From: an uncultured Victivallales bacterium
GTDB taxonomy: Bacteria; Verrucomicrobiota; Lentisphaeria; Victivallales; UBA1829
DNA length: 64,000 bases
Assembly (NCBI GenBank): GCA_944390795.1
Contig: CALXRI010000011.1
Coordinates: 1-64,000, forward strand
Direction: 5' to 3'
Within the stretch, counting starts at the first letter, position 1. Each line of letters begins with the position of its first letter. Both the position numbers and the translations under genes were made by a program. Positions 1-64,000 of the stretch are shown one piece after another. The notes under the pieces were generated by a model. The model had not been told where the DNA came from. It was given only the letters and a program-made list of their open reading frames with translations, and ran no database searches.

Positions 1-2
1 CG

Positions 3-983
3 GCGAAACCTTCCGTCGTCTCGACCACGACGCAGGGGATTGCGCGCCCGAAACCCGTGGCTCCGGCGAAACCTTCCATGGGGCAGACCTCCACTCAGGG
101 AATTGCAAAACCGCAACCGGCGCCGCCGCCGTCTCCGGCGCCTTCTCCTGTTTCGACGACAACCCAGGAAATCGGGAAACCTTCTTCCCATTCCACACTG
201 GCCGCTGTGCATCAATCCGGCCTTCAAACTGCCAAACCGGCAATCAAGCTGCGGCCCTCTGCGGCTCCGGCGGAACCTCCCGCCTCAGGAGCGTCCGCCG
301 CTTCGCAGACAATCAAGCTGGCGCCGAAACCCGCTTCCGCGCCAGGGACGCCGCCGTCCCCTTCCGCTGTTTCGGCGGCTTCCGCTCAGACCATCAGGCT
401 GACGCCCAAGACCCCTTCCACGGTCGCTCCGGTTCCGCCTGTGCAGGAAGACGAAAGCGGAGGGGAGACGAAAACGATCCGGATGCCGAAAAAAACTGTG
501 TCGTCTCCCTCTGCGGCTCCGGCGGCTTCAGCTCAGACCATCAGGCTGACGCCCAAGACCCCTTCCACGGTCGCTCCGGTTCCGCCTGTGCAGGAAGAAG
601 CGTCCGCGGAGGCCGCTCCTCAGGCTCCAAAGGCGCCCAGACTCTCCATTCCGAGCAAGGCGCCTGTTGCCCCTCAGCCATCCGATCCCACCGTGTCCAT
701 TCACGTGCAGCAGGATATTCCCACAACGAAAAACGAAGCGGTCAAGGCGGAGGATCAGGCGATTCAGCTCGATCAGGAAAAAGCCGATGAGGAGGCGGAG
801 GAACAGGCTGCCCTTCGCGAAGCTGCGAGAAGAGCCGAGCCATCCATTTTCTTCACGGTCTGCGCATGCCTGACTCTTGTGCTTATGCTTTATGTCGTCT
901 ATGCCATGTCCGCGCAGTTCTTCAACCAGTGGAGTGAAAAAAGCATTCCCGTATTCGGCTTCGAGCAGATCGGCCGGAAGTGA
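3..983 (+). CDS. Pro/Ala-rich repeat protein with C-terminal membrane anchor (5' truncated by window)
   Basis: The reading frame is open from the first bases of the window, so the gene starts upstream; a GTG at 57 is only an internal candidate start. The visible 326 residues are mostly Pro/Ala/Ser/Thr-rich low-complexity sequence carrying about five degenerate copies of a (Q/K)TI(R/K)(L/M)xPK motif. Two of these lie in a near-perfect 73-bp DNA duplication. A charged Glu/Ala-rich stretch follows (roughly residues 225-260, counted from the GTG), then one hydrophobic segment (about 263-285, FFTVCACLTLVLMLYVVY) and a short tail ending in GRK. It looks like a single-pass membrane protein with a long flexible proline-rich arm. 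No enzymatic domain is visible, and the function is unknown. Confidence 0.7.
   Translation, partial: AKPSVVSTTTQGIARPKPVAPAKPSMGQTSTQGIAKPQPAPPPSPAPSPVSTTTQEIGKPSSHSTLAAVHQSGLQTAKPAIKLRPSAAPAEPPASGASAASQTIKLAPKPASAPGTPPSPSAVSAASAQTIRLTPKTPSTVAPVPPVQEDESGGETKTIRMPKKTVSSPSAAPAASAQTIRLTPKTPSTVAPVPPVQEEASAEAAPQAPKAPRLSIPSKAPVAPQPSDPTVSIHVQQDIPTTKNEAVKAEDQAIQLDQEKADEEAEEQAALREAARRAEPSIFFTVCACLTLVLMLYVVYAMSAQFFNQWSEKSIPVFGFEQIGRK
378..597. repeat. 73-bp direct repeat inside the Pro-rich gene
   Basis: Positions 378-450 and 525-597 are identical except for one base (tccgct versus tcagct) and lie 147 bp (49 codons) apart, so the reading frame is preserved. Each copy encodes an AQTIRLTPKTPSTVAP-type unit. 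This is a recent in-frame duplication within a repetitive coding region. Confidence 0.9.
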
Positions 984-1140
984 ATTCTTCTGCCGTCCGT
1001 GTTTTTGCGCATTGCGGAGTCATTTGCGGGGTATTTTCTGCCCGTCCCATGGAGTTCCCGCTCTCTTTTTCAGTCGAGGGGACTTTGAGGCTTCCGCGCC
1101 GGACGGAGTCTTTTCCCGTCCGGGGATACCGAAAAGGTTG

Positions 1141-2319
1141 TCATGGCCGGGAAGCGGCGAAATCCCGCTCCACATTCCGGCGGAATTCTTCCTCCGTGAG
1201 ATACCGGAAGCCGACTTTTGCCATTGCCGCCGCGGCTTTGAGCGCCTGATTGAGCGCGTATTCCGTTGATGCGGCCTCGGCAAAATCCGTGGAATGTCCG
1301 GCGATCTCATGGTCGGAGATGCCGAAGTAGGGATGGATGCCGGGAACCTTGTGCGAAAAATCGCCGAAGTCGGAGGAGCCGCGCCCGGAGCGTTTGGGGA
1401 TCACGGGATTCAGTCCGAGTTCCCCGGCCGCATCGAAATAGACCGCATTCATTTGCTGATTCGGCTTGCGGCTCATATAAGGAACCTGATAAGGGGTTGT
1501 TTTCGCTTCGGTTTCCGTCATGAGCTCCGCGCCGCGGACCATGTTCCGGAAGCGTTGTTCCATCGTATCCATCCATTTTTCCTCCGTGGAACGCAGATAG
1601 AAGCGGCATTTCGCATAATCCGGAATGATGTTCGGCGCTTCCCCTCCGTCCAGAATGATTCCATGGATGCGTGCATTTTCCGGGAGCTGCTGGCGCCACG
1701 CGTTCAAAGCGTTGAAAAGGAGAAGAACTGCGTCCAGCGCATTGCGTCCGAGTTCCGGCGCGCCGGCCGCATGAGCGGATTTTCCGGAGAACTCCACATC
1801 GAAGCGGCGGATTGCGGTGGAACCTGTGTCCGGCGTTGTGCGCCAGGAGGGGTGAACCATCATCGCTGCGCCGATCCCGTCCAGACAGTTCCGTTCCAGC
1901 ATCCGGACTTTTCCGCCGCCGGACTCTTCCGCGGGGGTGCCGAGCAGAACCACATGTCCCGGCAGATCGCAGCGTTTGAGAAGCTCTCTTGCGGCATAGG
2001 CCGCGGCAATCGCGGCCGTGCAGATGAGATTATGCCCGCAGCCGTGTCCCAGTTTCGGAAGGGCGTCATATTCGGCGACGAACGCGAAGGCGGGCTCTCC
2101 TTCACCGGAATCCGCCCGGTAGGCTGTTTCAATGCCGCAATGAGGAGTGGAAACCTGAAATCCGAGATCCCGGAGCAGGGCGGTCTGCCGGGAACATGCG
2201 GAAACTTCCTTGTAAGCCAGTTCCGGGGTCTTCCAGATCATGGCGGAGAGTTCCGCCCATTGCGCATGTTTTTGTTCGATCAGCGTATAAAGTTCACGGA
2301 GACATGTGTCGCTTTGCAT
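1141..2319 (-). CDS. M20 family amidohydrolase (AbgB/M20D-like)
   Basis: 392 residues, a normal length for M20D peptidases/amidohydrolases. Family motifs are present: GHGCGHN (metal and catalytic region), GTPAEESGGG, a dimerisation-domain stretch FSGKSAHAAGAP, and a C-terminal GRGSSDFGDF and GHSTDFAEAA region. The family hydrolyses amide bonds of N-acyl amino acids, aminobenzoyl-glutamate or dipeptides with a di-metal centre in the cytoplasm; the substrate here cannot be told. The ATG at 2319 is chosen because AAGGA lies 10 nt upstream and the open frame beyond it is low-quality sequence antisense to other features. It lies 199 bp downstream of dut on the same strand, so it may or may not be co-transcribed. 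Confidence 0.88.
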   Translation of the reverse strand: MQSDTCLRELYTLIEQKHAQWAELSAMIWKTPELAYKEVSACSRQTALLRDLGFQVSTPHCGIETAYRADSGEGEPAFAFVAEYDALPKLGHGCGHNLICTAAIAAAYAARELLKRCDLPGHVVLLGTPAEESGGGKVRMLERNCLDGIGAAMMVHPSWRTTPDTGSTAIRRFDVEFSGKSAHAAGAPELGRNALDAVLLLFNALNAWRQQLPENARIHGIILDGGEAPNIIPDYAKCRFYLRSTEEKWMDTMEQRFRNMVRGAELMTETEAKTTPYQVPYMSRKPNQQMNAVYFDAAGELGLNPVIPKRSGRGSSDFGDFSHKVPGIHPYFGISDHEIAGHSTDFAEAASTEYALNQALKAAAAMAKVGFRYLTEEEFRRNVERDFAASRP

Positions 2320-2518
2320 GATAATCGCATCCTTCGAATATGTTTTTTCAGCCGGAACCGGTCGGCCCGTGTCATTTTTCAAAACCGGGGGTTTCCCCTG
2401 TCTCCCAAACGGTGTTTGCCGGATGTCCGGCAGTTTTTGTTCCGCCGTCCGCAATGTTTTTTTCCGCTCCGGCATATTCAGCGTTTCATTTGCGGCATGA
2501 AAAAGCTTCCCTGGCGCC

Positions 2519-2962
2519 TCATTGTCTTCCTGTGCTGCCGAATCCCCCGGAGCCGCGTGCCGTTTCGGAAAGGGTCTCCGCGGGGACCAGTTCCACGTCG
2601 GGCAGAGATGCAATGACCATTTGTGAGATCCTGTCTCCCCGGTGAATTTCAAACGGCGCATCGCCGAAATTGAAGAGAATCGAGCAGATTTCTCCGCGAT
2701 ATCCGGCGTCAATGGTTCCCGGGGCGTTGAGCACTCCGATGCAATGGCGGAGCGCAAGCCCGCTACGCGGTCTGACCTGAGCCTCGAAGCCGGGAGGAAG
2801 CTCAATGCGCAGTCCGGTCGGGACCAGCGCGACTTTGCCCGGCGGCACTGTGATGTCCGTCCGGGAGCGGAGATCGTAAGCCGCGTCGTCCTCGTGGGCC
2901 TTGGCCGGGCGGAGATCGTCACAGCCCGGTTCCATGATGAATTTTACAGTAATTCTGCTCAT
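2519..2962 (-). CDS. dut: dUTP diphosphatase (dUTPase)
   Basis: 147 residues. It hydrolyses dUTP to dUMP and diphosphate, keeping uracil out of DNA and feeding dTMP synthesis. All five motifs of trimeric dUTPases are visible in order: [41 protein letters not shown] and the C-terminal [10 protein letters not shown] loop that closes over the nucleotide. The start ATG at 2962 has AAGGA about 8 nt upstream; the open frame extends further 5' but into the shared promoter region with the divergent UvrA-like gene. Pairing with a UvrA paralogue is thematically a DNA-maintenance neighbourhood, but the genes are divergent. Confidence 0.95.
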
Positions 2963-3067
2963 CGGATGTCCTTTCCTGATTTTTTCCGGTAAACTACAAC
3001 CGCTTTTCCGGAAATTCAAACGGAAAATCCGGCGAGTTCGTTTTTTCCGTTTCATGGCGTTTCGCCG

Positions 3068-3095
3068 TTGAAAAAATCGCAAACCGTGTTATCTT
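3068..3095 (+). promoter_or_regulatory. Candidate sigma-70 promoter of the UvrA-like gene
   Basis: TTGAAA (3068-3073), 16-bp spacer, TATCTT (3090-3095), about 50 bp before the ATG at 3147. The match is reasonable but not strong. Confidence 0.4.
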
Positions 3096-3146
3096 AGTGC
3101 GCTTCCCTGAAATTTCGAAGAAAAGGCGGAGGCAGGCAGGTTTTTC

Positions 3147-5624
3147 ATGATCGGGCAGATAAAAGTTCGCGGCGCACGGGTGCACAATCTGAAAAATGTC
3201 GACGTGGATATTCCACTGCATTGCATTGTCGGCATTGCCGGAGTGTCCGGATCTGGCAAATCGTCGCTTGCCCTCGGCGTTCTTTATGCGGAGGGATCCC
3301 GGCGTTATCTGGATGCTCTTTCCACATACACACGGCGCAGGATGACGCAGGCCGCCCGGGCGGAGGTGGATGACGTTCTGCATGTTCCCGCGGCGCTTGC
3401 TCTGCATCAGCGTCCCGGAGTCCCCGGAATCCGCAGCACCTTCGGAACGGGAAGCGAGCTTCTGAACAGTCTCCGGCTGATGTTTTCCCGCCTTGCCTGT
3501 CACCGGTGTCCAAACGGGCATCTGCAGAAACCGTCCCTTGCCGTCGCGGCGGAATGGGAACTGCACTGTCCGGAATGCGGCGCAGAATTTTATGCGCCTT
3601 CCGCCGAGGATCTCGCGTTCAACAGCCGGGGCGCCTGCCGGACCTGCGACGGGACCGGAATCGTCCGGACCGTGGACCGGGCTTCGCTGGTGCCGGACGA
3701 GTCGCTGACCATCGACGGCGGGGCGGTCGCCCCCTGGAATTCGCTGATGTGGTCGCTGATGACCGACGTCTGCCGGGCAATGGGCGTCCGCACCGACATC
3801 CCGTTCTGCGAACTGACGGAACGGGAAAAGGAGATCGTCTACGACGGGCCGCCGGAAAAGAAACATATTTTCTATCGCTCGAAAACCTCCGAAAACGCCG
3901 GAGAGCTTGATTTCACCTATTACAGCGCGGTCCGCACGGTGGAAAACGCCCTTTCGAAAGTCAAGGACGAACAGGGCATGAAACGAGTGGCGAAATTCCT
4001 GCGGGAGGATCTCTGCCCGGACTGCGGCGGGACGCGCCTGTCTCCCGCCGCGCGGATGCCGCTGCTTCGCGGCATTTCGCTGGACCGGGCCTGCTCGATG
4101 ACTCTTTCCGAACTCGCTTCCTGGGTGGACGGCGTTCCCGCCTCCCTGCCGGAGGAGATGCGCCCGATGGCGGAGAGCATCTGCGAATCCTTCCGGACTG
4201 TTGCGAAACGCCTGCTGGATCTCGGGCTCGGCTATCTGACGCTGGACCGTGCGGCGTCCACGCTTTCCACCGGAGAACGCCAGCGCATGCAGCTTGCGCG
4301 CTCCGTCCGCAACCGCACCACCGGTATCCTGTATGTGCTGGACGAGCCCTCGATCGGACTGCATCCCTCCAATCTTGCCGGTTTGACGGCGGTCATGCGC
4401 GATCTCGTCGCCGACGGAAATTCCGTCATTCTGGTCGATCACGATACGCTGGTGCTCTCGCAGGCGGACTGGGTGATCGAAATGGGGCCGGGAGCCGGAG
4501 CGAACGGCGGGCGCGTAATCGCCGAGGGAACGGTTGCCGAACTCGAACGGAACCCGGATTCCCTGATCGGACCGTTTCTTTCCGGGCGTGCCTGCACGCA
4601 GACATCGCTCCCCGGCTCGCGTTCCTCTCTCTTTGCCGCCGGCAGGATTCATCTTTCCACGGATGCGATTCATACCGTGAAACCGCTGGAGGTTGACATC
4701 CCGAAAGGAAAGCTGACCGTCGTGACGGGAGTCTCCGGTTCGGGAAAAACGACGCTGATCCTGGAAGGTCTTGTCCCGGCTCTGGAAGCCGTGATCGCCC
4801 ACAGGAAACTCCCCGCGCATGTCCGGGCCGCGGACCCCGGCGGAATCCGGCAGATCAAGCTGATCGACGCGACGCCCATCGGCATCAACGTCCGTTCCAC
4901 CGTGGCGACTTATGCGGATGTGCACGATGAACTGCGGAAAATCTTTGCGAAAACACCTGATGCGAAACGTCTCGGATACAAGGCGGGCGATTTTTCCTAC
5001 AATACGGGAAAGCTGCGCTGTCCGCTCTGCGACGGCACAGGGGAAATCAGTCTGGACGTCCAGTTCCTGCCCGATGTGAGGATTCCCTGTCCGGACTGCC
5101 GCGGCTCCCGCTATTCCCGCGAAGCCGGCGCGGTTCATCTGGTCAATCCCGACGGCGCGGCGCGATCTCTTCCGGAGCTTATGGACATGGACGTCTGCGA
5201 GGCGATGAATTTCTGCCGAAATATGCGACTGGTCCACCAGCGCCTGAAAATTCTCCATACGCTCGGTCTCGGCTATCTCACGCTCGGCGAGGAGACGCCG
5301 AGTCTTTCCGGCGGAGAGGCGCAGCGCCTGAAGCTTTCCGGAGAGATCACCCGAACTCAGTCCGATACCGTTTTTTTCTTTGACGAGCCGACCATCGGGC
5401 TGCATCCTCTCGACGTGCGCACTCTGCTTGACGTCTTCCGGACCCTTATCGGAAACGGCGCCACCGTGATTGTCATCGAACATGATCTGGATGTGATCCG
5501 CAGCGCGGATTACATCATCGACATGGGGCCGGGAGGCGGTGACGAGGGCGGAAGAATCGTCGTCGCCGGCACGCAGGTGGATCTCCGGAACAGCCCGCTG
5601 AGCCGGACCGGACGCTTCCTGTGA
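3147..5624 (+). CDS. UvrA-like ABC ATPase lacking the UvrB-binding region
   Basis: 825 residues against about 940 for housekeeping UvrA. Two ABC ATPase modules are clear: Walker A GVSGSGKSS near residue 32 and DEPSIGLH in the first; GVSGSGKTT, SLSGGEAQRLKLS and DEPTIGLH in the second. The first signature is altered (LSTGERQRM instead of LSGGE). Zinc-finger cysteines CPLC/CPDC remain in the second module. Between the residues matching RCP and the next CPEC pair only about 20 residues are present where UvrA has over 100. The UvrB-interaction domain and its zinc module are therefore essentially missing, as in the UvrA2/DrrC class linked in other bacteria to tolerance of DNA-binding drugs. It probably binds DNA without loading UvrB. 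The start is the ATG at 3147; the Shine-Dalgarno is weak. Confidence 0.85.
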   Translation: MIGQIKVRGARVHNLKNVDVDIPLHCIVGIAGVSGSGKSSLALGVLYAEGSRRYLDALSTYTRRRMTQAARAEVDDVLHVPAALALHQRPGVPGIRSTFGTGSELLNSLRLMFSRLACHRCPNGHLQKPSLAVAAEWELHCPECGAEFYAPSAEDLAFNSRGACRTCDGTGIVRTVDRASLVPDESLTIDGGAVAPWNSLMWSLMTDVCRAMGVRTDIPFCELTEREKEIVYDGPPEKKHIFYRSKTSENAGELDFTYYSAVRTVENALSKVKDEQGMKRVAKFLREDLCPDCGGTRLSPAARMPLLRGISLDRACSMTLSELASWVDGVPASLPEEMRPMAESICESFRTVAKRLLDLGLGYLTLDRAASTLSTGERQRMQLARSVRNRTTGILYVLDEPSIGLHPSNLAGLTAVMRDLVADGNSVILVDHDTLVLSQADWVIEMGPGAGANGGRVIAEGTVAELERNPDSLIGPFLSGRACTQTSLPGSRSSLFAAGRIHLSTDAIHTVKPLEVDIPKGKLTVVTGVSGSGKTTLILEGLVPALEAVIAHRKLPAHVRAADPGGIRQIKLIDATPIGINVRSTVATYADVHDELRKIFAKTPDAKRLGYKAGDFSYNTGKLRCPLCDGTGEISLDVQFLPDVRIPCPDCRGSRYSREAGAVHLVNPDGAARSLPELMDMDVCEAMNFCRNMRLVHQRLKILHTLGLGYLTLGEETPSLSGGEAQRLKLSGEITRTQSDTVFFFDEPTIGLHPLDVRTLLDVFRTLIGNGATVIVIEHDLDVIRSADYIIDMGPGGGDEGGRIVVAGTQVDLRNSPLSRTGRFL

Positions 5625-5720
5625 TTTTTCCTCCCGGATGCAGGAAATCCGTTGCGCACCGCATTTTTTTCACTGTCCGAGGCCGCCTGCTTATTTCCTG
5701 TTTTATCTTTTTCCCGCCGC

Positions 5721-5749
5721 TTGACTTTGCAGGAATCTGAAAGTAAGTT
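5721..5749 (+). promoter_or_regulatory. Candidate promoter of the phosphomannomutase gene
   Basis: TTGACT (5721-5726), 17-bp spacer, TAAGTT (5744-5749), 37 bp before the start codon. The -35 is good and the -10 is weak. Confidence 0.4.
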
Positions 5750-5785
5750 ACGTATTCAAGTTGAACTTTACAAGGAGATGGTATC

Positions 5786-7111
5786 ATGTCAGGAATTTTC
5801 AAAGCCTACGATATCCGTGGCGTCTATCCGGAACAGCTGGACGAGAATATCGCCGAGAGGATCGGAAGAGCCGTTGTTGTTTTTCTCAAGGCAAAGAAAA
5901 TCGTGGTCGGAAGAGACATGCGCCCCCATTCGCTCCCGCTTTTTGAGGCGCTGGCAAAGGGCATTACGGAACAGGGCGCGGATGTCATCGATCTGGGCAT
6001 GTGTTCGACTCCGATGAGCTATCACGCGAACGGCAAGCTCGGCGCGGATGCCAGTGTCATGATTACCGCTTCCCATAATACCGCCGAATGGAACGGCTTC
6101 AAAATCTGCCGGGAACAGGCAATTCCGGTCAGCGGTGCGACCGGCATCGCGGATATTGAGGCTCTCGTTGCGAAAAATGAGTGGCCGCAGCCGGAACGGA
6201 TCGGCACCATTTCCCACTACGACATCGCAAAAGAATACGGGGAATTCCTCCGCTCCAGAGCCAGAATGGATCGCAAACTCAAAGTTGTTGTCGATTATGC
6301 CAATGCCATGGGATCCTATGAGATTGCCGGCATTGAAGATCTCTTTGATATTGTTCCGCTATACAAAAAACTGGACGGCACCTTCCCGAATCACGAGGCG
6401 AACCCCCTGCATGCGGAAACACTGAATGCCCTCCGCGCCAAGGTCGTGGAATGCGGAGCGGACTTCGGCGCCGGATTCGACGGCGACGCGGACCGCTGCG
6501 GCTTCGTGGACGACAAAGGGCAGATTATCCCCATGGATCTTTTCACCGCACTGATTGCAGAGGACATCCTTTCGGAAAAGGGGCAGGGCACGGTTCCGAT
6601 TCTTTATGACCTGCGCAGCAGCTGGGCAGTCAGGGAGTGCATTCAGGAAAACGGCGGACGGCCGATCATGTCCCGCGTCGGCCATGCCTTCATCAAGGCG
6701 CAGATGCGCGAATGCGGCGCGGTGTTCGCCGGAGAACTTTCCGGGCATTACTATTTCCGGGAGAATTATGTCGCCGAATCCCAGGGGCTTGCCATGATCA
6801 AGCTTGCCAATCTCATCTGCAGAAAGAAAAAACCGCTCAGTGAACTGGTTGCTCCGCTCCGGAAATACTTCTCCAGCGGAGAGATCAATTCCAAGGTGGC
6901 GGATGTGAAGCCGGTCCTTGACCGGATCAGAACCAAATATTCCGACGGGCATATGTTCGAACTGGACGGCATCTCCGTGGAATATTCCAACTGGTGGTTC
7001 AATGTCCGCGCCTCCAATACGGAACCGCTTCTCCGTCTTATTGTCGAAGCAAAAGACAAGGCGACGATGGAGGAGAAACGCGACGAACTCCTGAAACTGA
7101 TCCGAAGCTGA
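5786..7111 (+). CDS. Phosphomannomutase/phosphoglucomutase
   Basis: 441 residues, the usual length of bacterial PMM/PGM (ManB/AlgC type). It interconverts mannose-6-P and mannose-1-P and/or the glucose phosphates, supplying sugar nucleotides or recovering them from glycan breakdown. Signature elements are visible: the phosphoserine loop ITASHNTAEWNGFK, the metal loop GFDGDADRCGFVD, the sugar-binding loop GELSGHYYFREN and the C-terminal phosphate-binding stretch RASNTEPLLRLIVEAK. AAGGAG lies 9 nt before the ATG at 5786. It is a single-gene unit: a promoter candidate is upstream and a strong terminator follows. Which hexose phosphate is preferred cannot be read from the sequence. Confidence 0.93.
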   Translation: MSGIFKAYDIRGVYPEQLDENIAERIGRAVVVFLKAKKIVVGRDMRPHSLPLFEALAKGITEQGADVIDLGMCSTPMSYHANGKLGADASVMITASHNTAEWNGFKICREQAIPVSGATGIADIEALVAKNEWPQPERIGTISHYDIAKEYGEFLRSRARMDRKLKVVVDYANAMGSYEIAGIEDLFDIVPLYKKLDGTFPNHEANPLHAETLNALRAKVVECGADFGAGFDGDADRCGFVDDKGQIIPMDLFTALIAEDILSEKGQGTVPILYDLRSSWAVRECIQENGGRPIMSRVGHAFIKAQMRECGAVFAGELSGHYYFRENYVAESQGLAMIKLANLICRKKKPLSELVAPLRKYFSSGEINSKVADVKPVLDRIRTKYSDGHMFELDGISVEYSNWWFNVRASNTEPLLRLIVEAKDKATMEEKRDELLKLIRS

Positions 7112-7164
7112 TTGCCGCAGGACGGTTTTCCGCCTCCGTTCTTTCCGCCGGCGGATTCCGCAAT

Positions 7165-7205
7165 AAAAAATCCCGCACCGCTTTCCATGCGGCGCGGGAT
7201 TTTTT
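7165..7205. terminator. Bidirectional intrinsic terminator
   Basis: A perfect 12-bp inverted repeat, A6-TCCCGC (7165-7176) and GCGGGA-T6 (7194-7205), with a 17-nt loop. The A-run and T-run let it act on both strands. It sits between the convergent phosphomannomutase gene and hydA, and probably ends both transcripts. Confidence 0.92.
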
Positions 7206-7227
7206 CTGATACGCGAAAACGGACCGG

Positions 7228-9255
7228 TCAGGAGAGTTTCGCAAGCTCTTCGGCAAGCACTCTCTTGACGGCTTCCATATCGGCTCCGTCCAGCTTGACG
7301 GTGCCGATCATCACTTCGCCAGCCTTGCGCCCTGTGGCGGATGCCGGCGCGTAAGCCGCCTCAATATCCACACGGGAGGATACGCCGAGCGCGTCAGCAA
7401 GCGAGATCATGCTGTTCAGCACCCGTTCCGCCTTGTGATCCTCATCGTTCGCCGGAGTCACGCAGACCGCGATCGAGACGCATTTCGGAGAGGAACCCTT
7501 CTGCACCAGATAACGTGCATCGAACACGCTGTCGCGGTTTTCATACGCGGTATGGAGCAGTTCATGCGCCTTGTGGGAATTCGGACGGCCGTCGAGGAAC
7601 TTTTCATAGCATTCGATGACGGTCGGATTATCCTGTGATTTCTGGAACTGCATGTTCTTGTCGGTCTTGTAGAGACCGTTCATTCTCTTGATCTTGCTGG
7701 TCCGGTCGTTCGTGATCGGCTGTCCGCCGCCGCAGACGCAGCCTCCCGGACACGCCATGACTTCAATGAAGTGGTAGGGCGACTTTCCCGCGGCCGCCTC
7801 GGATGCGACTTTTTTCGCTTCGGAAAGCGTGTTCACGACAGCGATCCGGAGTGTCTTGTCCCCCGCCTGAATTGTCGTTTCCTTGAAGCGTTCCGATCCT
7901 CGCACGGCCGGAAATTCGATTGCATGCGGCACTTTGCCGTTGATCTTTTCCGCGGCATAGCGCAATGCGGCTTCCATCACGCCGCCGGAGGTTCCGAAAA
8001 TTACGCCGGCGCCGGTTCCGAATCCGAGCGGCATGTCAAAAGCCTCCGCCTCGAGTTCCGCAAAATGGATGCCGAAGGAATGAATCATCGTGCCGACTTC
8101 CGCAGTCGTGATGACATGATCAATATCGGGAATTCCGTTGGTTTTGAACTTATCAAGTTTCGCTTCGAATTTTTTCGCCGTGCAGGGCATGATCGAAACG
8201 ACGACAATGTTTTCACGAGGAATATTGAGAATCTTCGGAAGCGCCTCCTTGGCGATGCTTCCGAACATCTGCTGCGGAGAACGGCATGTGGAAATATTGG
8301 CGTTGAGTTCGGGGAAGTTCGTTTCCGCGTATTTGACCCATCCGGGGCAGCAGCTTGTGAACATCGGGAAGGGGCCTCCCGCCTGCACCCTCCGCAGGAA
8401 CTCTTCGGCCTCTTCGACGATCGTCATGTCCGCGGCGAAGGTTGTGTCGTAGACATAGTCGAAGCCCATCAGACGGAGAGCTGCCACGAGTTTTCCCGCG
8501 AGGTTCTCTCCCGGAGGCATATTGAAGTATTCGCCGATGCCGACGCGGACCGCCGGGGCGATCGAGGCGACGACAATCTTCTCCGGATCGTGAATTGCAC
8601 GCCAGACGTCCTCGCGTTCCTGTTTCGGCGTCAGTGCCCCCGTCGGACAGACCTGGACGCACTGACCGCAGTTGATGCATTCGACGGATCCGAGATTGGA
8701 TTCAAATGCCGGAGCCACCTTGGAGTGGGAGCCGCGGTGCGTGAAGTCGATTGCGCCGATACCCTGCACCTCCTTGCACATTCTGACGCAGTCGCCGCAG
8801 AGCACGCATTTGTTCGGGTCGCGCGTCAGGGCGGGCGAGGATTCGTCGATCGGCTGGAATTCCGTGACCTGCTTGTAGCGGATTTCCTCGACGCCGAGAC
8901 GGCGCGCGAGATTCTGCAGCGTGCACGAGGAGCTCCGGATACATGAAGGGCATTCCCGTTTGTGGTTCGCAAGCAGCAGTTCGATGTTGATTTTGCGTAT
9001 CGCCCGGAGCTTCTTGGAGTCCGTGTGAATCTTCATTCCCGGTTCCGGGGCAGTGGAGCAGGAGGCCATGATGCCGCGTCCCTCCACTTCGACAAGACAG
9101 AGGCGGCAGGCTCCGTATGCGCTCAGTTCCGAGTGATAGCAGAACGTCGGGATTTCAATTCCGATTCTCCGGATCACTTCAAGGAGGTTCTTCTCGGAAC
9201 CGATCTCGACTTCGTGACCGTTGATGGTCAGGGTTTTCTTTTTCATATTTTCCAT
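7228..9255 (-). CDS. hydA: [FeFe] hydrogenase catalytic subunit, NAD-linked trimeric type
   Basis: 675 residues. It reversibly reduces protons to H2 at the H-cluster and, with HydB and HydC, couples this to NADH and probably ferredoxin. Domains in order: plant-type [2Fe-2S] ferredoxin (Cys 39, 50, 53, 66), a His-Cys3 [4Fe-4S] region (HKRECPSCIRSSSC), a two-cluster ferredoxin domain (CVLCGDCVRMC and CINCGQCVQVC), then the H-cluster domain with all three signatures: TSCCPGW, MPCTAKKFE and EVMACPGGCVCGGGQP. After the usual end of the small-subunit region there is a C-terminal extension of about 97 residues (579-675) with only two cysteines (592, 598), too few for the thioredoxin-like [2Fe-2S] domain seen in some homologues. 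AGGAG lies 10 nt before the ATG at 9255. Last gene of hydCBA, 22 bp after hydB. Confidence 0.96.
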   Translation of the reverse strand: MENMKKKTLTINGHEVEIGSEKNLLEVIRRIGIEIPTFCYHSELSAYGACRLCLVEVEGRGIMASCSTAPEPGMKIHTDSKKLRAIRKINIELLLANHKRECPSCIRSSSCTLQNLARRLGVEEIRYKQVTEFQPIDESSPALTRDPNKCVLCGDCVRMCKEVQGIGAIDFTHRGSHSKVAPAFESNLGSVECINCGQCVQVCPTGALTPKQEREDVWRAIHDPEKIVVASIAPAVRVGIGEYFNMPPGENLAGKLVAALRLMGFDYVYDTTFAADMTIVEEAEEFLRRVQAGGPFPMFTSCCPGWVKYAETNFPELNANISTCRSPQQMFGSIAKEALPKILNIPRENIVVVSIMPCTAKKFEAKLDKFKTNGIPDIDHVITTAEVGTMIHSFGIHFAELEAEAFDMPLGFGTGAGVIFGTSGGVMEAALRYAAEKINGKVPHAIEFPAVRGSERFKETTIQAGDKTLRIAVVNTLSEAKKVASEAAAGKSPYHFIEVMACPGGCVCGGGQPITNDRTSKIKRMNGLYKTDKNMQFQKSQDNPTVIECYEKFLDGRPNSHKAHELLHTAYENRDSVFDARYLVQKGSSPKCVSIAVCVTPANDEDHKAERVLNSMISLADALGVSSRVDIEAAYAPASATGRKAGEVMIGTVKLDGADMEAVKRVLAEELAKLS

Positions 9256-9277
9256 TGTGTTTGAGCTCCTGTATTAA

Positions 9278-11176
9278 TCAAAGTCCGGTTACCGCGCCGA
9301 ATTTGCAGGCGGTCTTGCAGGCGCCGCAGCGGATGCATTTGTCCACATCGATCTTATGCGGCTGCTTGAGCGCGCCGCTGATCGCGCCGACAGGGCACTT
9401 CTTCGCGCAGACCGTGCATCCGCGGCACTTGTCCGCAAGAATTTCCGGAACAGCCAGCGCCTTGCACTGGCCTGCGGGACATCGCTTGTTGCGGACGTGC
9501 GTCTCATATTCCTCGCGGAAGTGGCGCAGTGTGGAGAGAACCGGATTCGGGGCGGTCTTTCCGAGACCGCACAGGGAACCCAGCTGTACAGCCTGCGCGG
9601 TCTCCTCAAGGAGCGAGAGCGTATTTTCGTCCGCCTTGCCCTTGGTGATGTCGTCAAGCAGGGCGAGCATCTGCTTGGTGCCTTCGCGGCAGGGAACGCA
9701 CTTTCCGCAGGATTCGTTTTGCGTGAAGCGCATGAAGAATTTTGCCACGGCCGGCATGCAGGTCTGCTGGTTCATGACAACGAGCCCGCCGGAACCGACC
9801 ATCGCGCCGACGCTCTTGAGCGAATCGAAGTCGAGCGGGAGGTTGATCATCTCCTTCGTGAGACAGCCGCCGGAGGGACCTCCGATCTGAACCGCCTTGA
9901 AGTTGTCCGGGGAGATTCTGCCATGGTCGTCCGTGACGCCGCCGCCGATCTCGTTGACGATTTCGCCGAGCGTGGTTCCGAACGGAACTTCAATGAGTCC
10001 GGTGTTCGCAACGTGTCCGGTGAGGGCGAAGGTTTTCGTTCCCGGCGACGTGGGTGTTCCGAGTTCGCGGAATTTCGCCGCGCCTTCGCGCACGATGTAG
10101 GCGACCGTCGCAAGCGTCTCGACGTTGTTGATGACGGTCGGCTTGCCCCAGAGACCGCGCTGTGCTGGGAAGGGGGGCTTGGGCATCGGCATGCCGCGCT
10201 TGCCTTCGATGGAGGCGATCAGCGCCGTCTCCTCGCCGCAGACGAACGCGCCCGCTCCTTCCATGATGTGAATCCGGAAGCCTCTGCCGGAGCCGAAGAC
10301 GTTTTCCCCGAGAATGCCGACGCGCTCAGCGTCCTTCACCGCCGCGAGCATCCGTTCGACGGCCAGCGGATATTCCGCGCGGACATACACATAGCCTTCC
10401 GTCGCCTCGATCGCGCGGGCGGCGATCATCATTCCCTCGATCACGGTGTGGGGATTGCCCTCCATGACGGAACGGTCCATGAACGCGCCGGGGTCGCCCT
10501 CGTCGCCATTGCAGATCACGTATTTGACGTCGTTCTTGGATGCGAGCGTGAGTCTCCACTTTCTGCCGGTCGGGAAGCCGCCGCCTCCGCGTCCCCGGAG
10601 TCCGGAGTCCTCAAGCACCTTGCAGACCTCTTCCGGCGTCATTTGCGTAAATGCCTTCCGCGCCGCCTCGTATCCTCTCTTGGCGATGTATTCGCTGATG
10701 CTGGCGGGTTCGATTGTGCAGTTGGCCAGCACAATGCGGTGCTGTCTCTTGTAGAACGGAATCTCATGGTCGCCGCGGTAATGCTTCCCGTCAAGAGGAC
10801 TCTGATAGAGAAGACGCTCGATCACATTGCCGCCGAGAATGGTTTCGCTGACGATCTCCGCTGCGTCGGAGGCCTTGACCTTCGTGTAGAGAATGCCGTC
10901 CGGCTCGATACGGAGGAGCGGCCCCATCTGGCAGAAGCCCTGGCAGCCGCTCTTGGAAACGTAGTGGGAATTTTCCTTGAGTTCCTCTTTCTCAAGGTCG
11001 GTGTTGACGTTGAGGTTGTGTCTGGCAAGCTCTTCGAGAATGGCGTCGCGGACGGCGAGGGAGCCGTTCGCCACGCAGCCGGTGCCGGCGCAGATGATGA
11101 TCCGTTTCTTGACGCCGTCGAGCTTGTTCTTATAGTCTTTCGCGCATACGTCGATGTCGATGGTCTTGTTGCACAT
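9278..11176 (-). CDS. hydB: NADH-dehydrogenase-type subunit of trimeric [FeFe] hydrogenase (NuoF-like)
   Basis: 632 residues. This flavoprotein subunit binds NAD(H) and FMN and is taken to be the bifurcating component in HydABC enzymes. Domains in order: an N-terminal thioredoxin-like [2Fe-2S] domain (CAGTGC near 29-34 and CQGFC further on), a NuoF core with FMN/NAD loops GRGGGGFPTGRKW and CNGDEGDPGAF, an SLBB region, the [4Fe-4S] motif ESCGKCVPCREGT, and a C-terminal two-cluster ferredoxin domain (CRGCTVCAKKC and CIRCGACKTAC). The length and cofactor set match HydB rather than complex I NuoF, which lacks the terminal ferredoxin domains. AAGGAG lies 12 nt before the ATG. It is 19 bp from hydC and 22 bp from hydA. 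Confidence 0.95.
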   Translation of the reverse strand: MCNKTIDIDVCAKDYKNKLDGVKKRIIICAGTGCVANGSLAVRDAILEELARHNLNVNTDLEKEELKENSHYVSKSGCQGFCQMGPLLRIEPDGILYTKVKASDAAEIVSETILGGNVIERLLYQSPLDGKHYRGDHEIPFYKRQHRIVLANCTIEPASISEYIAKRGYEAARKAFTQMTPEEVCKVLEDSGLRGRGGGGFPTGRKWRLTLASKNDVKYVICNGDEGDPGAFMDRSVMEGNPHTVIEGMMIAARAIEATEGYVYVRAEYPLAVERMLAAVKDAERVGILGENVFGSGRGFRIHIMEGAGAFVCGEETALIASIEGKRGMPMPKPPFPAQRGLWGKPTVINNVETLATVAYIVREGAAKFRELGTPTSPGTKTFALTGHVANTGLIEVPFGTTLGEIVNEIGGGVTDDHGRISPDNFKAVQIGGPSGGCLTKEMINLPLDFDSLKSVGAMVGSGGLVVMNQQTCMPAVAKFFMRFTQNESCGKCVPCREGTKQMLALLDDITKGKADENTLSLLEETAQAVQLGSLCGLGKTAPNPVLSTLRHFREEYETHVRNKRCPAGQCKALAVPEILADKCRGCTVCAKKCPVGAISGALKQPHKIDVDKCIRCGACKTACKFGAVTGL

Positions 11177-11195
11177 GTTGCGGGACGCTCCTTAC

Positions 11196-11708
11196 TTATT
11201 TCGACTGTTTTTTTTCTTTGGCGAGAACGTCGTCAATGATCCGTTCGACATCGGCGGGGCGCACCTGTCCGTGCACTTCGTCGTTGACGACCATGACCGG
11301 CGCCAGTCCGCAGGCGCCGAGACAGCTTACCGTGTCAACCGTGAACAGCATGTCGTCGGAGGAGTCATGCCCCGGTTTGATGTTGAGTTTTGTCCGCAGT
11401 GCGTCGAGAATCGGCGTGGAGCCTTTCACATGACAGGCAGTTCCGTCGCAGAGCTTGATGATGTACTTGCCCTTGGGTTTGAGCGTGAAGTGCGCATAGA
11501 AGGTTGCCACTCCGTAAACCCGCGCAGGCGGAAGTCCCACAGCCTTTGCCACATAGCTGATCAGATCCTTGGAAAGCCATCTGTAACGGGCCTGGATGCC
11601 CTGAAGAATGGGGACCAGACGGGCCTTGTCGTAATTGTTTTCCCTGAGGACCTCTTCCGCGTCCTGCATTCTCGCAGCGGTTTCCGCTGCCACTGTTGCC
11701 TTGTCCAT
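11196..11708 (-). CDS. hydC: NuoE-like [2Fe-2S] subunit of trimeric [FeFe] hydrogenase
   Basis: 170 residues. This is the small thioredoxin-fold subunit that relays electrons in the HydABC complex. The helical N-terminal part is followed by the [2Fe-2S] ligands CDGTAC (CX4C) and CLGAC (CX3C), the standard NuoE/HydC spacing. A longer open frame extends to 11753, but the ATG at 11708 is chosen because AGGAGG stands 5 nt before it. It is the promoter-proximal gene of hydC-hydB-hydA. Its transcript would carry a leader of about 275 nt from the promoter at 11989-12016. Confidence 0.94.
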   Translation of the reverse strand: MDKATVAAETAARMQDAEEVLRENNYDKARLVPILQGIQARYRWLSKDLISYVAKAVGLPPARVYGVATFYAHFTLKPKGKYIIKLCDGTACHVKGSTPILDALRTKLNIKPGHDSSDDMLFTVDTVSCLGACGLAPVMVVNDEVHGQVRPADVERIIDDVLAKEKKQSK

Positions 11709-11850
11709 CTTACCTCCTGAATAATAAGATTGCTTTTTCCATATAATATTCATTCATCAGTTGTTCTGTGAAAAACAGGGCCCCGCGCATCCTCTCCGAG
11801 GTTCGGAGGCGGTTTTCAGCAATCAAGCAGTATTTTCCCCGCCGCTGTTT

Positions 11851-11893
11851 TTCCGGGACATGTTCCGGGCGGACGGAAAAAATGTCCCCGGAA
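11851..11893 (-). other. Extended stem-loop in the hydCBA 5' leader
   Basis: TTCCGGGACAT (11851-11861) pairs with ATGTCCCCGGAA (11882-11893), giving 11 bp with one bulge. An inner stem TTCCG/CGGAA lies inside the loop. It is within the untranslated leader predicted for hydCBA. No known riboswitch class is recognised. It could be a regulatory or RNA-stabilising structure, or incidental in GC-rich sequence. Confidence 0.4.
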
Positions 11894-11967
11894 ACTCCTC
11901 TTTTCCGTGTGCGGAAATATCAGAAAAAATTCTCTGCCGGAACATGCAATGCCGGAAAAAACAATAA

Positions 11968-11983
11968 CGTGATTTTTTTCACA
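11968..11983. promoter_or_regulatory. Rex-like operator at the hydCBA transcription start
   Basis: CGTGA-N6-TCACA (arms 11968-11972 and 11979-11983), close to the Rex consensus TTGTGAA-N4-TTCACAA (also CRP-like). On the minus strand it begins about 6 bp downstream of the -10, covering the predicted start site, a classical repressor position. Rex senses NADH/NAD+, which suits an NADH-linked hydrogenase. The assignment to Rex rests on motif and context; no rex gene is in the window. Confidence 0.6.
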
Positions 11984-11988
11984 CAATA

Positions 11989-12016
11989 ACTATACTTGCT
12001 TTCGATAGATTTTCAA
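11989..12016 (-). promoter_or_regulatory. Promoter of hydCBA
   Basis: On the minus strand: TTGAAA (12016-12011), 16-bp spacer, TATAGT (11994-11989). Five of six bases match consensus in each hexamer. It leaves a 5' leader of about 275 nt before hydC. Confidence 0.65.
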
Positions 12017-12126
12017 GGGGAGATTTTCAACTTCCGGAAAGATTCTTTCCCCTTTTCCTGAGAATCATGGAACAATCCCCCGAAACGCATGATTTGTGCA
12101 AAGGGGAAAATGCTGAAAACATCGAA

Positions 12127-12142
12127 CGTGAAATATTTCACA
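12127..12142. promoter_or_regulatory. Second Rex-like operator upstream of hydCBA
   Basis: CGTGAAATATTTCACA contains a perfect 14-bp palindrome, GTGAAAT/ATTTCAC, matching the Rex consensus TTGTGAA-N4-TTCACAA at all but the two outermost left bases. It lies about 110 bp upstream of the hydCBA -35 and about 155 bp upstream of the plus-strand promoter at 12275. It probably works with the site at 11968, for example by looping. Confidence 0.6.
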
Positions 12143-12274
12143 AAATATGTTCCCGCCGCTTCTCCTTCCCATTTCCACTTTCCCGCGGTCCCTCCGTCTT
12201 CCGTCTGTCATGCGCTTGCCTGTTTCCCTGTTTCCGCATGATTCAGGTTTTTCCTTTTTTTGCCTCGCGCCCCC

Positions 12275-12303
12275 TTGATTTTGCCATCGTTGGCAGATAT
12301 AGT
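12275..12303 (+). promoter_or_regulatory. Promoter of the esterase-like hydrolase gene
   Basis: TTGATT (12275-12280), 17-bp spacer, TATAGT (12298-12303). The start site would fall near 12310, leaving a leader of about 50 nt with AAGGAG before the ATG at 12362. Confidence 0.65.
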
Positions 12304-12361
12304 AACCCACTGATCGTGATATTGATGATTCCGCAGGGATTCGATTTTAAGGAGAAGAAAA

Positions 12362-14239
12362 ATGACGCCTTTGTACGGAACCGCGGTTCAGGATTATTAC
12401 CTGGATCTTGTCAGAAAGAATTTCGCCGCAAGAAAAGCGCGCCTTGAAACTGTGCGCACCCGGGAGGACGCGGAACGCTATATCGCGGACGTCCGGTCAA
12501 AAATCGCAGCGCTGTTTCCCTTTCCCGCAGAAAAAACGCCGCTTGACGCCAGTGAAACCGGATCCGTTGATTTCGGCTCCTTTGTCATGTACAAGGTCAT
12601 TTATCACAGCCGCCCCGAATATCCCGTGACCGCCAGTCTTTATCTTCCGAAAGCGGAGGGGAAGGTCCCCGCGGTTCTCTTTCTGTGCGGCCATTCCCAG
12701 AATGGAAAGGCCTCGGACATCTACCAGACCTGTCAGCGTGCGCTTGCCATGAAAGGATACGCCGTGCTGGCCGTCGATCCCGTCAGTCAGGGCGAACGTC
12801 TGCAGTTTCTTGACATTCCCGGATTTTCCCCGGGCTGCTGCGGAGAACATAATATCATCGGCAAGCAGCTTCTCCTGACAGGCGAGACCATGGGAGCATG
12901 GCGGGCCTGGGATGCAATCCGCGGCCTCGATTATCTGCTGAGCCGCCCCGAGGTCGATGCGGCCCGCGTCGGTGTGACGGGAAACTCCGGCGGAGGCACC
13001 ATGACGACTTTTGTCAATGCGCTTGAGGCCCGTTTTGCCATGGCCGCGCCGAGCTGCTATATCACAACCTGGCTGCATAATGTGGAAAACGAACTGCCCG
13101 CCGATTCGGAGCAGATGCCCCCCGGAACATTCGCCGCCGGACTTGAAATGGGGGATTTTCTGATTGCCAGGGCTCCGCGCCCGCTGGTGATCCTCGGGCA
13201 GAGCAATGACTTTTTCGATCCGCGGGGAACCGGGGAAACTTACGAGGAAGTCCGCCGGATCTATCGATTGCTCGGGGCGGAGAATGCCGTCCGCCTGACC
13301 ATCGGAACGGGCGATCACGGATATTCAAAGACCAACCGCGAAGCCATGTATTCGCTCTTCAATGATACGGCAAAAGTCGGCGTTTCCCCGGAGGAGCCTG
13401 CCGATATTCCGCTTTCTTCCGAACAGGAGCTCAGCGCGGCTCCGGGCGGACAGGTCCGGAATCTCCCGGGGAACAGATACGTCCGCGCATTTGCCGCGGA
13501 AAAGGCCACCGCGCTGGCCGGTGCGCGGAAAACGCACGGGAGGGAGGAGCTTTGCGCAATCCTGCGGCGTCTGCTCAGCCTTGACGATCCCTTCACGCCT
13601 CATTTCCGGATCCTGCGCTTCCGCACGGAAGGTTCGGCCGTCTATTCCCGATTCGGACTGGAAACGGAGCCGGACGGTCGTCTCATGTGCGTGCTCAAAC
13701 TGAAATCCGACCAGGCGTTTTATCATTTGCCTGACCGCAGAAAAGTCATTCTTTACATTCCGCATCTGGATGCGCAGGATGAACTGGAAGAGCTTGTTTT
13801 TCCGGAAGATGCCGCAGTATACGGTCTGGATGTCCGCGGAATCGGCGAGTGCACGCCCTCCGGATGCGACCAGCCTCAGGAGCGGGATTTCTTCAATGAA
13901 TATCAGTTCGATTATCATTACGCCTCGCTCGGACTCATGTTCGGAAAACCCGTTCTGAGCGGAAAAGTCAAGGATATCCTCTGCGCGGCGGAACTCCTCT
14001 CGCAGACGGGCGCGCAGATTGAAGTTCATGCGAAAGGGCAGGGAACACTTCCCGCTTTGATCGCCGCTCTTCTCTCCGAAAAGATCACCGCCCTGAAGCT
14101 TTCCGATGCGCCGGAATCCTGGGAGTCCATGGTCCGCACTCCGATTCCGGAATTTCCGCTTTCGGCAATGATTCCCGGCGTGCTGGCCGAAACGGATCTG
14201 CCGGAACTGCGGCGCGCGCTTGCCGGAAAGCTGCTTTGA
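12362..14239 (+). CDS. Alpha/beta hydrolase, acetyl-xylan-esterase-like
   Basis: 625 residues, no signal peptide. The first half is an alpha/beta hydrolase domain: a strand-loop VPAVLFLCGHSQNG (oxyanion region), nucleophile elbow GNSGGG near residue 220, acid in SNDFFDPRG near 280, and histidine in GTGDHGYS near 318. This family (AXE1/Abhydrolase_7-like) contains carbohydrate esterases and is common in Planctomycetes and Lentisphaerae. The second half (about 340-625) looks like a degenerate second hydrolase-like domain without a clear nucleophile motif. It probably removes acetyl or other ester groups from sugars or oligosaccharides in the cytoplasm; the substrate is unknown. The start has AAGGAG 8 nt upstream. 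Monocistronic: it has its own promoter, and a stem-loop follows at 14306. Confidence 0.75.
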   Translation: MTPLYGTAVQDYYLDLVRKNFAARKARLETVRTREDAERYIADVRSKIAALFPFPAEKTPLDASETGSVDFGSFVMYKVIYHSRPEYPVTASLYLPKAEGKVPAVLFLCGHSQNGKASDIYQTCQRALAMKGYAVLAVDPVSQGERLQFLDIPGFSPGCCGEHNIIGKQLLLTGETMGAWRAWDAIRGLDYLLSRPEVDAARVGVTGNSGGGTMTTFVNALEARFAMAAPSCYITTWLHNVENELPADSEQMPPGTFAAGLEMGDFLIARAPRPLVILGQSNDFFDPRGTGETYEEVRRIYRLLGAENAVRLTIGTGDHGYSKTNREAMYSLFNDTAKVGVSPEEPADIPLSSEQELSAAPGGQVRNLPGNRYVRAFAAEKATALAGARKTHGREELCAILRRLLSLDDPFTPHFRILRFRTEGSAVYSRFGLETEPDGRLMCVLKLKSDQAFYHLPDRRKVILYIPHLDAQDELEELVFPEDAAVYGLDVRGIGECTPSGCDQPQERDFFNEYQFDYHYASLGLMFGKPVLSGKVKDILCAAELLSQTGAQIEVHAKGQGTLPALIAALLSEKITALKLSDAPESWESMVRTPIPEFPLSAMIPGVLAETDLPELRRALAGKLL

Positions 14240-14795
14240 AGCGGGACATCTCCACCATCCGGCCAGGCCCGGATTCCGCATGCGCATTGTTTTCTTCCGG
14301 ATTGATCCGGAGGGCTCCTTTCAGGCCCTCCGGAAAATGTCAAGGGGGAAAACGATTTTTTTTGCAAATAAAAAACGGCGGAAAAGCCGGGAATGTGCTT
14401 GCATATTTCCGAAAGCGGTACAGATTACATGGTATAGTCCGCGGGGACTGGTGCGGGGAATGTTGATAACATGTTGACAACTGTCTTGCTTGAGTCTGCA
14501 AATTGTTGGAAACTCCGGCTTTTCCGGATGCTTCGGAAAAAAGACGGAAAAAAAAGAAAAAACAGCTTGACTTTTTTGCAGTGCCCGTTCTGATTTTTTA
14601 TGAACGATGCTGTTTTTTCGCCTCAAAATCGGGGCTGTTTTTCGTTGAGGCTGTCAAGAGGGCATCTGAAAAAAAAGATGAAAAAATTTTTCTTTTTTCA
14701 CTGGTTTTTTCCCTGTTTTATGCATTGTCGGACATTTCCCCGCGCATGATGTTGATAAGTTGCTTTTTATGATAGGAAAAGGAAGGTAAGGAGAG
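14240..14795. other. Region upstream of dnaA with DnaA-box-like sites; possible oriC
   Basis: 555 bp without a gene. TTATCAACA, a one-mismatch variant of the DnaA box TTATCCACA, occurs twice on the minus strand (14461-14469 and 14750-14758). The first lies in a near-palindrome (14462-14481) that pairs it with an inverted TTGTCAACA. An A/T-run-rich segment (about 14530-14720) separates the two and could unwind. This would suit an origin or dnaA autoregulation, but only two or three boxes are seen, and DnaA-box-like sites near dnaA do not prove an origin. Confidence 0.35.
14306..14334. terminator. Stem-loop after the esterase-like gene
   Basis: TCCGGAGGGC (14306-14315) pairs perfectly with GCCCTCCGGA (14325-14334), a 10-bp stem with a 9-nt loop. 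No T-run follows, so it is a weak or factor-assisted terminator, or only a stabilising hairpin. Confidence 0.5.
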
Positions 14796-16178
14796 ATGAA
14801 TCAGGAGGAAATGACGGCTGCCGGCCTCTGGGAAAAGGCCTGTGCCGTTATTCAGAATAAGGTGCCGCGGGATACGTATGCCCAGTGGTTTGAATCTGTC
14901 GTGCCTGTGGGAATGAAGGGGGATTCCCTGATTCTGGGCGTCAGCGATGAAATGCTCGCGTCGTGGATCGAAAACTCCTTCAGCGACATGATTGCCGACG
15001 GACTTGCCGCCGCGGCAGGTAAACCGCTTAAGTTCGAGATCGAAGCTGGATATGCGAAGACGCCGGTGGCCGCGGAGGACGAGTGCACGGAAACCATTCC
15101 CGCAATCGCGCTTGCGCCGGAACCCCGGGTGATTCCCGCCGCCGCGCCGAACTGCCAGGCCGCATTCACATTCCGCAATTTTGTCGTCGGGGAAGAGAAT
15201 CGCTACGCCTATTCCGCCGCGATGACCGCCGCAACGACGCCCGGCGTCTTCAATCCTCTTTATATTTATGCGAGCACGGGAATGGGGAAGACCCATCTGA
15301 TCCAGGCCGTTGCAAACCATGTCACGGCGAACAATCCCCGCGCGGTGGTCCGTTATGTCACATGCGAACAGTTCCTGAACTCCTATCTGGACTCCCTGCA
15401 CAACAAATCCGTGTTTCATTCCCATTTCGAGTTCCGGAATTATTTCCGCGAGGTGGATGTCCTGCTGATCGACGACGTGCATCAGCTCGGCGGCAAGGAG
15501 CAGCTGCAGGAGGAGTTCTTCAATACGTTCAACACGCTTCACAATGCCGGCAAGCAGATCATTCTCACCTCCGACAAGCAGCCGTCGGACATTCCCGGTC
15601 TGGAGGCGCGCCTCGTAACCCGCTTCCAGTCCGGCGTGACCACGCAGATCACCGCGCCGACCTACGAAACGCGTCTTTCGATTCTCCAGCATGAACAGAC
15701 GGAGCAGCTCAAACTCTCGCCTGAAATTCTGCAGTATATTGCGGCGCGCGTCTCGTCGAGCATCCGCACCTTGAAAGGCGCGCTCATGCGTCTGGTCGCC
15801 TACGCGTCCATGACCAAGAGTCCGTCCGTTCCGATGGCGGTGGCCGAGGATCTTCTGGCGGATCTCCTTGACAAGGAGGCCGAGTCCCGCAAGGTCACGA
15901 TCGACGGCATTCAGAAGACCGTCGCCGAGCATTTCGGACTCCGCGTTGCGGATCTGACCGGTTCGAAGCGCCCGAAGAACATTGCCGAGCCCCGCATGAT
16001 CGCCATGTATCTTTCGCGCGAAATGACCGATCATTCCCTGGTGGAAATCGGCTCGGCGTTCGGAGGACGCAATCATGCGACCGTTCTTCACGCTCTTTCG
16101 CAGGTGGAAAAACTTTCGAAGGCGAACGAGGACACGCGGCGCACGATTTCCAACCTCCAGCGCAAGATCCGCGGGTGA
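14796..16178 (+). CDS. dnaA: Chromosomal replication initiator protein DnaA
   Basis: 460 residues. This AAA+ ATPase binds DnaA boxes and melts the origin. Domain I is at about 8-80 (LWEKACAVIQNKVPRDTYAQWF), followed by a short variable linker. Domain III starts near the conserved FTFRNFVVGEEN at about 125, with P-loop ASTGMGKTH (A in place of the usual first G, still a valid [AG]x4GK[ST]) and Walker B LLIDDVH. Domain IV carries the DNA-binding signature IGSAFGGRNHATVLHA near 415-430. AAGGAGAG directly precedes the ATG. The stop overlaps the start of the next gene, so dnaA heads a multi-gene transcript, and dnaN does not follow as it does in many bacteria. Confidence 0.97.
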   Translation: MNQEEMTAAGLWEKACAVIQNKVPRDTYAQWFESVVPVGMKGDSLILGVSDEMLASWIENSFSDMIADGLAAAAGKPLKFEIEAGYAKTPVAAEDECTETIPAIALAPEPRVIPAAAPNCQAAFTFRNFVVGEENRYAYSAAMTAATTPGVFNPLYIYASTGMGKTHLIQAVANHVTANNPRAVVRYVTCEQFLNSYLDSLHNKSVFHSHFEFRNYFREVDVLLIDDVHQLGGKEQLQEEFFNTFNTLHNAGKQIILTSDKQPSDIPGLEARLVTRFQSGVTTQITAPTYETRLSILQHEQTEQLKLSPEILQYIAARVSSSIRTLKGALMRLVAYASMTKSPSVPMAVAEDLLADLLDKEAESRKVTIDGIQKTVAEHFGLRVADLTGSKRPKNIAEPRMIAMYLSREMTDHSLVEIGSAFGGRNHATVLHALSQVEKLSKANEDTRRTISNLQRKIRG

Positions 16179-16987
16179 GCGGCATGTTTGCCGATCTGCA
16201 TACGCATACCGCCCTCTGCAGGCATGCCGATGGGAAGCCGGAGGAGTATTTCCGCACGGCCCTGGCGCGCGGTCTGCAATATCTCGGCGTTTCCGATCAC
16301 ATCCCGTGGCCGGAGGGGTATGACGCTGAGTGCCGGATGGCGCCTGCGAGTTTTCCCGAATACCGCGCCGTCGTGAACGGTCTCCGCCGTGAGGCGGAGG
16401 GAAGCGGGGTGAAAATTCTGTACGGCATCGAACTGGACTGGGTCCCCGGACGCATGGACGAGGTCGCGCGGGAAATCGAAAATGAAAAATTCGACTACCG
16501 GATCGGTTCCGTTCATTACGTCGGAGATTTCGCATTTGACAATCCCGCTGAAATCGGGCAGTGGGAAAAGATCGGCGTGGACAACGTCTGGGAGCGTTAT
16601 GCGGAGCTGATGTGCGATTTCGTGCAGAATTTCGATTTTGATATCATGGGACATGCGGATCTGCCGAAAAAGTTCGGGCATCGTCCGTCCGATCCTGCAA
16701 AGTTCCTGCGGAAAATGCGCGAAGCCCTGGAGCTGGCGGGGAAACGCGGAATCGCCATTGAAATCAATACCTGCGGACTGCGCAAGCCTGTCAGGGAAAT
16801 GTATCCGTCCCTGGAGCTTCTGAAGACAGCGAGGGAGTCGGGAATGCCGCTCACATTCGGATCCGATGCGCATTCGCCTTCCGATGTCGCGGCGGATTTC
16901 GCGTCCGCTCTGGAACTTGCCCGCGCGGCGGGATACCGTTCCGCGCTGGCATTCGAACAGCGAAAGCCCGTGGAGCTGCCCTTCTGA
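16175..16987 (+). CDS. PHP-domain histidinol-phosphatase (HisJ/HisK type)
   Basis: 270 residues. PHP-fold metal-dependent phosphatase; the HisJ/K group dephosphorylates histidinol-phosphate in histidine synthesis. PHP motifs are seen: ADLHTHTALCRHADG at the N-terminus, SDHIPW, GIELDW, IGSVHY, MGHADLP and the C-terminal FGSDAHSPSDV. The length is typical. The GTG at 16175 overlaps the dnaA stop in a GTGA arrangement suggesting translational coupling; an ATG at 16184 is the alternative and keeps the whole domain. No other his gene is nearby, so related PHP phosphatase activities remain possible. Confidence 0.82.
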   Translation: MSGMFADLHTHTALCRHADGKPEEYFRTALARGLQYLGVSDHIPWPEGYDAECRMAPASFPEYRAVVNGLRREAEGSGVKILYGIELDWVPGRMDEVAREIENEKFDYRIGSVHYVGDFAFDNPAEIGQWEKIGVDNVWERYAELMCDFVQNFDFDIMGHADLPKKFGHRPSDPAKFLRKMREALELAGKRGIAIEINTCGLRKPVREMYPSLELLKTARESGMPLTFGSDAHSPSDVAADFASALELARAAGYRSALAFEQRKPVELPF

Positions 16988-17021
16988 GGCTCCGGAGCGG
17001 AAAGGAAGGAGTGTTCTCGTT

Positions 17022-17885
17022 ATGAAAACTGAAATGGAATGCATCAAATGCTTTTGCGACAGTCTCTTTCATCAGCTGGGAAAACTGGAGCTTTCTCCGG
17101 AGGCGAAGACTGCAACCGCAAGGGAGGTCATGCGCCGGATTTCCGACGCGGACTTCGATCTTCCTCCGCCCCTGATCGCCGCGCAGGTCAATCAGGTCAT
17201 TTCCGCCGCCGCAGGAGAAACCGACCGCTTCCGAAAGGAAAAAGAACTTTCCACACAGTGTGCGCATGAGCTTCTGGAGAGCATCCGGCCTGATCTGGAA
17301 AAGGCCCCGGACCGTTTCGCGGCATATGTGCTTCTGGCGATTGCCGGAAACATCATCGATTTCGGCGTCGACTGCAATTTCGATCTGGGCACCGCGCGCG
17401 AAAAAATCATTCATGCGCTTTCCGAGCCCTTCGACCGCGCCGCGATGGAGCTGCTCCGGAAAAAGATGGATGAAGCTTCCGGCATTCTTTACCTCATGGA
17501 CAACTGCGGCGAGGCGGTTTTCGACACTCTCCTGACCGGGTTGTATCCCGGGAAAATCACGCTTGCCGTGCGCGGTTTTCCGATTCTGAACGATGTGACG
17601 CGCGCCGAGGTGGAAGCCTCCGGCTTTCATGGTGTCCGGGTGATTGACACCGGCGACGCCACGCCTGGAATTTCCTTTGCCGCATCCTCCGAAACGTTTC
17701 TGGAGGCATACCGCGCAGCGGATCTCATCATTGCCAAAGGGCAGGGGAATTTTGAAACGCTTTGCGATGATACGGACCGTCCCGCTTTTTTCCTTTTCCG
17801 CGCAAAATGCCCGGTTGTGATCCGCAGACTCGGCGGTGTCAAGCCGGGCAGTTACCAGATCCGGCATGTCAATGTCGAAGCGTGA
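17022..17885 (+). CDS. DUF89/ARMT1-like metal-dependent phosphatase (damage-control type)
   Basis: 287 residues. DUF89 proteins are metal-dependent phosphatases proposed to clear harmful or non-canonical sugar and cofactor phosphates. Family features are seen: the N-terminal CIKC cysteine pair of the subfamily found mainly in prokaryotes, the central metal loop LMDNCGEAVFD, and the conserved acid and backbone elements VIDTGDATPG and IIAKGQGNFETL near the C-terminus. AAGGAG lies 11 nt before the ATG at 17022; an open frame extends upstream but only as a shadow of the PHP gene. It is 34 bp after the PHP phosphatase and overlaps the next gene, so it belongs to the dnaA transcript. Confidence 0.85.
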   Translation: MKTEMECIKCFCDSLFHQLGKLELSPEAKTATAREVMRRISDADFDLPPPLIAAQVNQVISAAAGETDRFRKEKELSTQCAHELLESIRPDLEKAPDRFAAYVLLAIAGNIIDFGVDCNFDLGTAREKIIHALSEPFDRAAMELLRKKMDEASGILYLMDNCGEAVFDTLLTGLYPGKITLAVRGFPILNDVTRAEVEASGFHGVRVIDTGDATPGISFAASSETFLEAYRAADLIIAKGQGNFETLCDDTDRPAFFLFRAKCPVVIRRLGGVKPGSYQIRHVNVEA

Positions 17886-19398
17886 GTTTCTGAAATCCGT
17901 TGTTTGCCTGACGCTTTTCCTTGCGTGCATTCTCTCCTTCGGGGAGACGGTCCGCCTGACCGTGATTCAGACGACGGACATCCATGCCCAGGTAAGCGGG
18001 CGCGGTTCGCCCGGAATCGCGCGTCTGGCCTCCGTCGTCAAAGCCGAGCGCCGCGCCGCCGGCGGGAGCGGCCGCGTTCTCCTGATCGACTGCGGAGACC
18101 TGTTTCAGGGATCTTATCAGGCGACGCTTGACAGGGGGGCGTCGCTGGTATCCTGCCTGAATCATCTGGATTACGACGTTTTTGTCCCCGGCAATCACGA
18201 CTTCGATTTCGGGACGAAGATTCTGGCGGAACGTCTGAACGGACTCCGCGCCACGGTTCTGGCATTCAACCTCAGACTCGGAACCGTTCGTCCGGGACGG
18301 ATTCTGCCGTGGAAACTGTTCGAGAGGAATTCTCTGCGGATTGCCGTGATCGGCATGACTTCGCCGTTTCTGTTCTCCTGGCTGGCGGGCGGACAGACGG
18401 AAGGACTGGAAGTTGCCGATTATCAAACGGAACTGGCGCGGGTCATTCCCGAAATCATGGCGTGCAATCCCGATCTGATCGTGCTTGCCATGCATAACGG
18501 GCGCTTCATGCCGTCGCGTCTGGAACAAGGCGGGAAGAAGCGCATTTCCGCCTATTCGTTTCTCCGGAAATACCCGCAGATCGATCTGGTTCTGGGCGGG
18601 CACTCCCATCAGGAGAACGCGGGGGTGAAAATCGCTTCCTCATGGTACATGCAGGCTCCTCCGCGAAGCGGCGGGGCGGCCGTCGCCGAGATTGTCTACG
18701 ACAGGACGAAGCGGCGGATTGTCTCTTTGCAGACGCGCATTGCGCATGCCGCCGATGCGGAACCCGATCCGGAGATTGTCTCCATGCTCGGACCGCTGAC
18801 GGAGCGGAGCCGGGAAAAAGGAACGCGGCGGATCGCACGTCTCGCTTTTTCCTTGGAACCTTTGAAAAAGTCTGAAACGGAGAACCGCCTGAGCCGCATG
18901 TTCGGCCGGGCGATGCTCCGGGCGACCGGGGCGGAAATCGCGTTTCACGGCACCTTGAGTTCATATCGGAGTCGGCCGGGCGTTCTGCATGCTTCGCAGG
19001 TCTATCTGCTCGCGCCGTATGAGAATCTGATTGCCGTGCTGGATGTCACGCCCTCGGAATGCCGTGCGATTCTGAAGGAGCAGCTTGCGAAACGGCGTTC
19101 CGGCTCGTTTCAGGCGCCGTGCGGCATTTCCTTCCGGACGGATCGTGGCGGATCGCTCTGCTCCGGACTCTTTCTTGACGGGGAAACGGAGGAATGGAAG
19201 GACGAGTCGCGGACCGTGAAAATGGCAGTGAGCGGCTATGCGCTCGCAGGGGCGGGCGGCCGTTTCCCTGTGCTGAAAGCGATTGCCTCGAAGAAAAAAG
19301 TTGAATTTTCCGGGGCGGACGTCCGTTCCGCGCTTGAAAAATACCTGGCGGAGGAATATCCTTGTGGCACTGCCGGAAAAACGGACAGGGGAAAGTGA
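17872..19398 (+). CDS. Secreted 5'-nucleotidase/2',3'-cyclic phosphodiesterase-like metallophosphatase
   Basis: About 508 residues, the size of UshA-type 5'-nucleotidases. An N-terminal signal peptide (KREFLKSVVCLTLFLACILSFGE) precedes the calcineurin-like phosphatase domain with its metal motifs TTDIHAQ, DCGDLFQGS, GNHDFDFG, MHNGR and GGHSHQ. A C-terminal 5'-nucleotidase domain follows (about 330-495, with YENLIAVLDVTPSE and SGYALAGAGGRFP). It should dephosphorylate nucleotides or related esters in the periplasm. The start is ATG 17872 or 17866, both inside the end of the DUF89 gene (14-20 nt overlap); no clear Shine-Dalgarno is seen, so coupled translation is likely. Confidence 0.87.
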   Translation: MSKREFLKSVVCLTLFLACILSFGETVRLTVIQTTDIHAQVSGRGSPGIARLASVVKAERRAAGGSGRVLLIDCGDLFQGSYQATLDRGASLVSCLNHLDYDVFVPGNHDFDFGTKILAERLNGLRATVLAFNLRLGTVRPGRILPWKLFERNSLRIAVIGMTSPFLFSWLAGGQTEGLEVADYQTELARVIPEIMACNPDLIVLAMHNGRFMPSRLEQGGKKRISAYSFLRKYPQIDLVLGGHSHQENAGVKIASSWYMQAPPRSGGAAVAEIVYDRTKRRIVSLQTRIAHAADAEPDPEIVSMLGPLTERSREKGTRRIARLAFSLEPLKKSETENRLSRMFGRAMLRATGAEIAFHGTLSSYRSRPGVLHASQVYLLAPYENLIAVLDVTPSECRAILKEQLAKRRSGSFQAPCGISFRTDRGGSLCSGLFLDGETEEWKDESRTVKMAVSGYALAGAGGRFPVLKAIASKKKVEFSGADVRSALEKYLAEEYPCGTAGKTDRGK

Positions 19399-19402
19399 GA
19401 AA

Positions 19403-19816
19403 ATGATGCGCTGCTTTATGATTTTCATGCTGATGCTGCTTTTTTGCGGCTGTTCCGGAACAGCCGGGCTTTCCGAATCCGGAAAACTTTCCGGGGAGGA
19501 GGAGAAGGCGGTTGTTTCGCATATCCGCACCTTTCTCCGCCGTTCAAAGATCAAACTGAAGCCGGCGGAGCGGGCGTATGTCATGACGCATGATCCGGTG
19601 TTCAATGTCTCCTATACGGGGTGGAAGGAAGGCTCCCTGACGGTGCGCTGGTCCTTCCCGCATCAGCGGAGTCTGGTTGTCACGCGGACGGGCATGCTGC
19701 TTTCCAACGGCAAGGCGGACTGGACGGTCCGGATCACGACGGACAAATCGACGCAGCTTGTCCCGCAGAACTTTTACGGCGCTCATGGCGAGGAATTGGC
19801 GCTTCCCCCTCTGTAA
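19403..19816 (+). CDS. Small predicted lipoprotein of unknown function
   Basis: 137 residues, starting 4 bp after the 5'-nucleotidase stop. A short hydrophobic signal ends in a lipobox-like LFCGC, so Cys17 is the likely lipidated residue. The mature part (about 120 residues) has charged helical sequence followed by strand-rich sequence (VSYTGWKEGSLTVRWSF). No family is recognised. Position and spacing make it the last gene of the dnaA-PHP-DUF89-nucleotidase run. It may assist or anchor something in the envelope, but nothing in the sequence says what. Confidence 0.7.
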   Translation: MMRCFMIFMLMLLFCGCSGTAGLSESGKLSGEEEKAVVSHIRTFLRRSKIKLKPAERAYVMTHDPVFNVSYTGWKEGSLTVRWSFPHQRSLVVTRTGMLLSNGKADWTVRITTDKSTQLVPQNFYGAHGEELALPPL

Positions 19817-19847
19817 TGGACAGAGAAATCCTTTCCCCCGTTCCTTA

Positions 19848-20940
19848 AAAAATTGCGAAGCAACGGAAAAAATAATTTGCCCTGCAAATTATGCTTCGTG
19901 CTCTCCTCTCAGTCCTGGTGCGGTCCAGCTGCGCAAGCCGGCCGCCGGAGGCGGGGGATTTCGCGCTTCGCGCGCCCAGCGCTTCGCCGCTGGATCACGC
20001 CAAGGGCCGAGGGCCCTTGACCCCGCGAAAAATGCCGGCGCATTTTTCCGTAAAAAAATAATTTGCCTTGCAAATTATAATTCGTGCAGGACTTTCAGTC
20101 CTGCCGCGGTCCAGCTGCGCAAGCTGGTCGCCGGAGGCGAAATCTCCTCCGGCGGCGGTTCCAACCGCTAAAGGACGAGAAGCGAAGCTTCGAGAGCCGC
20201 CGGTACAGTGTGCAACCTCGGGAAAATGTCCGGAGCTCTCGGTATTAAAAATATATTGGAAGAAAGTCCGGGAAGAAAAATGATACGGGGACGCCCGGAG
20301 CTCTCGAACTTTTCCAGCGGAAAAGTTCTCGTCACTGAGCTGTTTGCACCGCTCCGGGCGGGGGATTTCGTGCTTTGCACGACCAGCGATTCGCCGCTGG
20401 ATCACGCCAAGGGCCGAGGGCCCTTGACCCCGCGAAAAATACAGACGCATTTTTCCGTAAAAAAATAATTTGCCTTGCAAATTATGATTCGTGCAGGACT
20501 CTCAGTCCTGCCGCGGTCCAGCTGCGCAAGCTGGTCGCCGGAGGCGAAATCTCCTCCGGCGGCGGTTCCAACCGCTAAAGGACGAGAAGCGAAGCTTCGA
20601 GAGCCGCCGGTACAGTGTGCAACCTCGGGAAAATGTCCGGAGCTCTCGGTATTAAAAATATATTGGAAGAAAGTCCGGGAAGAAAAATGATACGGGGACG
20701 CCCGGAGCTCTCGAACTTTTCCAGCGGAAAAGTTCTCGTCACTGAGCTGTTTGCACCGCTCCGGGCGGGGGATTTCGTGCTTTGCACGACCAGCGATTCG
20801 CCGCTGGATCACGCCAAGGGCCGAGGGCCCTTGACCCCGCGAAAAATGCCGGCGCATTTTTCCGTAATAAGAAAATTGCAAAGCAACTGATCGGTTCTGG
20901 CGCAGACCGGCCGCCGGAGGCGGAATCCCCGATACGGGTG
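19848..20940. repeat. Tandem 407-bp hairpin-chain repeat array
   Basis: About 1.1 kb without a credible gene. A shortened first copy (about 19872-20047, lacking the middle of the unit) is followed by two nearly identical full units, about 20058-20464 and 20465-20871 (period 407 bp). Both flanks carry a related ATTGC(A/G)AAGCAAC hairpin (about 19853 and 20876). Each unit is a chain of short perfect stems. In unit 1 these include ATAATTTGC/GCAAATTAT (20058-20078), GCAGGACT/AGTCCTGC (20086-20104), CCAGCT/AGCTGG (20111-20127), CGCCGGAGG/CCTCCGGCG (20129-20154), GAACTTTTCC/GGAAAAGTTC (20306-20328), TCGTGC/GCACGA (20368-20382), CCAGCG/CGCTGG (20383-20400) and CAAGGGCC/GGCCCTTG (20408-20426). The short open frames inside differ in phase and are not thought to be genes. 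Confidence 0.9.
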
Positions 20941-20961
20941 AGTGCTCAGCAGCGGGGCAGT

Positions 20962-21819
20962 TCATTGTAGGCGGAGGGAGCGGTATTTCTGCGGCGGCAT
21001 CCGGAAATGTTTTCTGAACTGGCGGCAGAAGTAGTTGCTGTCGGAAAAGCCCGTTCTGTCGGCGATCTCTCCGATGCTCAGATCGGTGTTGAGCAGGAGC
21101 ATGGCGCCTTTTTTCAGGCGCAGAGTGATCAGATATTCGTTCGGGGCGCAGCCTGTGCACTGTTTGAACATTCTCGTGAGAGTGCTTTCCGAAACCATGA
21201 GCGCACGGGCCATTTCCGTACGTGTCCAGCGCTTTTCCGAATGTTCCGCAAGACGGTTGATAAGCTCGTTGAGCGCGGCGGATGTTTTTTTCCGAGGGGG
21301 GAGACGCCGGGCCGCAATGCAGCGCCCGAGAAATACCGTCAGGAGCATGAAATGCGCGGCCATGGCGAGCGGAAAATATTCCGCTGCCTGCTCCTGTTCC
21401 GTCTCAATGCAGCGGAGAATTTTCATGGCTTCAGCCAGTTCGTCTTTTTCCAGATGGAGGATGTTCCGGCTGCGCGCTTCCGGTTCAAGGCGGAAAAGGG
21501 AAGCGGTCGCCGGGTAGCGGCAGAATGCCTGGAGGGGGTTGCTGAGTTCACGCGGATCGAACATGAGATTGCAGAGGGCCAGATCGTGCAGATTGGTATA
21601 ACCGTGAACGGTGCGGTTGTGAATCAGAAAGACATCGCCTGCTTCAATTGTGCGATGCTCTCCGTAAATGACATGTTCGCCGTATCCGCGGAAAACGACG
21701 ACCAGTTCCGAAAAATCATGTTCATGAAGCTGATACTCCTCCTGCGGATCACGCCGGATCAGGCGCAGCGGAAGGCGTTTGTCCGCAAGATATTCCGATT
21801 TGAAAAGCTGTCCTGGCAT
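20962..21819 (-). CDS. AraC-family regulator, probably of rhamnose metabolism
   Basis: 285 residues. An N-terminal cupin sugar-sensing domain (LHEHDFSELVVVFRGYGEHVI, AGDVFLIHNRTVHGY) and a C-terminal double helix-turn-helix (about 185-280, with MARALMVSESTLTRMFKQCTG and IADRTGFSDSNYFCRQFRKHFRMPPQKYR) match the RhaS/RhaR type. It is divergent from L-rhamnose isomerase, so rhamnose is the likely effector, probably as an activator. ATG 21819 is chosen; a TTG at 21852 would place the start inside the -10 of the best promoter. AAGG lies 9-10 nt upstream. Confidence 0.88.
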   Translation of the reverse strand: MPGQLFKSEYLADKRLPLRLIRRDPQEEYQLHEHDFSELVVVFRGYGEHVIYGEHRTIEAGDVFLIHNRTVHGYTNLHDLALCNLMFDPRELSNPLQAFCRYPATASLFRLEPEARSRNILHLEKDELAEAMKILRCIETEQEQAAEYFPLAMAAHFMLLTVFLGRCIAARRLPPRKKTSAALNELINRLAEHSEKRWTRTEMARALMVSESTLTRMFKQCTGCAPNEYLITLRLKKGAMLLLNTDLSIGEIADRTGFSDSNYFCRQFRKHFRMPPQKYRSLRLQ

Positions 21820-21851
21820 ATGGGGGAACCTTTTTTCGCGTATTTGACACA

Positions 21852-21880
21852 ATCATACTATAAAAAGAATGTTTTGTCAA
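21852..21880 (-). promoter_or_regulatory. Promoter of the AraC-type regulator
   Basis: On the minus strand: TTGACA (21880-21875), 17-bp spacer, TATGAT (21857-21852). Near-consensus, about 26 nt of leader before the ATG. A second TTGACA (21844-21849, plus strand) lies in the same interval with a poor -10 and could serve rhaA together with an activator. Confidence 0.7.
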
Positions 21881-22054
21881 GGCGCGAAGCTTTCCGAAAG
21901 GATATTTTTATAGAAAAAGACGGCGGCCTTTTGTTCCCCGCGCGGCAGGGGATTAAATCCTGCGGGGACCAAAATCGGCGCATACGGATATTTTTCATAT
22001 TGAAAAATTACGGAAAAGCGTTTTTGTTTCATTTTTTAATCCCGGGAGGTTGTC

Positions 22055-23314
22055 ATGACGGAAAAAACAGTAGAACAGCGTTATCTTTCCGCAAAGGCGC
22101 AATATGCGGAACTGGGCGTCGATACCGACGCTGCATTGAAGGCATTGGCAGACATTCCGATTTCCATCCACTGCTGGCAGGGAGACGATGTCGTCGGATT
22201 TGAGCCCGACGCGGGCGGCGCTTCCGGCGGCATTCTCTCCACCGGAAACTATCCGGGGCGCGCCCGGAACATCCGGGAGCTCCGCGCCGATCTGTGCAAG
22301 GCGTTTTCTCTCATCCCCGGAGCGAAGCGTCTGAATCTCCATGCGATCTATCTGGATTCCAGAAGGGCTGTCGCACGCAATAAGATCACGCCCGCTCATT
22401 TCCAGAGCTGGATTGACTGGGCAAAGGAACAGAAGGCGGGGCTTGATTTCAATCCGACCTATTTCGGGCATCCGAAGGCGGCGTCCAACCTGACTCTCTC
22501 CAGCCCGGACGCGGGCATCCGCGAATACTGGATTGAACACGGCATCGCCTGCCGCCGGATTGCCGCGGAAATGGGAAGACAGCTCCGGAATCCCTGCATC
22601 ATGAACACCTGGATTCCCGACGGGTTCAAGGACATTACCGTGGACCGCGCCGGAGCCAGGGCGCGCCTGGAGGAGTCGCTGGACCGTATTTTCTCCGTGA
22701 AGATCCCCGCAAAGTACATGCGCGACGCCGTGGAGTCGAAACTCTTCGGCATCGGCGTGGAGTCCTGCACCGTCGGATCGAACGAATTCTATCTGGGATA
22801 CGCCGTGAAGAACCGCCTCATGCTCTGTCTCGACTCCGGACACTTCCATCCGACCGAGGTCATCAGCGACAAAATCAGCGCCGTGCTGCGCTTCCTGGAC
22901 GAAATCCTGCTGCATGTCAGCCGCCCGGTCCGCTGGGATTCCGATCATGTGGTGCTGTTTGACGACGAGTTGCGCGCCATCGCGCAGGAAATCGTCCGCA
23001 ACGGCGCGGAACGCGTTCATATCGGGCTTGACTACTTCGACGCCACGATCAACCGCCTGGAGGCGTGGATCATCGGCACGAGGAACATGCAGAAAGCGCT
23101 TCTGAGCGCGCTTCTGGAACCGGCGGCGGAACTGACGGAGCTGGAGCGCAGTTTCCGGAACGGCCGCAAGCTGGCTTTGCTGGAGGAGCTCAAGATGATG
23201 CCCCTCGGCGCAGTCTACGACTACTTCTGTCTCAAGCAGGACGTTCCCGTCGGAGCGGATTATATCGCCGAGGTCGAGTCCTACGAGAGGAAAGTGCAGT
23301 TCAAGCGCGGATGA
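22055..23314 (+). CDS. rhaA: L-rhamnose isomerase
   Basis: 419 residues, the typical length. It converts L-rhamnose to L-rhamnulose as the first step of rhamnose catabolism in the cytoplasm. The RhaA family is recognised along the whole protein, including [10 protein letters not shown] near the N-terminus, [49 protein letters not shown] (metal-ligand region) and [18 protein letters not shown] lies 6 nt before the ATG. It is divergent from an AraC regulator. No rhamnulokinase or rhamnulose-1-P aldolase gene is in the window. The GH78 rhamnosidase at 52.5 kb would supply the sugar. Confidence 0.95.
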
Positions 23315-23350
23315 ATCCCGTTTGTTCCTGAATTCCGCGCCAGGCGCACA

Positions 23351-23381
23351 CCCCGGCGGAAGACACTTCTTCCGGCCGGGG
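23351..23381. terminator. Stem-loop between convergent rhaA and the secreted glycosidase gene
   Basis: CCCCGGCGGAAGA pairs with TCTTCCGGCCGGGG (13 bp with one bulged base, 4-nt loop). It sits 36 bp after rhaA and 19 bp after the minus-strand gene's stop. No T-run, so termination strength is uncertain. Confidence 0.5.
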
Positions 23382-23399
23382 GGAGGGAGGGGACGCGGA

Positions 23400-26300
23400 T
23401 TACCGGATCTCCTCCAGCGCGATATCGTCAATCAGGAGTTCCGCGGATGACTGGTTGACGATCTGGAAATAGTTCCAGCGGACCGCGGAGACCTTCAGCG
23501 TTTTTTCCGTCCGGACCCACTCCTTCGACTGCGGAATCGGAATGATGTGTCCGGCGAACATCAGCGTATTTCCGCCTTCCGGGGATTTCGTGTAAAAAGA
23601 GATTTTATAGTTTTTTCCATCCTCCGCGTCGAAGTTGACCGGAACAACGGCGACACCCTGTTTCCTTCGGTCGGAGGGGGCGATCCGCAGAGCATATTTC
23701 CCCCCGTGCGCATCCGTCGTGAGACTGATCTTTTCATACGCCCATGCACCGCTGGGGCGGTAACGGCACATCCACCAGTCAGGTTTTCCGTCGTCCGCCG
23801 AATCCGTTTCGAAATCCGCGTTCGGGAGGCGCGGCATGACGGCTTTTACCCTGGAGAAATTCATTCCTCCGCCTCTGACTGCAACTTCGATTTCACTGAT
23901 TTCACGCAGTTTTTCCATGCCGGAGACGCTTACGGGGACTTCCCGCTCCTCTTTCGGCGCAAGGGTTGTCTCCTTCTGAATGCCACAGTGCAGCGGCGCT
24001 TTCCCCGATGCGGAGAGAGCAAGGCGGAGTGGTTTCCCGGAGAGATTCCGCAGCCAGAGCCGGAAGGTTCCGTGCCGTCCGCGGAGATCCGCAAGCAGCG
24101 GCGGATTGACCACGGCATAATGATAGGCGTTGAAACTGCCTGCGCCGGAAGAGACTTCCGTCCAGACGTCATAGCGTCCCCGGCGGGCGTTTTCCGGAAC
24201 CTGACAGCGCAGAAGAAGTTCGGTTTCCGCGCCCGGGGGCAGGGGGCCGTAGGAGACTTTTCCGGATCCCCGCCAGGATGCGGGAAGCTTCTGGCAGACC
24301 GTTCCGGAAAGCGTTTCCGCGTTGACATTGATGATTTTCACTTTCTGCGTCACCACGCCGCCGGGACAGGTGACGGGATTCTGGCTCCACTGCACCAGCG
24401 GGCGCACGCGATTGGACAGCACGACGGAGGCCGCTTCCACTGCCGGAACGTCGAAGGTGTACCTCATTCCCTTCTGCGTTCCCTTCAGGACAAAAGGCGC
24501 ACCCGCGAGGGGAAAGACCATCGCATGAGCGACCGGCCCGAACTCTTCCGTGTCAATGCTGAGCGTCATTCCCCGATGGGACGTCGTGGTGAAATTTCTG
24601 CCTTTCCGTTTTTCCGAGGCGACATTGATGAGATTGATTACGGCTCCTTTTTCCCCGCCGCGGCGGTAGAGAAACCAGCGGCCGGTGACGCCTGTGGACG
24701 CAGGCGCGGGCAGATCGGAACCTTTTTCGAAACGGATCGTGTCGTTCACGGTTCTTCCGGCGGCATCGCGGATGACTATGCCTTTCGCATCCATGTATTC
24801 CGCATCGTACAGCATGCTCTTCACCGCCCGGCGGAGCGCGAGGTATTGCGGATAAATGCCCTGTTCGAAGCGGGCGCCGGTCTGCCAGATGAAGCGGTGG
24901 AGTTTCAGCGTGTCTCCTCCGTTCCAGCGCCCGTCGATGACGAGATGGGACGGGTTGGCGTATTTGTAGACCTGATGCTGCGCGAAGACGCCGCTTGTCA
25001 TGTGCAAGTCCAGATGCTGCCCGATGATTTCATTGCAGACTTCTCCCGCGCTGGTCGAATAGGGATTGACGCGCCGGGATTCCTCCTTGATTCTGCGGAT
25101 CGTTTCAGCGCTTGCCTTGATCCAGCTTCCGTAGCTTTCCGCGAAATCCGGATAGAGACGCCCGTTGTAATAGGTCATGTTGAGCTGGTCGTAATACATG
25201 CCGTCTCCTCCCCACTTGAGGTAGCGCGCCGTCCATTCCCGCAGCCATCTGCGCCATTCCGGGGAGCAGACCGCCATGGGATACTGTTCGAAATGCTCCG
25301 TTTCCACCCGTGCGTAGGATCCGTCGTATTTCCGGGTTGCCACTTCTGCATACCAGTTGTCGTCTGGAAGCGGAGCGTCTGCCGGGAGCCTCACCTTCGG
25401 ATAGGATCCGATCCTTTTGTAATGGCCGTAGCCGGGAGCCCAGAGATTGAAGTTGATGTAGGAAAGCAGGAATCCGCCGAGCGCCCTGTGAAGAGCGAGT
25501 TTTTCCTGGAATTCCCGGACGCTTCCCCATACCAGGCAGGGATACGGGTAGACGCCGCAGTAGGCCGCGTCGGCTCCGTCCAGCATCTGGCGGTTCACCG
25601 CGGAAAATGGAATATCCGAGCAATATCCCTTCTCCGTGAAGCTTCTTCCGCTGTACTGATCCCAGTCCATGGAGTTCAGCACGTCCCAGCCTGTCCATGG
25701 GTAGCGGTTGGAGTCGGGATAAATCCAGCCGTCGGCCAGCCATTTGACGCAGGGATGGATGTCCGGCTGTTTCAGGCTGGCGCAATTGTAGCTGCGCGCG
25801 ATGTCGGCCGCGGGAATCCAGCTGCCTCCGTCCACAAGGGCGAGACGGCAGACGCCGCTCTCCCAGCGGGAGGCGCCTTTTGCCAGCATGCGCAGGGTGA
25901 CGCCCATCATCGCCCCTCCGTTGCCGTCGGAACTCCGGTGGAAATACCAGTCGTCGAAACGCGGGTCCTCGATGCCCAGATAGACGCCCTGCTTCGCATC
26001 CCACATCGCCATGAACCGGACGGATGTCGGCATTTTTCCGCCTTTTCTCCGGTAGGCGTTGCGCCAGATCTGGCGCCAGGTCTCCGCGCAGAATGTCAGA
26101 TCGTCGGACGGATCCGCGCCGAGGGCGACTCCGTGAAAAACCGGGTATGCCAGTTCGCAGACTTCCAGTCCCGGAGGCGTCTCGATCGAAGCCGTCCATT
26201 CGGACTGTCCGTCTTTCCGCAGACGCACCTTCGGAGAAAAACGGATTCCGCTGGGAAATGAATATTGAAAGTGCAATTCGGGCTCTTCCCTCGTGCCGCC

Positions 26301-27887
26301 GCTTTGCATTCCTTCGAATGCGGCATTCAGCAGATCGACCGGCTCCGCCGGCGCGTCTCCCGCTTTCTTTACCGTGAGTTCCGCCAGCGGCGCGCTCACC
26401 GCGGAACTCCGGAGAACCTGGCTTCCGCGTTTTTTATCCACGATCCTTCTCACCCGGATCCCGTCGAATTCAATCCTTGCGGCGCCGTTTTCCAATACCT
26501 TGACACTGCCGCTTCCCGGAAGATATTCCAGTGCGCCGCCGTTGAAGAGCGGCGTTTTTCCGGCAATTCCGTTCACCGCGACCTGAAAACGGATGCGGTC
26601 GGAACCGTCGCCCCGGCAGGGAACTGCCGACAGATCGCCGCCGGGAGGCAGTTTCTTCCAGCTTTTTCCGCCGTCCGTGCTGTAGAGGACATTGGCGGCT
26701 GCGGCGTTCAGGATGTCGAACGTCACGCGTTTCCATTGTTTCACATGGAAGGGGCGCACCTCCGCGGATGTCACTTTTGCCTGTTGTGGTCCTCCGGACG
26801 GGGAAACGGGAAGCATGGCGCTCGCCGGCTTCCCGCTCTTTTCCGGTATGAGCGCAATCTGATCGAGGCGCGCGCCGCCCATGTAATTCAGCGAGAAGGA
26901 GTGTTTTCCCGTGTTCAGATCCGCCGCGATGCCGCGAATCCATTGCCAGCCGTCCGCTGGTCCGAGCGTTCCGTCGACGACGTATCCGCCCTCTTTTCCC
27001 AGGGACTCGGAGTGGTTCCATGCTCCGGAATGCGGAAAGAACGAGCGCAGCCAGATCCGGTAGCGTCCCGGCGTCCGGATCTCAAAATTCCATTTCGCCG
27101 ATTCCACGTAGCGGAGGACGGCTCCGCCGGATGCGCCGTCCGTTTTCATTACCGGATTTCCGTTGTTTCCCGTCACTTCGGCCGCATGTTCCGCCTCCAT
27201 GACCAGCGGACCGGCTCCCTCCTGCACAAAGAACCCGCGATGGCGAGCGCCGTAGGAATAGGCATGCAGATGTTCCGCTTTCTCGACCCGCAGATCCCGT
27301 TTCGCCGGCGGACTCTCCCGTTTCAGCGCCGGGATGACTTTCACCCGGAGCGAACCGATCGCGAAGTGGTTCACCGCTCCATTGTGAAGATCAAGGCGCA
27401 GATCCCCTCCGTTGAGCCGGTTGCTTTTGAAATCCGCATAGGGCAGGGGAAGCAGAAGGGTTTTCCATTGCCGGTCTCCGTTCAGCGGAATCTTTCCGCA
27501 GTCGGGGGTCCGCCATGCGCCGGGCTGTGTTTTGATCCTCCGGCAGGTGGCGTCGGAGGAGTCGTAATAGAGATGAAACGATCCGGGTGCGCCGTCGTAA
27601 TAGACGATTTCCAGCGCAAACATGGAGTCCGCCCTTGCCGCCGGCGGAAGGAGTGCTTCATCCAGCTTGTCGTCGACCTTGACGTAAATGACGCCGCTGG
27701 AAGTCAGTCCTTTCTTCCCTCCTGCGCTTATTATGGAGTATTTACCCTCTTTTCCACCTGCACGTTCCCAGAATGACATGCCGTTTTCTTCGGCTTCGCC
27801 GTCCGGCTTCAGCGAAACTCCGCAGTCCGCGGCGTGTCCGGAGAGGCAGACCGCCAGCGCTGCTGACACCCAGAATATCTTTTTCAT
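23400..27887 (-). CDS. Large secreted multidomain glycoside-hydrolase-like protein (DUF6259-like)
   Basis: 1495 residues. Signal peptide (1-19, MKKIFWVSAALAVCLSGHA). An N-terminal beta domain (20-185) is closely related to the separate small protein encoded just upstream. A carbohydrate-binding-like module follows (about 205-350, VMEAEHAAEVTG to GGARLDQIALIP). The large central part (about 470-1190) resembles DUF6259 glycosidase-like proteins, with SVRFMAMWDAKQGVYLGIEDP and a barrel segment ending in WGGDGMYYDQLNMTYYNG, whose acidic residues are candidate catalytic sites. The C-terminus (about 1340-1495) looks like a CBM4/9-type jelly roll. It probably acts outside the cytoplasm on a complex glycan; linkage unknown. 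Last gene of the operon headed by the GntR-GH38 fusion. Confidence 0.78.
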   Translation of the reverse strand: MKKIFWVSAALAVCLSGHAADCGVSLKPDGEAEENGMSFWERAGGKEGKYSIISAGGKKGLTSSGVIYVKVDDKLDEALLPPAARADSMFALEIVYYDGAPGSFHLYYDSSDATCRRIKTQPGAWRTPDCGKIPLNGDRQWKTLLLPLPYADFKSNRLNGGDLRLDLHNGAVNHFAIGSLRVKVIPALKRESPPAKRDLRVEKAEHLHAYSYGARHRGFFVQEGAGPLVMEAEHAAEVTGNNGNPVMKTDGASGGAVLRYVESAKWNFEIRTPGRYRIWLRSFFPHSGAWNHSESLGKEGGYVVDGTLGPADGWQWIRGIAADLNTGKHSFSLNYMGGARLDQIALIPEKSGKPASAMLPVSPSGGPQQAKVTSAEVRPFHVKQWKRVTFDILNAAAANVLYSTDGGKSWKKLPPGGDLSAVPCRGDGSDRIRFQVAVNGIAGKTPLFNGGALEYLPGSGSVKVLENGAARIEFDGIRVRRIVDKKRGSQVLRSSAVSAPLAELTVKKAGDAPAEPVDLLNAAFEGMQSGGTREEPELHFQYSFPSGIRFSPKVRLRKDGQSEWTASIETPPGLEVCELAYPVFHGVALGADPSDDLTFCAETWRQIWRNAYRRKGGKMPTSVRFMAMWDAKQGVYLGIEDPRFDDWYFHRSSDGNGGAMMGVTLRMLAKGASRWESGVCRLALVDGGSWIPAADIARSYNCASLKQPDIHPCVKWLADGWIYPDSNRYPWTGWDVLNSMDWDQYSGRSFTEKGYCSDIPFSAVNRQMLDGADAAYCGVYPYPCLVWGSVREFQEKLALHRALGGFLLSYINFNLWAPGYGHYKRIGSYPKVRLPADAPLPDDNWYAEVATRKYDGSYARVETEHFEQYPMAVCSPEWRRWLREWTARYLKWGGDGMYYDQLNMTYYNGRLYPDFAESYGSWIKASAETIRRIKEESRRVNPYSTSAGEVCNEIIGQHLDLHMTSGVFAQHQVYKYANPSHLVIDGRWNGGDTLKLHRFIWQTGARFEQGIYPQYLALRRAVKSMLYDAEYMDAKGIVIRDAAGRTVNDTIRFEKGSDLPAPASTGVTGRWFLYRRGGEKGAVINLINVASEKRKGRNFTTTSHRGMTLSIDTEEFGPVAHAMVFPLAGAPFVLKGTQKGMRYTFDVPAVEAASVVLSNRVRPLVQWSQNPVTCPGGVVTQKVKIINVNAETLSGTVCQKLPASWRGSGKVSYGPLPPGAETELLLRCQVPENARRGRYDVWTEVSSGAGSFNAYHYAVVNPPLLADLRGRHGTFRLWLRNLSGKPLRLALSASGKAPLHCGIQKETTLAPKEEREVPVSVSGMEKLREISEIEVAVRGGGMNFSRVKAVMPRLPNADFETDSADDGKPDWWMCRYRPSGAWAYEKISLTTDAHGGKYALRIAPSDRRKQGVAVVPVNFDAEDGKNYKISFYTKSPEGGNTLMFAGHIIPIPQSKEWVRTEKTLKVSAVRWNYFQIVNQSSAELLIDDIALEEIR

Positions 27888-27919
27888 CTGCTTGTCTTTC
27901 CCTTGTCTTCCGAAGGCGG

Positions 27920-28480
27920 TTATTTGGCGGCGGAAGGAGTCTGCTTTTTCAGTTTCACGGCGGCAATGGCGGCTGCGCTTTTCGCCTTTCCGACGAAATC
28001 AATCCGCAGATCAGCTCCATTGAGCCGGTTGCTCCGGAAATTGAACATGGGCAAGGGCAGGACGACGCTTTTCCATTGTCCGTCACCCTTCAGCGTGACT
28101 TTCCCCCCTTCCGGAACTTTCCATGCGCCGGGCTGTGTCCTGATGCGCAGAATAGCCGGATCCGTGGAATCGTAAAAAACGTTGAAGGAACCCGGCGCGC
28201 CGTCGTAATAGACGATTTCAACGGCAACTTCCGTTCCTTCCGCCCGAAGGGAGGCATCCAGCTTGTCGTCGACCTTGACGTAAATGACGCCGGTGGAAGT
28301 CAGTCCTTTCCGATCCCCGGCGGAGAGAATCGAATATTTTCCCTCCCGGCCGTTGGCGCGTTCCCAGAAGGAAACGCAATTTTCCCTGACGGAACCGTCT
28401 TTTTCCACGGAAACTCCGTATTCCTGTGCGGCGAGGCAGCTTGTGGCGGCAAGCAATGACAGCAGTCCGGCAAATTTCAT
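27920..28480 (-). CDS. Small secreted protein equal to the N-terminal domain of the neighbouring glycosidase
   Basis: 186 residues with a signal peptide (MKFAGLLSLLAATSCLA). The mature sequence aligns over its whole length with residues 20-185 of the 1495-residue protein: shared SFWERA.GKEGKYSI, GVIYVKVDDKLD, EIVYYDGAPGSF, RTQPGAW and SNRLNGADLR. The fold is probably a beta-sandwich carbohydrate-binding or complex-forming domain. AAGGAG lies 9 nt before the ATG. It is 32 bp upstream of the large gene and 78 bp after the prepilin-like gene. It looks like a product of domain duplication kept as a separate soluble protein. Confidence 0.75.
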   Translation of the reverse strand: MKFAGLLSLLAATSCLAAQEYGVSVEKDGSVRENCVSFWERANGREGKYSILSAGDRKGLTSTGVIYVKVDDKLDASLRAEGTEVAVEIVYYDGAPGSFNVFYDSTDPAILRIRTQPGAWKVPEGGKVTLKGDGQWKSVVLPLPMFNFRSNRLNGADLRIDFVGKAKSAAAIAAVKLKKQTPSAAK

Positions 28481-28558
28481 TTCTGTTTTCTCCTTTTTCT
28501 GTGTTTATATTCATGCGTTCATATGTTCAGGATTCCGTTTCGGACTGGAATGTGACTT

Positions 28559-29344
28559 TCAGCGGGTGTTCAGGAAAAATTCTCCCTCGGCGGGGTTTGC
28601 GGTCCTGACTGCGAGTTTATACGCCATTCCCGCATAGGAAACGATATCCACATGACCGTCGGCATACGTCACGTTCATCCGGCGGTTATGGGAAAAACGG
28701 TAGTAGTTGATGTTGGACAGATGAAACTGATTCCGTGCGGTCGGACTTTCGCTGCCTTCTCCGAATGCGGCCAGCCGTGAGGGAAACCGAATCCCGGATA
28801 ATTTGATTTTCGTCCACAGGTTTGTGTTCATGAAGGCGTTGCAGAAACGGTCCTGCGCATAGCGGTAGTCATTTGTGGCATTGGCGATATAGCAGTATTT
28901 GTATTCCGCACTGTTGACCGCAAGCGCTTCCGGACAGACGAAAATCGCGGCGGGACGTCCCGCATTCTCCCCGATGCTTTTCGCCATCATGAGGTGATGC
29001 ACAGAATTCTTTTTAAGAACGCTTCCCGTCGATTCGTTGAAATTTCCCTCGGAAGGAGAGATGATGTCGTTCAGATACTCAAACCAGGCGTAATCCTGCG
29101 TGCCGTTGCCGTCGTGGAATTTCCGGCCGGGGTCAAGGTTGGGCGGCGTGAAATCCGAGTTGTCCAGACAATACTGGGCGCACAATACGCCGAACTGTTT
29201 CATGTTGCTTTTGCACTGAACTGTTTTTGCCGTCCTTTTCGCATTGCTCAGAGCGGGCAGCAGCAGGGCGGCGAGAATGGCGATGATCGCTATTACAACA
29301 AGAAGCTCTATCAACGTAAAATTCATTTTCTTCCACATCGGCAT
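28559..29344 (-). CDS. Prepilin-like protein with H-X9-DG signature
   Basis: 261 residues. A class III prepilin leader, [19 protein letters not shown], carries the Glu at position +5 after the cleavage site, followed by the amphipathic helix [20 protein letters not shown]. The globular part has paired cysteines and ends with a [12 protein letters not shown] signature (H-X9-DG), characteristic of the very numerous pseudopilin-like proteins of Lentisphaerae and Planctomycetes. It is probably processed by a prepilin peptidase and exposed at the envelope. It starts 18 bp after the stop of the GntR-GH38 gene, with AAGGA upstream, so both are one operon. A role in capturing or secreting factors for glycan use is inferred only from location. 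Confidence 0.88.
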
Positions 29345-29362
29345 AATGCGTTCCTTTCCCCG

Positions 29363-32035
29363 TCATTTCCTGCGCAGCAGGAGAGTTTTTATTTCAAATG
29401 GCGCGAATACGACATTTTCCGGATTCAGATGATGCCATTTTCTTTCCTGAAGATCCGATTCGAATATTCCGGTGACGCCGGGAGGAATCTGCAGGAAAGC
29501 CGCCGTATTTCTGCCGAGCGCTTCATAGGCCCTCAGAATCCATGAGCCGTCCTCCCGACGCCGCAGCGAAGAGACGACAAGGTTGTCCCTGTTGAATTCC
29601 GGAAGAGAGAATGGCCTGCCGTCCGGAGTGTCCCGATGCGGGAAAACGAGCGGTTTCCGGTTCAGTCTCCGTCCGAGCTTCAGAGCCGTTTCCGTCTGAA
29701 ACGGCGCATGCGGCGCAAAGGCGAACTCATAGACGTGCGCCCCGTTGTCCCATGCGCCCGGATCCGGACGCATGCGGCCGTCTTCGATTCTGGTTCCGCT
29801 GCGCAGAAGCGCGGTCTGAATGGCTCCCGCCGCAAGCTGATGCGCCGGAGTTCCGCTGTTGGCCATGGCGACGCCGAAGGAGTCATCACTGTAGTCCACC
29901 CAGTGCAGCGCCGGCCAGTCTCCGGAACGGGCATGGGCATAGCTGTTGAGCGGACGCATGGTGGACGCATACTGCTCCGGCACCTCGTAATAGGGTTTTC
30001 GCTCCATGCTGCCGAACGGTATGTCATACAGGGCGGACGCCCGGAAAGGATCGACATTCACTGGGAAACGGACCGCGATTTTCGTGTTGCAGCCGCTCCA
30101 TGTCAGGAAGACGCGGAGCGTAAAGTAGTCCAGTTCATGATAGAAGCGGTATTCCCTGCGGAAGGAGAGCGAGGAAAAGCCGCTCCAGTATGGATCCGTC
30201 GCCCCGTCGATTCCCGCACACGGCAGGCAATGTCCGGAGACGACCGCCTCAAAGAAAACGTCGCCGACGGTGATGCTCTCCACCTCTTCATGCTGGAAGG
30301 CGCGTCCATAGGGTTCCAGGAGAAACGCCTCGTCCCACATGGAGCCCGTGTCTTCGCGGAAAAGAATTTCTCCGAATCCGTCTTCCGCGGACAGCGCGCG
30401 CCCGAAGGTCCGGCAGAAGATTTTCGGATACGGTGAACGGAAATCGACGTCGAAGAATTTTGTGCTGAAGGTCGCCGGCGCGGGGCGCGGCGGAGCGGGT
30501 CTGCCTTTTTTCATCCGGAAACTTCTGGCTCCGCAGCCGGGAAGTTCCGCCGTGAAACAGAGACATTCTCCATCGGACTGCACCGGAACGTCATCCGGGA
30601 TCAGCTCCTCATCGGAACGATACGCCAGGATTGCAGGGCCGGAGGAACTGTCCGGATTGAGCGCCAGAAGAGTGTCCGGCCTTGCCGGGGGCATGTCCGT
30701 CAGTTCCTGTTCCGTGAGAGCAATGCACTTCGTCAGTTTCCGTGTGACATCTTCCGAGGCGGCATCCGTATGGCAGCCGCACACGGCATCGTGAAAGGAG
30801 GCCTCCTGCAGGAGGCGCCAGGGGGCGGAGGATATGGTTCTTTCGAATGCGCAGCCGGCCATTTCCGCTGCGAAGAGCAGGTTCTCCGCCTTCCGCAGAG
30901 TCTGCTTGATTCCGATTCTGGTTGTGTAGCATCCGGTGAAAAAGGGGTTGAACTCCCCGTGGAATTCCGGAAGATTCTCCGGATCAATGCGCATGCAGAA
31001 GTCTGCGACGGAGCCGAACCGGAGGAGATGGCGTCCTTCCGTCCTGTTTACAGCTTCCATCTGGAAGAAGAGCGATTCATGAAAGAGATTCTCCTCGCAG
31101 CAGTAGCTGACAAAGAGATCGTCCGGATATTCGCTGGCGCGGATTTTCAGCATGGATTCGCGGAGGGTTGACGCCTCACTCCGGATGACCGGCACATTCG
31201 TGGCATATCCGGCATGATTGATCTCCGCGGTTGCGGGCGTTACCGTGATGCAGCTTCCGTCGATTCCTTCCCAGCGGAACGCCATATTGCCGCTCAGATC
31301 GGCCGGGCGGTTGCCCAGTCTGCCCGGGATCAGGGCGCGATAACCGGATTTGACCAGAACCTGAGGCAGCTGCGCGCACATGCCGAAGGCGTCCGATTCA
31401 TTGGCGATCCACGGGGAGATTCCGAATGTTTCCTCAAAGTATCTCCGCCCGTCCTGGAGATTGCGGACCAGAAGTTCTCCGGAGCAGAGGTTCAGATCCG
31501 GAATCAGGCTGCCGCCTGTCAGTGTCAGGCGGCCCGTCTCGGCCATTTTCCGGAAAAGCGGGAGCATTTCCGGGCGTTTTTCAAAATAGATCCTGAGCGG
31601 TTCCGCCTGCTCCACATGGACCTGAAAGGTTTCGTTCCGCCGGAAGAATTCGGCCATCCGGTCGAACTGCTTTTCCCGGATTTCCGCATATGCCGCGTAA
31701 GGATATTTCCAGGTCAGATCGGAGTGACAGGTGCAGGAGAGGAAGACCCGTCCGTCCCTGCGCTTGCGCTTCTTTTCCTCCGGAGCGCATGTCCCATTGG
31801 TTTCTTTCTGTTCCCTGACGTAAAATCCCTGCGTGCCCCGGCATTCCAGAAAGCCTTCCGTTTCCAGGTCTTTCAGGGCGCGATAGGCAACGGAGGGACT
31901 GACGGAGAACTGTTTTGCCAGATCCCTGAGCGGAATGATGCGCTCCCCGGGAGCAAGTTCCCCGTTTGAGATATTCTCGGTAATCGCCTCCAGTATTTTC
32001 TGGCGCTTCATCGGATTCGCGTTCAGTTTTCTCAC
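29363..32035 (-). CDS. GntR DNA-binding domain fused to a GH38 alpha-mannosidase domain
   Basis: 890 residues, no signal peptide, one uninterrupted frame. Residues 9-74 form a GntR winged helix-turn-helix (QKILEAITENISNGELAPGE, LRDLAKQFSVSPSVAYRALK, LETEGFLECRGTQGFYV). A basic linker (82-94) leads into a GH38 glycosidase covering the rest. GH38 zinc and catalytic residues are in place: HSD (His104, Asp106), the nucleophile Asp215 in NESDAFG, and His415-Asp416 in FHDAVCG, plus the GEFNPFFTGCYTTR motif. An active alpha-mannosidase that binds DNA and uses its active site as a sugar sensor is inferred, by analogy with MocR-type GntR proteins that carry an aminotransferase fold. Start is GTG 32035 (ATG 32011 is the alternative; both keep the whole domain). 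First gene of a four-gene operon. Confidence 0.88.
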   Translation of the reverse strand: MRKLNANPMKRQKILEAITENISNGELAPGERIIPLRDLAKQFSVSPSVAYRALKDLETEGFLECRGTQGFYVREQKETNGTCAPEEKKRKRRDGRVFLSCTCHSDLTWKYPYAAYAEIREKQFDRMAEFFRRNETFQVHVEQAEPLRIYFEKRPEMLPLFRKMAETGRLTLTGGSLIPDLNLCSGELLVRNLQDGRRYFEETFGISPWIANESDAFGMCAQLPQVLVKSGYRALIPGRLGNRPADLSGNMAFRWEGIDGSCITVTPATAEINHAGYATNVPVIRSEASTLRESMLKIRASEYPDDLFVSYCCEENLFHESLFFQMEAVNRTEGRHLLRFGSVADFCMRIDPENLPEFHGEFNPFFTGCYTTRIGIKQTLRKAENLLFAAEMAGCAFERTISSAPWRLLQEASFHDAVCGCHTDAASEDVTRKLTKCIALTEQELTDMPPARPDTLLALNPDSSSGPAILAYRSDEELIPDDVPVQSDGECLCFTAELPGCGARSFRMKKGRPAPPRPAPATFSTKFFDVDFRSPYPKIFCRTFGRALSAEDGFGEILFREDTGSMWDEAFLLEPYGRAFQHEEVESITVGDVFFEAVVSGHCLPCAGIDGATDPYWSGFSSLSFRREYRFYHELDYFTLRVFLTWSGCNTKIAVRFPVNVDPFRASALYDIPFGSMERKPYYEVPEQYASTMRPLNSYAHARSGDWPALHWVDYSDDSFGVAMANSGTPAHQLAAGAIQTALLRSGTRIEDGRMRPDPGAWDNGAHVYEFAFAPHAPFQTETALKLGRRLNRKPLVFPHRDTPDGRPFSLPEFNRDNLVVSSLRRREDGSWILRAYEALGRNTAAFLQIPPGVTGIFESDLQERKWHHLNPENVVFAPFEIKTLLLRRK

Positions 32036-32046
32036 TGTTTTCGCTC

Positions 32047-32075
32047 TTGTTTCTTGTTGTTTCTTATTGTTTCTT
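32047..32075. promoter_or_regulatory. Three 10-bp iterons before the GntR-GH38 gene
   Basis: TTGTTTCTT occurs at 32047-32055, 32057-32065 and 32067-32075, exactly 10 bp apart (one helical turn), between the -10 and the start codon and covering the predicted start site. It is a strong candidate operator for autoregulation. Direct repeats are less usual than palindromes for GntR proteins. Confidence 0.6.
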
Positions 32076-32078
32076 TAA

Positions 32079-32106
32079 ATTATAGCGTTTTCCCCTCTTT
32101 TGTCAA
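32079..32106 (-). promoter_or_regulatory. Consensus promoter of the GntR-GH38 operon
   Basis: On the minus strand: TTGACA (32106-32101), 16-bp spacer, TATAAT (32084-32079), both hexamers perfect. Such a strong core promoter implies control by repression. Confidence 0.85.
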
Positions 32107-32220
32107 CCCTCTCTTTGATTTTTTTTCTGAAATTTTTCCGTTCGCCGCCGGCGTTTCCTTCCTGTCGCTCCATGCGGACCTGCGGAAAAAATCCGGACGG
32201 AGGAAAAGTGATGAAAGGCG

Positions 32221-32958
32221 TCAGGCGGATGTGAGTTTGCGGATCACCGCCGCGGCACAGTGGCAGCCGAAGACGGCGGGCATGTAGGAAATGGTTCCCG
32301 TGACGGAACGTTTGTTCGTCAGTCCTTCCGAGGCGATCACCGCATGTCCGGCCGGCGCTTCCTGCGAGCAGATCACCGTGACGCCGCGGTAAATCCCGTG
32401 CCGGTGGAGCCGTTTGCGCATCGCGCGCGCAAGCGTGCAGTTGCGCGTTTCCGAAATGTCCGTGCATCGGACTGCCTCCGGGTCCAGGCGTGCGCCGGAT
32501 CCCATGCAGCTGACCAGAGGAATCCCGTGCTCCACGCAGTAGACCGTAAGATAGAATTTCGGCGAAAGAGTGTCGATCGCGTCCAGAACGCAGTCATACG
32601 GTTCCGCGCCGAGCGCTTCGAAGAGACGGTCGTCACGCAGATATTCGTTCAGAACCGTAAGCTTGAGTTCCGGATTGATGTCAAGGAGCCGGGCGCCGAG
32701 CACTTCCGCCTTCGCTTTGCCCGCAGTGCTGCGCAGAGCGACAAGCTGACGGTTGCGATTGCTGTCCTCGATCAGATCTCCGTCCGCGATTGTCATATGG
32801 CCCACACCGGCGCGGCAGATCAGCTCCGCGGCGATTCCGCCGACTCCGCCCAGACCGGCAACGAATACATGCGCGGCGCGAAGTTTATTCAGATTCTCCT
32901 CTCCGAGAAGAAGGGCGGTCCGGTTCTGCCAGTCCGGAATCTTTTCCATCTCATTCAT
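32221..32958 (-). CDS. tcdA: tRNA threonylcarbamoyladenosine dehydratase (TcdA, ThiF/E1-like)
   Basis: 245 residues. ATP-dependent cyclisation of t6A37 to ct6A in tRNAs reading ANN codons. The E1-like nucleotide-binding site GLGGVGG, the following AGVGHMTIADGDLIEDSNRNRQ (acid and Arg residues contacting ATP) and the TcdA-specific NRQLVALRSTAGKAK and MGSGARLDPE segments identify the YgdL/TcdA branch rather than MoeB or ThiF; the length also fits. The start overlaps the tatD-like stop by 8 nt, with AGGA about 12 nt upstream. It ends the SGNH-PHP-tatD-tcdA operon. Confidence 0.9.
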   Translation of the reverse strand: MNEMEKIPDWQNRTALLLGEENLNKLRAAHVFVAGLGGVGGIAAELICRAGVGHMTIADGDLIEDSNRNRQLVALRSTAGKAKAEVLGARLLDINPELKLTVLNEYLRDDRLFEALGAEPYDCVLDAIDTLSPKFYLTVYCVEHGIPLVSCMGSGARLDPEAVRCTDISETRNCTLARAMRKRLHRHGIYRGVTVICSQEAPAGHAVIASEGLTNKRSVTGTISYMPAVFGCHCAAAVIRKLTSA

Positions 32959-33598
32959 GCTGAAAAATTCCTGTGAAGATTTTATGAATGCGTTCCCTCA
33001 GCTCATCCGGCGCGGTTCCGGCGAGACGGGCCGCGCGTTCGTAAAGTTCCGGCAGGCTCTCTTCCCCGTCATCCGTTTCCAGAAGAAATCCCGCCTCGGC
33101 AATCTCCGGATGCAGCGTCTCCGCATGACGGAGCCAGACCGGCGAAAGCGAAAGCGCAAATCCGTGTTTCAGCAGTTCCCGCGCGGTCTCCGCATTTCCC
33201 CGGAATCCATGGATGATCCAGGGAACCGTGTTTTTCCAGCGTTTTTTCAGACGGATGATTTCGGGATATGCGCGCACGCAGTGGATCACCAGCGGCAGAG
33301 AACGGGCATCCGCCAGTTCCGCATGACGGAGAAAACAAGCTTCCTGACAGGCGAAATCAGCCTCCGCGGTGCGGTCCAGCCCGCACTCCCCCACCGCTGC
33401 GCAGCAATGGGTGTCAAGGCAGGCTTCCAATGTTTCAAGGTCGTATTTCCCGATATCGCGCGGATGAATGCCCGCGGACAGGAGAATGCCTGGACAAGGC
33501 GGCGCCGGCAGCTCTTGCGGCGAGTCGAGATTCCGCAGTGCGAGAATGCCGGGATCATGCGGATCCCTGTGCGTATGCGCGTCGGTGAAGGGAATCAT
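32951..33598 (-). CDS. TatD-family metal-dependent hydrolase (short form)
   Basis: 215 residues, somewhat shorter than the usual 255-260. Metal-binding motifs are seen: FTDAHTHRD at the start, GECGLDR in the middle, LPLVIHCVRA and WIIHGFRG, and a C-terminal LLETDDGEE. The family includes 3'-5' DNA exonucleases and quality-control nucleases. The start ATG at 33598 overlaps the PHP stop as ATGA. The missing length lies in the loops between barrel strands, so activity is plausible but unproved. Confidence 0.85.
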   Translation of the reverse strand: MIPFTDAHTHRDPHDPGILALRNLDSPQELPAPPCPGILLSAGIHPRDIGKYDLETLEACLDTHCCAAVGECGLDRTAEADFACQEACFLRHAELADARSLPLVIHCVRAYPEIIRLKKRWKNTVPWIIHGFRGNAETARELLKHGFALSLSPVWLRHAETLHPEIAEAGFLLETDDGEESLPELYERAARLAGTAPDELRERIHKIFTGIFQHE

Positions 33599-34443
33599 CG
33601 CCGGGCCCGCCATGCCTCTTCCAGACGGTCCAGCACCTCGTCCGGAACGGCGAGGGAGCCCCCGCCCGTTCCCAGACGGATGGATTTCTGGTTGATGCCG
33701 TGATAATCGCTCCCGCCGGAGATCAGGATGCCGTGTTCCGCGGAAACTTCCAGAAGCATGGAATGCTGCGCGACGGAATAGAGGGAATAATATGCCTCGA
33801 GTCCGTCCAGTCCGTGTCCGATGAGACGCCTGAGATACTTCCGGACAAAGGCCCGCCCGCCCGATGCGCGGTAAACGGGATGCGCCCAGATTGCCAGTCC
33901 GCCCGCCTCGTGAATTGCGCCGATGCTTTCCCGGGGGGAGGGAAGGACGCGCGGCACATAGGCGCGTCCCCCGCGCTTGAGGCAGCGGTCGAAAACTTCC
34001 TGCGGCGTCTGAAAATAACCTTTCTCCACAAGAATTTTCGCAAAATGGGGACGTCCGACACTCTCTCCTCCCGCGCATTCGTCCAGCTCTCTCTGCGTGA
34101 TTTCATAATGCATGGCGTTCAGCTTCTGAAGAATCAGCGTGTTGCGCGCATTGCGGTTTTTCCGCGCCTCCTTCAGAAAATCCGCGAGTTTTTCCGATGC
34201 GTGGTCGATGAAAAGCCCGAGAATATGAATTTCCCGGTTGAAGAGCGTCGATGAGATTTCCAGTCCGGGGACGGCGCGGATTGACTTTCCCGCTGCGGCC
34301 TCGAGGAATTCAGGAATGCCGGAGACGGTGTCATGGTCGGTCAGGGCGATTCCGGCCAGTCCGGTTCCGGCGGCGAGCGCAACCAGCTCCGAGGGGGTGT
34401 CGGAACCGTCGGAGGCCGCGCTGTGTGTGTGCAGATCAACCAT
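33595..34443 (-). CDS. PHP-domain phosphoesterase (TrpH/RnaAM type)
   Basis: 282 residues. N-terminal VDLHTHSAASDGSDTP, LTDHDTVSG, GLEISS and C-terminal AHPVYR and SGGSDYHG metal motifs define a PHP protein of the YciV/TrpH family. Those enzymes hydrolyse 3',5'-nucleoside bisphosphates (such as pAp) and trim RNA 5' ends. Its location between an SGNH hydrolase (8 bp upstream) and a TatD nuclease (4-bp overlap), with tcdA downstream, suggests an RNA/nucleotide-processing operon. It is distinct from the HisJ-like PHP protein at 16.2 kb. Confidence 0.87.
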   Translation of the reverse strand: MVDLHTHSAASDGSDTPSELVALAAGTGLAGIALTDHDTVSGIPEFLEAAAGKSIRAVPGLEISSTLFNREIHILGLFIDHASEKLADFLKEARKNRNARNTLILQKLNAMHYEITQRELDECAGGESVGRPHFAKILVEKGYFQTPQEVFDRCLKRGGRAYVPRVLPSPRESIGAIHEAGGLAIWAHPVYRASGGRAFVRKYLRRLIGHGLDGLEAYYSLYSVAQHSMLLEVSAEHGILISGGSDYHGINQKSIRLGTGGGSLAVPDEVLDRLEEAWRARR

Positions 34444-34451
34444 GTGCTGGA

Positions 34452-35084
34452 TCAGAGTCCTGCGGCGTCGATCCAGTTTTCCGCGATGAGCGCGTGACCG
34501 GGCGCAGCGGGATGCACGCCGTCGGGGGCCCAGAACGACTTTTCGCGTTTGCAGGCCGCGGCCGCGAAAAGTCCGTCAAGCGGAATGAATGCGTCGGCAA
34601 ATTCCTCCGCAAGATTGCGGACGGTCTGAATCTTCACATCCAGATCCGCGCGCCACATGCGGCGGTCTTCGGGGATCGGAAGAAGGAACGGCTCCATCAT
34701 GACGATCTGCACGCCGGGAAGCTCCCTGCGGGTTTTTTCCAGAATGAACCTGTAATCGCGTTCGAAGAGCTCCGCCGGCGTGGGGCTGTCGCTGTCGTAG
34801 CGGCGCCACACGTCGTTGATGCCGATCAGAATGGAGACGATGTGCGGCTTATGGTCGATGACATCGGGCTGCCAGCGGTTTCTGAGATCGCGGATCCGGT
34901 TGCCGGAAATGCCTGTGTTGAGGAAGGTCAGTTCCAGTTCCGGCATGTCGGCGCCGAGGAGCGCGGCAATGAAGATCGGATATCCGTGGCCGAGACAGTT
35001 GATGCTTCCGCTGGCGGAGCGCCCGCAGTCCGTGACGCTGTCTCCGGTGAAAAGGATTGTCTGTCCGTTTGCAATTCTGAGCAT
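34452..35084 (-). CDS. SGNH/GDSL hydrolase (cytoplasmic)
   Basis: 210 residues, no signal peptide. Block I ILFTGDSVTDCGRS holds the nucleophile Ser; block II Gly is near GISGNRIRDLRNRW; block III GINDVWRR holds the oxyanion Asn; block V WAPDGVHPAAPGH holds the Asp and His. Such enzymes are usually acyl- or acetyl-esterases acting on sugars; the substrate is unknown. ATGs occur at 35090 and 35084. GGAGGA directly abuts the first, giving no spacing, but lies 6 nt before the second, so 35084 is the start. First gene of the operon continuing to tcdA. Confidence 0.87.
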   Translation of the reverse strand: MLRIANGQTILFTGDSVTDCGRSASGSINCLGHGYPIFIAALLGADMPELELTFLNTGISGNRIRDLRNRWQPDVIDHKPHIVSILIGINDVWRRYDSDSPTPAELFERDYRFILEKTRRELPGVQIVMMEPFLLPIPEDRRMWRADLDVKIQTVRNLAEEFADAFIPLDGLFAAAACKREKSFWAPDGVHPAAPGHALIAENWIDAAGL

Positions 35085-35122
35085 AATCATTCCTCCGTGT
35101 ATGATGCTTTTGCTGATAGCGC

Positions 35123-35151
35123 AATCTAGCGCGGAAATGTCTTTCCTGCAA
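35123..35151 (-). promoter_or_regulatory. Promoter of the SGNH-PHP-tatD-tcdA operon
   Basis: On the minus strand: TTGCAG (35151-35146), 17-bp spacer, TAGATT (35128-35123). About 30 nt of leader before the start at 35084. Confidence 0.5.
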
Positions 35152-35203
35152 GCCTTCCGCGTCGAATATTTCAAGATTTATGGCATTTGAATGAGAAAAA
35201 ATC

Positions 35204-35232
35204 TTGCATATTCGCAGAAAGCGTGATATAAT
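35204..35232 (+). promoter_or_regulatory. Promoter of the dksA-like gene
   Basis: TTGCAT (35204-35209), 17-bp spacer, perfect TATAAT (35227-35232). The start site would be near 35239, 50 nt before the ATG. Confidence 0.75.
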
Positions 35233-35288
35233 TATGGTTTAGGTCAGCATATCCATCGTTCGGAAGACTAATTACTGAGGGAGCAGAT

Positions 35289-35948
35289 ATGAAAAAGCAG
35301 ATTCAAGAAATAACAAAGTCCGCGTCGGCGAAGGCGCCGGCGAAGAAAGCTGCGAAACCCGTTTCCGCGAAAACCGGAAAGACTGCCGCGGAGTCCGCGT
35401 CGGCGAAGAAGGCTGTGAAGTCCGCGTCGGCGAAGGCGCCGGCGAAGAAGGCTGCCGTCGCCAACCCCCCCGCAAAAAAGAGCACGCCGAAAACAGTCGC
35501 GAAAAAGCAGCTCCCCGAGCAGCGGAACGAGGCGGATCATCCCGTCCGGAAACTGAAGCTCAGCAAAGCGGACAAAAAATTCTACCGCGACCTGCTGATG
35601 CATGCCCGCGCATCCTTCGGCGAACAGATTCAGGTCCATGTGGACGAAGCGCTTTCCTCCCGAAAGGATTCCGCAGGGGAACGCGCCGGCATGGCAACCC
35701 ATATGGCGGACCTCGGCAGTGACAATTTCCGTCATGATTTCGAACTCGGACTCCTGACCGATGAAGTGGATGTCCTGGAAATGATCGACGAGGCGCTTCA
35801 GCGCATTGAGGATTCCGAATACGGAGTGTGCCTTGACTGCGGCGCAATCATTCCCCGGGAACGTCTGGAAGCCAAACCTTACGCGAGATACTGCACGAAA
35901 TGCAAGTCCAAGCGCGAGGAAATGGAAGACTCCCGGTATCACAGATAA
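35289..35948 (+). CDS. TraR/DksA-type zinc-finger protein with Lys/Ala-rich histone-like tail
   Basis: 219 residues. The C-terminal half (about 90-219) is a DksA/TraR domain: a coiled-coil helix with MADLGSDNFRHDFELGL, then the C4 zinc finger CLDCGAIIPRERLEAKPY and CTKC. Such proteins bind the RNA polymerase secondary channel and modulate transcription, often with ppGpp. The first 80 residues are a Lys/Ala/Ser/Pro-rich repeat tail (SASAKAPAKKA occurs twice) like histone H1 C-termini, expected to be disordered and to bind nucleic acid. GGGAG lies before the ATG. lspA follows 18 bp later and miaA after it, so the three are probably co-transcribed. Confidence 0.88.
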   Translation: MKKQIQEITKSASAKAPAKKAAKPVSAKTGKTAAESASAKKAVKSASAKAPAKKAAVANPPAKKSTPKTVAKKQLPEQRNEADHPVRKLKLSKADKKFYRDLLMHARASFGEQIQVHVDEALSSRKDSAGERAGMATHMADLGSDNFRHDFELGLLTDEVDVLEMIDEALQRIEDSEYGVCLDCGAIIPRERLEAKPYARYCTKCKSKREEMEDSRYHR

Positions 35949-35966
35949 GCGGACACGTGGCTGCGA

Positions 35967-36518
35967 ATGAGTTTTCTGCAGAAGAAAAGACTGGAAGGCG
36001 GGACGGAGAAGGAGACCGGATTCCCGGTCGTCCCGCTGCTTCTCGCATTGTTTTTCCTTGCTCTGGATCAGATCTCGAAAGCAGCCGTCGTCAAATACAT
36101 CCGTTTCGGCGAGCGGATTCCTGTCATACCTGATTTTTTCAATCTGACCTACATCACCAATACCGGCGCGGCATGGGGGATTCTGGCGGGGCACGGCTGG
36201 CTGCTTCTCCTGATTTCCTGCGCCGTTCTGATCGCCGTCATCTGTTTCATCCGCACTCTGACCGACGGCTGGCCGGAGCGCATCTATGCGATCGGGCTGA
36301 TCGTTTCCGGGATTCTCGGAAATTCCATCGACCGCATCTTCCGCGGAGAAGTCGTCGATTTTCTGCAGTTTCTGTTCGGACGCTACCAGTATCCCTCGTT
36401 CAACGTCGCGGATTCCTGCATCTGCGTCGGGGTGTTCCTCTTCATTCTCTCCACGATTCTGAGACCTGAAAAAAAGAAAACGCCTTCCGATTCCTCCTAT
36501 GTCCAGATTCAGAAGTGA
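35967..36518 (+). CDS. lspA: Lipoprotein signal peptidase (signal peptidase II)
   Basis: 183 residues. It cleaves signal peptides from prolipoproteins in the inner membrane, after lipidation of the lipobox Cys. Four membrane segments are visible, with conserved DQISK, NTGAAWG, GNSIDRIFRGEVVDF and FNVADS; the aspartyl dyad is Asp122 and Asp149. The cytoplasmic N-terminus of about 20 residues is slightly long. It sits between the dksA-like gene and miaA, overlapping miaA by 20 nt. The window's lipoprotein at 19.4 kb is a potential substrate. Confidence 0.95.
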   Translation: MSFLQKKRLEGGTEKETGFPVVPLLLALFFLALDQISKAAVVKYIRFGERIPVIPDFFNLTYITNTGAAWGILAGHGWLLLLISCAVLIAVICFIRTLTDGWPERIYAIGLIVSGILGNSIDRIFRGEVVDFLQFLFGRYQYPSFNVADSCICVGVFLFILSTILRPEKKKTPSDSSYVQIQK

Positions 36519-37434
36519 TTCCGCGCCTTTCCCCGTCCTGATGGGAGCGACCGCGTCCGGAAAGACCGATCTGGCGGTCCGTCTTGCGCTCCGTCTGAAC
36601 GGAGAAGTCGTATCCGCCGACTCCATGCAGATCTACCGGGGACTTGACAGGGGAACCGCAAAGCCTTCCCGAAAAGAACGCCGCGGCGTGCCGCACCATT
36701 TGATCGACATCGCGGACATCTCGGAAAAATATGACGTCTACCGTTTCTGTGCCGATGCGGAGAAGTGCATTGCCGACATCCGGTCCCGGGGACGCTTTCC
36801 GATCGTTGCCGGCGGGACCGGGCTCTACCTGCGTGCGCTTCTCTACGGACTGGATCCGCTTCCCGCTTCGGAATCGCTGCGCAGGGAACTGGATGAAACA
36901 TTTGACAGCGAAACGCATTTCCCCGAACTGCAGAGAATCATGCGCGAGAAAGCGCCGCTGGATTATGAACGTTTTCACAACCATCGGAGAAAACTGATCC
37001 GCGCATATGAAGTCCTGCTTCTGACCGGAACTCAGATGACGGATCTCCAGATAACATGGAAAAAACCGGAATGCAGACCGGATGCCCGTTCGTTCGTGCT
37101 CGTCTGGGACAATGCTGTTCTCCGGGAACGGATCCGCCGCCGCTGCGGGGAGATGCTTGCTTCCGGCTGGATTGAGGAGGCGGAACATTTTCTCCGGGAG
37201 GGACTGCATGACGCTCCGACAGCGTGGCAGGCGCTCGGCTACCGGCAGATCGGCGACTGCCTGAACGGAAAATTCGACCGCGGGGAACTGCAGGAGCGCA
37301 TTGCGACGGCGACCTGGCAGTTCGCCCGCCGTCAGAACACCTGGTTCCGCACACAGCATCCTGAAGCTCTCCGCATTTCCATGCCGGAACCCCGCGTTCT
37401 GGAGCTGATCGAAGAAAATCTCTCCGCAACCTGA
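36499..37434 (+). CDS. miaA: tRNA dimethylallyltransferase
   Basis: 311 residues, normal length. It transfers a dimethylallyl group to A37 of tRNAs reading UNN codons. The N-terminal P-loop GATASGKTDLA, the catalytic/substrate loop SADSMQIYRGLDRGTAKP, VAGGTGLYLRAL and the C-terminal QALGYRQIGD and RRQNTWFR motifs are typical. The start lies inside the end of lspA (20-nt overlap). An inverted repeat (37445-37477) follows, but without a T-run. Confidence 0.95.
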   Translation: MSRFRSDSAPFPVLMGATASGKTDLAVRLALRLNGEVVSADSMQIYRGLDRGTAKPSRKERRGVPHHLIDIADISEKYDVYRFCADAEKCIADIRSRGRFPIVAGGTGLYLRALLYGLDPLPASESLRRELDETFDSETHFPELQRIMREKAPLDYERFHNHRRKLIRAYEVLLLTGTQMTDLQITWKKPECRPDARSFVLVWDNAVLRERIRRRCGEMLASGWIEEAEHFLREGLHDAPTAWQALGYRQIGDCLNGKFDRGELQERIATATWQFARRQNTWFRTQHPEALRISMPEPRVLELIEENLSAT

Positions 37435-37814
37435 AGCGGCGTTTCTTCGGAGCTGCGGACGATAAACTCATCCGAAGTTGTGATCCCGCAAGACTGGAAA
37501 GGTTCCGTTGAACGGATCCGGTTCGCTTTTACAGGAAGAATCTCCGCCGGGAGAAGAGACGCCCGGGACAGCCGGACGCGCAGGCGAAATTCCCGATATT
37601 CCGCGTGCTCCGCACAGGGCAGGCTCACTTTTTTCACACGCCCGTTCAGGCTTTTATGAAAACTGTTTTCCTTCGGGGACGGCGCTCCGCCTCCGCAGAC
37701 GCCTGACCACTCTTTTTTTTCCCCCCCCACGGATTTCCGGAAGCTCCGGAGACGCCGGGGGGATCTCTCATCGTTGAGACTCGGAATTTGCTTCCAATAA
37801 AATCTTTTTTCCGA
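37435..37814. other. Gene-poor interval after miaA
   Basis: 380 bp with no supported gene. It holds a 7-bp inverted repeat, CTTCGGA/TCCGAAG (37445-37477), and a T8-C8 homopolymer run near 37713-37728. A minus-strand open frame here (37332-37730) has no recognisable similarity. Confidence 0.5.
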
Positions 37815-37842
37815 TTGAAAAAAAATAAAAAACGGGTATAGT
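37815..37842 (+). promoter_or_regulatory. Promoter of the sugar ABC-importer operon
   Basis: TTGAAA (37815-37820), 16-bp spacer, TATAGT (37837-37842). The start would be near 37849, leaving a leader of about 470 nt before the binding-protein gene. Confidence 0.6.
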
Positions 37843-37848
37843 TACTTC

Positions 37849-38318
37849 CCATGGAAGTTGCCTCCGGCGGATCAAGCCGGAAAAGAAAGCGCAAGGGAAG
37901 GCGGTCTTCCATTTTTCAACATTTGCCGAACCGGAGCTGCGGATGCCGTTTATGCTGGAAAACGCGTCCCCGTGAGAAAACAGCGCATGTCCCTCGGCAG
38001 TGGAACGGAACTGCAGTGCGGATTCAGAAACCGCTGGAACCGGTTCCGGTTGAAAGAGCGCCGCCTTATCGCATCACGCGACGAAACCGTGTGTTTTTAT
38101 GCGTTTTTCCGTTTTTTCCGATGCGGTGAAGGCAACTGATACAGATCGGATGTCCCATCGGGCCGGGGACAATTTGGGTGAGCAGAAGGATCCGGAAAAA
38201 GCGGAGCTTCGTTTCGCATCGCACACATGCCGGGATGTTCCCGGCTCGCTGCAGCTGTGAAACGTCCGTTTCATTCCGGGAGCTTCTGCGGCAAGAAGCA
38301 ATTGGGAGGCAATATCAC
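37849..38318 (+). other. Long structured 5' leader of the ABC-importer operon
   Basis: About 470 nt with no convincing gene. Stem-loops include TCCGGC/GCCGGA (about 37861-37880) and, just before the ribosome-binding site, three in a row: GCCGGGA/TCCCGGC (38229-38245), TGAAAC/GTTTCA (38258-38273) and GCTTCT/AGAAGC (38282-38299). The last ends 4 nt before the GGGAGG-containing ribosome-binding site. It matches no riboswitch class I recognise. The frame open from 38178 through this leader is taken as a 5' extension of the next gene's frame, not coding. Confidence 0.5.
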
Positions 38319-39854
38319 ATGAATAAAGCTCTGATCGCAAGTCTGGTGCTGCTCATCATCGCATCAGCGGCAACTTACCTGTTTCGTCCGGAAACCATGG
38401 AGAGATACCCTCAGGTGGAATGGATGAGCGACTCGAATCCCCAGCGGTTCGAACAGACGGAACTGTTTGAAAAATGGCTCGGGGAGAAGCATCCCGAACT
38501 GGTGAAGCGGAAGGATCTGCCCCCGTTCGGCGTCAAGCTGAGCGCGGCCAATAACCAGAGCACCATCATTCAGGCTGTTTCCGGGGTGGCCGGCGATCTC
38601 ATTGATCATTTGAATGTGCCGATTTTCGCTGCGATGGGACTGCTCAAACCGCTCGGCGCGGATGCGAAAAAGCAGGGATTCGACCTGAGCAAAACCTATC
38701 CGAACATGGAAGCGCTTCTCGGTTATGAGGGAGAACAGTACGGATATCCCTGCAATGTTGCCGTATCCAGCTTCATTTTCAACGAAGACACCTTGAAACG
38801 TTACGGAATGCGTGTTCCCCGGGAAACCTGGACGCCGGAGGATTTTGAACGTTATTCCAAGGAATTCATGAAGAGAACCAATCAGGGCAATGCGCGGCGG
38901 ACGATTTTCTTTTCCCTTTCCGCGGAATCGCTCGGCGGAACCTTCATCACGATCTACGTCCGAAGTTACGGAATTGACACCTACAACGAGACACTGACAA
39001 AGTGCGTTGCGAATGATGATCGTTTTTACAACGCCTACGAACTGCTTTACAAATGGACCTATGTGGACAAGATCCTCCCGACGGCCGCGGAAGTCGCTTC
39101 GAACGACACGGAGTCCGGGTTCGGCGGCGCGGCGTTTTCTCATTTCATCAACGGCAACTACGCCGCGATCATCGCCGGGCGCTGGTCTCTTGTCCGATTC
39201 CGCGAACTGGCGGAAAATGAACGTTTCCCGATGTCCATGACGCTGTTTCCGCAGGGGCCTTTCAAAAATGCCCTGATCAGCGCCCGCTCCACGGGGATCT
39301 ATGCGGGAAGCAGAAAATACGACATGGCGAAATACTTCATGGAGTTTCTGGCCAGCAAGGAATACAACGACTATATCATCAAGTATGCGGACGGTTTGCC
39401 GCCGAATCCGAAATATGCGATCGGCAATCCCGATTATCTGACGCCGAAGGACTATCCGAACGAGGGGAACATCCATGCCAAGGAGCTGGAATATGCAATG
39501 ACTTACGCTCTGCCGGCTCCTCAGACGCCCTATTACAGAACAACCGGCACGAACTGGTTCGGCTTTGCCCTGAGCAAACTCCTGGCGGGGCGCGCCACGG
39601 CAAAGGAGGCGGTGGACGAAGCTGTGGAGCGAGTGAACCGCGGCATTGCAGAGAGCGTCGCCGCCAATGACAAACTTGCAGAACTCTATCGTCGCGACAT
39701 TGATTTGCAGCATAAGATCGATGCCGTCAAAAACACTTGGAAATTCCGCCGCGGCAAAATCGTTTCCGGTGAGAAAATTCCGGAAAACTGGATTAAGAAT
39801 CCCTTCCACAGAAAGTATTATACGCACCTCGGGATGCTGAAAGGAGCCGAATAA
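38319..39854 (+). CDS. Extracellular solute-binding protein of a sugar ABC importer
   Basis: 511 residues. An N-terminal hydrophobic segment (MNKALIASLVLLIIASAATYLF) without a lipobox Cys suggests a signal anchor or cleaved signal. The rest has the two-lobed binding-protein pattern of family 1 (ABC sugar binding), e.g. YGYPCNVAVSSFIFNEDTLKRYG, ETWTPEDFERYSKEF, AAIIAGRWSLVRFRE and AAKYFMEFL-like segments. GGGAGG lies 9 nt before the ATG at 38319. The two permease genes follow at once. The ligand is probably an oligosaccharide released by neighbouring glycosidases, but it cannot be read from the sequence. Confidence 0.88.
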   Translation: MNKALIASLVLLIIASAATYLFRPETMERYPQVEWMSDSNPQRFEQTELFEKWLGEKHPELVKRKDLPPFGVKLSAANNQSTIIQAVSGVAGDLIDHLNVPIFAAMGLLKPLGADAKKQGFDLSKTYPNMEALLGYEGEQYGYPCNVAVSSFIFNEDTLKRYGMRVPRETWTPEDFERYSKEFMKRTNQGNARRTIFFSLSAESLGGTFITIYVRSYGIDTYNETLTKCVANDDRFYNAYELLYKWTYVDKILPTAAEVASNDTESGFGGAAFSHFINGNYAAIIAGRWSLVRFRELAENERFPMSMTLFPQGPFKNALISARSTGIYAGSRKYDMAKYFMEFLASKEYNDYIIKYADGLPPNPKYAIGNPDYLTPKDYPNEGNIHAKELEYAMTYALPAPQTPYYRTTGTNWFGFALSKLLAGRATAKEAVDEAVERVNRGIAESVAANDKLAELYRRDIDLQHKIDAVKNTWKFRRGKIVSGEKIPENWIKNPFHRKYYTHLGMLKGAE

Positions 39855-39856
39855 TC

Positions 39857-41347
39857 ATGTTGAAACTGACACGCCGCGACATTCGCGAAATTTCCACTGG
39901 AATCGCGTTTCTGCTGCCCAATATTGTCGGCTTTCTGGCTTTTACGACAATTCCTCTTGCCATCAGTCTTTTCATGGCGTTCACGGACTGGAATCTTGAA
40001 ATGCACAACATGTTCCAGAATCAGGAGCTCCGTTCCGTCGGATTCGCGAACTTCAGAAAGCTGTTCACCGACCCGGATTTCATGACCTATCTCGGCAATA
40101 CGCTGTTCCTGATGCTGGGCATTCCCTTCGGGATTGCGGGCAGCCTCTGCGCGGCGCTGATGCTGAACAACGATTTCCGCTGCAGCAGAATGCGGCGCGT
40201 CTACGGGATCGTGATCGTGACGGTGATCCTGATTGTCTCCTGCTCCATGCTGATTCTCGCCGGGGCGGGTTCCACGGCGATGACGCTTCTCGTCTGCGGA
40301 ATCGTCGGGACGATTCTCGTGCTCGGCAGCATCGGCGGACAGACGGTTTACCGGACGCTGTTCTATTTCCCGAGCTTCACAGCGGGCGTTGCCACCTACA
40401 TTCTCTGGAAAAAGCTATACAGTCCTGAAAACGGCCCGATCAACAATGTGCTCCAGCCCGTGCTGGACCGGATTTCTCCACTGGCTGGCTCCATGTCACT
40501 TGAGACGGCGCATTTCGGGGGAGCTCTTCTGATCGTGCTTATGGGCATAATTTATGCGTATGTCGTATTCCGCCTCATTTCCAGCTGGAAGAACGGGGAA
40601 ACCGGTTCCCTGAGCTACTGCATCGCGCTGGCGCTGCTTTCCATCCCGCTGGTCTGCTGCCAGCTCTGGAGCCGCATTCCCTGGGGCGGGGCGCTGGGAC
40701 TTTCGCTTGTCACGCTCGGCGTGCTTTTCTCTTTGCTGATGTTTCTGACAGGAAGAGATTACAGGTGCGTCTGCGACTGCGGCATGTCGAATGCCATTGT
40801 TCTCGACGGCATGGTGATGGTCGGACTGTTCATCTGTCTCGGGCTTTCCAATGTCATTCTCGCGCTTCCCACCATGGCTTCCGGCGACGGTCTGACCGCG
40901 CCGAAGTGGATTTCCGACTACTACTGGGCGAAGCCGTCCCTGATGATCATGGGCTTCTGGGCCGCGATCGGCTCGAACAACATGCTGCTTTACCTGGCCG
41001 GACTTTCCGGAATCTCGCAGGAGCTTTACGAGGCGGCGGACATCGACGGAGCCTCGCCCTTCCAGCGTTTCTGGAATGTGACGTGGCCGCAGCTCTCCAA
41101 CGTGACCTTCTTCATTCTCGTCATGTCGATCATGGGCGGACTTCAGGGCGGATTCGAAACCGCGCGGACAATGACCCAGGGCGGTCCCGCCGGATCGACC
41201 ACGACGCTTGCGTATTACATTTACTCCGAGGGCTTCAACAGCGGAAGACTCGGCTATGCCTCGGCGGTCGCCTGGACGCTCTTCATCCTGGTGTTCTGCG
41301 TGACGCTCTTCAACTGGAAATTCGGCAACCGGTATACGAACGATTAA
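39857..41347 (+). CDS. Sugar ABC transporter permease (MalF type) with two inserted membrane blocks
   Basis: 496 residues, against about 300 in the usual MalF/LacF-like permease. The canonical pieces are all present: the N-terminal FLLPNIVGFLAFTTIPLAISLFMAF segment, RTLFYFPSFTAGVATYILWK near 166-185, MIMGFWAAIGSNNMLLYLAGL near 363-383 and the EAA loop YEAADIDGASPFQRFWNVTWPQL (391-413), which docks on the ATPase. Two extra hydrophobic blocks (about 108-162 and 220-340) interrupt this order and add about five or six helices. It starts 2 bp after the binding-protein stop, with AAGGAG inside the preceding gene. No ATPase gene is nearby; a shared ATPase encoded elsewhere is likely. Confidence 0.87.
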   Translation: MLKLTRRDIREISTGIAFLLPNIVGFLAFTTIPLAISLFMAFTDWNLEMHNMFQNQELRSVGFANFRKLFTDPDFMTYLGNTLFLMLGIPFGIAGSLCAALMLNNDFRCSRMRRVYGIVIVTVILIVSCSMLILAGAGSTAMTLLVCGIVGTILVLGSIGGQTVYRTLFYFPSFTAGVATYILWKKLYSPENGPINNVLQPVLDRISPLAGSMSLETAHFGGALLIVLMGIIYAYVVFRLISSWKNGETGSLSYCIALALLSIPLVCCQLWSRIPWGGALGLSLVTLGVLFSLLMFLTGRDYRCVCDCGMSNAIVLDGMVMVGLFICLGLSNVILALPTMASGDGLTAPKWISDYYWAKPSLMIMGFWAAIGSNNMLLYLAGLSGISQELYEAADIDGASPFQRFWNVTWPQLSNVTFFILVMSIMGGLQGGFETARTMTQGGPAGSTTTLAYYIYSEGFNSGRLGYASAVAWTLFILVFCVTLFNWKFGNRYTND

Positions 41348-41366
41348 GGACAGGAAGGTTGGCAAT

Positions 41367-42197
41367 ATGAAATTCTCTTTCGACGGCTTCAGATTACTGC
41401 TGGTTCACGTGGTGCTCGCCCTCGTCGCGACGGCGATGGTGCTTCCCTTCACATGGATGGTGCTGGCAAGCTTGAAAAAACTGCAGGAGATCGGTCTGGA
41501 ATCCTGGATTCCGACCGTGTTCCAATGGGAAAACTACCGTGACGTCTTCACGATGAAAGGCGTGCAGTTCGGACGCTGGTACTGGAACAGCATTCTGGTG
41601 GCGGGGTGGGTGACTTTTCTTCAGGTCTTCACCAGCAGTCTTGCCGCCTTCAGTTTCTCGCGACTCAAATGGAAGGGACGCGACATGGTATTTCTGCTTT
41701 ATCTGGCGACCATGATGCTGCCTTCCCTCGTGATGATGATCCCGAATTATCAGAACATGATTTCACTCGGGCTGGTCAATACGCTTCAGGGGCTGATTCT
41801 TCCCTCCGCCTTTTCCGCGTTCGGAACCTTTCTGATCCGGCAGTTCATGATGAACATTCCCAGTTCGCTGGACGAGGCGGCCGAAATTGACGGCGCCAGC
41901 AAGTGGCAGCTTTACTGGACGGTGATTCTGCCGCTTGCCCGTCCGGCGATTGTGACACTGACAATCTTCACCTTCATCGGCAACTACAACTCCATGTTCT
42001 GGCCTCTGGTCATGATCAAGTCGCCGGAACTCTACACGCTTCCGATCGGCATGCTCGCCTTCGACTCTTCACAGGGGCAGCAGACCAATCTTCTGATGGC
42101 CGCTGTCACAATGAGCGTCATTCCGATGATTCTGATCTTCCTGTTCATGCAGAAGCAGCTTGTCAAGGGAATCATGCTCGGCGGCGTCAAAGGATAA
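41367..42197 (+). CDS. Sugar ABC transporter permease (MalG type)
   Basis: 276 residues, standard length with six predicted membrane helices. The EAA loop DEAAEIDGASKWQLYWTVILPLARPA near 170-195 and the C-terminal FMQKQLVKGIMLGGVKG are typical of the second permease of family 1 carbohydrate importers. It is 19 bp after the first permease and ends the importer operon at the terminator at 42222. Confidence 0.93.
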   Translation: MKFSFDGFRLLLVHVVLALVATAMVLPFTWMVLASLKKLQEIGLESWIPTVFQWENYRDVFTMKGVQFGRWYWNSILVAGWVTFLQVFTSSLAAFSFSRLKWKGRDMVFLLYLATMMLPSLVMMIPNYQNMISLGLVNTLQGLILPSAFSAFGTFLIRQFMMNIPSSLDEAAEIDGASKWQLYWTVILPLARPAIVTLTIFTFIGNYNSMFWPLVMIKSPELYTLPIGMLAFDSSQGQQTNLLMAAVTMSVIPMILIFLFMQKQLVKGIMLGGVKG

Positions 42198-42221
42198 ACG
42201 CCCTTCCGCCAAGTGTTTTTC

Positions 42222-42258
42222 AAGCCCTGCGCGCATCCGGCCCGCGGGGCTTTTTTTT
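42222..42258 (+). terminator. Intrinsic terminator of the ABC-importer operon
   Basis: AAGCCCTGC pairs with GCGGGGCTT (9 bp including one G-T wobble) and runs into T8 (42251-42258), 25 bp after the second permease. Confidence 0.85.
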
Positions 42259-42326
42259 CGGTAGAACCGAGTCGCCGGCATGTGGCAGAATACATGTCAA
42301 AGACGGATTTTTACATCTCCCCGAAA

Positions 42327-42354
42327 TTGCAGAAACGCTTTTTTGTGGTAGTAT
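42327..42354 (+). promoter_or_regulatory. Candidate promoter of the cytoplasmic glycosidase-like gene
   Basis: TTGCAG (42327-42332), 16-bp spacer, TAGTAT (42349-42354), 30 bp before the start at 42385. It places this gene in a separate unit from the importer. Confidence 0.45.
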
Positions 42355-42384
42355 ACCGGAAATGAAAAGAGGAAAGGGTGTGCC

Positions 42385-44745
42385 ATGCTGCGTGAAAAAT
42401 GGGTTGTCCGCTCGGGAAATCAGAAAATCGTATTCGATGCCAAACACGGTCCGCTTCCGGAACGCGTTTCCGTCGCCGCCTTTGACGGCGGGGAGCTGCC
42501 GGTTCTTTCCGCGGAGGGGACCGCATTCAGCATGAAGATTTCCGACGGACGGGAGATCACCCCTTCCATTGCGGAGCCGCCCGTCATATCTGAATCGGAC
42601 GGCACGGTTCATGTATCCTTCCGCAAGCTGGCCTTTCAGGATCAGTCCGGCAAAGATGCGGGGGAGTTTCATGGCTGTTTCGAGTATGAGTTCCATCCGG
42701 ACGGGACGGCCTTCTGCTCGATATTCTTCCTGTCCGCCTCGATTTCCGAATTCGCCCTGCGCGATTTCAGAATCTCCTGCGGGGCTGATCTTTCCTGCTT
42801 CGATGACATCCGCTGGGCTCTGCTGCATCGTCCTGCGAAACTTGACGGAAGCATGATTCAGGATCTGTCTCCGAAACGTTTTCTGGAACGGGGAAAGGAT
42901 ATGGAATTCCGTGAAATCGCTCCGCTTGTATCCTTCAACTGCTTCAAAGAAGGCGGCGAGGCGCTGTATGCCGAGTTTTTCATGGAGGGCGGCACGACGC
43001 TTTCCGGGAAAAAAGGGGAAAACGCAACCCGTGTCACATGGAAAAATGCCTCGCCTGTGCTGGAATGGAATTTTCAGACGGCGGACGCGCGCAAAACGGA
43101 TCTTCCGTTCCAGTTCCGCAATCACTGGGGCTGGGTCATCAAGACGCCGCCCCGGACCCGTCATCTGCCCCCGATGACCATGTATCACTATTTTGACAAT
43201 TTCGAGCGCTATCCCTCCGACACGGTCATGGACGCGCTTGAGGCTGCGTCCTGTCAGGTTCTGGTGCTGCATGAAAACTGGCGTCTGGACCTCCAGAATG
43301 ACGGCGTGCCGTTTGACGAAGAACGTTTCCGGGCGGTTGCGGACGCGGCCCGCAGACGCAATATCCGCCTGGCCCTTTACATCCGCGGAAACGAAAATTC
43401 CGCGACGGAAACCTCGTGCGCCTGGTTTGACCGCCTTCTCCGGCGGAATTTCGACGGGCTTTACATGGATTACGGCGGACCCTTCGGGCACAGTTCCGCA
43501 CCTGACGAAACATACGTTGACGGCCGCATTCATTTCCGTCGCCATTACATGAATCTGAAGAAACTGCGCGAACGGATCGGACCGGACGGAGTGCTTTTCT
43601 CCCACACCGGACCATCCTATTCCGCACTGGGAATGAATTTCATCACCGGTTATGTTTCCGGGGAAGGGGAGCGGGGCCTCCTGATCCGCGGTCGGCGCGA
43701 GCACGAGTACTTCAGCATGGCCGCGGTCTCCTGGGGGACCATGTGGACCGCCGCGTTTCCGGAGTATTCCACCGAGCGGATGGTGCCGTTCCTTGCGGCG
43801 GCGGGGCAGTATCCGCACAATCCGCTCGGCACGCAGTTCGCCACCTCCAGTCTCGCCCATCCGCGGGAACCCGGGGTCAACGATCACTGTTTCCGCCCGC
43901 TCTGGAAGCTCTGGGGAATGCTCCGGAATGAAACGGATCTCCTTGTCTTCAACGACTGGAATTCCGCCGGAATCTTTCCTCCGGACGCGGAGTGCGGGCA
44001 CTGCCTGATGATTTCAAAGGACGGGCGCAGGGCGCTCTGCCTGTTCTCCAATTTTTCCTCCGTCGCGAAAAAATGCAGCATTGCGCCGGACTGGTCCGGC
44101 ACGCCGTTCCGGCCTGACGGGAAAAAATGTTACCGCCTGACTCCGGACCGGAATTCCCCTGGTGTTCCGCAGAAGATCGCTTCCGGCGGAACGCTTGCGC
44201 TGGAACTGGCGCCGTATGGCTGCGGCGGCTTTTATTTTTCGGAGGAGGAGCCGGATTTCACGGAATACCTCAAAGCCTATCCGCTTCCGCGTCATGAAGG
44301 CGTCCGGTGGCTTGCGGAAATCGAGGAACAGCGCGCCCTCCGTTCGTCTCCGCCGTGCTGGGAGCGGCTGTTCCTGACAGTCAAAATACCTCCCCAGACC
44401 ATTTTCGGTTACGAGGATTCACTTCTGGTCGACCTTTACGACAATGATTCCTGGGTGGTTGAATTTGAAAAAGACGGTTCCTTCCGCAAGCTCCTCCCGA
44501 TCCTGACAAAAGAAGGCAGAAGCCTTTTCACCGGCGACCGGACCATGCCGATCGATCTCGGGCGGTATCTCTCCCCCGGACGGCATTCCATCGGGATTTA
44601 TGCAACGCACCTGGGAGAACCGTTCTATTCGTTTTTCTCCGCCGAACTCTCGGACGGCGGAACGCAGTCGTATGAACTCTTCTTCCGCAATGAACTGGAG
44701 CCGGATCGCGCATTCCTCCGTTTTGATGTGATTGTGCCGGGATGA
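42385..44745 (+). CDS. Putative cytoplasmic glycoside hydrolase, family unassigned
   Basis: 786 residues, no signal peptide. A beta-rich N-terminal part (1-240) is followed by a TIM-barrel-like region (about 260-520). Strand-end motifs there include MTMYHYFDNFERYP, VLVLHENWR, RLALYIRG, FDGLYMDYGGPFGHS (acidic candidates Asp and Tyr-Asp) and GVLFSHTGPS. A beta-sandwich C-terminus follows (about 570-786). The layout resembles DUF6259/DUF6067 or GH36-like glycosidases, but no family is confidently assigned. GAGGAAAGG precedes the ATG. Its position behind the importer suggests it cleaves the imported oligosaccharide. Confidence 0.65.
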   Translation: MLREKWVVRSGNQKIVFDAKHGPLPERVSVAAFDGGELPVLSAEGTAFSMKISDGREITPSIAEPPVISESDGTVHVSFRKLAFQDQSGKDAGEFHGCFEYEFHPDGTAFCSIFFLSASISEFALRDFRISCGADLSCFDDIRWALLHRPAKLDGSMIQDLSPKRFLERGKDMEFREIAPLVSFNCFKEGGEALYAEFFMEGGTTLSGKKGENATRVTWKNASPVLEWNFQTADARKTDLPFQFRNHWGWVIKTPPRTRHLPPMTMYHYFDNFERYPSDTVMDALEAASCQVLVLHENWRLDLQNDGVPFDEERFRAVADAARRRNIRLALYIRGNENSATETSCAWFDRLLRRNFDGLYMDYGGPFGHSSAPDETYVDGRIHFRRHYMNLKKLRERIGPDGVLFSHTGPSYSALGMNFITGYVSGEGERGLLIRGRREHEYFSMAAVSWGTMWTAAFPEYSTERMVPFLAAAGQYPHNPLGTQFATSSLAHPREPGVNDHCFRPLWKLWGMLRNETDLLVFNDWNSAGIFPPDAECGHCLMISKDGRRALCLFSNFSSVAKKCSIAPDWSGTPFRPDGKKCYRLTPDRNSPGVPQKIASGGTLALELAPYGCGGFYFSEEEPDFTEYLKAYPLPRHEGVRWLAEIEEQRALRSSPPCWERLFLTVKIPPQTIFGYEDSLLVDLYDNDSWVVEFEKDGSFRKLLPILTKEGRSLFTGDRTMPIDLGRYLSPGRHSIGIYATHLGEPFYSFFSAELSDGGTQSYELFFRNELEPDRAFLRFDVIVPG

Positions 44746-44898
44746 AACATATCCCGTGCCGCTCCCCGCAGAAAGGATTCCAGGGGGGCGGAGCATCATT
44801 CCCCGGTTCTGAACTGCATTCTCCCGCGGGAAACGGTTCTCCCGCATTCAGGCGGCAGCCTGACGAGAGGTTTCTGCATCAGTCTTGCGGATGAGATT
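44746..44898. other. Convergent intergenic region
   Basis: 150 bp between the glycosidase-like gene (+) and lacI-type gene (-). No clear terminator; only a weak GC-rich inverted repeat near 44765-44795. Confidence 0.4.
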
Positions 44899-45930
44899 TC
44901 AGTGAGAGAGCGTGAGGATGGAATTTCCGCGGATCGGGGTGACGGGAATCGTCTGCGCCTTCTCGACGGCTTCCCCCGCAATCTGTGCGCACAGTTCCAG
45001 CGCACCCGCCACGCCGATCTCATAAGACGGCATGTAGAAGGATTCCAGCTGCAGCGCGCTGGGGAAGCGGATTCCGTCCGCTCCCGTGACGGAAATGTCT
45101 TCGGGCACCCGAAGTCCCGAATCCCGGAGCGCGGCGACGCATCCCCAGGCTGTCAGGTCGTTCGGCGCGATGACGCAGGTTGTCTCCGGAGCCTCCCGCA
45201 GAATCCGTTCCGCCGAGGAATATCCGAATTCATATCCGTAACGGTCTTCGCCGGAAATCCAGCATGGCTCCAGTCCGCGGGATTTCAGGATATCCAGAAC
45301 CGCCTGGCAGCGCCGGATGCCGGAGCTGGCCTGCAATGAGGGACGCAGAAGAGCGATCCGGGTATGTCCCGCATCCAGGACTTTGCGTGTGATCACCGCC
45401 ATGCCGTCATATTCATCGGCTGTCACAAGGGAGGTTCTGGTCCCCCCGACGGCGGTCGTCAGCTGAATGACGGGGATCTCCTCCTGAAGAAGTTCCCGGA
45501 CGAAATCATCCTCCATCAGCGCACCCCAGACCAGAATTCCGTCCGCCATCTTGGAACGCACCAGTTCAAGATGTTTGCGCTCCGCCAGATAATCAGGGCT
45601 GACCCATACAAGCTGAAGGCCTTTTGCATTCCGCGCAAGCACGGACTGAATTCCCTGGGTAATCAGTCCCAGATTGTAGTCATATTGAAAATAGGGGCAG
45701 TCCGGCTGCGGAATCGTCGGCAGATAATGTGTCATCAGAACGACGGTATTGGTGATTTTCTGGGCCATGCGCCTTGAATTGATGTTCGGATAATAGTGCA
45801 TTTCCTCGCATATTTTCAGAATACGTTTTCTCTGCTTTTCCGAAATATAAGGGGAGGGAGGATTCTGAAACGCACGCGAGACCGAGGAGATGGAGACTCC
45901 GGCCAGTTTTGCGATTTCCTTGATCGTCAT
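44899..45930 (-). CDS. LacI-family transcriptional regulator of the adjacent polysaccharide locus
   Basis: 343 residues, the standard length. The N-terminal helix-turn-helix MTIKEIAKLAGVSISSVSRAF with hinge helix NINSRRMAQ is followed by a periplasmic-binding-protein-like effector domain (VVLMTHYLP, GILVWGALMEDD, GEDRYGYEFGYSSAERIL, PNDLTAWGCVAAL). The start is ATG 45930, where the HTH begins; the frame runs further upstream through the promoter, and the Shine-Dalgarno is weak. It is divergent from the big locus beginning at 46118. The perfect palindrome at 46063-46082 between them is its likely operator. Confidence 0.92.
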   Translation of the reverse strand: MTIKEIAKLAGVSISSVSRAFQNPPSPYISEKQRKRILKICEEMHYYPNINSRRMAQKITNTVVLMTHYLPTIPQPDCPYFQYDYNLGLITQGIQSVLARNAKGLQLVWVSPDYLAERKHLELVRSKMADGILVWGALMEDDFVRELLQEEIPVIQLTTAVGGTRTSLVTADEYDGMAVITRKVLDAGHTRIALLRPSLQASSGIRRCQAVLDILKSRGLEPCWISGEDRYGYEFGYSSAERILREAPETTCVIAPNDLTAWGCVAALRDSGLRVPEDISVTGADGIRFPSALQLESFYMPSYEIGVAGALELCAQIAGEAVEKAQTIPVTPIRGNSILTLSH

Positions 45931-45971
45931 ATTTCTGGTTTCCCGTATGATTTTTCTGCTTTCCTTTTCCC

Positions 45972-45999
45972 AATATATCCCTTTTCGAGTTTTTTTCAA
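45972..45999 (-). promoter_or_regulatory. Promoter of the LacI-family gene
   Basis: On the minus strand: TTGAAA (45999-45994), 16-bp spacer, TATATT (45977-45972), about 35 nt of leader. Confidence 0.55.
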
Positions 46000-46029
46000 C
46001 AAATCAACGGTTTTTTCAGGAAAAAGACA

Positions 46030-46057
46030 TTGACATTACAGAAAAAAAGATTATAAT
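46030..46057 (+). promoter_or_regulatory. Consensus promoter of the polysaccharide-utilisation locus
   Basis: TTGACA (46030-46035), 16-bp spacer, TATAAT (46052-46057), both hexamers perfect. The start would be near 46064, inside the LacI-type palindrome. Confidence 0.88.
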
Positions 46058-46062
46058 TAAAA

Positions 46063-46082
46063 TATAGAAAACGTTTTCTATA
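46063..46082. promoter_or_regulatory. LacI-type operator
   Basis: A perfect 20-bp palindrome with arm TATAGAAAAC and central CG, the hallmark of LacI/GalR operators. It covers the predicted start site of the locus, so a bound repressor would block initiation. Confidence 0.88.
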
Positions 46083-46117
46083 AAATGTCCGCTCCAAATC
46101 ACATGAGGAAAGAAAGA

Positions 46118-46852
46118 ATGAAAAAAGCGTCCGTGCACCATGACCGTTTCACATTGGTGGAACTCCTTGTTGTCATTGCGGTTATCGCGATTCTGGCGGG
46201 ACTTCTTCTCCCGGCGCTGAACAAGGCGAAACAGATGGCCAGTTCCACATTCTGCTCCAACAACCTGAAACAGCTTGGCGTGGCGCAGAGCATGTACATG
46301 GGGGATTATCAGGATACGGTGATCACCACTTATTTCAGCTCGGACGATACAGACGACCGCTGGTTCAGCATGCTGTACGGGTATCTGAAAACTCCGAAAG
46401 TGTTCCGCTGCGCACAGGATGTCGCCGTCCGATATCTGAACAGCCACCCCCTGTCCTATACGCTGAACTCCAGCGACACCATCCGCTCCGCGGACATGAC
46501 CCGCTGGCCTGCCGGCAGGCGAATCACGAAGATAAAAAACACCTCCTGCATCCTGTTTGCCTGCAATATCAACAGCGCGCTGCCCGAGGGCGCGCAGAGC
46601 GCCCTTCTGATGCAGCGGAACGGGACATTCTGGACAAACGCAATGTGCAAGGGTTATACGGAGACCCATGTGGGACCCTCCATGCGGACTTACGGAACCC
46701 ATCACGGGGGAGGATCCAATTTTTCTCTCTGCAACGGAGGCGCCGCCGCTTACATGTATTCCGCTTTCATGGGGCATTTCGACAATCCCGCCGGACGGAA
46801 GAACGCTTCCATCCGGGTATGGTGCATTGATCCCGACAATGTCTCTTTCTGA
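46118..46852 (+). CDS. Prepilin-like protein heading the LacI-controlled locus
   Basis: 244 residues. Prepilin leader [19 protein letters not shown] with Glu+5, then the amphipathic [20 protein letters not shown]. The C-terminus carries a variant H-X9-DG signature in which the Asp is replaced by Asn ([14 protein letters not shown]). GAGGAAAG lies just before ATG 46118; the ATG at 46085 directly follows the operator and lacks a ribosome-binding site. It is the first gene of the locus, 41 bp before the secreted LamG-like protein. As at 28.6 kb, a pseudopilin accompanies a large secreted glycosidase, suggesting a surface or secretion role in glycan use. Confidence 0.87.
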
Positions 46853-46893
46853 GTTGAGGACAAAATAAAAACGGAAAAGGAGATTGATTTGTC

Positions 46894-47808
46894 ATGAAGA
46901 GATTCCTCTCACTGATTCTTGCCGCGCTTGCCTCCGGGGGATTCGCGGCGGAGCTGACACTGAATGCGCAGAAAAATGTCGTTCCCGACACGGGGAGCGG
47001 CGGAACGCTCCGCCTGGAAGGGAAATTTGCCCCGCAGGATATCGCCAGCTGGTTTTTTGTCGATTTCACGGATGCTTCCGGGAAAAGTCTGGGCAAATTC
47101 CGCTTCGACCGTCGGCAGCTTCTGATACAGCCCGGCTGGCAGACTGCCGGATATCCCGCGGAGACCGCCGGAGAGAAATTCTTTCGCCTGACGCTCGGGC
47201 TTTCCCCGAACGGGACGGTTTTTGCCGTCCTGAACGACCGTCCGCTTGCCTCTTACGCGTTCGCCGGAAATATTCTGCCGAAAAAAATCTTTCTGATTCC
47301 GTTCGGCGGCTTTGTTCCGGTTTTTCAAAAGGCGGAATGGGATGGAAAAGTTCCCGCTCAGAGAATCCTTGTGCGCGCGGAACGATCCAGGAGTTCCGGC
47401 GTTTCCGCTGTTGCCGGAATGAAAACGGATTCCTTTGAGCTGAAATGCAAGTTCCGCGCCGAACCGCTGACAGACAAGCCCGGACATTTCAATTTCCGCT
47501 TCATATCCGCGGAAAAAGGAGTTCCGCCCGTGCAGCTGATTTTCTGGGAAAAGGGATTTCAGATGATCTTCGGAAAATCCAGCAAATGGCTTTTCAACTT
47601 CAAGACTCCGGTTTCCGACGGCAAATGGCATGATTTCAAAGTCCGCCATACGGGAGGCGACTTCTGGGAGGTCCATCTTGACGGGCTGTCCGCCGGTTCC
47701 TTCGAGGCGGACACAGTGATCTCGGGAATTGCTTTCGGAGCATATAGCGGATGGCTGTTCGAAGCCGAGGACATCACAGTGGTTCCTCTTGCGGAAGACG
47801 GAGAGTGA
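46894..47808 (+). CDS. Secreted concanavalin/LamG-like protein
   Basis: 304 residues with a signal peptide (MKRFLSLILAALASGGFAA). Two beta-sandwich halves are suggested: residues 20-160, and 175-300 with a LamG-like pattern (FELKCKFRAEP, SDGKWHDFKVRHTGGDFWEVHLDGLSAGSF). No catalytic motif is visible, so it is likely a glycan-binding protein. AAGGAG lies before the ATG. It is 3 bp upstream of the 1269-residue protein, so tightly co-expressed. Confidence 0.72.
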   Translation: MKRFLSLILAALASGGFAAELTLNAQKNVVPDTGSGGTLRLEGKFAPQDIASWFFVDFTDASGKSLGKFRFDRRQLLIQPGWQTAGYPAETAGEKFFRLTLGLSPNGTVFAVLNDRPLASYAFAGNILPKKIFLIPFGGFVPVFQKAEWDGKVPAQRILVRAERSRSSGVSAVAGMKTDSFELKCKFRAEPLTDKPGHFNFRFISAEKGVPPVQLIFWEKGFQMIFGKSSKWLFNFKTPVSDGKWHDFKVRHTGGDFWEVHLDGLSAGSFEADTVISGIAFGAYSGWLFEAEDITVVPLAEDGE

Positions 47809-47811
47809 GCA

Positions 47812-50800
47812 ATGGGCCTTGTCAGTCGAACTTCTGTCGCGGCGTTTCTTCTGATTGCCGCATCCGCCGGAGGAAACGACAAGGAGGCCTTTGCCTGGAA
47901 TTTCAACGCTTCCGCAGATGCAGTCTCTCCGACGGGCGTTGTCCGCAAGGCGGAAACGGAACGGGAGCTCCGCTTTGCGGACGGGGTTTCAGGACGGGCG
48001 CTGGAGCTTGCCGGCAACCCCTCGCCGTTTTTTGACGCGAAGGGACTCTTCGAATCGAAAGGCACGCTCTCCTTCTGGTATTCGGCCGGGTTTTCCGGAG
48101 GAGCGGCCCAGGCCGTGCAGCATCTTTTCACCCTGACGAGGGAAAACGGCAGACAGTTCCCGTTCGCCTGGTTTCACCGGTATGAGGGCCTCTCCTTCCG
48201 GATTCCGACACAGACCGAGGAGATTCTCCTGAAAACGGCGGTTTCCTCTTTTGAACAGATTCAGAAAAACGACTGGGTGCATATTGCGCTTTCCTGGGGG
48301 GAACGCAACTGGGCGACTGTTTACGTAAACGGCGTCGCGACGAACTGGAAACGCTTTTCCGGAGTTGACTTTTCCGATATTGTGAAGCTGACGTTCGGAA
48401 CTCCGGAACGTTCGAAAAACGCCTTTCAGGGACGAATTGATGAAATAAAGCTTTTCCGGCATCCCCTTACGGAAGAGGAGGTGTTCCGGGAGTATGCCTC
48501 GCATGCGCTGGCGGATGCATGGATGGATCAGAGCCTGTTTCCCGCAAACCGGAAAATCCGCCCTGAAGTCCTGATCGCCCCTCTTGGCACGCTGCGGGGA
48601 AACAATCCGAAGGCGCCGTGGATGGGCATTCCCTTCCGCGGTTCGGCAGAGCTTTCCTTGAAGGACTCCGCGGGGAAACTCCTTGCGGAGCGGAAATGGG
48701 AGAATCTTGCCGTTGCAAAAATGGAAACGCTGCGGCTTCCGGAACAGTTTCTGTCCCCCGGGCGGTATCTTCTGGAGCTGAAAATGAGATCAGCCGGCGG
48801 CGCTGCGACCCGCTTTTTTGACATCTGTCTGGACGACATGAAATTAAACAATCCGGAGGATGAAGAAATCCGTCTCGGGCCGCCGGTATGGAGCTGCGGC
48901 AGCGCTGACTTTTCTTCGACAAAACCAGTACGCACAGGCGAACTCGATGGAATTGCCTTCACCGAGGGAGGGGCCGGCAAGGGCGACCGAATCTTCTGCG
49001 AGCTGAAAATCCCGAAACGCTATACTTCGGAACAGCTGCTCTGTCTGGAAATTGAATGGCCGGACGACAAGGCGCGCGCAATGGGGCTTTACCTGTATCC
49101 GCCGAAGGGAAGCCTTTCGCAGATCCGCGACCGTCTCGGCGGAGGAATATGCACAGGCGGGGAATATCCGGTTTCCGGGAGGATGAGGAAAACCTCCTGG
49201 CTGTTTTACGCGGGATACACGGACTGGCTCTTTGAAATCCGGACTGCGATTGCCGGCAGGCCCGCCGCCGTGGCGGGAGTCCGGATACTGCCCGTGGAAG
49301 GACCGTTGCCCCGTCTGAAGATCAATCTGCCGGAAGGCTTTCCCGGACGCCGGATCGGACATCTTGACGAGGATCAGAGTTTTGATTACAATCTGGACTG
49401 GGACAATGCCCGCAGAAGCGCAGATCCATGGAAGATACAGTCCAAGACAATCCGGCTTCTGCTGAACTATTACGCGTATACGGGACAGAATCTCTTCACG
49501 CTTCCTCTGATGCGCTATTCCTGGACCGATTACGCGCGCATTTATTCGCCCTGCAGAAGCATGGGGCCGCTGAACAAGGCCGGATACTGGCTGGACCGCC
49601 TCCGGGAGAATCAGATCGACTTCATCGCGATCGTCAATCTGATGAATGTGCCGGAACTCCAGAACCTGAAGCGGGGAAGGGAATACCGGAGAAAAGGAAT
49701 GACGAGCGCCTCCGTCGAAGGACCTCTCACCGGATTGAACCGGAATAATCCGATCCATCCGGAAAACCGGAAAATGCTGCTTGCGCATCTGGATGAATTC
49801 ATGCGCAGGGAGGGAAGGCGTCCGGAGATTTCCGGAATTGATTTCTGGTGTGAATGGCCTATCGTCTCCTTTCAGAATCTTGAGCACGGATATGACGATT
49901 ACACCGTGGCGGCATTTTCCCGGGAGACCGGCGTGAATGTACCGGATTTCGCCGATGACGTCTATCGCCGGAGATGGCGCTTCCTGACATCCGCTCCCGT
50001 CCGGGCGCAATGGACCCGCTGGCGCGTGAGCAAAACCACCGAAATCTTCCGGGAGATCCGGCGCGTCATTGACAATGTCAGCAGGGGGAAACCGCTGTAT
50101 ATCACGGTCAGCCTGCCGCGCGGGAAAAAAGACGATGAATCCATGGATTCGCTGGATATGGGGAAATATCTCTATGAGGAGAAGAGCATCGATCTCAAAG
50201 CGCTCAACGCCTTGCCCGATACGACAGTGGTTCCCATGCGCCACGGCCTGGAGCAGATCTGGAATCTGCACTGGAACGGAAACATCACGGTAAGCGACGA
50301 GGCGCAGAACAATCCCCTTTTCACGCTTCCGTTCCGCCGCCCGGACCGCAATTACGTAAACTGCTACAGGACGTATTTCGAGACCTTTTCGCAAAGCGCG
50401 ATGCCGGAGAAATATCCGTCTGTTTTTCAGAATATCGAGCTGAAACCGGTAGGGCGTCACTTTCTCAAGGAGCTGTCGCTGGCTCTGGCTTTCAACGATG
50501 CGCAGCGCATTGCCGTCGGAGCGCAGCCACTGGTCTCCATGGGCCGGGAAAAGGAAATGCGGGAATTTGTCAAAGCCTATCGTGCGCTGCCCGATCTGCC
50601 GTTCCGGGATGTCCCGGGAGCATTCGATCCGGTGACTGTCCGCTGGCGCGAGACAAAGAACGGCGTCTATCTGTATGCCGTGAATATGATTCGTTCGGAA
50701 CTTTCCGTCGGGCTGAAAGTTTCGGGAGCACTCTCCATGAAGGATCTTTCCAGTTCCGGACTCATTCCGCTTTCCGGCGACGGCGAGGTTTCTGTCTCCC

Positions 50801-51621
50801 TGAAGCCTTTTGAGCTTCGTTCTTTCCTGCTTGAGGGGAATCCTGTTCCGGAACTGCAAGGTGTCCGGATTCCGGAGGCGTTTGAAAAATCCTGCGCGGA
50901 AGAACTGCGCAGTCTGAGCGACATTCGGAAACAGTTCTCCGCTTCCGGAGCGGGGAATCCCGCTGTCGCGGAAAGACTCCGGAAGTGTGCGGCGGCTCTT
51001 GCGGACAGACGTTATGCGGAGTTCGACCGTCTTCTGAATTCCAAACTGCTCCGGATGCTGGTCCGGAACCGGAAAAATCTTGTCAGCGGTGTGATTCAGG
51101 ACGCGCAGAAACAGCTGGCACGCCATTCTTTCCGGATCAACTGCGGAAGCAGCGAATATCTGCGGGCCTCTTCCGGAGTGTTCATGCCGGATCGCAAATG
51201 GAGTGAATCCGCACCATACGGATATCTTGGAGATGGCGCCAATGCCATAGAGCGGCCGGACAATCTGCCCCCCGGAAATCCGCTGCGTCGTCTGTTTCTG
51301 ACGGAACTGTATGCCGTCACGGGATACCGTTTCCGCGTTCCGGAATCAGGCACATATACGCTGCGGCTCTATCAGAGAGTCGGATATGAGGCCGGACGGA
51401 AAAAAGGAAATTTCGTCGTGGACATTTCCGTCAACGGAAAGATGCTGCGCCGGAATTATGATATCTTTGCAAATGAATCGGAGAATACGGGAATGGCGCT
51501 CCTGACGCTTTCCGGCATTGTGCCGGTGAACGGCATGGTCACGCTGGAAATGAAACCGTCCGGCGGACGGGATAAGACGGTGGTTCTCCTGAACGGAATC
51601 GAATTGGAGAAGGAAAAATGA
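47812..51621 (+). CDS. Large secreted LamG and glycosidase-like multidomain protein
   Basis: 1269 residues, signal peptide (MGLVSRTSVAAFLLIAASAGG). Residues about 28-228 form a LamG/concanavalin domain (GTLSFWYSAGF, NDWVHIALSWGERNWATVYVNG, FQGRIDEIKLFRHPLTEEEV). Beta-rich linkers follow. The centre (about 520-900) looks like a TIM-barrel hydrolase of the GHL10/GH42-like kind, with ISGIDFWCEWP, YDDYTVAAFSRETGVNVP and ITVSLPRGKK, whose acidic residues may be catalytic. The C-terminal 190 residues resemble a malectin-type carbohydrate-binding fold (TYTLRLYQRVGYE, VVDISVNGKMLRRNYD). It probably depolymerises a surface or extracellular glycan; family unassigned. ATGA overlap with the next gene. 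Confidence 0.75.
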   Translation: MGLVSRTSVAAFLLIAASAGGNDKEAFAWNFNASADAVSPTGVVRKAETERELRFADGVSGRALELAGNPSPFFDAKGLFESKGTLSFWYSAGFSGGAAQAVQHLFTLTRENGRQFPFAWFHRYEGLSFRIPTQTEEILLKTAVSSFEQIQKNDWVHIALSWGERNWATVYVNGVATNWKRFSGVDFSDIVKLTFGTPERSKNAFQGRIDEIKLFRHPLTEEEVFREYASHALADAWMDQSLFPANRKIRPEVLIAPLGTLRGNNPKAPWMGIPFRGSAELSLKDSAGKLLAERKWENLAVAKMETLRLPEQFLSPGRYLLELKMRSAGGAATRFFDICLDDMKLNNPEDEEIRLGPPVWSCGSADFSSTKPVRTGELDGIAFTEGGAGKGDRIFCELKIPKRYTSEQLLCLEIEWPDDKARAMGLYLYPPKGSLSQIRDRLGGGICTGGEYPVSGRMRKTSWLFYAGYTDWLFEIRTAIAGRPAAVAGVRILPVEGPLPRLKINLPEGFPGRRIGHLDEDQSFDYNLDWDNARRSADPWKIQSKTIRLLLNYYAYTGQNLFTLPLMRYSWTDYARIYSPCRSMGPLNKAGYWLDRLRENQIDFIAIVNLMNVPELQNLKRGREYRRKGMTSASVEGPLTGLNRNNPIHPENRKMLLAHLDEFMRREGRRPEISGIDFWCEWPIVSFQNLEHGYDDYTVAAFSRETGVNVPDFADDVYRRRWRFLTSAPVRAQWTRWRVSKTTEIFREIRRVIDNVSRGKPLYITVSLPRGKKDDESMDSLDMGKYLYEEKSIDLKALNALPDTTVVPMRHGLEQIWNLHWNGNITVSDEAQNNPLFTLPFRRPDRNYVNCYRTYFETFSQSAMPEKYPSVFQNIELKPVGRHFLKELSLALAFNDAQRIAVGAQPLVSMGREKEMREFVKAYRALPDLPFRDVPGAFDPVTVRWRETKNGVYLYAVNMIRSELSVGLKVSGALSMKDLSSSGLIPLSGDGEVSVSLKPFELRSFLLEGNPVPELQGVRIPEAFEKSCAEELRSLSDIRKQFSASGAGNPAVAERLRKCAAALADRRYAEFDRLLNSKLLRMLVRNRKNLVSGVIQDAQKQLARHSFRINCGSSEYLRASSGVFMPDRKWSESAPYGYLGDGANAIERPDNLPPGNPLRRLFLTELYAVTGYRFRVPESGTYTLRLYQRVGYEAGRKKGNFVVDISVNGKMLRRNYDIFANESENTGMALLTLSGIVPVNGMVTLEMKPSGGRDKTVVLLNGIELEKEK

Positions 51622-52337
51622 AACGGAAAACGGCGCTGTGCGCTCTTTGCGCCGCGGCTGCGCTTGCCGGCAGTGCGGAAGACAAACTGTCCTTTGTAAA
51701 ACCCGCGGAGACCCGTTCCGCAGGAAAAAAGGGCAATGAATATCTGATCTCATGCATCGGGAACAGCATAACCCGTCACGGCTTTAACGAACAGACCATT
51801 CGGGAACTGGGGTGGGGACGGGAATGCGGCATGGCCGCCTCGTCCGAGAAAAACGACTATGCGCATCTTCTGGCGGATCAAGTTCAGAAACTGTTTCCCG
51901 AGCGGAAAGTCCGGCTGATTTTCAACCGGGCGGATCCGGAGAGCGATCTGATTGTCTGGCAGGGCGGCGAGCACGATGTCCTGCCGGAAAAACTGGCGAC
52001 CTTCGAGCGCAGACTGACGGAACGTCTGCGGGAATATCTCCGGATTACGCCGCATGTGATTGTCATCGGGATCTGGAATCCCGTCTGCCGGGAAGAGTTC
52101 AGGGAGTGCACGGCCTCCTTTTATCCGAGGGCGGCAAAACAGGTGGAAGCCATTGAGAAAAAGGTATGCCGGAATCTGGGTGTTCCTTTTGCAGAAGTTT
52201 CGAAGTATGAGAATGATCCGGCAAACACCGGCAGCGGCGGAGTCGCCGGCGTGCGCTGGCACCCGAACGACAACGGCATGAGGCGCTATGCGGAGGCGGC
52301 ATTCCGCGCCTTTCTGGAAACCGCGAGCCGGAAGTGA
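51618..52337 (+). CDS. Secreted SGNH/GDSL esterase
   Basis: 239 residues with a signal peptide (MKRKTALCALCAAAALAGSA). Block I is CIGNSITRHGF (nucleophile Ser, with GNS in place of GDS). The usual block III GxND appears as QGGEHD, and block V as VRWHPNDNG, where the His is the catalytic candidate. It probably removes acyl groups from the polysaccharide attacked by the neighbouring enzymes. ATGA overlap with the preceding gene indicates translational coupling. Confidence 0.78.
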   Translation: MKRKTALCALCAAAALAGSAEDKLSFVKPAETRSAGKKGNEYLISCIGNSITRHGFNEQTIRELGWGRECGMAASSEKNDYAHLLADQVQKLFPERKVRLIFNRADPESDLIVWQGGEHDVLPEKLATFERRLTERLREYLRITPHVIVIGIWNPVCREEFRECTASFYPRAAKQVEAIEKKVCRNLGVPFAEVSKYENDPANTGSGGVAGVRWHPNDNGMRRYAEAAFRAFLETASRK

Positions 52338-52407
52338 ATGAAGACACCGCCCCCCCTGCGGGAGAGGAAGAATAAGAGGGAAATCCGTCCGAAATCAGGC
52401 GGGACTC

Positions 52408-52435
52408 TTGCAGGAACGGAAAAGATGATTATATT
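52408..52435 (+). promoter_or_regulatory. Internal promoter before the rhamnosidase gene
   Basis: TTGCAG (52408-52413), 16-bp spacer, TATATT (52430-52435), 30 bp before ATG 52466, in the 128-bp gap after the SGNH gene. It may give the cytoplasmic enzymes independent expression. Confidence 0.45.
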
Positions 52436-52465
52436 AAAAACGGAAATATCTTTCGGAGAGAAATC

Positions 52466-54697
52466 ATGGAACCATTGCAAAATGACCGCGAGTGGACAGG
52501 ACGCTGGATCGGTGCCGGATTCCTGCACAATGAGTCCGGTGCGCCTTCCCGGCCCGCGCCCCTTTTCAGAAGATCGTTTTCCCTGAACGGACGGGGAAAG
52601 AGGGCGGAGGTCTTTTTCTGCGGGCTGGGCTGGTCGGAATTGTATCTGAACGGGGAAAAAGTCGGCGACGCGGTGCTCTCGCCATGCGTCACGCAGTATG
52701 ACCGCCGGGCGCGCTATCTTCGCTACGATGTGACACGGCTTCTCCGCAGAGGGGAGAATGTTTTCGGGGCAATTCTCGGGAACGGATGGTATGACTGCTC
52801 CACCGGAGAGGTCTGGCATTTTGACAAGGCGCCCTGGCAGGACTATCCGAAACTGCTTTTCGAGCTTGTCATTGACGGCCGCACCGTGCTTGTCTCCGAT
52901 GACTCCTGGCAATGTCTGCGCTCCGAGGGACCCGTTCGTTTCAATGAATTGCGCAACGGCGAAAATTATGACGCCCGCAGAGAGATCCCCGGCTGGGCGG
53001 CTCCCGGCTTCCGGGAGTCCGCTCAATGGACTTCCGCCCGTGTCGTCCCCGGTCCGGGAGGCGTCATGACGGAGCAGACCATGCCTCCCTGCAAAGTCAT
53101 GAAACGTCTTGCTGTCTCCGCATGCTTTCCGTCTGTTTCTGGAGGGAGGATTTACGATCTCGGGCAGAATATCACAGGCTGGGCGCGGATCCGGGTCAAA
53201 GGAGAAGCCGGCGCAAAGATCACGCTCGCCTATGCGGAAAGAATCAGCGCTTACAAGGATCAGATTCTCCCGGAGAAGATTGCTTCCTTTGTCAGGACCG
53301 GAGCCTTTCAGACGGATTCCTACATCCTTTCCGGAAACGGCATCGAGGAGTGGGAACCTCGTTTCACCTATCACGGGTTCCGTTATGTGGAAGTCCGCAT
53401 TGAAGGGATGGCGGAAATGCTGGAACTGCAGGGATGTCTGGTGCACACCGCATTCGACAAACTGACAGAATTTGAAAGTTCCGACCCTGTTCTGAACAGC
53501 CTGCATGCATGCACCTTATGGAGCTTCGTGGACAATTTCACAGGAATTCCGACCGACTGTCCGCACCGCGAGAAAAACGGCTGGACCGGTGACGCTCTGA
53601 TGGCGGCGGAAACGGGTCTCTTCCATTTTTCCATGGCGTCCAGTTATCACGACTGGCTGCAGACAATGGCCGATGCGCAGCGTCCGAACGGACAGCTTCC
53701 CGGCATCGTGCCGACCGCCGGCTGGGGATTCAACTGGGGGTCCGGCCCCGCATGGGACAGCGCATTTCTCCTGATCCCATGGTATGTCTATCTTTATACC
53801 GGCGAAACGCGCATCATCGAGGAAAATTACGAGGCGATGCGCCGCTATATCGACTTCTGCGGAACCATGGCGAAAAATCACATTCTGGACTTCGGACTCG
53901 GCGACTGGTGCCATCCGGATATTTCCCGGATGGCCGATGTCCGCATCACCTCGACCGGCTATTATTATGCGGATGTCATGGCGATGGCCCGGTATGCGAA
54001 ACTGCTCGGGCGCCCGCGCGACGAGGCCGCTTTCCGAAAACTGGGAAGCGCGATTGCAACATCCTTCAACGCGGCCTTTTACAACGGCGGCGGGTCCTAC
54101 GGAAAAGACGAGATGACCTCGCTTGGATGTGCGCTTTATCAGGGACTCTGTCCTGCGTCGGAGACTGCAAAAACGGCGGAAAGACTCGATGCGCTCGTCC
54201 GGGAGAACCGCTGCCGTGCGGATTTCGGCATTCTCGGAGCAAAATATGTGCCCCGGGCGCTGGCCGAACACGGATATCCGGAAACGGCATACCGCCTGAT
54301 CACTCAGCCGGCTTTTCCCGGATGGGCGGACTGGATCAATCACGGCGCGACGACGCTGTGGGAGACCTGGAGCGGGGACTCCTCGCAGAATCATATCATG
54401 TTCGGCGATATCGCCGCCTGGATGATTCAATATCTGGGCGGCATTGTTCCGGATGAGGATCATCCGGGATTTTCCGAACTCAAAATCCGCCCCTTCGCGC
54501 CTCAGGAACTGTCCCGTCTCCATGTCAGGCGGAAGATTCCCGGCGGAGAGCTTGATGTGGCTTGGACCAGGAAACGCGGTGATTTTCAGCTGACCGTATC
54601 CATTCCGGCAGGGATTCCCTGTCATGTCCGGCTGCCGGACGGAAGCGTTCATCGGCAGACCGTCGCGCGGCGGCATTACCGCTGCAAACTCGGGTGA
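52466..54697 (+). CDS. Alpha-L-rhamnosidase, family GH78
   Basis: 743 residues, no signal peptide, hence cytoplasmic. It cleaves terminal alpha-L-rhamnose from oligosaccharides. N-terminal carbohydrate-binding and beta-sandwich domains (WTGRWIGAG, LGWSELYLNGEKVGD, ILGNGWY) precede the (alpha/alpha)6 barrel. Its signature GIPTDCPHREKNGWTGDA contains the general-acid region, with conserved LWETWSGDSSQNHIMFGD later, and a C-terminal beta domain closes the protein. GGAG precedes the ATG. Rhamnose released here would feed L-rhamnose isomerase (22.1 kb), linking the two loci metabolically. Confidence 0.93.
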   Translation: MEPLQNDREWTGRWIGAGFLHNESGAPSRPAPLFRRSFSLNGRGKRAEVFFCGLGWSELYLNGEKVGDAVLSPCVTQYDRRARYLRYDVTRLLRRGENVFGAILGNGWYDCSTGEVWHFDKAPWQDYPKLLFELVIDGRTVLVSDDSWQCLRSEGPVRFNELRNGENYDARREIPGWAAPGFRESAQWTSARVVPGPGGVMTEQTMPPCKVMKRLAVSACFPSVSGGRIYDLGQNITGWARIRVKGEAGAKITLAYAERISAYKDQILPEKIASFVRTGAFQTDSYILSGNGIEEWEPRFTYHGFRYVEVRIEGMAEMLELQGCLVHTAFDKLTEFESSDPVLNSLHACTLWSFVDNFTGIPTDCPHREKNGWTGDALMAAETGLFHFSMASSYHDWLQTMADAQRPNGQLPGIVPTAGWGFNWGSGPAWDSAFLLIPWYVYLYTGETRIIEENYEAMRRYIDFCGTMAKNHILDFGLGDWCHPDISRMADVRITSTGYYYADVMAMARYAKLLGRPRDEAAFRKLGSAIATSFNAAFYNGGGSYGKDEMTSLGCALYQGLCPASETAKTAERLDALVRENRCRADFGILGAKYVPRALAEHGYPETAYRLITQPAFPGWADWINHGATTLWETWSGDSSQNHIMFGDIAAWMIQYLGGIVPDEDHPGFSELKIRPFAPQELSRLHVRRKIPGGELDVAWTRKRGDFQLTVSIPAGIPCHVRLPDGSVHRQTVARRHYRCKLG

Positions 54698-54827
54698 TCC
54701 GGCGCTGGACTTCCCTTATGGGGCGCTGTCTGCGCGCCGGAGGCGTTTCCATGGGGGCCGCATTTCATTCCGCAGGTCCTCTTTCATGCGAAACGGTTTC
54801 CAGAACGAAATGCAAGGAGAAAACCTC

Positions 54828-56090
54828 ATGAATTCATTTGAAGAAAACTACCGTCTGGTTGCCGACTTTATCTCGTCAGCTTTTTCCGAAACGCTGAAGG
54901 AGCCGGAAGGTGCCATCAGACACCCTTTTGTTTCCCCGGGCGGCCCTTACTCCGGAACGCTGTGGGACTGGGACTCCTACTGGACCCTTCTGGCCGTCCT
55001 TTCCGTTTCCGAACGGCGCGGCGACCATGAAATGCTCCGGAAGGTCGAGCCTTATGCCAAAGGGACTTTTTTCAATTTTCTGGAGCATCAGGGAGAGGAC
55101 GGGGCGCTTCCGATCCTGATTCAGTCCGACGACGAGGATCCCTTCGACTGTCTGAAATCGCCCGGAAACAATATGGCAAAGCCGTTTCTTGCCCAGACCG
55201 GACAGCTTCTGATGAAGTGCGGCATGCTGGCGCCGGAGGATTTCCGGGAGAGGATTTATCAGATCCGCGCCTTTCACCAGTGCTATGAAAGGCGGTATCT
55301 GCATCCGGAAACGGGACTGGTTGTCTGGGCGAAGGACTGGGGAATCGGAGTGGACGACGATCCGGCCGTATGGGGGCGTCCTGAAAGATCCTGCGCATCC
55401 ATTTTTCTGAACGTCTTTCTTTACCGCGACTATCTTGCCGCCGCCGCACTCTGCGATGCCGTGGGACGCCCCGATTATTCCGCGGAATATCGGGAAAAGG
55501 CCGGCGGAATCGCCGCCGCACTGCTCAAATACTGCTGGGATGAAAGGGAAAAGGCGTTTTTCTCCGTGGATGTGCAGTGCCGTGCGAATCTTTCGCATCA
55601 CCGCATCTGGGGGACCTTGAATTTCAAGCTGGATCCCTTCTGGCATTGCCTGCGGTTGAAGATTCTTTCCTGGAACTGCATTCTTCCCTTCTGGGCCGGC
55701 ATCGGGTCGCGGGAACAGTTCGATTCCTTTGTCCGGGAAAATCTGACGCAGGAGCGTCTCTGGAGCGGATTCGGCATCCGCTCCCTTTCCCGTGAGGAAC
55801 CCATGTATGCGCCGGAGGTCGCCCGCGGAAATCCGAGCAACTGGCTCGGACCGGTCTGGATCGTCGCCAACTACATCGTATGGGAGACGCTCGGGGATCG
55901 CGGATACGGGGAACTTGCGGGATCTCTGGCGGACGCGGTCATCGGCCTTCTCGCCGGAGATCTCCGCAGAACGGGAATGTTTCACGAGTATTACTCTCCG
56001 GAAACCGGCCTTGGCGTCTGCGGACCGCATTTCATGAGCTGGAACGCCCTGGCCGCCCTGATGGAAAAAGGTCCCGGCCGGGCACGCTGA
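54828..56090 (+). CDS. (Alpha/alpha)6-barrel glycosidase, GH63/GH37-like
   Basis: 420 residues. The start is ATG 54828 with AAGGAG 9 nt upstream; the frame is open to 54624 but overlaps the rhamnosidase gene and looks non-coding. GTLWDWDSYWTLLAV matches the GH37/GH63 barrel signature, and KDWGIGVDDDPAVWGRPERS, NPSNWLGPVWIVANY and GMFHEYYSPETGLG are barrel-loop motifs of the mannosylglycerate-hydrolase/trehalase group. It probably hydrolyses an alpha-linked disaccharide in the cytoplasm. Substrate undetermined. Confidence 0.8.
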   Translation: MNSFEENYRLVADFISSAFSETLKEPEGAIRHPFVSPGGPYSGTLWDWDSYWTLLAVLSVSERRGDHEMLRKVEPYAKGTFFNFLEHQGEDGALPILIQSDDEDPFDCLKSPGNNMAKPFLAQTGQLLMKCGMLAPEDFRERIYQIRAFHQCYERRYLHPETGLVVWAKDWGIGVDDDPAVWGRPERSCASIFLNVFLYRDYLAAAALCDAVGRPDYSAEYREKAGGIAAALLKYCWDEREKAFFSVDVQCRANLSHHRIWGTLNFKLDPFWHCLRLKILSWNCILPFWAGIGSREQFDSFVRENLTQERLWSGFGIRSLSREEPMYAPEVARGNPSNWLGPVWIVANYIVWETLGDRGYGELAGSLADAVIGLLAGDLRRTGMFHEYYSPETGLGVCGPHFMSWNALAALMEKGPGRAR

Positions 56091-56121
56091 AAATCATGTG
56101 TCATTGAAAAAGGAGTTTTCC

Positions 56122-56910
56122 ATGAAAGAGATTCTTCCCGCAATCCCGCTGCCGGACAATTACAAGCTGAACGAGGCGTTCTCCGACGATTTCGATGGGG
56201 ACAGACTGGATGAAAGCAAATGGAATCCGCTCTGCCCCTGGTTTCTGGGACGGCTCGGCGCTTTTTACTTCGATCCCGGAAATGTCGCCGTGAAAGACGG
56301 TCTCCTGCGTCTGAGTGCCCGCATGCCGGAAAGGGGATCCGCGCCGCTGCAGCACCGGCTGACGCATTCGGACCGTTTTTCCACGGCATTCGTCCAGAGC
56401 CGCGAACGGATCCGTTACGGATATTTCGAAACACGGTGCCGGTGCATGAAGGCCAATGTCTGCAATGCCTTCTGGCTCCACGATCCCCTGGATCCTCCCG
56501 CAAAATGGCTGAAGGGGGATTTTTCCGAGGAAATCGACATCTTTGAAGTGTTCGGCAATCCCGCAGCTGAATCGCGAAGACGGGAGTATCTCATGACAAT
56601 CCATAAATATTTCACCCCCTACATCGAAGCGACCGGCAACGCCGACAGCGAGGCGAAGGGAAGTTCCGTGCATCTTCCCTTCGAGTTTTATGAGGATTTT
56701 CACCGCTATTCCCTTCTCTGGACTCCGGAAAAACTCTCCTGGTATGCGGACGGCAGACTCCTGTATGAACTGCCGAACACGTATCATTTCCGCGCGATGC
56801 ATCTGAATTTCGACTGCGAGGTCATGCTCTGGGAGGGAATCCCGTCGGCGGAGGATCTGCCCGCGGAATTTGACATTGACTATGTGCGCGTCTGGCAGGC
56901 AGAGTCCTGA
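56122..56910 (+). CDS. GH16-family endo-glycanase, copy 1
   Basis: 262 residues, no signal peptide. The jelly-roll GH16 catalytic signature EIDIFE (E-x-D-x-x-E) lies near residue 139, preceded by YGYFETRCRCMKANVCNAFWLHD and followed by FHRYSLLWTPEKLSWYADGRLLYEL, both typical of GH16. The family cleaves beta-1,3/1,4-glucans, galactans, agar or carrageenan; which one cannot be told. AAGGAG lies before ATG 56122, 31 bp after the GH63-like gene. Lack of a signal peptide is unusual for a GH16. Confidence 0.88.
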   Translation: MKEILPAIPLPDNYKLNEAFSDDFDGDRLDESKWNPLCPWFLGRLGAFYFDPGNVAVKDGLLRLSARMPERGSAPLQHRLTHSDRFSTAFVQSRERIRYGYFETRCRCMKANVCNAFWLHDPLDPPAKWLKGDFSEEIDIFEVFGNPAAESRRREYLMTIHKYFTPYIEATGNADSEAKGSSVHLPFEFYEDFHRYSLLWTPEKLSWYADGRLLYELPNTYHFRAMHLNFDCEVMLWEGIPSAEDLPAEFDIDYVRVWQAES

Positions 56911-56944
56911 GACGGCGGAAATATTCAGAAAAAGGGTGTCCGAA

Positions 56945-57754
56945 ATGAATCTGAATCATGCGGAAAGCATTCTTCCGAAGGGAAAAAAATGGAAACTTGT
57001 CTGGCATGACGAATTCGACGGGACGGAACTGGATTTGTCCAAATGGAGTTTCCGCCGTCATCTGCTGCATCGGCGTTTTGAGACTTACACGGACCGCGCG
57101 GTCTGGCTGGATGGAAACAGCATTGCCCATTTTCAGGTGCTGGAAAAAGATGGACACTATTTCTCCTCCCAGCTGCAGACGGGGGAGAATTATCTGGACC
57201 GCCCGGGGGAGGGCGAGTGGCCGGTCGCTCCGTTCTCCGCTCCGAAGTTCCTGCATAAATACGGATATTACGAATGCCGCTGCAAGCTGCCGGTGCAGAC
57301 GGGACGATGGTGCGCCTTCTGGCTTCAGTCCCCGGTGATCGGCAGTTCCCCCTGTCCCGAGAAGAGCGGGGTTGAGATCGACGTGATGGAGACCTTTTCG
57401 GATTACAACGTCATCAGCAACACGGTCATTTCCCATAACACGCACTGGAACGGTTACGGAGCGGATCACTGTTCGGGAGGACTCCACGCATACCGCCTGA
57501 AGCCTTCCGCGGACGGATTTCACCACTTCGGCGTCGACTGGTCAAGGAGCGGGTATGTCTTCTATGTGGATGGCGAGGTCAGCTGGATTTCGGACGATCC
57601 CGTTTCCGACACGGAGCAGTTCCTTGTGATTTCAACGGAATGCGACGGATACCGCGGCAAAGACGCGAAACCCGCGGAGGCGCTGAAGCAAATCCGTCTG
57701 CCGGATGATTTCCTTGTGGATTTCATCCGGGTTTATGACGAAGTGCCGGAATGA
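56945..57754 (+). CDS. GH16-family endo-glycanase, copy 2
   Basis: 269 residues, no signal peptide. N-terminal WKLVWHDEFDGTELDLSKWS and the catalytic motif EIDVMETF (E-x-D-x-x-E) with YGYYECRCKLP and WSRSGYVFYVDGEVSW define GH16. It is only distantly related to the preceding copy. It starts 34 bp after that gene and ends the LacI-controlled locus. The absence of a signal peptide in both copies suggests intracellular cleavage of imported fragments or an atypical export route. Confidence 0.88.
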   Translation: MNLNHAESILPKGKKWKLVWHDEFDGTELDLSKWSFRRHLLHRRFETYTDRAVWLDGNSIAHFQVLEKDGHYFSSQLQTGENYLDRPGEGEWPVAPFSAPKFLHKYGYYECRCKLPVQTGRWCAFWLQSPVIGSSPCPEKSGVEIDVMETFSDYNVISNTVISHNTHWNGYGADHCSGGLHAYRLKPSADGFHHFGVDWSRSGYVFYVDGEVSWISDDPVSDTEQFLVISTECDGYRGKDAKPAEALKQIRLPDDFLVDFIRVYDEVPE

Positions 57755-57872
57755 ACCGCCCCGGTGCGGAGGTATGCCGTAAATCGGAAATTATGCCTGC
57801 GGCGGCCGGGGTGTTCCGCGGAACCGGAGCAGGATTTCCTTGGCAGATCCCTCCCGCAGAGTGCGGAAAAAC
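57755..57872. other. Convergent intergenic region after the polysaccharide locus
   Basis: 118 bp with a GC-rich inverted repeat (CCCCGG near 57758 and CCGGGG near 57807) but no T-run. Confidence 0.4.
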
Positions 57873-59219
57873 TCAGAGGATCATGCCTGCGATCCAGCCG
57901 GCGGCGAGCAGCGGAAGATTGTAGTGGAGGAAGGTCGGAATCACGGAATCGTAAATGTGGTCGTGCTGTCCGTCCGCATTGAGTCCTGCGGTCGGTCCCA
58001 GCACCGATTCCGAGACCGGAGATCCCGCATCCCCCAGTGCGCCCGCGACGCCGACAATCGCAAGGGTCGCGGCGGGAGAAATTCCCAGTTTCATGCAGAG
58101 CGGAACGTAAATTGCCGCAATCAGCGGCACGGTTGAAAAGGAGGAGCCGATTCCCATCGTGATGACCAGACCGATCACAAGCATCAGGAACACAGCGAGT
58201 CCGCGATAGTCTCCAATGGCTTCCGAGACCGTTTTCACCAGCGTGTCCACGCTTCCCGTCGCCTTCATGACTTCCGCAAAACCGCTTGCCGCGATCATGA
58301 CGATGCCGATTCCGCCCATCAGACTGATCCCGTGCGTAAAGACATCCTGCGTGTCGCGGAGACGGATCGTGCGCGCAATGACGAATACCAGAATCGCCGC
58401 CACCGAGGCGATCACAAGCGAATCCAGCCAGAGCTGTCCCGCCAGCGCCACCGCGATTGCGACAGCTCCCGCTGCAACATTGCGCGGTCTGATTTCCCGC
58501 GGCTCCTGGGATTCCACGGCATTTCCTGTTTCCGCCGCAGCATAGTCGCGCGGCTTGCGGTAGGAGAAAAAGACCGCAATCAGGAGTCCCGCGACCATTC
58601 CGAGCGCCGGAATCAGCATGGCTCCCGGCGCAAGCGAGGGATCAACGGAAAGTCCATTCGAATTCAGATTGCCGATCAGAATCGTGTTCAGGTAAATCTT
58701 GCCGAATCCGACCGGCAGGAACATGTAAGGCGTAATGAGCCCGAAGGTCAGAATGCAGGCGACCGCACGGCGGTCAAGACGGATCCTCTCAAACACCGGG
58801 AGCAGCGGCGGAATCAGCACAGGAATGAAGGCGATATGCACCGGGATCAGATTCTGCGAGGAGATCGAAATCAGCGTGAGAATCAGAAGTAGCGTGTATT
58901 TGAAGACGAACAGCTTCTTCGGCGTGACCTCTCCGCCGATCCGCTTGAAAAGCTCCCGCGCGATGAGCTCCGTGACGCCGGAGCGCGAAATCGCAATGGA
59001 AAACGCGCCGAGCATGGCGTAGTTGAATGCAATCGGCGCTCCGTTGCCGAGCCCGGCCGTGAAAGATTTCATTGCGCTCAGACCGTCCATGCCCGCAAGC
59101 ATGCCGCCGCAAAGCGCGGCGATCACGATGGAAAACACGACGTTCAGGCGCAGTGCGGACAACACCAGCAGAATGACCACTGAAAGCAGAACGGGATTCG
59201 TGCAGAAATCTGTCAGCAT
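57873..59219 (-). CDS. Na+/H+ antiporter family protein (YuiF/NhaC-like)
   Basis: 448 residues, about 11-12 membrane helices. Conserved family features include SQNLIPVHIAFIPVLIPPLLP, GLITPYMFLPVGFGKIY, ITMGIGSSFSTVPLIAAIYVPLC and GALGDAGSPVSESVLGPTAGLNADGQHDHIYDSVIPTFLHYN. The protein should exchange Na+ for H+ across the inner membrane, or carry a small organic substrate as some relatives do. It follows purL on the same strand after 87 bp with a stem-loop between, so co-transcription is uncertain. No clear Shine-Dalgarno is seen. Confidence 0.83.
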   Translation of the reverse strand: MLTDFCTNPVLLSVVILLVLSALRLNVVFSIVIAALCGGMLAGMDGLSAMKSFTAGLGNGAPIAFNYAMLGAFSIAISRSGVTELIARELFKRIGGEVTPKKLFVFKYTLLLILTLISISSQNLIPVHIAFIPVLIPPLLPVFERIRLDRRAVACILTFGLITPYMFLPVGFGKIYLNTILIGNLNSNGLSVDPSLAPGAMLIPALGMVAGLLIAVFFSYRKPRDYAAAETGNAVESQEPREIRPRNVAAGAVAIAVALAGQLWLDSLVIASVAAILVFVIARTIRLRDTQDVFTHGISLMGGIGIVMIAASGFAEVMKATGSVDTLVKTVSEAIGDYRGLAVFLMLVIGLVITMGIGSSFSTVPLIAAIYVPLCMKLGISPAATLAIVGVAGALGDAGSPVSESVLGPTAGLNADGQHDHIYDSVIPTFLHYNLPLLAAGWIAGMIL

Positions 59220-59265
59220 GGGAGTTTTCGCGGATTATGAGCGGCAGGGACGGATTGTCACGGAA

Positions 59266-59292
59266 AAGCCGTCCCGTTTCCGGAAACGGCTT
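59266..59292. other. Stem-loop between purL and the antiporter gene
   Basis: AAGCCGT (59266-59272) pairs with ACGGCTT (59286-59292) around an inner palindrome GTTTCCGGAAAC. It could slow or end transcription from purL into the antiporter gene; no T-run. Confidence 0.4.
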
Positions 59293-59306
59293 CCCCGCAG
59301 TCCGGA

Positions 59307-62273
59307 TCAGACCCCGGCAAGCGTTTTCTTGTAGCTGTCGAGCATCGCTTCCATCCGCACTTTGATGTCCGTGGCCGCGCCCTTGATCGCGAGAACGGGT
59401 TCGGCGGTCGTTGTGCCGACTTTAGCGAGCGGGAAGCCCGCGAGCGCATGTTCGAGCGCGGCGGACTTTTCTTTCCTGCAGCTGATCAGGAAGCGGCTGT
59501 TCGATTCGGAGAAAAGAATCTCAAGATCGCTCATGCCTTTTTCATGCGGAACTTTCGCAAGATCAAGCGTCAGCCCGACGCGGCCGCCCATCGCCGCCTT
59601 CGCCGCCGCGACGCCGAGACCGCCGAGGGAGGGCGTGATGATCGAACTCGGGATCTCCGCCCGGATCATCTTTTCCATCGCCTTGTAAAGCGCAAGCGCC
59701 TTTTCCGCATTCACCTTCGGAACGTTGTTTCCCGTCGCGCCGAGGAGATCGAAGTATTCGCTTCCGCCGAGTTCCGGAAAGGTCATGCCGACCATGTAGA
59801 CGTCATCGCCCGCCTCCTTGAAGTCCGGCGTGACGCATTTGGAGATGTCGTCCACCTTGGAGATCGTGCTGAAGAGGACTGTCGGGGGAATGGAGATTTT
59901 CTTTCCGCCCCTCGTGCTGTCGTTTTTCATGCTGTCCTTGCCGGAAATGCACGGGACCTGGAAGGCGCAAGTGTAGTCGTAAAGCCCCTTGTTCGCCCGG
60001 ACGAGCTGCGCCATCTTGTATTCGCCGTCGGGGGTCTTTTCGCTCTGGACGGGATCCGGCCAGCAGAAGTTGTCCAGTCCGGAGATCATGTCCACGCGGG
60101 CTCCGACCGCGACGGCGCGGCGGATCGCAAGGTCGATCACGGAAGCCATCATGTGGTAGCAGTCGATATCGCTGTAGCGCGGGAGAATGCCGTAGGAGAG
60201 CACCGCGCCCTCTTTTCCGAGCGGTTCGACCATGAAGACCGAAGCGTCGCCCTGCACGTCGCGCGCCTTGCCGAAGAAAGGCTTCACGACGCTCAGGCCC
60301 TTGACTTCGTGGTCATACTGCCGCGCCTTGTATTCGCAGGAGCAGATGTTAAGTTTCGCAAGAAGCGCAAGAAGATCCTTTTCCGCGTCGCGTCCGGCAA
60401 GATCGGGTTCCGGAAATTCCGGAGCCTTCCATTTTGCGCTGAGATGGAGACGGGGCAGTCCCTCGTGCATGAACTTGATGTCGAGGCAGGCGACGGTTCT
60501 GTCTCCGTAGAGAATGCGGAATTTTCCGTCGTTCGTGAATTCCCCGAGAACCGTGGCTTCCACGTCGCGTTCCGCCGCAAGTTTCAGAAATTCGTCGATC
60601 TTCTCCTTCGGGACGGCGAAACTCATGCGCTCCTGCGCTTCGGAAATCAGAATTTCCCAGGGCTGCATGCCGGCGTATTTGAGAGGGGCCTTCTTAAGAT
60701 CCATCACGCAGCCGCCGCAGATGGAGGCCATCTCTCCGACGCTGGAGGAGAGTCCGCCCGCGCCGTTGTCGGTGACGAAACGGTAGAGATTCCTTTCCCG
60801 CGCCTCATACATGAAGTCCCCCATGCGCTTCTGGGTGATCGGGTCGCCGATCTGAACCGCCTGCACGGGGCTGTCCTTGTGCAGCTCTTCGGAGGAGAAG
60901 GTCGCGCCGTGGATGCCGTCCTTTCCGATGCGGCCGCCGGTCATGACGATCAGGTCGCCGGGTTCGATCTGTTTTTCCCAGCCGTTGCGCCCGTTGATCT
61001 TTTTCGGGAGCGTGCCGAGCGTGCCGCAGTAGACGAGCGGCTTTCCGATGTAGCGGTCGTCGAAGCACTCCCAGCCGAGGCCGTAGGGAATGCCGCTCTG
61101 GTTGCCGCCGTCGATGACGCCCTTGTGGACGCCGTCGCGGAGTCTGCGCGGATGCAGAAGCCCTTCGGGAACGTCCTTCGGATCGGTGAACGGAGAACCG
61201 AGGCAGTATCCCCAGACGTTGACCAGCAGATTCGCGCCGAGCCCGGTGCCCATCGGATCGCGGTTGACGCCGACGATTCCGGTCATCGCGCCGCCGTAGG
61301 GATCGAGCGCGGAGGGGCTGTTGTGGGTTTCGACCTTGTAGACGAGGTCGATCTTGTCGTTGAACGCCACGACGCCGGCGTTGTCGGAAAAGACCGAGAC
61401 GAGCCAGTCGATTTTCTTCGCGATTTCCGACGTGCTTTTCCTGATATAGGATTTGAACAGGGAAACAATGTGTTCCTTCGTGCCCGCGTCGAGATCCTCG
61501 TAATCGACTTCCGCGTCGAAGATTTTGTGCTTGCAGTGCTCGGACCAGGTCTGCGCAATGACTTCGAGCTCCACGTCGGTCGGATTGTTCGAGAGACCGT
61601 ATTTCCCGCGGTCTCCGCAGTTCCGGAAGTAGTTCTGGATGACTTTCATCTCCGGAAGGGTGAGCGCAAGGATGCCCTTGCGGCTGATCTCGCAGAGTTC
61701 CTCGTCGGAAACCTCAAGATTGAATTCGCGGACGATGCCCGATTCCGTCCCTTTGACAATCGGCTTGTTGAGCGGAATGCCGTTTGCCTTCACTTCGGCT
61801 GCGGAGAGAACCGTGACCGTCTCGATGAGTTCGTTGGCGAGGACGCCGCGCGCGATGGAGACGATCTCCTCCTTCGTCAGGGCAGGGGCCCGGAAGAGGT
61901 ATTCGATCGAGCTGAACACCATTTCATCCTTGCGGAGCTTGCGTCCGATGATGTCGCCGATTGCCTCGTGAGCGGTGCGCGCGACGTTGTCGGTCACGCC
62001 CGGCTTGAATCCGATTGCGGCGAGATAGTCATAGGCGAATCCGGGATCCGCGGTCTCCCCGATGTGCCACTCCTGCGTGACGGGATTGGAAAGCTCCCGG
62101 GCGATGGCTTCGGCCTGCTTCGCGTCGATGTCCGCGCAGACGGTGAACACGTCCCGTGTCCGGAGGCCCTTTACTGCGTCGGAGGAGGTGAAACTTTTGA
62201 TCGAACGGAGGACGGCCTGCGCTCTCGCGTCGCTCCACTTGTTTTTCACGGCAATCTCTATTCTGAAGTCCAT
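59307..62273 (-). CDS. purL: Phosphoribosylformylglycinamidine synthase, PurS-PurL fusion
   Basis: 988 residues. ATP-dependent conversion of FGAR to FGAM in purine synthesis. The N-terminal 80-170 residues look like one or two PurS units (MDFRIEIAVKNKWSDARAQAV; a second at VTDNVARTAHEAIGDII). The PurL body carries VETHNSPSALDPYGGAMTGIVGVNRDPMGTG, DNGAGGLSSSVGEMAS and ISGKDSMKND. The usual C-terminal glutaminase of the 1300-residue enzyme is absent, so a separate PurQ encoded elsewhere must supply ammonia. The start is ATG 62273 with AGGA close before it; the longer frame to 62309 runs into the upstream region. It is followed on the same strand by the antiporter gene. Confidence 0.93.
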   Translation of the reverse strand: MDFRIEIAVKNKWSDARAQAVLRSIKSFTSSDAVKGLRTRDVFTVCADIDAKQAEAIARELSNPVTQEWHIGETADPGFAYDYLAAIGFKPGVTDNVARTAHEAIGDIIGRKLRKDEMVFSSIEYLFRAPALTKEEIVSIARGVLANELIETVTVLSAAEVKANGIPLNKPIVKGTESGIVREFNLEVSDEELCEISRKGILALTLPEMKVIQNYFRNCGDRGKYGLSNNPTDVELEVIAQTWSEHCKHKIFDAEVDYEDLDAGTKEHIVSLFKSYIRKSTSEIAKKIDWLVSVFSDNAGVVAFNDKIDLVYKVETHNSPSALDPYGGAMTGIVGVNRDPMGTGLGANLLVNVWGYCLGSPFTDPKDVPEGLLHPRRLRDGVHKGVIDGGNQSGIPYGLGWECFDDRYIGKPLVYCGTLGTLPKKINGRNGWEKQIEPGDLIVMTGGRIGKDGIHGATFSSEELHKDSPVQAVQIGDPITQKRMGDFMYEARERNLYRFVTDNGAGGLSSSVGEMASICGGCVMDLKKAPLKYAGMQPWEILISEAQERMSFAVPKEKIDEFLKLAAERDVEATVLGEFTNDGKFRILYGDRTVACLDIKFMHEGLPRLHLSAKWKAPEFPEPDLAGRDAEKDLLALLAKLNICSCEYKARQYDHEVKGLSVVKPFFGKARDVQGDASVFMVEPLGKEGAVLSYGILPRYSDIDCYHMMASVIDLAIRRAVAVGARVDMISGLDNFCWPDPVQSEKTPDGEYKMAQLVRANKGLYDYTCAFQVPCISGKDSMKNDSTRGGKKISIPPTVLFSTISKVDDISKCVTPDFKEAGDDVYMVGMTFPELGGSEYFDLLGATGNNVPKVNAEKALALYKAMEKMIRAEIPSSIITPSLGGLGVAAAKAAMGGRVGLTLDLAKVPHEKGMSDLEILFSESNSRFLISCRKEKSAALEHALAGFPLAKVGTTTAEPVLAIKGAATDIKVRMEAMLDSYKKTLAGV

Positions 62274-62397
62274 AGGTCCTGATCCCTGTAAAATAGGTTG
62301 AAATTTCAAACGGAAAGATACTGCGGGATACGTCTTTTTTCAAACGCCAAACTTTTTTCCCGCCGAAATAATGGCGTCCGGACGCTCCACGGCAGAC

Positions 62398-63303
62398 TTA
62401 TTTGACGGCGAGCATCCGCTCGATCGGAAGAACGGCGCGTTCCATGAGTTCCGGAGACAGTTCAATGACATTGCGCATTTCGGCGAGAGAATCGGCGACT
62501 TCCCGCAGCGTGATCTTCTTCATGTTCGGACACAGCATTTCCGGTTGCAGCGGATGGAACGTTTTTTCGGGATTTTCTTTTTCCAGACGGTGCAGGATCC
62601 CGCTTTCCGTGCCGATGATGAACTGCGTTTTCGAGGATTCCCGCACATGGCGGAGAATGCCTCCTGTGCTGAGGGATTCATCCGCCTCGGCGACAACTTC
62701 CGGGGTGCATTCGGGATGAACCAGCACTTCCGCCTCCGGATGGAGCGCGCGTGCCGCGCGGATCATCTCCGCGGTCACTTTGTTATGGGTCGGGCAGAAG
62801 CCTTCCCAGAGTTCCATCGGACGACCGAGCTTGCGGGACATGTTCGCCCCGAGATTCCGGTCCGGAAGGAACATGATCTTCTTTTCCGGGGGAATGGAGC
62901 GAATGATCTTCTCCGCGTTGCCGGAGGTGCAGCAGATGTCCACCTGCGCCTTGACTTCGGCGGTGCTGTTGACATAGGCCACCAGAACCGTGTCCGGATT
63001 TGCCTTCCGGTAGGCGGCGACCTCGGAGGGATCGGCCATGTCCGCCATCGGACAGCCGGAATGGAGATTCGGCAGAAGAACCGTGGAATGAGGGGAAAGC
63101 AGTTTCGCGGTTTCCGCCATGAAGCGCACGCCGCAGAAAACGATGACCGGCGCCTTGATCTCTTTCGCCTTGACGCTCAGCTCCAGCGAATCGCCGGTGA
63201 AATCGGCGATGTCCTGAATGTCGCCGGATACGTAATTATGAGCGAGTATGACAGCCTTGCGCTCCCTGCGCAAGACCGCGATTTCCTGTGCGGTTGTCGG
63301 CAT
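62398..63303 (-). CDS. nadA: Quinolinate synthase
   Basis: 301 residues. It condenses iminoaspartate with dihydroxyacetone phosphate to quinolinate for NAD synthesis, using a [4Fe-4S] cluster. The three cluster cysteines are at 84 (HSGCPMAD), 170 (EGFCPTH) and 258 (EMLCPNM), matching the short Thermotoga-type NadA. AHNYV, NSTAEVKA, CTSGNA and FLPDRNLG are further family motifs. GAGGA lies 7 nt before ATG 63303; the frame continues upstream into the hydE promoter region. No nadB or nadC is in the window. Confidence 0.95.
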   Translation of the reverse strand: MPTTAQEIAVLRRERKAVILAHNYVSGDIQDIADFTGDSLELSVKAKEIKAPVIVFCGVRFMAETAKLLSPHSTVLLPNLHSGCPMADMADPSEVAAYRKANPDTVLVAYVNSTAEVKAQVDICCTSGNAEKIIRSIPPEKKIMFLPDRNLGANMSRKLGRPMELWEGFCPTHNKVTAEMIRAARALHPEAEVLVHPECTPEVVAEADESLSTGGILRHVRESSKTQFIIGTESGILHRLEKENPEKTFHPLQPEMLCPNMKKITLREVADSLAEMRNVIELSPELMERAVLPIERMLAVK

Positions 63304-63347
63304 TTTGATTCCTCGTTGCTTTGTTTGCTTTTCCCGTAATATACTCC

Positions 63348-63375
63348 TTGAAAAGAAAATGAAAAGCAGTATTTT
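63348..63375 (+). promoter_or_regulatory. Candidate promoter of hydE
   Basis: TTGAAA (63348-63353), 16-bp spacer, TATTTT (63370-63375), 47 bp before the start. No Rex-like site was noticed beside it. Confidence 0.4.
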
Positions 63376-63422
63376 ACTTTTTGCGCCGTTTTCAATTTTT
63401 TTCATGTGAAACAGAGGACAAT

Positions 63423-64000
63423 ATGACCGATTCCGAACTTGAACGACTCCTTGCGCTTTCCGATCCGGCCGCGATCGCCGCACTTTACGACGATGCTTAC
63501 AGAGTGAAGATGGAATGCATCGGAAAGTGTGTCAGCATCCGGGGACTGATCGAGATCAGCAACATCTGCAGGAAAAACTGTTACTACTGCGGCATCCGTT
63601 CCGGAAACGGAAAGGTCGCGCGCTTCCGGATTTCCAGAGAGGAGATTCTCGAGACCGCGCTGTGGGCGCACCGTCACCGTTTCGCCTCGCTGGTCTTGCA
63701 GTCCGGCGAAGTCGCCTCGGAGGCGTTCACCTCCTTCATCGAGGAGATCGTCCGGGAGATCTGCGCCCGGACGGGAAACGGCATGGGAATCACGCTTTCC
63801 CTCGGAGAGCAGACGCGCGAAACCTACAGGCGCTGGCGCGACGCCGGCGCAACCCGTTACCTGCTGCGGATCGAGGCGTCCGATCCGGAACTTTACCGGC
63901 GGCTTCACCCCGCGGATCACAGCTATGAAGCGCGCACGGAGTGTCTGCATATGCTGCGGGAACTCGATTATCAGGTCGGGAGCGGCGTGATGATCGGACT
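63423..64000 (+). CDS. hydE: [FeFe]-hydrogenase maturase HydE, radical SAM (3' truncated by window)
   Basis: The first 192 residues are visible. A radical-SAM CX3CX2C motif, CRKNCYYC (Cys 49, 53, 56), is embedded in RGLIEISNICRKNCYYCGIR. Downstream, LVLQSGE, ITLSLGEQTRETYRRWRDAGATRYLLRIEA and LHMLRELDYQVGSGVMIG match HydE more closely than BioB or PylB. HydE works with HydF and HydG to build the diiron subcluster of the H-cluster, so it serves the HydA encoded at 7.2 kb. AGAGGA lies 4 nt before the ATG. Divergent from nadA. hydF/hydG are not in the window and may follow. Confidence 0.92.
   Translation, partial: MTDSELERLLALSDPAAIAALYDDAYRVKMECIGKCVSIRGLIEISNICRKNCYYCGIRSGNGKVARFRISREEILETALWAHRHRFASLVLQSGEVASEAFTSFIEEIVREICARTGNGMGITLSLGEQTRETYRRWRDAGATRYLLRIEASDPELYRRLHPADHSYEARTECLHMLRELDYQVGSGVMIG

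Follow-up and report, generated by a model that had tools for sequence, protein, structure and literature searches.

The hairpin-rich block described here is an array from a large, dispersed family of non-coding DNA elements that consist of chains of small hairpins. It lies in a 64,000-nucleotide stretch of the genome of an uncultured Victivallales bacterium (the window), and we consider it probable that the family to which it belongs is a dispersed, non-autonomous repeat that spreads via a hairpin state of its DNA.

Structure of the array and of the family

The initial annotation, made from the sequence alone, had described a tandem 407-bp unit composed of hairpin chains, and this was confirmed. 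Tandem Repeats Finder gave a period of 407 with 2.3 copies and 97% matches at 19950-20867, and 5 of 407 positions distinguish the two full units (Table 1). In the 1.16-kb array, 23 hairpins reach a stem length of 6 bp or more, whereas 50 sequences simulated from the region by a first-order Markov model had 1.7 on average and 5 at most. Folded as a single strand, one unit gave z = -6.5 as RNA and -7.0 as DNA relative to dinucleotide shuffles.

Some details of the annotation had to be amended. About ten perfect hairpins had been proposed per unit, and while the chain itself stood, the pairings at 20744-20761 and 20434-20455 are mismatched; a shortened copy, taken to be third and older, is indeed present with its middle missing, but it stands first of the three; and the extent of the array now includes a hairpin remnant that runs on to about 20930. 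The proposed compensatory change, T20371-A20379 against C19964-G19972, is correct. The claim that the sequence is non-coding holds because 407 is not a multiple of 3 and the open reading frames across the array are chance ones with no Pfam match, which also rules out a coding origin of the array.

Table 1. Features of the array and its surroundings (window positions unless a locus is given; R1, covariance model of the right arm)
Feature	Position	Strand	Remarks
Upstream gene, small lipoprotein-like ORF	19364-19816	+	stop 44 bp before array
Short first unit, 186 bp	19867-20052	+	left arm joined directly to right arm, middle missing
Left arm, short unit	19867-19953		h3 stem disrupted
Right arm, short unit	19959-20051	+	R1: 108.3 bits
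Full unit 1, 407 bp	20053-20459	+
Left arm, unit 1	20055-20142	-	R1: 45.3 bits, E 1.5e-9
Right arm, unit 1	20366-20458	+	R1: 107.1 bits
Full unit 2, 407 bp	20460-20866	+	98.8% identical to unit 1
Left arm, unit 2 (h4,h3,h2,h1)	20462-20549	-	R1: 44.6 bits, E 2e-9
h4-left hairpin	20465-20485		ATAATTTGC ctt GCAAATTAT; hairpin scan
h3-left hairpin	20493-20511		GCAGGACT ctc AGTCCTGC; hairpin scan
h2-left hairpin	20518-20534		CCAGCT gcgca AGCTGG; hairpin scan
h1-left hairpin	20536-20546		CGCC gga GGCG; alternative pairing CGCCGGAGG/CCTCCGGCG, 20536-20561
Inner hairpins	20562-20598		GCGGT tcca ACCGC and GAAGC gaa GCTTC; hairpin scan
Inner hairpin	20713-20735		GAACTTTTCC agc GGAAAAGTTC; hairpin scan
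Inner hairpin	20744-20761		GAGCTGT..GCACCGCTC; decayed in window, perfect (GAGCGGT ttga ACCGCTC) in G002 orthologue
Right arm, unit 2	20773-20865	+	R1: 111.6 bits; covariation; [TCGTGC ttt GCACGA][CCAGCG attcgc CGCTGG]atcacgc[CAAGGGCC gag GGCCCTTG]accccgc[GAAAAATGC cggc GCATTTTTC]cgt
Degenerate left-arm remnant closing array	20872-20930	+	ttgcaaagcaa ... cgccggaggcgg; covariance-model match 20811-20890, minus strand, 20 bits
AraC-family regulator gene	20962-21819	-	convergent with upstream gene; ends 84 bp after array
Broken h3-left hairpin, occurrences	window 19867-19953; L103:3021-3104; L073:3870-3950; L081:6548-6628; L009:1829-1912

Each arm consists of four hairpins in about 90 bp, in a fixed layout that runs from the inside outwards as h1, h2, h3, h4: h1 (TCG..CGA) abuts h2 (CCAGC.., with a conserved loop), and a short accgcg-like linker, h3, a 6-7 nt linker and h4 follow. 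In a full element two such arms, whose hairpins follow the same order, flank a spacer in mutually inverted orientation, which makes the element a palindrome composed of palindromes. The left arm is a diverged homologue of the right arm, inverted, given that the right-arm covariance model matches the left arm's reverse strand with E ~1e-9.

Copies read together with their flanks fell into module types. The A type measures about 400 bp and comprises a pair of inverted arms together with a spacer and additional inner hairpins; from the middle outwards its left and right stems are TCGCC/TCGTGC in h1, CCAGCT/CCAGCG in h2, GCAGGACT/CAAGGGCC in h3, and AATTTGC or AAAATTGC/GAAAAATGC or GAAGAATGC in h4. 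Short A forms lack the middle, and an internally deleted form like the short unit of the window also occurs at L049:9435-9667. The B type, of about 150 bp, carries the left core of A between GCGATGC..GCATCGC and ACCGCGCATGC..GCATCGCGGT, always with a TTYATT-like sequence at both flanks, and a third kind of chain, GTGAGGGC, GCAGGTGT and CGGCAAG followed by TCTTTTTT, adjoins some copies. The same core is found in at least two element types, including in inverted or swapped order, and the arms are swapped or inverted at L051 and L056. Genera g10 and g48 also have inverted arm pairs, made of other stem sequences; in g10 an arm is either single (in one case 4 bp downstream of a stop codon) or part of an inverted pair, and G109 has inverted pairs with entirely different stems in the same layout.

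Several smaller features were seen beside the arms. The three-hairpin chain, in full [GTGAGGGC tccgc GCCCTCAC][GCAGGTGT gag ACACCTGC][CGGCAAG cagg CTTGCCG]TCTTTTTT, adjoins elements at L059:10140-10515 and L061:9385-9762, and its end resembles an intrinsic terminator. A broken h3-left, in which GTGC-TCTCCT or TTTCCT replaces GCAGGACT, recurs at different loci in three species (Table 1), as if the broken module had itself been exchanged between loci. Short tandem repeats of gcgaagcacgaaatcttttat follow an arm at L128:100-235 (G026) and L196:470-560 (G019), and were apparently multiplied from the foot of hairpin h1.

Covariation and genomic position

A covariation test, which the annotation had named beforehand as a refuting check, was run and brought no refutation: the covariation is real. 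In a close set of 48 copies, 8 of 29 pairs had changed on both sides (49 cells, against 12 in shuffles). In a wide set of 121 distinct rows the figure was 26 of 29 (590 cells; shuffles gave 148, 0/500), and pairing fell from 96% to <40% when the partners were shifted by one column; given that the wide alignment (127 rows) was fitted to the model's structure and that its rows are related, these numbers lean towards structure. Covariation was weak in the left-arm core by itself, since the copies hardly differ there and the h3 stem of 7 of 44 is broken in an identical manner.

The copies also occupy particular sites. The annotation had advised checking whether copies sit at gene ends, and all 21 scorable sites in the bacterium's own genome are at gene 3' ends, with 17 in co-directional, 4 in convergent and none in divergent gaps; in co-directional pairs the element follows the upstream stop by a median of about 10 bp. 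Divergent gaps make up 39 of 153 intergenic gaps overall as against 0 of 21 element sites (Fisher P = 0.002), in a count that covers 456 kb in 21 stretches, of which 20 were picked for the copies they contain, with genes from a home-made caller and comparison gaps all of at least 100 bp. At least one copy does lie between divergent genes, in the congener G003, beside the window's rhamnose isomerase gene.

Sites just after stop codons, with none between divergent genes in the own-genome sample, strong covariation, strong RNA folding of the unit and the conserved h2 loop and linkers would all suit arms that act as a structured RNA (a 3'-UTR stabiliser, terminator or attenuator), selected on one strand and spread through usefulness at mRNA 3' ends. 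We reasoned that a strand kept as RNA should tolerate G-T pairs (G-U in RNA) but not A-C. Helices 1-3 of the wide set, helix 4 being excluded because it is force-fitted in elements that lack it, contained 2172 Watson-Crick, 10 G-T and 14 A-C cells and 424 double-changed pairs, whereas a control of twelve tRNAs in the same loci contained 132 Watson-Crick, 8 G-T and 1 A-C. The G-T share is therefore 0.5% of arm pairs as against 6% in tRNA stems (Fisher P 4e-6), and since G-T is almost absent and no commoner than A-C, the structured RNA that the annotation had offered as one option is disfavoured. Both arms, moreover, occur in both orientations within one element, the window has no Rfam match at gathering thresholds, a terminator scan gave no excess (1 found, 2.1 expected), and the family is missing from most genomes of the order. 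We regard a structured RNA as unlikely, while a side effect of the arrays on mRNA 3' ends is possible.

The pair counts favour palindromy that is kept at the DNA level, or made by copying one stem side from the other, and template switching is a documented route to simultaneous compensatory changes (PMC8794818). Conceivably, then, no dedicated element or function is involved, and small inverted repeats were perfected by template switching and multiplied by recombination. Perfect stems, double changes and few intermediates fit template switching (PMC8794818), and module swaps and homogenised units are likewise in keeping with such a by-product, but a fixed layout with linkers and an h2 loop conserved across families of the order needs recognition or selection, and the family is missing in many relatives; we think this origin very unlikely. 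Entropy is 0.32 bits in the h2 loop and 0.31 in the linkers, as against 1.34 in the remaining loops, which vary freely. Given this conservation the sequence is also read by something, and the pattern suggests that a protein or a copying step may read h2 and the linkers.

Distribution, turnover and proposed mobilization

A search of the own genome with the 407-bp unit, as the annotation had advised, gave 72 matches. The four-hairpin arm model R1 found 60 copies there and 85, 134 and 3 in the congeners G002, G003 and G001. A different genus gave 46 and 35 copies in two genomes, and a different family 57 and 54, again in two; the genomes are uncultured drafts, and given that many copies lie at contig ends in the own genome (G000), G002 and G118, these counts are lower bounds. 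The arm is present, patchily, in 32 of 120 genomes of the order, and a search of 194 genomes of the phylum gave matches in this order only. Searches of viral contigs with the exact core pattern, and a distant search of phage and plasmid records, gave no match. At L048:9648-10067 two small genes that resemble a phage lysis module flank an A-type element, which may mean that the family enters prophages.

Dozens of copies per genome and the conserved h2 loop and linkers could indicate a site for the binding or packaging of a chromosomal protein (with a nucleoid, gyrase-like or segregation role) that the cell maintains. However, G001 manages with 3 copies in the same genus, copies are missing in most genomes of the order, and array length changes freely between species, and we hold such a site to be most improbable.

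Comparison of related genomes revealed turnover at shared sites. The site of the window array holds the same two units in G002 and a different insert in G003, and its tandem units have been homogenised species by species, with 14 columns fixed per species and 1 specific to a unit. Sites L048, L049 and L061 are empty in G001, array lengths at shared sites differ between species (131/377/0 and 381/596/271 bp), and at L045:5663 two tandem B copies in G000 correspond to an A segment inside a B copy in G002. Several sites carry copies common to G000 and G002, and much of the set is therefore vertically inherited. Among the empty sites compared, none showed a clean insertion with target duplication, their flanks being too diverged or altered, so that transposition is an inference. 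At L053:10910-11069 a tRNA gene with its terminator-like hairpin is followed immediately by a B-type copy; the counterpart in G002 has TTTATT at the junction and no copy, and is the nearest to an empty site among those seen. Inverted arms bracket 14.7 kb in G019 and G026, and the segment is collinear in the two genomes, with no inversion.

Intergenic palindromes that form inverted doublets and tandem clusters, as REPINs do (PMC3116915), raised the prospect of a classical REP/REPIN family mobilised in trans by a RAYT or IS200-type Y1 transposase. The TTYATT at both ends of B-type copies, with hairpins near each, is reminiscent of IS200/IS605 ends, and Y1 genes (PF01797, the family of IS200 and RAYT) are present in 61 of 120 genomes of the order. 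Against this, Y1 matches are absent from the high-copy genomes G003, G019 and G026 and limited to a fragment in the own genome, while G001, which has an intact Y1 gene, has 3 copies of the arm; Y1 transposases do not track the repeats. The GTAG tag was found in 0 of 48 arms and CGTC in 6 of 48, on the 3' side only, and IS200 ends were rejected as a source of the B-type ends because IS200 flanks have no similarity to them. Given the absence of the tag and the failure of Y1 to track the repeats, the family cannot be filed as a RAYT-mobilised REP, mobilization of this kind is distinctly unlikely, and no fitting partner was found for the array where the annotation had suggested looking for a tyrosine transposase. 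A 570-aa ORF between inverted arrays at L050 was also considered as a transposase and set aside, as on reading it appears to resemble a membrane protein.

Relation to known repeats

Of the options that the annotation had listed, the data support a composite REP/BIME-like mobile palindromic element, which is dispersed, modular, intergenic and at gene ends, and varies in copy number and array length between species. REP and BIME elements are likewise intergenic, palindromic and of high copy number, form mosaic clusters, lie mostly between co-directional or convergent genes, and have stems that differ by complementary changes (PMC3733652). In contrast to REP, a single palindrome of 20-40 bp, the unit here is a chain of four to six hairpins in fixed order, with no GTAG tag, no matching transposase and nearly no G-T pairs; in REP stems G-T pairs are often observed, and CGTC REPs also lack a known transposase (PMC3733652). 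As in REPINs, the replicating unit is two inverted palindromic arms with a spacer, and near-identical units form tandem clusters (PMC3116915). Here, however, an arm contains several hairpins in a chain, its sequence differs from that of its partner, and there is no RAYT neighbour or tag.

BOX elements are mosaics of exchangeable modules that form stem-loops between genes. By description, the exchangeable intergenic modules of the family are like those of pneumococcal BOX and other modular small repeats (PMC3049150; reviewed in PMC2229807), but here every module forms a short hairpin by itself and the arms are homologues of each other in inverted orientation. Chains of short hairpins that invade intergenic DNA, scattered and with no known enzyme, are also found in the repetitive hairpin-forming elements of sponge mitochondria, which are related to fungal double hairpin elements (PMC2800124); those are mitochondrial, and we claim no homology. 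The terminal inverted repeats of MITEs have a parallel in the two arms, here as hairpin chains instead of plain repeats, and as regards a MITE-like target-site duplication, the B type is always flanked by its TTYATT-like sequence and the empty-site flanks compared were too diverged or altered. No literature on repeats in this bacterial group was found among the papers searched. We file the family as a REP/BIME/REPIN-like mosaic of a new multi-hairpin design, real and specific to the order, with Watson-Crick-only covariation.

On the reading that we prefer, of a non-autonomous repeat spreading via a hairpin DNA state, copies would arise and spread through single-stranded or cruciform DNA. Recognition or copying would act on each hairpin as DNA, and the two sides of a stem would thereby change jointly, either when a template switch occurs during copying or when a whole hairpin is replaced. 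Recombination between look-alike hairpins would then make, lengthen and shuffle arrays, which may survive mainly just after stop codons, the least harmful place. More tentatively, the family might be a previously undescribed class of mobile DNA, in which paired hairpin chains would be recognised as folded single strands by a non-RAYT enzyme, with shape and not sequence being heritable and one hairpin arm copied from the other.

With dozens of copies per genome in one order, and stems that change while pairing stays perfect and passes through no wobble intermediates, the family is a large natural data set. Two questions become testable with it: by what route REP-like elements spread in the absence of a RAYT, and what share of compensatory hairpin changes is due to DNA copying as opposed to RNA selection. 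It also carries a caution, in that strong covariation alone would pass the family as a new structured RNA, which the balance of G-T and A-C contradicts. The repeats sit, in addition, at many contig ends of these gut genomes.

A separate set of coding repeats, resembling a prepilin-type N-terminus ([17 protein letters not shown]...LLPALN), was seen in the window at 29244-29321 and 46147-46227 and again at L043:7396, L047:8771, L055:4335 and L061:17628, which suggests that the own genome may contain a large pilin-like gene family.

Follow-up and report, generated by a model that had tools for sequence, protein, structure and literature searches.

A GntR-type DNA-binding domain joined to a complete GH38 glycosidase in Victivallales: a probable glycoside-responsive autoregulator

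We analyzed a 64,000-nucleotide stretch of DNA from an uncultured Victivallales bacterium (the window) and found that it encodes, in a single chain, a GntR-type winged helix-turn-helix (wHTH) followed by a complete glycoside hydrolase family 38 (GH38) effector domain. This fusion is probably a local one-component, glycoside-responsive autoregulator of the GntR superfamily, most likely a repressor, and as such would probably represent a novel type of sugar sensor, with an enzyme fold reading the sugar. A preliminary description of the DNA had reported an uninterrupted 890-residue frame joining the two domains and had read it as an autoregulating mannoside sensor; the observation was confirmed and the interpretation partly supported. 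The gene and its parts lie in the window as follows:

29363..32035, minus strand: GntR-GH38 fusion coding sequence, 890 aa, GTG start, single open frame
31817..32005, minus strand: GntR winged HTH, residues 11-73, from Pfam and the structural model
31757..31807, minus strand: linker, disordered and fast evolving, residues 77-93, pLDDT below 50
30983..31741, minus strand: GH38 N-terminal catalytic domain (H104, D106, D215, E314), from Pfam and alignment
30707..30943, minus strand: GH38 middle domain (H415-D416), from Pfam and alignment
29381..30163, minus strand: GH38 C-terminal beta domains, from Pfam

The frame contained zero internal stops, and its GTG start was backed by the N-termini of the family, which align at the same place. 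All Pfam domains scored over their cut-offs: GntR (PF00392) at residues 11-73 (E 1.1e-11, 44.6 bits against a cut-off of 27), Glyco_hydro_38N at 99-351 (E 1.8e-25), Alpha-mann_mid at 365-443, Glyco_hydro_38C at 625-748 and Glyco_hydro38C2 at 818-885. An AlphaFold2 model built with the family alignment as input (mean pLDDT 83.5, pTM 0.81) showed three helices and a two-stranded wing at residues 10-73, then the linker and then the GH38 body. Searched with Foldseek, this model returned the GH38 of S. pyogenes as top match (E 5e-47), with E. faecalis, yeast-type and Golgi enzymes of the family next; the best structural matches shared about 14-18% identity with the fusion. The window protein gave no Pfam match to the FCD or UTRA domains of the FadR and HutC subfamilies, the fold-type-I aminotransferase domain of MocR was absent, the C-terminal part being GH38 by both Pfam and fold, and in NCBIfam the protein fell below all cut-offs among the matches listed. 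As the HTH starts at residue 11, there is no space for a signal sequence, and the fusion protein is thus predicted to be cytoplasmic.

Which residue does what in the GH38 active site is well established, and the His/Asp/Asp/His zinc site and Asp nucleophile of the family are present in the fusion as H104, D106, D215 and H415. These residues and D416, previously listed as retained, proved invariant in a 14-row family alignment, and the catalytic residues were kept in members down to about 35% identity as well as in enzyme-only sisters. The preliminary description had not mentioned one departure: the usual GH38 general acid/base Asp is absent, and every fusion member carries Glu314 at the aligned place, in a loop reading [TKC]-E314 rather than the G-D-G-G-G-G or similar of most GH38 enzymes of these genomes. 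We know of no test of an Asp to Glu change at this position in GH38. Since the closest HTH-less relatives, which are stand-alone enzymes, have Glu here too, it is a subfamily trait and not a fusion-linked loss; we therefore rejected it as a sign of lost catalysis, and infer that Glu314 may take over acid/base catalysis.

A substantial possibility, if not the favored one, is that the fusion is a strict trigger enzyme, in which turnover by the cytoplasmic GH38 sets the DNA-binding state, so that the enzyme is the switch and resets once its substrate has been consumed. This would suit the conservation of all catalytic residues, including the acid/base Glu, in fusions and enzyme-only sisters, and the finding that a relative without the HTH (L070) keeps an intact GH38, whose enzyme half thus seems useful alone; however, the same conserved residues would be needed for mere binding. 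Rather doubtful is the opposite idea that the GH38 has been catalytically retired and acts as a ligand-binding domain only. MocR sets a precedent for such use of an enzyme fold, there of an aminotransferase, on a GntR regulator (PMC5320631), and the replacement of the usual acid/base Asp could be read in this way, but the HTH-less sister enzymes share the Glu and no aligned member has lost a catalytic residue.

Upstream of the fusion gene, and on the same strand, lie a promoter and a candidate operator:

32079..32106, minus strand: sigma70-consensus promoter TTGACA-16-TATAAT, 12/12 consensus matches
32046..32075, minus strand: proposed operator of three 10-bp direct repeats, AAGAAACAAN, between the -10 box and the start codon

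For the strong promoter with iterons of the preliminary description, the positions were corrected to 32106-32079 for the promoter and 32046-32075 for the iterons proper. These repeats, AAGAAACAAT AAGAAACAAC AAGAAACAAG (32075-32046), follow directly after the -10 box and carry AAGAAACAA. A pair of them, allowing up to 2 mismatches, was found nowhere else in the 3.44 Mb genome, the repeat of a paralogous fusion is likewise unique in this genome, and repeats of the window type were retained in an 89% identical orthologue from another Victivallales MAG (G016). We used the 28 other GntR loci of the source genome (L034-L061) as a comparison set. Tandem repeats of about 10-12 bp, beyond those in dinucleotide shuffles, were present upstream of 9 of 14 fusions and only 2 of 28 other GntR genes (Fisher p 0.0002, which serves as a guide only, the members being partly close kin). 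With 2/28 in this control, we rejected 10-bp direct repeats as a general trait of the GntR genes of this genome. An ordinary GntR gene on contig C4 of the genome (L051) does carry 10-bp direct repeats, GTTGCAGAAA, near its start, and phased direct repeats are thus not wholly confined to the GH38 class.

Across the fusions, the half-site TACRAA occurred in 15 of 20 upstream regions compared to 2 of 28 other GntR regions, with 28 copies (5.3 in shuffles) and 16 phased pairs (1.1 in shuffles); the motif was defined by inspection after viewing the sequences and the members include close relatives (the window fusion/L067, L066/L068, L076/L077 and L106/L110), so that p-values overstate independence, and A-rich promoter DNA favors such words, with composition-keeping shuffles falling short of the counts. 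Half-site orientation depended on position, with 19 reverse and 1 forward upstream of the -35 box and 24 forward and 1 reverse downstream of the -10 box. In the L069 operon the fusion takes second place and no separate promoter was seen for it; there the repeats lie at the promoter of the first gene. The motif also varied with the recognition helix, which reads S-P-S-V-A-Y51 in the window fusion and V-[IV]-Q in most other members: V-[IV]-Q members go with TACRAA, and members of the window subclade (V-A-Y, V-V-Y, V-V-H) have AAGAAACAA, AAGAAAGAA or CGAACAAA in its place. As the joint switch of helix and motif is one evolutionary event, it agrees with recognition of the repeats by the helix but is no proof of it. 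The conserved operator-like repeats thus provide comparative evidence that supports the autoregulation through promoter iterons put forward earlier. They also bear on the sign of regulation. Ten members have repeats upstream of the -35 box, which would suit an activator that recruits polymerase from there; we consider this unlikely, since the repeats of the window fusion and its orthologue lie downstream of the -10 box, beside a promoter of perfect consensus, for which no activator should be required, and several members carry half-sites on both sides.

The fusion is not peculiar to the window. A search of the source genome's family combined with a profile search run on 388 genomes from this phylum, which contributed the second family of the order, identified 19 full-length fusions and 1 cut by a contig end, in 12 genomes of 7 genera and 2 families. 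Within the source genome's family, full-length matches came from several genera and spanned query residues about 3 to 888; PF00392 and PF01074 both matched in all 14 aligned members scanned. The genome itself encodes the paralogous fusion (G000:C9:34127-36727). A break of the frame at about residue 75-100 was sought and none was found, and the G016 orthologue keeps the domain join. Outside the phylum, the search covered plasmid records and one pattern scan of genome contigs; the plasmid records contained GH38 relatives, none of which, among the matches listed, aligned with the HTH part.

A tree built from the GH38 part grouped the fusions in one clade (support 99/98), with the HTH-less L109 and L112 as neighbors, followed by L113, L100 and L092. 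The simplest history suggested by this tree is that a stand-alone GH38 enzyme gained the HTH once. In three close pairs, dN/dS was 0.04-0.08 for the HTH, 0.07-0.15 for the GH38 catalytic half and 0.10-0.18 for the C-terminal half, which amounts to purifying selection on the HTH as well as the enzyme and indicates that both functions are maintained; the linker was under weaker constraint and is too short for a firm dN/dS. An artefact, whether through misassembly or a frame error that joined two genes or through chance resemblance of the N-terminus to an HTH, is extremely improbable and was rejected, since the fusion recurs in 12 separately assembled genomes with its HTH sequence conserved; among the three close pairs, constraint is strongest in the HTH in two and roughly equal between HTH and GH38 in the third. 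One gene of this clade (L070; G013:C64, about 6905-9289, minus strand) retains an uninterrupted GH38 frame and every catalytic residue, but the sequence that coded for its HTH is disrupted, and a short stub, RHSGYYV, survives in a different frame; the regulator half seems to have been lost naturally here.

Downstream of the fusion gene, the window contains:

28559..29344, minus strand: prepilin-type (N_methyl) protein, 261 aa, 18 bp after the fusion
27920..28480, minus strand: secreted 186-aa protein, resembling the N-terminal ~190 aa of its 1495-aa neighbor
23400..27887, minus strand: secreted 1495-aa protein, homologue of the DUF6259-like protein behind the L078 fusion

The fusion and prepilin genes are probably in the same operon. 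The N-terminal domain of the 1495-aa protein has a free-standing relative in the 186-aa protein. The fusion occupies the seat before prepilin and secreted genes in the window and in L067, L065, L071, L072, L074, L078, L104 and L108, and does not head any obvious secreted-protein operon in L073, L076 and L077. The cargo genes encode secreted, glycan-related proteins (DUF4838, DUF6259, GH42-like, GH3, pectate-lyase-like and a large unnamed family). In the comparison set, 11 of the 28 GntR genes have a prepilin-type gene within 400 bp, starting 29-266 bp downstream, and most of the proteins have a LacI-type sugar-binding domain, which Pfam assigned as Peripla_BP_3 in 14 cases and Peripla_BP_1 in 8. 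Since GntR-LacI regulators and the fusion thus have a common seat, the GH38 regulator appears to replace the usual sugar sensor, and this seat, shared across members, lends comparative support to the earlier view that the fusion leads an operon encoding secreted glycan-related proteins. More generally, GntR operons of this kind in the genome seem to include prepilin-like proteins as a constant component. A secreted family of 1100-1440 residues recurs behind GntR-GH38 genes (L069:10052-13549, L065:9227-12508, L075:2658-6539, L108:2299-6573 and a 1439-aa ORF in L107); it had no Pfam match in L069, L065 and L075, and its profile had no solved-structure match. Sequence comparison of the cargo proteins with solved structures offered no hint of the substrate. 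Two loci encode an additional, separate GH38 enzyme upstream of the fusion, at a distance of about 110 bp (L076:9509-11992 and L077:9428-11917), which suggests that both proteins recognize the same substrate there.

Taken together, the sequences establish the fusion and its conservation, selection on its two halves, the retained catalytic residues, promoter-flanking repeats of fixed orientation, a site unique in the genome and the operon position; DNA binding, the sign of regulation, the ligand and retained hydrolysis are what we infer from them. In the mechanism that we favor, oligomers, dimeric or larger, whose subunits are joined through the GH38 part would place their wHTHs on the 10-bp direct repeats, and occupied repeats just past the -10 box would block the fusion's own operon, comprising the regulator, the prepilin and the secreted glycan-related proteins. 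Once imported, an oligosaccharide, probably an alpha-mannoside or a similar ligand of GH38, would then fill the zinc-type active site, and the resulting domain rearrangement across the flexible linker would release the operon. A mannoside ligand and trigger-enzyme switching by occupancy or cleavage, as proposed previously, would be consistent with the conserved active site, but GH38 enzymes have other substrates too, the acid/base position is occupied by Glu, and the secreted proteins encoded downstream do not single out a mannan. Only tentatively do we extend this to a protein in which glycosidase and transcription factor are one and the same, so that hydrolysis at the zinc site would directly set iteron occupancy as a self-resetting switch. 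Such proteins would form a new subfamily of GntR regulators with an operator code particular to them, in which V-[IV]-Q pairs with TACRAA and V-x-Y with AAGAAA. Through its predicted operators, ligand class and catalytic residues the fusion lends itself to direct testing and, if it works as proposed, it would be a ready-made glycoside biosensor.

The fusion has the features that define both GntR and GH38 domains, except the acid/base Asp. It shares the full fold, zinc ligands and nucleophile of bacterial-type GH38 enzymes (S. pyogenes SpGH38, 2wyh; E. faecalis, 5kbp; MngB), as well as the H-D-x-x-C-G-C motif of the E. faecalis type, and differs from them in its acid/base Glu and N-terminal DNA-binding domain. 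In E. coli, the GntR regulator MngR controls the GH38 enzyme MngB; these are two separate proteins, with a UTRA sensor, whereas the fusion is one chain. GntR-LacI type (AraR-like) regulators, the common GntR class of this genome, have the same wHTH family and operon seat, but their sensor is a periplasmic-binding-protein fold and that of the fusion a glycosidase fold. MocR regulators likewise join a GntR wHTH through a linker to a whole enzyme fold as effector, and their operators are often direct repeats (PMC5320631). However, the MocR/GabR effector is a fold-type-I aminotransferase with PLP while that of the fusion is a GH38 with zinc-site residues, and repeats are spaced by two or three helical turns in MocR/GabR and by one in the fusion; as the enzyme fold differs, the fusion does not belong to MocR. 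Its nearest precedent is thus MocR in design and the GntR-LacI proteins in position. The open-access literature that we searched contained no description of a GntR-GH38 architecture and, as far as we found, this is the first glycosidase-derived effector on a GntR regulator. In glycan-degrading Victivallales, one chain would tie oligosaccharide recognition to the expression of secreted enzymes, and the fusion would add a glycosidase to the enzyme folds that have been turned into sensors of bacterial transcription factors.
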